This document shows positions 1-5,691 of a stretch of 5,691 nt of DNA, piece by piece. The notes below the pieces were generated by a model. That model made no database searches, was not told the DNA's origin, and saw only the letters and a program-made list of their open reading frames with translations. Each line of letters opens with the position of its first letter. Position 1 is the stretch's first letter. The stretch comes from Chloroflexota bacterium (GTDB taxonomy: Bacteria > Chloroflexota > Anaerolineae > Ardenticatenales > Ardenticatenaceae), in contig DOUV01000429.1 of the NCBI GenBank assembly GCA_003520455.1, positions 1 to 5,691 on the forward strand, in the 5' to 3' direction. The position numbers and the translations under genes were made by a program.

Positions 1-1364
1 AGCCCGCCGAACCAGAGCGGCAGCGCCATCGCCGCGAGGGCGACCGCCGGGCGCCAGAAAAGGCCGAGCCAGGGGATGTGGCCGACGTGGGTGCGCAGCA
101 GCGCGTAGAAGGGCAGAAGCAGAACGATCTCGCTCATGATCGTCGTGGCGGCGGCGCCGTAGAAGCTGAAGCGCGGGATCAAGAGCAGGTTGGCGGTGAG
201 GTTGAAGAGCACGCCGCTGATGAAGGCGCGGGTGAGCGCGCGCTGCTGGTTGACGGCGATCAGGACGTAGTGGACCAGGCTGTTGATGAAGCTGAACGGC
301 AGGAACCAGATCAGGATTTGGAGCGCCAGGGTCGAGCCGTGGTCGGCGAACTCGTGCCCGCCGAAGGCCAGGATGATCGGCTCGGCGTAGCGGGTGGTGA
401 GCAGGGCCAGCGGGAGGGCGCACAGGATCAGCCACTTCAGCGCGAGCACGGTGACCCGCAGGAGCGGCGAGTCGCCCGTCCCCGTGCCGTGCGCACTCGC
501 AGCGTAGCGAGACATCACCGGGAAGATGGCCAGGGTGAAGGTTGAGGGGATGATGTTGAGCCCGTCGATGAACTTGTAGGGGATGTCGTAGAGCCCCACC
601 GCGCGCACGCCCTGCACCGGCTGGAGGATGAGCTTGTCCAACCGGAAGAAGGCGATCGAGAGGAAGTCGTTCAGCATCAGCGGGAAGGCGGTCCCCAGGA
701 GGCTGCGGCTCCACCGGCGGTCCCAACGCCAGGCTCGCAGGCGGTGCGATGCCCTTCCGAAGGGCATGGCACCTGTGTGCACGAGCAACACTGTCAACAG
801 TGCCAGCGTCGCCAGGTTGGTCACGACGCTCGTCGCGGCCAGCCCGACGATCCCGAAGCCGGCGATGAGGACCCCGGCACCGGCGCTCACCTTGATGAAG
901 GTGCTGAGGGTCGAGATCAGCGCTGGGATCTCGAACTTCTCGTAGGCTCGGAAGACGGCGGTCATGGCATCGGCCAGGGTGCTCGGGATCAGGCCCACGG
1001 CCAGCAGCACGATGGCCCAACTCGTGGTTCGGTCCAGCCCGAAGAGCGTTTCCCACACCAAGATCACCAGGACGAGCACCGGCGTGGCGAGGGCGAGGAG
1101 CACCAGCCGCAGCGCGACGGTATTGGCCAGATAGCGCCCGGCCGCCGTGCGGTCTCGTGCCACCTCGCGGGTCAGCAGGGTCCCCAGGCCGAAGGTGGTG
1201 AAGATGATGAAATACCAGATGATGCTGATAGCGAAGGCGTAGGCACCGAGGCCGGCGGGGCCGAGGATACGGGCCATGAAGGCGGCGAAGACGGTATCCA
1301 CCGCCTTGTTGAGCAGGGCGAGCGCCATCGGGGCCAGGGAGTTTTTGGCGACCCGGCGGACCTC
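1..1364 (-). other. MOP-superfamily oligosaccharide flippase domain of the fusion protein, residues 938 to beyond 1391
   Basis: The domain starts directly after a charged linker (about 927-944) that follows the last YfhO helix. VAKNSLAPMALALLNKAV and the following ARILGPAGLGAYAFAI are the typical N-terminal helix and loop of bacterial polysaccharide flippases. Further family hallmarks are FRAYEKFEIPAL (1075-1086), FRLDKLILQ (1177-1185), VGLYDIPYKF (1193-1202), IFPVMSRYA, and AEPIILAFGGHEF (1264-1276) before the C-terminal polysaccharide-biosynthesis helices. Alternating hydrophobic stretches fit a 12-14 helix transporter. About 454 residues are visible; the last one or two helices are probably beyond the left edge. 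Known family role: moving undecaprenyl-linked saccharides from the inner to the outer leaflet. Whether this one handles a monosaccharide or an oligosaccharide carrier cannot be told from sequence. Confidence 0.88.
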
Positions 1365-4175
1365 ATGCTCGCCGGGCTGCTCCTGGTAGATGCGGCCCCA
1401 GGCCCAGAAGGCGGCGCCGAGCAGCAGCAGCGCGAGGCCCAGGAAGCTCGCGAAGAAGCCGATCTTGACCGAGTCGGGCGTGTACTTGAAGCGCACCAGC
1501 CACTCGCCGGCCGGTAGGGGAACCGCACGAAAGGCGCCGTCCGCACGGTAGATCGGCAGCTCACGCTCCGTATCCCCGCCCCCTTCCACGGGGCGGGCAG
1601 GGAGGGAGGCGCGGGGGCGAATGAAGGCCTTCCACCCCGGGAACCAGGTGTCGCTGAGGACCAGCCAGGCCGGTGCCTCCACGGCCACCTGCGCCTCGAT
1701 CTCATTGCCACTGGACCGTGTGATCCGCGCCGCGGTGAAGGGCTGCTCGCTATCGACAAGCGGGACGGTCTCGGCCCGCGGCCCGGTTTCTGAATCGATC
1801 AACACCTCACGGCGTGGATCGAGCGAGCGTAACTCGCCCAGGACCGCAGCGTGGTCGAGAAGGCGCACGCTGCCCAGCGCGAAGGCGCGTGGGAGTGAGT
1901 TCTGGTTCTCGTAGATCTTGACCTCGCCGTCGTAGACCTTCGTCCAACCGGGCCGGTCGAGGTCGAACACCGTCGCAACGAAGCGCACGCCGAGCAAGTC
2001 GAGCAACGCCGAATCCAGCGAGCCGTTCCAGAAGAGCGGGCCGATGCGATTCTGCAACAGGCTCCCACGCTGCTCCTCGATAGCGCTAACGAACTCGGTG
2101 TAGTGCTTGGGGATGATCGAGTCGTAGCCGCGCACGTCCTCCAGACCGTAGAACGTGCCGCTGTTGGCGTTGAGGATCTTGCTCTGCGGTACGCCCAGGG
2201 TGCCATCCGAGTCGAGGGTCGTGAAGCGCCAGGGCTGTCCGCCGCGCTGGCTGAGGAGAAACTCGAGGGCCGGGGGTGTGAAGGTCGCCAGGCGGGTCGT
2301 CGTGACCGGCATGAAGCCGGCCGCGGCGACGGCAAGGTCGAGACCGGCAACGAGCAGGGCCAGTCGTTGCCAGGCGGGCCGGAGTCCCGTGATGCGTGAT
2401 GGGCGATGGGCGAGACGCGGTGCTGAGTGAGTCTCCCCGTCGCCTTGTTCTTGTGTCTCCCTCGCTCTTCTGGCTGCGAGGTGGAAGACAGCACCGGCGC
2501 CGAGCAGCGCCAGGCCGAGCCGGAGGAAGTTCTGCCACTGGTAGCTGACCAGCAGCGCGGCGTTCTCTCCGAAGCTCAGCCGCGTCAGCTCCGAGCGGGC
2601 CATCAGGGCGGTGGCGACGCGCAGGAAGGGGGCCGGGAGCAGGAAGACGACCAGGAGGCCGAGGAGGAGAGCGCTGCCCGCACCGAGCAGGAGCCGGCGC
2701 AGGAGAGTCCCACCACCGGAGGCTGCCAACTCGTCCAGGCCGGTCGCCGCGAGGGTCGCCACCGCCAGCGAGAGGGGGAAGACCCAGCGGAAGGGAGTGT
2801 GAAGCTGGTTCCAGCCCGGGAGCGCGTAGAAGAGCAGGGCATAGGCCGGCGTGCCGAAGATGAAGAGCAGGCTCGCTGCGCTCAGCCCGCCGAAGAACCG
2901 GACCATGCCGTCGCGCCAGCGGCGGACCAGCGCCAGCGTGGCCAGGGCCAGTGGCAAGATGCCGAGGTACCCGCTTGCCTCGACGTAATTTTTGTAGCTG
3001 GGCAGGCCTTTCGTCCAGGCGACATAATCCAGGGGGGCCGGCGCGCCCTGGGTGGGGGTCAGGGTGCGGATGGGCTCCCAGCTCTTTGTGACCAGGTTGA
3101 AGAACTCGTGGCGCGCCGGGTTGCCCCAGAAGTCGGGCACCAGGAAGCTTGTGATCTGGCGGATCGGCCAGGCCCAGCCCAGCACCTCGCGCAGGCTGAC
3201 CGAGCCCTCACGAAAGTTGTAGCGGACCAGTTCGAAGAGTGGCACCATCTGCGCCGCGCCCAGCAAGAGCCCGACGGACGCCAGCGCCAGCCCCCAGAGG
3301 GCAAACAAGCCTTTCGACTTTGGATCTTGGATCTTGGCTTGAGGAAATGGACCCCGAGAATCCGAAGATCCGAAATCTGAAACCAGGAGCCAGAGGCCCC
3401 AGAGCGCGCTCACCAGCAGGACGTAGTAGGCAACCTCGACGTGGCCGGCCAGGAAGACGACTCCGAGGCCAAGGGCACCGAGGCTGACCCAGGGGATGTA
3501 GGCGGTAGGGTGGCGCTCGCCCGCGGCGGCTTTTTGCGCCAACCGGGCGATCATCGCCAGGATGAAGGGCAGCCACGCCGCGCCGGCGATGATCATGGGG
3601 AAGACCACGCTCACGGTCAGGAAGCCGCTGCCCTGGAAGACGAGCCCACCGAGCAGACTCGCCATCCTGCTGCGACCCAGGACTCGCAGCAGGATGTATA
3701 GGCTCAACCCGGCCCAGGCCAGGGTCAGGACGGTGAACCAGCCGTAGGCCTGTGGGATCGGGAGCAGCAGGAAGAGGAGCGAGAGCGGGTAGAGGGCCGA
3801 GTGCTGGCCCGCCGCCAGAAAGGGCTGCCCCGCGAACTGGTGGGGGTTCCAGAGCGGCAGCTCGCCGTGGCTCAGGCGGTCGCGGATGAAGAGCTTCCAG
3901 GCGTAGTTTTCGAGCAGCAGGTCGCTGACCAGCTCGTTGTGGGGGGCACCCACGCCCACTTGATCGCGGAAGGCCGACCAGGGCAGGAACTGGTAGAGGT
4001 TGTCGAATGGGATGAGCGTGTGACCCGGCAGGAGCGTCGGCCAGAAGAGCAGCAGAGGGAGTATCAGAAACAAGAGAGCCGGGGCACTCGCGCGGAGCAC
4101 CTGCTGCAGGCGGGCAGTCAACTCGATGGGTGAGTCATTGACTTCAACCGTTTCTTGAACACGGATGGCCGTCAT
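1..4175 (-). CDS. YfhO-type GT-C membrane protein fused to MOP/Wzx-type flippase (3' end outside window)
   Basis: A single frame runs from ATG at 4175-4173 to the window edge: 1391 full codons with no stop, read directly on the minus strand. The frame is closed upstream by TGA at 4211-4209. Residues 1 to about 930 are a YfhO-family polytopic protein; residues from about 938 are a polysaccharide-type flippase. The C-terminus is cut by the window. No stop, restart or ribosome-binding site separates the halves. The first ATG lies 26 nt after the DUF2283 stop. No Shine-Dalgarno precedes it (the upstream bases are pyrimidine-rich), so coupling to upstream translation is likely. YfhO proteins are multi-membrane-span GT-C glycosyltransferases acting outside the membrane; MOP flippases export lipid-linked sugars. 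The inferred joint role is to flip a lipid-linked sugar and transfer it to an envelope acceptor. Acceptor and sugar are unknown. Reading frame near certain; family calls strong; joint function inferred. Confidence 0.93.
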   Translation of the reverse strand, partial: MTAIRVQETVEVNDSPIELTARLQQVLRASAPALLFLILPLLLFWPTLLPGHTLIPFDNLYQFLPWSAFRDQVGVGAPHNELVSDLLLENYAWKLFIRDRLSHGELPLWNPHQFAGQPFLAAGQHSALYPLSLLFLLLPIPQAYGWFTVLTLAWAGLSLYILLRVLGRSRMASLLGGLVFQGSGFLTVSVVFPMIIAGAAWLPFILAMIARLAQKAAAGERHPTAYIPWVSLGALGLGVVFLAGHVEVAYYVLLVSALWGLWLLVSDFGSSDSRGPFPQAKIQDPKSKGLFALWGLALASVGLLLGAAQMVPLFELVRYNFREGSVSLREVLGWAWPIRQITSFLVPDFWGNPARHEFFNLVTKSWEPIRTLTPTQGAPAPLDYVAWTKGLPSYKNYVEASGYLGILPLALATLALVRRWRDGMVRFFGGLSAASLLFIFGTPAYALLFYALPGWNQLHTPFRWVFPLSLAVATLAATGLDELAASGGGTLLRRLLLGAGSALLLGLLVVFLLPAPFLRVATALMARSELTRLSFGENAALLVSYQWQNFLRLGLALLGAGAVFHLAARRARETQEQGDGETHSAPRLAHRPSRITGLRPAWQRLALLVAGLDLAVAAAGFMPVTTTRLATFTPPALEFLLSQRGGQPWRFTTLDSDGTLGVPQSKILNANSGTFYGLEDVRGYDSIIPKHYTEFVSAIEEQRGSLLQNRIGPLFWNGSLDSALLDLLGVRFVATVFDLDRPGWTKVYDGEVKIYENQNSLPRAFALGSVRLLDHAAVLGELRSLDPRREVLIDSETGPRAETVPLVDSEQPFTAARITRSSGNEIEAQVAVEAPAWLVLSDTWFPGWKAFIRPRASLPARPVEGGGDTERELPIYRADGAFRAVPLPAGEWLVRFKYTPDSVKIGFFASFLGLALLLLGAAFWAWGRIYQEQPGEHEVRRVAKNSLAPMALALLNKAVDTVFAAFMARILGPAGLGAYAFAISIIWYFIIFTTFGLGTLLTREVARDRTAAGRYLANTVALRLVLLALATPVLVLVILVWETLFGLDRTTSWAIVLLAVGLIPSTLADAMTAVFRAYEKFEIPALISTLSTFIKVSAGAGVLIAGFGIVGLAATSVVTNLATLALLTVLLVHTGAMPFGRASHRLRAWRWDRRWSRSLLGTAFPLMLNDFLSIAFFRLDKLILQPVQGVRAVGLYDIPYKFIDGLNIIPSTFTLAIFPVMSRYAASAHGTGTGDSPLLRVTVLALKWLILCALPLALLTTRYAEPIILAFGGHEFADHGSTLALQILIWFLPFSFINSLVHYVLIAVNQQRALTRAFISGVLFNLTANLLLIPRFSFYGAAATTIMSEIVLLLPFYALLRTHVGHIPWLGLFWRPAVALAAMALPLWFGG
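2388..2462. repeat. Degenerate 7-bp and 8-bp tandem repeats inside the YfhO coding region
   Basis: On the plus strand six heptamers follow one another: cgtgatg, cgtgatg, ggcgatg, ggcgaga, cgcggtg, ctgagtg (2388-2429). Four rough octamers beginning with GT come next (2431-2462), with the outer copies GTCTCCCC and GTCTCCCT nearly identical. On the coding strand they are translated as a hydrophilic stretch (about residues 572-597, starting ETQEQGDGETHSAP) between two membrane segments. It resembles spacer DNA more than family-conserved protein. Confidence 0.5.
3312..3382. repeat. Imperfect inverted repeat of heptamer-like units inside the YfhO coding region
   Basis: The left arm (3312-3337) contains ggatctt twice in tandem (3322-3335). 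The right arm (3354-3382) contains repeated atccga units and mirrors the left, with a perfect core GGATCTT (3322-3328) / AAGATCC (3365-3371). By my count the arms are about 42-45% GC, below the surrounding gene. It is translated in frame as a polar loop (about residues 265-289, including SDFGSSDSRG and QAKIQDPKSK) between two hydrophobic segments, so the reading frame has tolerated it. Confidence 0.6.
3663..3696. repeat. Perfect 13-bp inverted repeat within the large gene
   Basis: CATCCTGCTGCGA (3663-3675) and TCGCAGCAGGATG (3684-3696) are exact reverse complements separated by 8 nt. The transcript can form a strong hairpin here. It encodes part of a membrane helix and the following loop (YILLRVLGRSRM). 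There is no T-run on either side, so it is not a standard terminator. Confidence 0.6.
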
Positions 4176-4201
4176 CGCGAGGGGGAGAGGAGAACAGCCG
4201 G

Positions 4202-4441
4202 TTATTGCTCAGCTGTGGGGTGCAGGGCTACAGTGACAGGAAGCTCGAAAAGATCACTCCGCACGCGGCGGGTTGAGAAAAACAGTCCTCCCAGGTTCTC
4301 AAACTCGCCCCTGGCCCGGTGAAGCCGGGCGATCACCTCATCGCCGACCTCCCCGGTTGCCTGCCCTGGATACGGAGGGCGTGTGTTGACGTGGAGAGTA
4401 TCAGCCTCACGATCGTATTTGAAGGTTCGGGACGTTCCCAT
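4202..4441 (-). CDS. Small DUF2283-family protein
   Basis: The product is 79 aa with no membrane segment or signal peptide. The N-terminal FKYDREADTLHV (residues 7-18) is the recognisable DUF2283 start. It is followed by GEVGDEVIARLHRARGEFEN, matching the family's acidic beta-strand, GD-turn and RLD/RLH pattern. The final third (STRRVRSDLFELPVTVALHP) is less typical but keeps a short hydrophobic strand. The start is well fixed by GAGGAG at 4454-4449, 7 nt before the ATG. The gene lies 155 bp after the GT2 gene and 26 nt before the YfhO-flippase ATG, so it is probably co-transcribed. DUF2283 has no established biochemical role; from memory, members often pair with DUF4258 proteins in a toxin-antitoxin-like arrangement, but no such partner is visible here. 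A regulatory or accessory role in the cluster would be a guess. Confidence 0.85.
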   Translation of the reverse strand: MGTSRTFKYDREADTLHVNTRPPYPGQATGEVGDEVIARLHRARGEFENLGGLFFSTRRVRSDLFELPVTVALHPTAEQ

Positions 4442-4448
4442 TCAATCA

Positions 4449-4454
4449 CTCCTC
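4449..4454 (-). promoter_or_regulatory. Strong Shine-Dalgarno for the DUF2283 gene
   Basis: The minus strand reads GAGGAG here, followed by 7 nt and ATG at 4441-4439. It is the only convincing ribosome-binding site in the window; neither the GT2 gene nor the YfhO-flippase gene has a comparable one. It fixes the start of the 79-aa protein and suggests that the small gene is translated more efficiently than its neighbours. Confidence 0.8.
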
Positions 4455-4596
4455 GGCGCCCGCCGCGGGCTGCGCGATGACCTGCCTGTCACTTTCTGGA
4501 GAGGAAGGCTGTGAAAACCCGGTGACGGCCCACGAGTGTCCACTACGGTCTGGATAGGGACCAGGGAAGAGATTCCTTCTCCGGTCGCTTTTCCCC

Positions 4597-5376
4597 TCAG
4601 AACTTGGCCAGCGATGCGGCCGTGGGCTCCACTTTCGGCACCGTGCGGGCGACGGCGTTGCGATGGCGCCACCGGATTTGCCAGACCCGCCAGGCAGCCT
4701 CGAGTTTGACGGGCACCGTCATCTTGCTCTTGCCGATCCGGCGATCCTCGAAGTAGATCGGAATCTCGAGAACCCGAAAGCCCAGTTTCTCGGTCAAGTA
4801 AGCCATCTCCACCTGGAAGACGTAGCCATTGGAACGCACCTGGTCGAGGTCGATCGCATCCAGCGTCGCCCGGCGCCAGGCCTTAAAGCCGGCAGTCGCG
4901 TCTCGCGTGCGAATGTTCAGTACCGCGCGCGAATAGACCTGGTTCGCCCACCAGCTCAGAAAGTAGCGCCACCAACTCCAACGTTCGTCCAGCTCACCGC
5001 CCGGCACGTAGCGGCTGCCGACCACGACATCGGCCTGGTCGGTGCGGAGCGCCTCGACCATAGCGGGGATGTAGCGCGGCGAGTGGGAGAAATCGGCATC
5101 CATCTGGACGACGACCTCGGCTCCCTGGGCCAACGCGCGGCGGAAGCCGGTGTTGTAGGCGGTCCCGAGGCCAAGCTTGCCGGTCCGGTGCACCACGTCG
5201 ATTCGTCCGGCGTGGATCGCGGCCAGGCGATCGGCGATTTCGCCGGTGCCATCGGGGGAACCGTCATCCACGATGATGAGCGTGAGGGTCCTGCGGGGAA
5301 GGGTAAAGAGTGCGTCTACCATCGCCGCCAAGTTCTCAGCTTCATTGTAGGTTGGGATGACGACGGTTGTTTGCAT
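4597..5376 (-). CDS. GT2 polyprenyl-phosphate sugar synthase, Dol-P-Man synthase (DPM1)-like
   Basis: The product is 259 aa. It is predicted to transfer a sugar from a nucleotide donor (GDP-mannose in classical DPM1) to a polyprenyl phosphate on the cytoplasmic face, giving a lipid-phosphate-sugar. Visible GT2 motifs: [11 protein letters not shown] (5-15) at the nucleotide site; VDDGSPDGT (36-44); [10 protein letters not shown] (69-78); the metal-binding DAD of [10 protein letters not shown] (91-100); [11 protein letters not shown] (117-127); [12 protein letters not shown] (158-169); [10 protein letters not shown] (182-191); and [15 protein letters not shown] (205-219), typical of DPM1. The protein ends about 40 residues later with no C-terminal transmembrane helices, so it belongs to the short soluble class. 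The ATG is chosen because the first GT2 strand begins at residue 4; only a weak GAAAG precedes it. The family is sure; the sugar could be mannose, glucose or GlcNAc. Confidence 0.95.
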
Positions 5377-5445
5377 ACGTTGAACTTTCAGCGATTCGCA
5401 GCCAGCAACATGGCGAGTGCTGAATAACGAACGAGGTCAGCCCGC

Positions 5446-5497
5446 ACCACCCTGGACCTTCCCCATGGTCCATTCTTCACTCGGCGCTCAGGGTGGT
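5446..5497 (-). promoter_or_regulatory. Inverted repeat in the predicted GT2 leader RNA
   Basis: Perfect 9-bp arms ACCACCCTG (5446-5454) and CAGGGTGGT (5489-5497) flank an inner hairpin with 6-bp arms TGGACC (5453-5458) and GGTCCA (5467-5472). The outer and inner stems share two bases. In the minus-strand transcript this forms a strong stem between the promoter and the GT2 start. No U-run follows it, so it is not a simple terminator. A regulatory leader role is possible but unproven. Confidence 0.45.
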
Positions 5498-5551
5498 TTC
5501 TATGGGCGAGCGATGCGAGCGATGAAGAGAGCCTCGATCCGCAAGGCCCGA

Positions 5552-5579
5552 ATTATAACGTGCCCTGCCAGGGGGGCAA
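5552..5579 (-). promoter_or_regulatory. Sigma70-like promoter upstream of the GT2 gene
   Basis: The minus strand carries a perfect TATAAT -10 box (5557-5552) with TTGCCC (5579-5574, four of six matches to TTGACA) 16 bp upstream. The predicted transcript starts near 5545 and leaves a leader of about 170 nt before the GT2 ATG. TATAAT stands out in this GC-rich context. The spacer and -35 box contain the imperfect palindrome TGCCC/GGGCA (arms 5561-5565 and 5574-5578), which could be an operator, though nothing identifies a regulator. I see no other promoter between here and the large gene, so it may drive all three genes. Confidence 0.55.
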
Positions 5580-5691
5580 AGTGGGCGGGGGCAAGGCGTT
5601 CGTGGGGGCGCTGCGCTACTCGATCGGGGGGCTGTGCGGCCGGTCGACGGTGGCCATCTTGCGACGCAGGCGCGCAAGGCGGTGACGCAAG

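What the first reader, a model, noticed from the sequence alone, without database searches (positions are those of the whole stretch)
1..4175. One reading frame joins a YfhO GT-C transferase to a MOP/Wzx flippase
At least 1391 codons are open from ATG 4175 to the window edge, with YfhO hallmarks up to about residue 930 and flippase hallmarks from about residue 938. The linker is only about 10-18 charged residues (around 1397-1344), with no leftover intergenic sequence, stop or ribosome-binding site. The first internal ATG in the flippase (1328-1326) would cut into its first helix. YfhO and MOP flippases are normally separate proteins as far as I know. A fusion would channel a flipped lipid-sugar straight to the transferase.
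Basis: partly seen in the sequence, partly recalled or inferred. Interest (0 to 1): 0.78.

Follow-up and report, generated by a model that had tools for sequence, protein, structure and literature searches.

The report
Fused lipid-sugar flippase and sugar transferase
In Chloroflexota bacteria, the membrane protein that probably carries a lipid-bound sugar out of the cell and the enzyme that probably uses that sugar are one joined protein, often encoded next to the enzyme that would load the lipid, so a pathway known from three separate proteins appears packed into two.

Summary
The minus strand encodes one open frame of at least 1391 codons: residues 1-929 a YfhO-type GT-C transferase, 938-1391 a MOP flippase, joined by 8 residues. 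It is no artefact: all 80 loci returned (of 365 relatives), all with Chloroflexota titles, have both halves in one frame. AlphaFold2 models (pLDDT about 90) match AftD, OST and ArnT, and WzxE and MurJ.

A GT2 gene resembling dolichol-P-mannose synthase lies directly upstream in 51 of 71 fusion loci with room, against 1 of 36 stand-alone flippases and 1 of 21 stand-alone YfhO genes.

Best explanation: a two-gene transmembrane glycosylation system; GT2 loads the lipid, the MOP domain flips it, the fused GT-C transfers the sugar outside. Folds and gene order are shown; flipping, substrate, acceptor and channelling are inferred. Against it: 20 of 71 loci lack the adjacent GT2, and 22 of 24 fusion genomes hold a GtrA-type flippase elsewhere.

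Databases call these 'oligosaccharide flippase family protein'; ten literature searches showed no description of the fusion. New variant of a known kind.

The parts
1389..4175 (-). YfhO-type GT-C transferase half, residues 1-929: about 14 transmembrane segments by a rough hydropathy sketch, an extracytoplasmic mixed region, then the last helix (residues 901-929)
1479..2300 (-). presumed extracytoplasmic soluble region of the GT-C half, residues about 626-899; beta-sandwich at about 763-899
1365..1388 (-). linker, residues 930-937 (YQEQPGEH)
   Evidence: W926-to-N945 spacing is 19-22 residues in 78 of 83 fused proteins
3..1364 (-). MOP-superfamily (Wzx/MurJ-like) flippase half, residues 938-1391, cut by the window edge
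4597..5376 (-). GT2 gene, 259 aa, resembling dolichol-phosphate mannose synthase: proposed maker of the polyprenyl-phosphate sugar
   Evidence: PF00535 120 bits; best solved relative P. furiosus dolichol monophosphate mannose synthase 5mlz, E 1.9e-30; a relative lies directly upstream in 51 of 71 fusion loci with room
4202..4441 (-). 79-aa open frame between GT2 and the fusion, not part of the conserved pair
   Evidence: DUF2283 17.1 bits, below the cut-off of 23; 0 phmmer hits in the 80 loci

Best explanation
This is a two-gene transmembrane glycosylation system. (1) The GT2 enzyme loads a sugar from a nucleotide donor onto polyprenyl phosphate at the inner face of the membrane. (2) The C-terminal MOP domain of the fused protein moves the lipid-P-sugar to the outer face. 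(3) The N-terminal YfhO/GT-C domain of the same chain takes the sugar from the lipid and puts it on an acceptor outside, probably a surface glycopolymer or protein. The last GT-C helix returns the chain to the cytoplasm, and an 8-residue linker holds the flippase next to the transferase, favouring local hand-over. Shown here: one chain, both predicted folds, conserved GT-C-half residues, a near-constant linker, one-sided grouping of the fused YfhO halves, and GT2 adjacency in most loci. Inferred: catalysis, flipping of a monophosphate-linked sugar, topology, direct hand-over, sugar identity and acceptor.
Against: 20 of 71 loci with room have no GT2 directly upstream. GtrA-type genes occur in 22 of 24 fusion genomes, on other contigs in 21 and 437 kb away in one, so another flippase could serve. 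Wzx flippases move pyrophosphate-linked repeat units (PMC11127046, passages). A Listeria Wzx homologue was not needed for lipoteichoic acid glycosylation, whereas the GtrA protein GtcA was needed there and in B. subtilis (PMC7389260, passages). In the window itself GT2 and the fusion are 421 bases apart with a small frame between. One group (L112 and kin) has a flippase half outside the main fused clade. Nothing was measured in a cell or a tube.
Confidence: 0.6

Rival explanations
1. The two halves serve one assembly line but different substrates. The MOP domain flips a pyrophosphate-linked oligosaccharide or glycopolymer unit (the acceptor), and the YfhO domain decorates it on arrival with a sugar whose lipid donor is flipped by GtrA.
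For: The flippase half is closest in fold to WzxE and MurJ; Wzx moves pyrophosphate-linked units (PMC11127046, passages). GtrA genes are present in 22 of 24 fusion genomes.
Against: The one recurrent fixed neighbour is the donor-making GT2; no GtrA gene was seen near the fusion in the 24 genomes. The other neighbours were clustered but not annotated, so a polysaccharide locus is not excluded.
Confidence: 0.25
2. The fusion only tethers two proteins for co-expression or membrane placement; the linker has no role in hand-over and each half works alone.
For: Stand-alone YfhO-like and MOP-like paralogues exist in fusion-bearing genomes.
Against: Linker spacing is nearly constant (19-22 residues in 78 of 83) and the fused YfhO halves group on one side of a supported branch.
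Confidence: 0.1
3. Assembly or frameshift artefact joining two neighbouring genes.
For: The window is a single short contig (the database copy P0001 lies on a 5691-base contig).
Against: 80 of 80 loci returned, and at least 42 of 400 sampled Chloroflexota genomes by my count, have both halves in one frame; 0 of 38 stand-alone flippase loci show a YfhO gene adjacent to the flippase (in L082 a YfhO-like frame lies about 5.7 kb away on the other strand).
Confidence: 0.01

Closest known systems
CsbB-GtcA-YfhO three-component glycosylation (B. subtilis, S. aureus, Listeria)
   Same: A GT-A enzyme makes a C55-P-sugar, a flippase moves it, and a YfhO-type GT-C transfers it (PMC8035078, passages)
   Different: There three separate proteins with a small GtrA-type flippase; here the flippase is a MOP protein fused to the YfhO half
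GacI/GacJ-GacK-GacL system of Streptococcus pyogenes
   Same: Wzx-type flippase (GacK) proposed to work with a GT-C, GacL (PMC8035078, passages; the names GacI and GacJ are recalled)
   Different: Separate proteins; GacL is listed with a PMT-2 domain, not YfhO
Citrobacter youngae ORF15-ORF14-ORF12 pentofuranose system (GT136)
   Same: Lipid-P-sugar synthase, flippase and GT-C (PMC11127046, abstract and passages)
   Different: Its flippase is called MATE family but is described with four helices and similarity to EmrE and ArnE, so I do not take it as a precedent for a MOP fold; no fusion in the passages seen
WzxE / MurJ lipid-linked glycan flippases
   Different: Stand-alone chains; substrates pyrophosphate-linked (Wzx: PMC11127046 passages; MurJ: recalled); 17% and 12% identity to 9g9p and 6nc6
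AftD, OST, PglB, ArnT (GT-C enzymes)
   Different: Not known to me as fused to a flippase (recalled); 9-15% identity

Membership tests
YfhO family (PF09586) | profile match above the curated cut-off | tested here: met
   33.8 bits against 28.5; only residues 126-232 match, profile 74-177 of 835
GT-C superfamily | GT-C transmembrane fold | tested here: met
GT-C superfamily | acidic catalytic residue in the first external loop | tested here: inconclusive
   D58 in 80 of 83 and D85 in 83 of 83 fused proteins follow the first predicted helix; not mapped on a solved active site
GT-C superfamily | uses a polyprenyl-phosphate-linked donor outside the membrane | not testable with these tools
   only indirect: DPM-synthase-like GT2 next door
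MOP superfamily, Wzx/MurJ-type flippase | profile match and MOP fold | tested here: met
MOP superfamily, Wzx/MurJ-type flippase | transport of a lipid-linked glycan | not testable with these tools
   no assay
Three-component transmembrane glycosylation system | GT-A maker of lipid-P-sugar encoded with the system | tested here: met
   GT2 directly upstream in 51 of 71 loci with room, not found there in 20; in the window 421 bases upstream
Three-component transmembrane glycosylation system | flippase and GT-C as separate proteins | tested here: not met
   both in one chain in 80 of 80 loci returned; so a variant that would work like one, not a standard member
Three-component transmembrane glycosylation system | GtrA-type flippase at the locus (usual, not universal) | tested here: not met
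   PF04138 in 22 of 24 fusion genomes, on another contig in 21 and 437 kb away in one; no GtrA domain in the 9 fusion-locus GT2 proteins checked, nor in L085's
Dolichol/polyprenyl-phosphate sugar synthase (GT2) | sequence similarity to a solved DPM synthase | tested here: met
   5mlz E 1.9e-30 over residues 1-233; no NCBIfam GT2 model reached its cut-off, the best being PpgS at 75.2 bits against 370

The most novel reading that the evidence does not exclude
A single polypeptide both flips and transfers. A Wzx/MurJ-type MOP domain handles a polyprenyl-monophosphate sugar and passes it directly to a fused GT-C active site: a coupled flippase-transferase machine spread through Chloroflexota. Shorter relatives (L081 and kin, one named Chloroflexia) later lost the middle of the GT-C and kept its last helix as part of the flippase.
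Probability: 0.45. Interest if true: 0.78.

Novelty: new variant of a known kind. Interest (0 to 1): 0.6.

Why it matters
Which proteins flip polyprenyl-monophosphate sugars rests, as I read it, mostly on genetics and gene context; PMC11127046 says that direct evidence of flippase activity had not been shown for the proteins it discusses (passages). A widespread fusion of a MOP flippase to the enzyme that would use the flipped sugar, usually next to the enzyme that would make it, is a genomic argument that MOP flippases can do this job. Because the two parts come in a fixed 1:1 ratio, it also offers a system in which flipping and transfer can be measured together and uncoupled by changing the linker.

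Tried and rejected
Split-pair idea: one search listed many stand-alone flippases whose match began near the last YfhO helix, some running over a stop codon, so I suspected a YfhO gene just upstream. I fetched 40 regions of my choice. Two (L112, L117) proved fused; of the other 38 flippases, one (L081) is a reduced fusion, and none has an adjacent YfhO gene; in L082 a YfhO-like frame lies about 5.7 kb away on the other strand. Split-pair idea rejected for these.

GtrA fused to GT2: some upstream GT2 frames were long (up to 376 aa). Pfam on 9 of the fusion-locus GT2 proteins and on L085's showed only GT2 domains. Rejected for those.

'MATE-family flippase' in PMC11127046 as a MOP precedent: passages describe a four-helix EmrE/ArnE-like protein. 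Not used.

Single origin of the flippase half: not shown. In the tree of 83 fused and 38 stand-alone rows, two changes are needed and starred branches force two, with L112 outside and long branches meeting. With kin of L112 added and a mixture model, two changes are needed and starred branches force one. That tree used 23 of the 83 fused rows plus 24 proteins, and 37 of 38 stand-alone rows (L113 dropped as a long branch). No AU test was run. The 22 stand-alone YfhO proteins come from 20 regions that I chose among the matches.

Literature, ten searches: 0 papers (YfhO, Chloroflexi; flippase, glycosyltransferase, GT-C, 'fused to', MOP; Anaerolineae and others; fused flippase/transferase phrases); 13, 4, 1, 52 (20 listed), 34 (10 listed), 14 (10 listed). 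I read passages, not whole texts, of PMC8035078, PMC7389260, PMC7117936, PMC12826051, PMC11127046 and PMC4944223; none of the passages seen describes the fusion. Subscription papers and preprints are not covered.

Full report
What is there. The minus strand of the window holds, in order, a GT2 gene (5376-4597), a 79-aa frame (4441-4202) and one frame of at least 1391 codons from ATG 4175 to the window edge. Pfam finds YfhO at residues 126-232 (33.8 bits, cut-off 28.5), Polysacc_synt at 943-1224 (78.5 bits, cut-off 28.2) and MatE at 1165-1329 in the long frame, and GT2 in the upstream one (120 bits). No NCBIfam model reached its cut-off for either. The database copy of the protein lies on a 5691-base contig, the length of the window. 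The closest homologue with a source name, P0003 (72% identity), is called Ardenticatenaceae, so the source is very probably a Chloroflexota bacterium (inference).

The junction. AlphaFold2 models from 69-row alignments have pLDDT 89.2 for residues 1-941 and 90.3 for residues 896-1391. The last helix of the first half ends at residue 929 and the first helix of the second half starts at 938. The linker is YQEQPGEH, window 1388-1365, with lower confidence than its surroundings (the last blocks are 77 and 60). Third-position GC is 0.90-1.0 around the junction and 0.83-0.96 in the other long stretches. A rough hydropathy sketch gives 14 segments in the first half; an even number would put both ends in the cytoplasm and let the flippase begin there. 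That topology is inferred.

Not an artefact. Of 1661 homologues the 120 listed are 1311-1474 aa long and, apart from the window's own entry, 42-82% identical to the query. A scan of genome contigs found 365 relatives and returned 80, all with titles naming Chloroflexota taxa; 80 of 80 have both halves in one frame. In 24 genomes chosen from these, each has one fused copy among the matches listed, and these genomes also hold YfhO-like and flippase-like stand-alone matches. In an even sample of 400 genomes of the phylum I count at least 42 with both halves in one frame. That count is mine from the listed rows; only two candidates per genome were scored and the cut-off was 1e-100, so it is a lower bound. 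Of 40 flippase regions that I picked, two turned out fused; of the other 38, one (L081) is a reduced fusion and none has an adjacent YfhO gene. In 20 regions picked, with 22 stand-alone YfhO frames, no flippase hit was found. The fused form is therefore not a mis-joined version of a common gene pair.

History. In a quick tree the 83 fused YfhO halves lie on one side of a branch from 22 stand-alone ones, SH-aLRT 99. The flippase half is less clear. With 83 fused and 38 stand-alone rows, only L112 falls outside the fused group, but starred branches force two changes and long branches meet. With kin of L112 added, that group still falls outside the main fused clade, while starred branches force only one change. 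A second fusion, an exchange of the flippase half, or a tree error are all open. A set of 33 shorter relatives of L081 (P0237-P0269; the longer ones about 720-978 aa, some partial) has no PF09586 match. By my reading of L081 itself it keeps the start of the GT-C half, its last helix and the linker but lacks the middle. These look like fusions whose transferase has decayed; the direction of change is inferred, as the trees are unrooted.

The neighbour. Of 71 fusion loci with at least 800 bases upstream, 51 have a GT2 frame directly upstream on the same strand, most overlapping or within a few tens of bases (frames start at the first start codon, so overlaps may be overstated). Only one GT2 hit lies elsewhere in about 1.01 Mb of flanking DNA. 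Stand-alone flippases have it in 1 of 36 loci with room (L085) and stand-alone YfhO in 1 of 21 (L138). These tests do not correct for relatedness, and the control loci were picked by me. The window's GT2 is closest among solved structures to dolichol-phosphate mannose synthase (5mlz, E 1.9e-30). In the window a 79-aa frame separates the two genes, so the pair is looser here than in most relatives.

How it most likely works. GT2 makes a polyprenyl-phosphate sugar, the MOP domain flips it and the GT-C domain transfers it outside. This is the logic of the known three-component systems (PMC8035078, passages), with flippase and transferase merged. The main rival is that the MOP domain carries the acceptor, a pyrophosphate-linked glycan, and that GtrA proteins flip the donor; these are present in 22 of 24 of the genomes, on other contigs in 21 and 437 kb away in one. 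In Listeria a Wzx homologue was not needed for lipoteichoic acid glycosylation, and GtcA, a GtrA protein, was needed there and in B. subtilis (PMC7389260, passages), so the Chloroflexota arrangement would be a real departure from the best-studied systems.

Novelty. Sequences of this fusion are in databases under names such as 'oligosaccharide flippase family protein' or 'O-antigen/teichoic acid export membrane protein', which hide the transferase half. Ten searches of open-access papers showed no description of it in the listings and passages seen. It is best called a new variant of a known kind: the reaction scheme is known, while the fused architecture with a Wzx/MurJ-type flippase is not described in what I could search.

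Noticed in passing
window 3383-3309 and 2471-2382 (-): Two in-frame inserts in the GT-C half (residues about 265-289 and 569-598) are absent from or shorter in the closest relatives, have low third-position GC (0.44 for residues 268-292 and 0.61 for 570-602, against 0.83-0.86 in that half) and dips in model confidence. They look by eye like intergenic-type repeat DNA captured in the frame; similar odd segments sit in P0081, P0093 and P0109.
   Followed up: partly
window 4202-4441 (-): 79-aa frame between GT2 and the fusion with a sub-threshold DUF2283 match (17.1 bits), no phmmer hit in the 80 loci.
   Followed up: partly
L081 6930-9584 (+): Reduced fusion: start of the GT-C half, last helix, linker and flippase, but the middle of the transferase missing by eye; 33 relatives listed (P0237-P0269), one named Chloroflexia.
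   Followed up: partly
L112 4380-8321 (+): Fusion whose YfhO half groups with the fused ones but whose flippase half falls outside the main fused clade: possible flippase exchange, second fusion or tree error. Two weak GT2 hits (26 and 59 bits) lie further upstream, with another frame that by eye looks like a membrane glycosyltransferase in between.
   Followed up: partly
G010 and G011 (genomes of L018 and L023): 23 matches each to the fusion profile, many of them stand-alone YfhO-like frames beside a single fusion.
   Followed up: no
L085 6268-8857 (+): GT2 frame overlapping a stand-alone flippase that groups next to the main fused clade, a possible intermediate arrangement.
   Followed up: no
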